In this document: one piece after another, positions 1 through 11,172 of the stretch | How the letters are laid out: each line of letters opens with the position of its first letter | Numbering within the stretch: position 1 is the first letter of the stretch | Source: Pelagophyceae sp. CCMP2097 | Taxonomy: Eukaryota; Sar; Pelagophyceae | Assembly: GCA_026770575.1 (NCBI GenBank) | Contig: MU657186.1 | Span: 181,118 to 192,289, forward strand | Length of the DNA: 11,172 nucleotides | Direction: 5' to 3' | Position numbers and translations under genes: made by a program | The notes under the pieces: generated by a model | What the model was told of the DNA's origin: nothing | Seen by the model: the letters and a program-made list of their open reading frames with translations, nothing else | The model's database searches: none

Positions 1-489
1 AAATGACATTGTGATGTGGTTTATATACACTTCTGATCCGGCTCCTGGCACTGGGACCGGAATTCCCTTTTGCCAGGATTAACGTCGGTGTTGAAGATTG
101 TGTACAAACATCACATGGGTCATCCAGGATCGGGTCCATCTTCAGTGGGCGGCTCCAGGCCACCCGTCCGATGGGCCCTCCAGTTCAAATGTCTTGCATG
201 AGGTCGCGAGTTCGAGCCTGCTCGTTCACGTTTCTACTCCGCTTGGCATGCGAATTTGGCTGCTCGTCCTGTACACGCGTCGTACACGTGAATATTCTTC
301 CCCCTAGATGTGTACTCGGCTGCGGAGCAACAGGGGTCAGAAGCGGTAGACGATTGGGGGGTTCCAGGAGACCCTAGTGGCTTCATCGCTTTGTCTCACC
401 AGGCCCATCCGATAGAACCCTTAGGGTCACGCGGAAGCGGGGTCCGTCGCGCGTTAAGGCATTTCCGGTATTAGTAATTAAATATTGGA
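1..489. other. intergenic DNA with a possible tRNA-like (SINE-type) promoter remnant
   Basis: No gene is supported here; the open frames are short, overlapping and match no family I recognise. Around 138-148 the sequence TCTTCAGTGG resembles a pol III A box. At 208-218 GAGTTCGAGCC resembles a B box, with CTTGCAT just upstream like an anticodon loop. The A-to-B distance (about 70 nt) is longer than in a normal tRNA, and no acceptor stem can be folded. At best this is a tRNA-derived SINE or pseudo-tRNA remnant. Confidence 0.25.
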
Positions 490-600
490 ATATTGGAAGA
501 GGGATTTATAGTCAAATGAAATATTGGAAGAGGGACTTATAGTCAAATGAAATATTAGAAGAGGGATTTATAGTCAAATGAAATATTAGAAGAGGACTTT
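490..600. repeat. AT-rich tandem repeat, 31-bp unit, about 3.6 copies
   Basis: Units start at 490, 521, 552 and 583. Each begins ATATTRGAAGAGGG and carries TTATAGTCAAATGAA in its second half. Copies differ by single substitutions (TTGG versus TTAG, GATTT versus GACTT). The last copy breaks off near 600. There are no spacers between units, so this is a minisatellite and not an array of separated repeats. Confidence 0.9.
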
Positions 601-638
601 CTTGACCCCTCATACCGTCTTGTAAACACACTGAATAA

Positions 639-679
639 GTATTATGACATAATGAAAGTGCAAGCTTTTGTCATAATAC
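639..679. repeat. short inverted repeat (11-bp arms)
   Basis: GTATTATGACA at 639-649 is the exact reverse complement of TGTCATAATAC at 669-679, with 19 nt between. The left arm runs into ATTATGACATAAT, which is itself nearly palindromic. It may be the remains of a small inverted-repeat element; no coding capacity is seen. Confidence 0.7.
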
Positions 680-758
680 GATAGGGGAAGGCTAAGCTCG
701 TAGTGAGAAGGACAGAAGGACGGACAGACAAAATTGCCCCCGGTAATCCTTCAATCAA

Positions 759-821
759 AGGACCCGAAGGGCCCTTGCCGTAAACTGACGTTGATTAAAC
801 GGCAAGGACCCTTCGGGTCCT
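759..821. repeat. 63-bp long-stem hairpin
   Basis: Arms of 23 nt at 759-781 and 799-821 pair along their whole length with one mismatch (C at 772 against T in the arm complement), around a 17-nt AT-rich loop. The left arm begins AGGACCCGAAGGG. A stem this good is unlikely by chance. It could be a tiny inverted-repeat element or a transcribed structured RNA, and the sequence does not decide between them. Confidence 0.85.
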
Positions 822-1024
822 CAACAAGAGATTGGCGGTTGTATTTGCGAGAAAAGTGATGAACTATGGGAGGCTCGTATGCGCGCCCCAGGAGGGCTAC
901 GGGAAAATGGGTTTGCGCCAGCCCCCAAGTCGCGCCGAGCCGCGTCGTTTAAGGCCAGCCTCGCCGCAGTTGGAGAAAATCACCCGAGGCCCAAATCGGT
1001 GCTACGCATCGCGATCGCGAGATA
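822..1024. other. unassigned DNA between hairpin and transposon-like element
   Basis: The stretch is stop-poor but shows no family similarity I recognise, no signal peptide and no plausible splice pattern. I see no gene here. Confidence 0.5.
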
Positions 1025-1611
1025 TACAAGGGGAGGTCAACATGAAAATGCCGCGAATTTCTGCACCTCCACAGCACGTTTGAGATGACTTTGAGTGGCT
1101 GGACATGTCCGGCTCGTCCCAAGGTGTCGGGCTAGAGGCTGGATTCTCCCGTTTTTCGCGTATACCGCGCGCAATCTCGATTTCAGCGTCGCCCAAAGCT
1201 GGTTTGAGGTGGTTCTCCATTGTCTTCGTCTGAGTTCAGCCTCCCTGCCGCTTCATTGGGGCCGGCTGCAGGCCTTGGCATCGCCAGAGTCCGACCTAGT
1301 GTCCCGTGGAGGTGCCGGATTTGGTCCAAAATTTAGGCTATGGGCTCCATTTTGCAAGTTATGTGCCCCATTTCACTTAAAACGCCCATGCAAATCCGCA
1401 ATTACGCGGAAATGGTGTCAAGTTTTACACCGTTTTATTCTTGAAAGCGGCTTCACGGTCGGCAGATCGAGCCCGTAAACAAACTTCCTTCGTCGGGGAC
1501 CGCGCCGCCACCAGCCCGCGACGCAGCGACCATAAGTGGCCCCATACCTCGTTTGTAGCCCGAGAAATTTGTATCTGAGTGGAATCCGTTTCATGTTGAC
1601 CTCCCCTTGTA
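1025..1611. mobile_element. non-autonomous DNA transposon candidate (587 bp, perfect 23-bp inverted ends, TA at both edges)
   Basis: Bases 1025-1047 are the exact reverse complement of 1589-1611. The ends read TACAAGGGGAGGTCAAC on the left and GTTGACCTCCCCTTGTA on the right. If the outer TA is the target duplication, the element proper starts CAAGGGG and ends CCCCTTG at 1027-1609, a pattern typical of Tc1/mariner-like elements. Beyond the perfect arms the similarity continues patchily (AATTTCT in both). The interior holds no transposase; a 127-codon open stretch at 1095-1478 matches nothing I know. This fits a MITE-like element mobilised in trans. Confidence 0.75.
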
Positions 1612-1634
1612 GGAATTCCTAGTGGTTAGGTTAC

Positions 1635-1673
1635 TAGGGTTAGGGTTAGGGTTAGGGTTAGGGTTAGGGTTAG
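1635..1673 (+). repeat. interstitial telomere-like (TTAGGG)n tract
   Basis: Thirty-nine bases repeat TTAGGG without interruption, about 6.5 copies, after a degenerate lead-in (GGTTAGGTTAC) from 1625. The tract begins only 24 bp after the right end of the 587-bp element. TTAGGG is the telomere unit of many stramenopiles, haptophytes, fungi and animals. Unique genes lie to the right, so this copy is internal, not a chromosome end. Confidence 0.9.
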
Positions 1674-1757
1674 TATAGAAACGCTTCGGCCGACGGAGGG
1701 GACGAGCTCGAGACGAGTGGGTGACCATCCTGTATGATAATATAGAAAACGCTTCGG
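1674..1757. repeat. short direct repeat TATAGAAA(A)CGCTTCGG
   Basis: TATAGAAACGCTTCGG at 1674-1689 recurs as TATAGAAAACGCTTCGG at 1741-1757. Similarity continues weakly after each copy (CGACGGAG versus GACCGGAG). It lies directly after the telomere-like tract. Function is unknown; it may be a degraded duplication. Confidence 0.55.
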
Positions 1758-1968
1758 GTCGACCGGAGACGACGTCGTAGCAATCGAGGAAGAGTGGAAA
1801 CAAACCCTTCGAGTCGTTTCGAAACCGAATAATTCGATTGTCATCTGACGAATAACGACTGAAGCTTAAGTCGAAATTTCCGGGTTTTCAATATTTCAAG
1901 CGTTCCGCAGGCCGCAAGCGCGTTTGCGTCGGATCTCGCCGCGTTCTCGTTCCTTGGAGTCTATAGCT

Positions 1969-3412
1969 TTACGATTCGCTCCGTTTCCTCGACGTCGGCG
2001 TCGAGATGCGGTCGAAGCAGGCATCGGTGGCCTCCAAAAGTTCGTGTGTAATGTCTGGGTCGTACTGCGAATGGCCCGCGCCCGTGACCTACAGACGCGA
2101 TGAACGGACAACCCAAACCCCGCGGCCCGGACGCCGCTGCAGACGAGTCGGAGTTCGAGCTCCGGCCAGTAGCGGTGGAGTTCGAACGCCGTCGCGGGCG
2201 GGCAGATCGTGTCCGCGCCGCCCTGCACCGCAATGGCCGGGATGTGCCGCAGCGCCGACGAACCCAATAGGAGCGCCCCGTCCTCGAGGAAGCCTGGGTG
2301 TGCGGTTGGCACGCGACGCGATTCGAAGGCGCGAAAAACGCACCGTTGTGGACAGAGTAGTGGCAGGTGAGCATCTGCTGCGCCGGCGCGTAGTCCTGCG
2401 AAGCGGCCGGCGAAGCGGTGGCGTTGGTTTTGCGCGCCGAGGTGAAGCGGAGACGCGCGGGCGGGCCGTAGAGCGAGTCGACGTCGGAAGCGCATTGGTT
2501 ATCGCCGCGCGCCTCGAAGCGCCAGTTGGGCGAAACGAACTTGGCGACGCCGCGCCGGCTCGTCACCGCGCTCGCCGAAGACTCCCAGGACGACCACGCC
2601 CGCGCCGCCGAATCGCGCAGCGCGCGGTCGCCGCCTGTCAGCCGTTTGTGGTACGCCTCCAAAATCTTGCGAGAGTCGGTTGCGCCGACAGGTTCGTCGG
2701 CCTCGACGAGTTTGGCAAAGTCGGCCCAGCCCTTTGGCGCGAGTTGGGACATGCCACCCTTTGGCGCAAAGAGCCAGTCGATCTCGTTGGCCCGCATGGT
2801 GCAGACACCCCTTAAAACCATGCTCCGCAAGACGCGCGGGTGCAGCTGGGCGTAGGCCAACGCGAGCGTCGAGCCCCAGCTGCCGCCGAGGACGCAGCCC
2901 CACTGCTCGACGCCGAGTCTGGAACGGAGGAGCTCGAGGTCGTCGATCAACAGCGGCGTCGTGTTCTCGCGCCACTCGCCCTGGGGCGTACTCCGGCCGC
3001 AGCCGCGCTGGTCTAGGAGGAGGACGCGCCACTTTTTCGGGTCGAAGAACCGAGCGTGATTGGGGTAGCAGCCCGCGCCAGGGCCGCCGTGCAAAAACAG
3101 CGCCACGGGCGCAGTCGAGTTCGCATTGCCTACGAGCGCTCTGCAGCGGAGCGTGCCGCAGCGCTCCGCTCCACGGCGCGCTCCACGGCGACGCTCGGCG
3201 ACGCTCCACGGCGGCGCACCTCGGAGCTCGTAGTAGACCGTGTGGCCGCCGCCGACGTCGACCATCTCCGTTTTGATCACCGGCGACAGAGGGTGCAGCG
3301 TCCGCTTGCTTTCCGTCGCGGACCTGGCAAACGACGGCCTGTGCGACGACCGGGGCGCGGACCTTGGCAGGACGAGCGCGTCGCCAAAGGCGAGCAATAG
3401 GGCCAACTTCAT
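1969..3412 (-). CDS. pip: proline iminopeptidase (prolyl aminopeptidase, alpha/beta hydrolase), four exons, secretory leader
   Basis: Exons in order of transcription are 3412-3220, 3129-2344, 2293-2145 and 2088-1969. They join to 415 codons plus TAA with phases 1, 1 and 0. The enzyme (EC 3.4.11.5 family) removes N-terminal proline from peptides. Visible hallmarks are the HGGPG oxyanion motif (78-82), DQRGCGRS (104-111), the nucleophile elbow GGSWGS with Ser148, Asp354 in GGADTICP and His382 in GAGHS. The 28-residue Asp-to-His spacing equals that of the Serratia enzyme. The chosen ATG opens MKLALLLAFGDALVLP, a likely signal peptide, so secretion or a secretory-route organelle is inferred. An in-frame ATG at 3469 would put 19 residues in front of it. 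Introns are 90, 50 and 56 nt. The 90-nt one (3219-3130) is a multiple of three and stop-free, so retention would add 30 residues. The cap (about residues 235-320) is some 50 residues longer than in bacterial homologues, and a missed small intron there is possible. Confidence 0.9.
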
Positions 3413-3801
3413 GGGACTGGCGAGCCTCGCCCCGGAAGCGCCGGGGCGCAGCCCTGCAGAACCGGCCATGCCGAAGCCCGAACGCCTCGCAGCACCGGCG
3501 TCGACGCGTCGACGTCAAGCTTCTCGAGTTGAGCCGCGGAGTCGCCCTGACTCAGAGACCTCGCACATTCGACGTTTCTGGAAAGTGCTTTTGCCGGTTT
3601 CGCGCCGCGAAGTACAAGCGCTTCAATGAGTATGGTTTTGCGCGAACCCGAACTCAAGCCTCCCACGATGCTATGACTTCATCAAAGGGGCCGCTCCCTG
3701 CATCGAGCCTCGTGCATTTCCGTTGCGAGGGTCTTGTCAGGGAGGCGCATTCAATGCCGTTCGAGAAAATGCATTACGCCGTCGCAGGCGCGCCGGCGGC
3801 G
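3413..3801. other. intergenic spacer between the two minus-strand hydrolase genes
   Basis: This holds the 3' flank of the YbfF-like gene and the 5' flank of the iminopeptidase gene. No TATA-like element, repeat or further gene stands out. An extension of the iminopeptidase frame reaches an ATG at 3469. Confidence 0.5.
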
Positions 3802-4829
3802 CTACGCGGGCGCGAGCACTCGCCTCGTCACGTGGTCGACGAGGAGCGAAACGACTCTTGGGAGGTTGTCGACGTGAACGTTGTGGCCCGATTCCGGCGC
3901 CGTAAAGTGCGCGCCGTGCGCGCCCAAGCGGTCGAGGTCGGCGCGCCACGGCGCCCAGGGCGCCGGGTTCTTGCCCGCCGTGAGCAGCGCAAAGCTGCCG
4001 TCGGCCGCGAGGTCGTGCCTACGTGCGCCGTCGGCGGACGCGGGGCACAGCACGACCCCAAGCGATCCCATAGAATGGAGGATGTCGCGCGGATCCCATC
4101 GAAGCGATAGGGTCGGTTGGGCGCGGGTTTGCACGCGACGTGCCAGAGGTCCGTGTCTCGGTACGCGTCGTACAACGCGACGATGCCCGGCACGTCGTGC
4201 TGGAAGTGGAATCCACCATCACGCTGCTCGACGGCCGAGGCGAGCCACGCCGCCGTGGCCGCGTCGAGGCCTTTGGCCTCGAGCGCTCTTGTCGCTTCGG
4301 CGCGCGACGCAAACGGCTCGTCCGCGGCGGCGGCGGCGAGCGCCTCGATGACGCCGTCGACGCCCGTCTGCACGGCGCGGCTCGCGCCGGGCACCGAGTC
4401 GACCAAGAGCGTGTGCCGCGGCGCCTCGAGGCCTTTGGCGGCGCGCTGCGCGGCGTACGCGAGGGCCACCTTGCCGCCAAACGAGTGGCCGACGACGAAC
4501 GCGGCGCCGGCGTCGGCGCTTGTGGCGCAGGGCGTCGACGGCGTCGGCGCTTGTGCGCCGACGGCCGCGCGGAGCGTCGCGGCGACGTCTTCCGCGCAGG
4601 CCTCTACCGTGTGCGGCGCGCCGGCGACGCGAGAGGCGCCGTGGCACCGCAAGTCGACGAGGAGCACCTTGACGCCCGGCACGGATTGGACGAGTTTCTT
4701 CGCCGGCGCCATCCAGTTGCGGCCCGTGCCCAGAATGCCGTGCAGCACGACGCCCACGCGCGCCCGCGCAAAGTCGGCCGAGCCGCCCAAAGCGCCGCTG
4801 CTCACCCACTTGTGCGCCAGCACCGACAT
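3802..4829 (-). CDS. alpha/beta hydrolase of the YbfF/ABHD11 type, two exons
   Basis: Exons are 4829-4135 and 4018-3802, joined at phase 2 into 303 codons plus TAG. The fold is clear: HGILGTGRNW (residues 30-39) supplies the oxyanion hole, VDLRCHG (58-64) is the strand-4 motif, and GHSFGGK carries nucleophile Ser116. The LVDSVPG stretch has Asp144, matching the conserved LVDISP aspartate of the family. GHNVH supplies His277 near the C terminus. Such enzymes are esterases or thioesterases of loosely known substrate; I cannot assign one. No leader is visible, so a cytosolic enzyme is inferred. The intron (4134-4019, 116 nt, GTGCAA...CGTAG) was placed because removing it joins DTDLWHVA to HDLAADGSFALLTAGKNP, as family alignment requires. 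An alternative donor giving a 38-nt intron is possible but fits less well. The gene diverges from the membrane glutaminase gene. Confidence 0.85.
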
Positions 4830-5364
4830 GGAGGCGGGAACGAGTTTCCGGGGCCGCGCGCCCTGCGCTGAGTGGCCGTGCGACGCTCGAGCGCTTTAAA
4901 TTTTAAAGTGCTCGGACAAAGACGACTCGGCGACATTTTCGAATTTCAACAAACGCATCATTTTTAAAGACATCTTTTGAAAATTTTCCCATAACATAGG
5001 AATTCCTAGGAATTCCTACAATTGTATGGCGTCTAGGAATCCTCCTAAACGATTCAAACGGTTCGAGTCGCGACCCAGTCCAAAAGGCCCGAAGCCATGT
5101 CTGCATTCGTTTTGATATACCGGCGAGAGTGATGTCAACAGGAGAGGTGATCGCAATAAAGGTCAAAACAAAGTAGGAGTGCATAGAAGAAGAAGAAGGA
5201 TTCCTAGGAAGGATTCCTACATGAAAAAAAAGAAAATTCGAGCAGATTGCTTGCTATAAGATTCAGATTCTTCAAAAAAAGTTAAGTGTCATGTGGAACC
5301 TTGGTAGAAGAAAGGATCCCTACAATTGTTGCTAGTCAGTTTCCTTCGCAACGCGAGCCGCTCA
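4830..5364. promoter_or_regulatory. divergent promoter region with TAGGAATTCCTA palindromes
   Basis: This AT-richer gap separates the start codons of the YbfF-like gene (minus) and the membrane glutaminase gene (plus). A palindromic box recurs: TAGGAATTCCTAGGAATTCC from 4998, CTAGGAATCC from 5033, and GGATTCCTAGGAAGGATTCC from 5199. The string CCTACAATTGT follows box-like sequence twice, at 5015-5025 and 5319-5329, the latter about 35 nt before the plus-strand ATG. The repetition suggests protein-binding or initiator-type sites, but no factor can be named. Confidence 0.45.
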
Positions 5365-8300
5365 ATGGCCGCCCGCGCGGCGCTGCTCGCGCTGCTGCAG
5401 GCGGCGAGCGTGCGCGCGGCCGTCTTCGACCAGTGCGCGACGGTGGCAGCCGACGGCTCCGTGGTCCGCCTAGCTGGGCCCAACGAAGTCTGCGCCTGCG
5501 GCGCATCCTTGCCGGACAAACTGTACCAGATGGCAACGCTCGGCTTCGCGACGTACGTCGGATCCCACGAAGCCTGCCGGGGCCCCTCGATGGGACCGCG
5601 TCGCTCGACGGCCCGAGGCGGTCCGACGCGGATCCGAGACCGGAGGACTGGTCCTCTCCCGTGATCTCGCGCGCTACGAGGTACGACGCGGTGGCCTACT
5701 ACGCCACGGGCTCGTCCACGGGCAAGGACAGCATCGTCAAGGCGGCGGTGGACTTTGCCGGCTCCGACTCGCTCCTCAAGGATTCGGACTACACCACGGC
5801 GCCGGATCTACAAATGTACCCGGCCACTGCTGCGGCCGTCGTGCCCGTCGTGCACCTGCCGTCGTGCGTGCTGCGCCGTGTGGAGAGCGCCGCTGTGTCG
5901 GGGGCGCCGCAGAGTGGAGAGCGCCAACAGGGTCGACAAAGGGTCCGCGGGTCCGGGTCCGGGTCTTCGACAAGCCCCGGACCCGCGTGGGCCGAGGCCG
6001 GACCCGAACCCGGACCCGGCCGTGGGTCCGCGGCCTCGGCCGGACCCGGACCCGGACCCTACCCCGCGCGGACCCACGGCCGGACCCGGACCCGGACCCT
6101 ACCCCGGGTCTTGCACGGGTCCGGGTCGGACCCGGACCCTTTGTCGACCCTGAGCGCCGAGTACGACGCCGAGGCAACCGAGAGGACCCACCCATCGGGC
6201 GAGGACCACGTGGCACGCGTATCACCGTGCGCACCTAGGCTCGACGCCGCAGGCGCCTCGCTCGTCGTCGACCGCGTGACGCTGCCGCTGATCTTCCTCG
6301 GCGATATCTTTGAGTGGACGGACTCGCGCATCCTCGCGCTCCAGTCGCCGCAGACGCGCGCGCTGCTGCAGCAGATGCCCGACGTCACGATCCGCGTCGT
6401 CGTAAGGGATGATGGAAGCGGCACTACGGAGATCTTCACCAAGGCGCTCTCCGCGTTTTCGTCCGACTTCACGGCGCGCGTCGGCGGCAACGACATTTTG
6501 GACTGGTGCGAGGACGGCATGGACAAGCTGCCGTGCCCCGGCAATACGTTTACCGACGGCGCCTGCGATAGCAACCCCGACAAATTCAACTGCTACGGCG
6601 GCAAGGTATGAATCAATGTCAACGGTCGGCAAACGCGGCCATCCGCCGCGACCGAGTGAGGACCGAGTCGCGAGAGGGCGCCGAGGCTCGACGCCGTAGG
6701 GACGACGCTGGCCGCCGTCCATGCATGCATCGTTAGGGCGAGTGTGAGGGCGTCTCGTGGCTCTTCAACTCGGGCTTCAAATCGAGCGGCACCGTCACCT
6801 GCGCCAAGGCCTCGCACGAGGGCCGCCACTGGGCGTACACGCGCGGCGCCGGCACGGCGGGCCTGGTCGCTGCCGTGCAGTCCTTGGACGGCAGCATCGG
6901 CTACGCCGTGCTGGCCGACGTCAACGACGCCGGTTTGACGCAGGCGATGGTGGTGAACAGGGCCGGGTCCGCGCTCATTGCGGATCCGGAGACGGTGTCG
7001 TTCGCTTTGCTCGAGCTCGGCGGGTTCCTAGACGAGCGCGGCAACGGCGAGCTTTTCGACGCGTCGTCGACGTTTGCGTACCCCATCGTCGGCTTCACGT
7101 ACTACGTGCTGCGCAAGGGACTCCAGGACGGCGTCTCGCACATGGACATGGCGCCGGAAATGTTCGACTGCCGGACGCGCCTCAAGACGCTGGCCTTCCT
7201 CGAGTGGTTCTACACGTCGACCGCCGTGGAGGGCATGGCCAAGACGCTCGGCTTCACGAATCTGCCGAAGTTCATCAGTTCGGCCCTCCTCGACGAAATG
7301 CTCGCGGAGAACTATTGCGTCGACGCCGAGACGGGGGAGATGCGGCTCGTCAAGGCGCGCGCCGAGATCCAGGTGCGCCGCGTCCGCATCCGCCGAAGTG
7401 TTCGCATCCATTCTTCGCATCCACCGAATGTAGGTCGAAGAGCTGTACACCATCGACTTTGCGGTCAAGGCGCTCGTCGTCGTCACGACCGTCTACAAGG
7501 AGACGGACGCCAACGTCGCGTGGCGCATCGACGAGGCCGACGCCTCGGCGGCGCTGGCGCGCGGCGGCGTCGACACCGCGCTCGGCGTCGCCGCGCTCTT
7601 CGCGGCCGACGCGAAGCCGACGGCCGTCTTCTCGGCGCCGTTTATGACCGTCGGCTTCAGCGTGCAGTACCATCTCGGCACCACATCTGATGTGTCATTG
7701 ACGCACGCCGAACTCGCCGCCATCTACACGTGCACCGTCAAGACGTGGCGCGACCTCCGGGCCGACCTGCCGGATCAGCCGATCAGGTTGGTCGTCCGGT
7801 CCGACGAATGCGACGCCGTCGACGTCTTCACCGCGGCGCTCTCGTTCCACGTGCCGTCGTTCGCGACGGCCATCGGCCCGACGCGCGCGCTCGACGCGGC
7901 GCTGCTCAAGTCGATGGGTTGCACGGTGGTGGCCGAGGTGCAGTCGGACACGCAGGTGGAGTCGGCCATCACGTTCTACGACTTTTCGCTGGGGTGGTGG
8001 ACCAAGACCACTGGCCCGTCGGCCAAGCTCGCGTCGTTCAGCGGCGACGCCGAGGCGGCGGTGAAGCTGGACGCGGCGTCGCTCCGCGCGTGCGAGGCGG
8101 ACCCGTCGGCGGTGTTGGCGTACGACACAAAGGCGTTCAACTTCGCGTCGTCCGTGTACGACCTCTCTCCGAGGGCCACGGGCGCCGCGGACTGCTGGCC
8201 CTACTCGCGCAGCTACAACATGGTCATCAACGAGCAGCTGCTGGGGCCGCGGCAGTGCGAAAAGGACGACAAGGCGCCTGGACAGGGGCCGTCGCAGGCG

Positions 8301-9830
8301 TTGGCGCTCGTGCGCTGGATCTACGCGGGCAAAGTTTTCGACTCGCTCGAGGCGTCGTCCATCCTCTCGCCGTCGGCCGAGGACCGCTTAAAAGTTCTCG
8401 CGGTACTGGACCAGTTCCCTCTGTCGTACTGCAACCCGGCGACTCGGACCATGGCCGAGGCGCTGACGCTCATCCTCGTCCTCACGCTGTGCGCCGCGGG
8501 CTTCATGGTCTGCTTCGCTTTATGCTCGGTGAACCTGTACCGGCGGCGCGTCGCGCGCATGCTGGCCAAGGCGCAGATCGTGCTGCCAGAAAACGTCCAG
8601 GAGCTCCTCGAGGAGGTCTGGGCCACCGTGCGGGACCAAGACGGCGGCGCAGTCGCCGACTACATTCCCGAACTCGCGGCGGCGGACCCGACGCCCTTTG
8701 CCATCGTGCTCTGCGACATCCAGTCCGGCGCGCTCTACGAGGCGGGCGACGCCACGAAGCGCTTCACGCTGCAGTCGGCGTGCAAGCCTTTACTTTATTG
8801 CCTCGCCCTCGAGGACAACGGCCAAGAAGCCGTCGACAAGAAGGTCGGCTCGGAACCGACGGGCGGGCCGTTCAACGTCGTCTCCTTTGACACCCAGGGC
8901 CGGCCGTTCAACCCTTACGTCAACGTGAGTCGCGCAGGGCCTTTGAATTCCAGGCCCGAACGTTTCCGTCGCCGACGCGATTGGACGCGGACCGCGTAGG
9001 CGGGTGCAATTTGCACCACGGGCCTCGTCGCGGGCGCGTCGTCCGAGGAGTGCTTCCGGCGCTCGACGGAGCTCTTCAACGCCATGTCGCTCGGCGCCGA
9101 CTGCGGCACGGGCCTCGACGACGCTGTGTACAAGAGCGAGATGGCCACCAATGCCAACAACCGCACCATCGTCGACGAGGCGCTCAAGCGCGACCTCCTC
9201 ACCAAGGGCAAGGGCCTCTTCGCGCTCGAGGCGTACACCATGGCCTGCTCTTTATCGGTAGACTGCCGCGAGGTGGCCGTCGTCGCCGCGACGCTCGCGA
9301 ACCACGGTCGCAACCCGAAAACGGGCGAGCAGGTACTCCCTGAGTGGGTCGTCAAACGCGTCGTCTCGACGATGATGACGTGCGGCATGTACAACGGCGC
9401 TGGCGCGTGGATGGTCGACGTCGGCATCCCGGCCAAGTCGGGCGTCGGCGGTGTGATAATGTGCGTCGTCCCCGGCGTATGCGGCTTTGCCGCGTTCTCG
9501 CCGCGCCTCGACGCCAACGGCAACTCGACGCGCGGAGTGGCCGTCGCGCGCGGAATGTCGGACAAGCTCGGCCTGCACGTGCTGCACCAGAGCGCCGGCA
9601 AGGGCGGCGCCAAGCCGCCGAAGAAGGCGTCGTCGCCGGGGGGCGCGGCCCTCTCCCCGATACGCAAGTCATTCGACGTCAGCGGCCACGGCCGACCCGA
9701 GGCGCCGCGACCAGCGCTCGCGCGCACCCGGTCCGCGCGCATCGAGCCCGCTTCCAACTACGCCGCCACGGTCGAAGGGTCCAAGGCGTCGCAGCCCCAA
9801 AACGGCGTCCGCCTCGCCGAAGAGCCGTAG
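5365..9830 (+). CDS. membrane-anchored glutaminase with two N-terminal PstS-like binding domains, six exons
   Basis: Exons are 5365-5552, 5681-5863, 6239-6605, 6737-7372, 7434-8924 and 9000-9830. They join to 1,231 codons plus TAG with phases 2, 2, 0, 0 and 0. In order the protein has a signal peptide (MAARAALLALLQAASVRA), a PstS-like solute-binding domain (about 46-458), a diverged second copy (about 459-797), a transmembrane helix (801-826) and a glutaminase domain (about 846-1152). A basic, Ser/Pro-rich tail (1153-1231) ends it. RRR follows the helix directly, so a type I topology with an outside sensor and a cytosolic enzyme is inferred. Glutaminase converts glutamine to glutamate and ammonia. 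The ankyrin repeats that follow this domain in animal GLS are absent. Introns are 128, 375, 131, 61 and 75 nt; the second contains a transposon and is itself a stop-free multiple of three. The first ATG of the frame was used because it begins the leader. Exon joins are supported by homology on both sides. Confidence 0.88.
5864..6238 (+). other. intron 2 of the membrane glutaminase gene (375 nt, repeat-rich)
   Basis: The donor GTGCGTGC and acceptor CACCTAG join at phase 2, giving HLPSLDAAGASLVVDRV, which fits PstS alignments. The intron is a multiple of three with no stop in the exon frame, so retention would insert 125 Gly/Pro/Ser/Arg-rich residues. Without the embedded transposon and one target copy it would be about 142 nt, close to its sister introns. 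TGGAGAGCGCC occurs twice at its left end (5881-5891 and 5915-5925). Confidence 0.85.
5928..6152. mobile_element. hAT-like MITE (225 bp) inside intron 2
   Basis: The perfect 20-bp inverted ends read CAGGGTCGACAAAGGGTCCG at 5928-5947 and its reverse complement at 6133-6152. The flanking 8-bp sequences are AGCGCCAA (5920-5927) and AGCGCCGA (6153-6160), matching at 7 of 8. CAGGG ends with an 8-bp duplication are the signature of the hAT superfamily. The interior is built from GGGTCC/GGACCC units, including a 40-bp direct repeat (from 6037 and from 6077). It has no coding capacity, so it must have moved in trans. The single mismatch in the duplication suggests an insertion that is not brand new. 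Confidence 0.85.
7434..8450 (+). other. domain 2 of the membrane glutaminase: diverged PstS-like domain, pocket largely lost
   Basis: Residues about 459-797, all in exon 5. GGVDTALGVAAL, LTHAELAAIYTCTVKTWRDLR and IRLVVRSDECDAVDVFTAALS align with the same blocks of domain 1. The position equal to Asp92 is Val510. After Arg580 the GSGTT loop has become ECDAV, so the Ser/Gly/Thr ligands are Cys584, Asp585 and Ala586. The GSSTGK loop is also missing. It probably arose by duplication and now serves a structural, dimerising or different-ligand role. Confidence 0.7.
8460..8537 (+). other. single transmembrane helix of the membrane glutaminase
   Basis: Residues 801-826 are a continuous run of Leu, Val, Ile, Ala, Phe, Met and Cys with no charge. 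RRR follows at once at 828-830, then further basic residues. The positive-inside rule places the downstream glutaminase in the cytosol. Confidence 0.9.
8595..9590 (+). other. glutaminase catalytic domain (GLS type), interrupted by a 75-nt intron
   Basis: Residues about 846-1152. LQSACK holds the Ser906-x-x-Lys909 catalytic pair (human Ser286/Lys289). Asn955 is in VNAGAI (human Asn335); Glu1002 and Asn1009 match Glu381 and Asn388; Tyr1034 matches Tyr414; Tyr1086 in CGMY matches Tyr466; Val1104 in PAKSGVGG matches Val484. The gaps 906-955, 1002-1009, 1034-1086 and 1086-1104 equal the human ones exactly. VADYIPELA before the Ser motif is typical of the family. Intron 5 (8925-8999) cuts directly after Asn955. 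An active enzyme is expected. Confidence 0.93.
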
Positions 9831-10086
9831 CCGCACCCCGGCCGCGCGCGCGCAGCTCTGTTTCCGAGGCCCGCGCCGCCCACCCCTGTTTTTGGAGCAC
9901 CCTTGCTCACGGCGCCGCGAGCCATCGCACGCCGCGCTCGACGCGCCCTGTCGTCGGCGCCGGAAGGTCAAACGACCCGCCGCCCGACGAATCACCCTCG
10001 ACCCCGGCGTCCGGCTTAACGAGGTCCCGGAAACCCCTCTCTCGTAAGCTGGAGGCTACGGTATGTCCGTGAGGGCCTGAATAAAA
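9831..10086. other. 3' flank of the membrane glutaminase gene
   Basis: GC-rich DNA after the TAG at 9828-9830, turning AT-rich near 10070. AATAAA at 10080-10085 could serve as a polyadenylation signal, directly before the left end of the next inverted-repeat element. No other gene is seen. Confidence 0.4.
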
Positions 10087-10682
10087 TACAAGATGGTTTC
10101 GCCAAGAAAGTCAAGTATTTTTTGGGCAAATTTGAAACGGTCTTTCGAGGTACAGATACCGGGGTCGCATGCAGCGCGCCGAGACGCCTCCAGCCGTGCC
10201 GGATGAACTTTGGCATGTCTTCTATGGGCTGAGAAAATCGATTTGGCGACTTTGGCGAGGGCCGTTACCACCCAAGGAGACCTCGGATTTTCGTTCATCC
10301 ACCGCCGATGGCCGCGCACGGCCGTGTGTAAGAAGGCTACGTCGAGCAACCACCGAAATACCTGACCTAAAATGCCCGGGACTGTCACCAAAAAGCTACA
10401 GTTGGCCCATATTTTTGAAAAAATGGGCCGTTTCTTCTCTCTTTTTTAAGAAAAGTGACCGTTTTTTTAGAAACTATGTGGTGTGTGTTTATATAAAAAG
10501 GGTGTCTATATCTTTCGATCGCTGTAACTTTTGCAAAAGACGCTCTTTGGTTAAAGTAGAGCTCTGGCGGACTTTTCCTTGGGGTGCGTGCGCGGCCGCC
10601 GGAAGCTCAGCCCAATGCCCACTTTAGTTTTGCCAAAAAAACGCGCAATGCAAAATCAGTTTCTTGGCGAAACCATCTTGTA
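10087..10682. mobile_element. non-autonomous DNA transposon candidate (596 bp, perfect 23-bp inverted ends, TA at both edges)
   Basis: Bases 10087-10109 are the exact reverse complement of 10660-10682. The ends read TACAAGATGGTTTCGCC and GGCGAAACCATCTTGTA. Similarity continues inward imperfectly (TTTTTTGGGCAAA on the left, TTTGCCAAAAAAA on the right). As in the 587-bp element, the outer TA may be the target duplication and the element would start CAAG. Inside, 10405-10429 can fold as a hairpin (GGCCCAT...ATGGGCC). A 152-codon open stretch (10169-10627) resembles no transposase. Confidence 0.75.
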
Positions 10683-10747
10683 GGGCGAAAATAGGGCGTT
10701 TTAACTTGAAAGAGGGCGAAAATAGGGCGTTAAAGAGGGCGAAAATA
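10682..10747. repeat. tandem GGGCGAAAATAGGGCGTT repeats
   Basis: AGGGCGAAAATAGGGCGTT occurs at 10682-10700 and 10713-10731, and a partial copy AGGGCGAAAATA at 10736-10747. The units abut the right end of the 596-bp element and share its final bases. They may belong to an element edge or be a local expansion. Confidence 0.8.
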
Positions 10748-11172
10748 AATCCAAAATAGGGGTCGCCGGGCTTCGGGGCTGGTGGATACTGGAAAGTCGG
10801 CACGAGATATGCGGATGGTGCGTTGTTGCTGGCGCGTGTACTGGAACGAGTGGGCAGTGGCAAAGGGTAACTCCGACGGGTCGTGCCCACGGTGATAGTC
10901 GAAGCCCCCCTCTTCGATCAAGTGGTTTGCTTTCCCCATCCTGTCGAGTTGATCTCTGTGGCTCCTTGTCTGACTGTGCTCGTCCACGCCCTGCTCGTCC
11001 ACGACACGCGTCGCGTAAGCCACCCTCCCGTCGAGTTGAAGTCACCAACGGACAGCTCCGTCCAACGGACGCCGCCACGGCGAGGGTGCCGCCAAGGGCG
11101 CCGCCGCCGGCACGCCCGTCGGCGCCGCGCTGGGGAGCGGCGATGGCATTGCAGAGGTTGTCGGCGTGGCCG
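10748..11172. other. unassigned DNA to the window edge
   Basis: No gene can be supported. A minus-strand frame of about 98 codons ends in the tandem repeats and has no recognisable domain. From about 11050 the GC content and codon-like pattern rise (a plus-strand frame reads GAAAGTPVGAALGSGDGIAE), so the edge of a further gene may begin there. Confidence 0.3.

Follow-up and report, generated by a model that had tools for sequence, protein, structure and literature searches.

At positions 5365..9830 on the forward strand of the window, the whole stretch of 11,172 nucleotides that was analysed, Pelagophyceae sp. CCMP2097 has a gene that probably encodes an enzyme-linked nutrient receptor, with a ligand-switched cytosolic glutaminase as its output. 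The exon model joins six exons across five GT-AG introns into a protein of 1231 aa with zero internal stops. The order of domains is PstS-like 1, PstS-like 2, a predicted membrane helix and a complete glutaminase; ligand-binding-type domains, a single helix (by hydropathy only) and a catalytic domain are all found in one chain. A continuous frame of this composition had been proposed from the letters of the DNA, and Pfam, hydropathy and the presence of nine of nine active-site residues bear it out. The individual features, with support from the transcript ORFs P0001 and P0002, are the following.

5365..9830 (+): whole coding region, six exons, from signal-peptide-like start to tail (joined model, Pfam, transcript identity, paralogs)
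5365..5552 (+): exon 1, start resembling a signal peptide (by eye), then GASLP, the first strand of binding domain 1
5553..5680 (+): intron 1 (GTACGT...GAG); junction agrees with the P0002 ORF, GYASYDVVDYY
5681..5863 (+): exon 2, GSSTG and SDSLL segments of binding domain 1
5864..6238 (+): intron 2 (GTGCGT...CTAG), containing a GGGTCC/GGACCC array; junction agrees with P0002, HLPNLDAAGARLVVDR
6239..6605 (+): exon 3, binding domain 1, with the phosphate-type loop RDDGSGT at 6405-6425
6606..6736 (+): intron 3; codon 246 junction covered by the 697-aa identity with P0001
6737..7372 (+): exon 4, final part of binding domain 1, then the segment between the two binding domains (transcript identity)
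7373..7433 (+): intron 4; codon 458 junction within the P0001-identical stretch
7434..8924 (+): exon 5, binding domain 2, membrane helix, linker and first third of the glutaminase
7797-7814 (+): altered loop RSDECD of binding domain 2
8469..8525 (+): predicted membrane helix, aa 804-822, with RRR shortly after (hydropathy only)
8583..8603 (+): juxtamembrane linker motif LPENVQE, common to proteins with other sensor types
8646..9581 (+): glutaminase domain, PF04960 span aa 863-1149, split by the intron at 8925-8999
8661-8663, 8775-8786, 8922-8924, 9138-9140 (+): glutaminase active site, Tyr, Ser-x-x-Lys, Asn and Glu
9159-9161, 9234-9236, 9390-9392, 9444-9446 (+): glutaminase active site continued, Asn, Tyr, Tyr and Val
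8925..8999 (+): intron 5 (GTGAGT...GTAG), immediately 3' of the active-site Asn codon
9000-9830 (+): exon 6, last of the exon model
9591..9830 (+): C-terminal tail, weakly constrained between paralogs (dN/dS 0.90, 1.05 and 1.78 in three pairs)

At intron 5, a P0001 block of aa 923-961 spans codon 955, and the paralogs agree there as well. A start of exon 2 at 5618 was discarded in favor of 5681 after comparison with paralogs. An alternative intron 2 of equal length (5878-6252) was set aside because the C536 paralog has L-D-A-A-G-A at the junction. The original treatment of 5864-6238 is corrected: this segment is best read as an intron with its GGGTCC/GGACCC array.

Both binding domains are of the PF12849 type, with two passing stretches on the joined model (E 2e-26). 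In a profile search with domain 1, the PstS matches reach a best E of 1.3e-31 and R-x-D-G-S-G-T is retained, and alignment to the PstS chains 5wnn and 2z22 places this phosphate loop in domain 1. Since domain 1 scores 175.3 bits against the TIGR00975 PstS equivalog cut-off of 205, we term it PstS-like only. Domain 2 matches the phosphate-binding chain 4q8r (E 7e-7); the phosphate loop was not found there by alignment, and the loop reads R-S-D-E-C-D. The predicted pair of PstS-type domains thus holds for the fold, whereas the phosphate loop is kept by the first domain only.

The glutaminase match covers profile positions 1-285 of 286 of PF04960 (aa 863-1149, E 5.1e-93, 311.8 bits vs a cut-off of 27), and the TIGR03814 glutaminase cut-off is passed (279.8 vs 255.4). 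All nine active-site positions, labelled as in human GLS (Tyr, Ser-x-x-Lys, Asn, Glu, Asn, Tyr, Tyr, Val), are present in the window protein, and the domain is predicted from its sequence to convert glutamine to glutamate and ammonia.

The membrane segment (aa 804-822, mean hydropathy 2.69) is flanked by one K/R on its N-terminal side and five on its C-terminal side, counting 18 residues each way. Of 225 proteins, 24 have an LPxNVQE-like pattern in the 60 residues that precede the glutaminase, and all 24 have predicted membrane segments. In 23 of the 23 rows bearing the motif it stands 26 residues ahead of the lid Tyr. The motif is absent or varied in P0006, P0046, P0135 and P0213. In two structure models with different sensor types, a 37-residue helix, the same in both, breaks off at LP and is followed by a helix of 12-13 residues. 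The P0004 model is good in the glutaminase only (best Foldseek match 1u60); it is mostly below pLDDT 50 in domain 2 and the long helix, and was left unused for domain 2. In three pairs of paralogs, dN/dS was 0.19-0.27 for the glutaminase, the slowest-changing part, 0.34-0.51 for domain 2, and 0.90-1.78 for the tail. Helix plus linker (0.39-0.50) change no more slowly than domain 2, and therefore the tight constraint on the linker is visible in its spacing and between families, not in dN/dS.

Among public proteins, the same helix-glutaminase module was found behind five kinds of sensor. In addition to PstS-like domains, these are UrtA-like (P0010, P0011, P0013, P0016, P0017), NMT1-like (P0018), ANF_receptor (P0046, with two such stretches) and MHYT (P0007, P0008, P0009, P0012, P0031, P0036, P0043) sensors. 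P0017 clears the NCBI UrtA cut-off (607.6 vs 492.75, summed over two copies). Some of the sensor-glutaminases come from eukaryote transcriptomes and some from green algae. In the CCMP2097 genome itself, an exon-by-exon search, which a split gene could escape, gave zero matches to PF13433 and MHYT. The protein searches scored the best 7996 and best 7995 candidates sharing most words, the second yielding the best 120 of 1939 matches.

In a tree of 57 rows chosen by hand from the 225 proteins, using single best domains, 25 receptor rows fall on one side of a branch with support 97/99 that recurs in 96% of 200 bootstrap trees, the bootstrap being not fully settled. Receptor glutaminases stand apart from the ankyrin group and from a group that we labelled bacterial-type; the groups received their names only after a preliminary quick tree. 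Forcing the PstS-type rows into one clade gave a worse fit (p-AU 0.0086). P0006 is on a long branch. The tree leaves out P0131 (short), P0021, P0033, P0107, P0109, P0117, P0130, P0001 (chimera) and P0005 (partial), and includes P0120, P0124 and P0125. Solo glutaminases may also belong to the receptor group, because all search candidates had at least 372 aa and shorter proteins were never considered. Because a single glutaminase group carries several kinds of sensor domain, the one-pass receptor-enzyme layout proposed for the window protein gains support. It is nearly an even question whether microbial eukaryotes, including algae, have a whole class of receptors with glutaminase output, built on a single-origin helix-linker-glutaminase module with swapped sensors.

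In the receptor reading, the two PstS-like domains would lie outside the cytosol, and phosphate, or a nutrient related to it, would be the ligand of the ectodomain. Ligand binding would close the tandem domains and change how two or four chains pack against each other at the membrane, a change that the fixed-length linker would relay to the glutaminase, a member of a tetramer-forming family. Once switched, the cytosolic enzyme would yield glutamate and ammonia from glutamine, the likely purpose being to tie the cell's own pool of glutamine and glutamate to a nutrient signal from outside. According to the available text of PMC8130709, human GLS2 shares its conserved tetramer with two bacterial glutaminases, and cooperative activation of GLS2 accompanies a dimer-to-tetramer shift. 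The same text gives the phosphate-stabilised tetramer of GLS2 the lowest efficiency, which we count against the receptor reading.

A different role for the same architecture is that of a membrane-tethered metabolic enzyme, a constitutive glutaminase that supplies local glutamate and ammonium close to a site of nutrient capture or to a partner transporter, without ligand switching. The full active site and the slow change of the glutaminase agree with such a role, as does P0092, an ammonium transporter fused to a glutaminase in a plainly metabolic pairing. However, it leaves unexplained why five sensor types sit on one glutaminase group, why the linker spacing of 26 residues is held in every motif-bearing row, and why ligand-binding folds are duplicated; we consider it unlikely, while giving it the most weight among the alternatives.

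The location of the protein bears on a second alternative. The start of the protein resembles a signal peptide by eye, but a 19-residue hydropathy scan flagged no segment there, although it did pick out an N-terminal one in P0006 and P0010. The presumed ectodomain of 785 aa contains zero N-glycosylation sequons. Both negative results count against the receptor reading. The binding domains might instead point into a vacuole or another storage compartment and act as sensors of the phosphate kept there, an arrangement that fits the lack of sequons and a putative signal peptide as the sole location signal. The available text of PMC10470820 also locates T. cruzi receptor cyclases of the same layout to the contractile vacuole complex. 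In contrast, the UrtA-type relatives bear a sensor that in bacteria serves outside nutrients, which favors the cell surface, and we regard an intracellular store as rather improbable.

It is more doubtful still that the glutaminase is catalytically idle and acts as an intracellular glutamine-binding sensor, signalling in the reverse direction or to partner proteins. Enzyme-derived domains are commonly regulatory, but all nine active-site positions are intact in 26 of the 28 receptor rows examined, the exceptions being P0172, with a gap at one position, and P0131, which differs at the last two. A viral origin was also considered, since glutaminase genes have been reported in giant viruses (PMC9270025, available text); nothing in the genome and protein sets that were scanned points to a virus.

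The coupling of the domains in a single gene is supported by a transcript and by the genome. The P0001 ORF equals the window model letter for letter over aa 211-907 (697 residues), a span that begins in binding domain 1, includes the helix and ends at the Ser-x-x-Lys serine. No transcript break thus appears between the helix and this motif, as the predicted fusion implies. Two paralogs encode binding domain 2, helix and glutaminase in a single unbroken genomic frame of 832 codons. Seven glutaminase loci in the genome each have binding domains upstream in the same order, and for this reason the fusion is not a chance one; at least 12 PF12849 matches fall in the same seven loci as at least 14 PF04960 matches (best candidates). 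Locus counts are lower bounds, because the assembly searched (66.2 Mb, 638 contigs) is smaller than the published one (85.8 Mb, 1716 scaffolds). P0002 is 100% identical to paralog C536 over aa 1-416 and 98.6% over 416-991, and P0001-P0003 bear 3' ends common to another paralog, which are probably assembly chimeras. Locus C39 has stops within the aligned frames and, by sequence, may be decayed. Judged by these sequences, the locus is a true fusion and a member of a gene family. The introns and stops that set the window exons apart might suggest separate binding-protein and glutaminase genes merged by prediction, an artefact that the 832-codon frames, the 697-aa identity and the order kept at seven loci make extremely improbable.

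One-pass receptor enzymes usually have kinases, phosphatases or nucleotide cyclases as outputs. A receptor with a central nitrogen-metabolism enzyme as output would give phosphate or urea outside the cell a direct link to the glutamine pool, itself a nitrogen-status signal. If the broader class is real, its swapped sensors would cover phosphate, urea, an NMT1-type substrate, an ANF-type ligand and MHYT membrane sensors, and the outside nutrient or gas state would set the glutamine/glutamate ratio directly as a metabolic second messenger. The sensing of phosphorus and organic nitrogen by phytoplankton, and the linkage between them, would become testable with named candidate proteins. Searches of a library of open-licence papers listed no receptor glutaminase, and the word 'glutaminase' is absent from the main texts, as available, of the CCMP2097 genome paper (PMC9756366) and a salinity paper (PMC9133084).

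Several known systems share part of this design. Animal receptor guanylyl cyclases (ANF receptor) have a ligand-binding fold outside, one helix, and an enzyme inside, whereas the window protein has another output enzyme and a PF12849 sensor fold. Trypanosome receptor-type adenylate cyclases (T. cruzi TcAC) have a layout like that of the window protein, with a nucleotide cyclase in place of the glutaminase; Pfam gave PF12849 and PF04960 only on the window protein, and no nucleotide cyclase domain. The TcAC binding domains are not called PstS-like in the available source text, unlike those described here, and the likeness is an analogy of layout only. Bacterial STAS/cNMP-binding glutaminases, such as P0132 (Rhodococcus sp. 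SRB_17), also join regulatory domains to the enzyme, but they have no PF12849 or other binding-protein domain among the matches listed and are separate in the tree. The mitochondrial ankyrin-type GLS/GLS2 have the catalytic domain and active-site residues in common with the window protein, which adds a membrane helix and sensor domains, gives no Pfam match to ankyrin repeats, and falls into a different tree group. Finally, domain 1 can be aligned with PstS of ABC transporters across most of the fold, in two stretches; in contrast to PstS, the window protein has a Cys-rich insert (absent from P0006) and carries its binding domains in tandem, fused to a helix and an enzyme.

The fusion of binding domains, membrane helix and glutaminase is real. 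The six-exon gene at 5365-9830 on the plus strand encodes 1231 amino acids, in which Pfam places two stretches of PF12849 (E 2e-26) and PF04960 at residues 863-1149 (E 5.1e-93). A profile search of the genome of this Arctic pelagophyte, Pelagophyceae sp. CCMP2097 (Stramenopiles; 66.2 Mb in 638 contigs), found PF04960 at least 14 times, at seven loci, and PF12849 at least 12 times, 12 of 12 inside those same loci, and the six other loci align with the window protein across binding domains, helix and glutaminase. Two of these paralogs, on contigs C536 and C6, have a single intron-free frame of 832 codons that runs from the second binding domain through the helix into the glutaminase. Stops occur within the aligned frames at C6 (inside an intron-like insertion), C17 and C39, and given such stops the C39 paralog (L025) may be decaying or intron-rich.

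Residues 211-907 of the window model are letter-identical to the MMETSP transcript ORF P0001, across two intron positions (codons 246 and 458). The two ends of P0001 match the paralog on C74 instead (98.98% and 99.6%), so the whole ORF is probably an assembly chimera, and we restricted its evidence to the identical stretch. That stretch still joins binding domain, helix and glutaminase start in one transcript; together with the 832-codon frames and the seven loci, it bears out the original prediction of one fused gene. Two further transcript ORFs follow other paralogs: P0002 matches C536 at 100% for residues 1-416 and 98.6% for 416-991, and P0003 matches C32 at 100% to residue 746, slightly beyond its predicted helix at 707-725. 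In their 3' parts, P0001-P0004 share one glutaminase 3' end among ORFs of different paralogs, reflecting either assembly chimeras or gene conversion.

The window also contains the following features; the intron-2 repeats happen to remain open in the exon frame.

489-595: AT-rich 31-bp unit, 3.5 copies, 96% alike
1635-1673: interstitial telomere-like array, 6.5 copies of TAGGGT
1961-3514, minus strand: alpha/beta-hydrolase frame (PF00561, E 2.2e-20), which we take to resemble proline iminopeptidase
3828-4895, minus strand: alpha/beta-hydrolase frame (PF00561, E 3.4e-9)
5874-6099: repeats filling intron 2, GGGTCC/GGACCC-rich toward the later part

The glutaminase scores above the NCBI equivalog cut-off (279.8 vs 255.4) and, as had been claimed, is complete, with nine of nine active-site residues present (labelled as in human GLS). 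Searched as a three-sequence profile, domain 1 hits PstS structures, 5wnn most strongly (E 1.3e-31), and R-x-D-G-S-G-T is kept; other ligand positions differ among paralogs (SDS vs SES; GSS vs GST or GSN), a hint that they may differ in affinity or ligand. For domain 2 the match to phosphate-binding chains is weak (4q8r, E 7e-7) and the loop is R-S-D-E-C-D, so that phosphate binding by this domain is unlikely. The predicted helix (804-822) is preceded by one K/R and followed by five; the glutaminase is therefore predicted to be cytosolic by the positive-inside rule. Counting against a plain surface receptor, the presumed ectodomain has no sequon and a hydropathy scan flagged no signal peptide in the window protein.

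Protein searches, with domains assigned by Pfam, found the helix-glutaminase output behind other sensor domains as well:

P0010, P0011, P0013, P0016, P0017: two Peripla_BP_5 stretches
P0018: one NMT1
P0046: two ANF_receptor
P0007, P0008, P0009, P0012, P0031, P0036, P0043: MHYT

P0017 exceeds the NCBI UrtA cut-off on two copies. Green algae contribute P0036 (Pyramimonas) and the helix-glutaminase protein P0135 (Tetraselmis sp. GSL018). P0012, labelled Tetstr1, has the order IQ motif, MHYT, glutaminase, and its IQ motif would make calmodulin control of that relative possible. The searches also returned an ammonium transporter-EF-hand-glutaminase fusion of 937 residues (P0092), an ion channel-EF-hand-glutaminase-ankyrin fusion in Streptomyces monticola (P0079), a globin domain C-terminal to glutaminase (P0069), and two nearly complete tandem glutaminase domains in proteins of 618-682 residues (P0118-P0120, P0122-P0125, P0127, P0129).

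A tree was built from 57 hand-picked rows, with groups named after an initial quick tree. In it, a single branch sets the 25 receptor rows apart from ankyrin and bacterial-type enzymes (97/99; seen in 96% of 200 bootstrap trees, bootstrap correlation 0.988 vs the desired 0.99); P0006 sits on a long branch. The PstS-type rows fall in two places, and forcing them together fits worse (p-AU 0.0086). The simplest reading is a single origin of the membrane glutaminase, with sensors exchanged later.

Of 225 proteins (the window model and 224 found), 24 carry an LPxNVQE-like pattern no more than 60 residues ahead of the glutaminase, a descriptive count since the pattern was written after some rows had been seen. 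All 24 carriers have predicted membrane segments, and none is an ankyrin or bacterial-type row. The distance from LP to the lid Tyr is 26 in all 23 motif-bearing rows (28 examined), and also in P0018, read separately; the motif is absent or variant in P0006, P0046, P0135 and P0213. Structure models of one PstS-type protein (P0004) and one MHYT-type protein (P0009) have a 37-residue helix that runs through and past the membrane segment, then a break at LP and a 12-13-residue helix adjoining the enzyme; confidence in the long helix is low in P0004 and better in P0009. The constant spacing would fit mechanical coupling.

Comparing the window gene with three of its six paralogs gave Nei-Gojobori dN/dS values of 0.19-0.27 for the glutaminase, 0.34-0.51 for domain 2, 0.39-0.50 for helix plus linker (not slower than domain 2) and 0.90-1.78 for the tail. 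The ratios point to a conserved output and a diversifying sensor, a pattern known from receptor families. Gene conversion may contribute, since dS also drops from domain 2 to the glutaminase (0.67 to 0.36 for C536).

At the sequence level, the architecture, transcripts, intact active site and variety of sensors on one glutaminase group are established. In the mechanism we propose, domain 1 would bind phosphate or a similar ligand, the protein would span the membrane, and gating would act through chain re-packing. PMC8130709 describes cooperative activation of GLS2 accompanying a dimer-to-tetramer shift, a tetramer also kept in bacterial YbgJ and YbaS, and lowest efficiency for the phosphate-stabilised tetramer. 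In open-licence PMC full text, we found no description of a membrane glutaminase that is receptor-like or fused to a sensor. Among working systems, trypanosome receptor adenylate cyclases offer the closest analogy; according to PMC10470820 they combine a single or paired periplasmic-binding domain with one helix and a C-terminal enzyme. The layout belongs to a type already known; what is new within open-licence PMC full text, as far as our searches reach, is the output enzyme and the sensor range.
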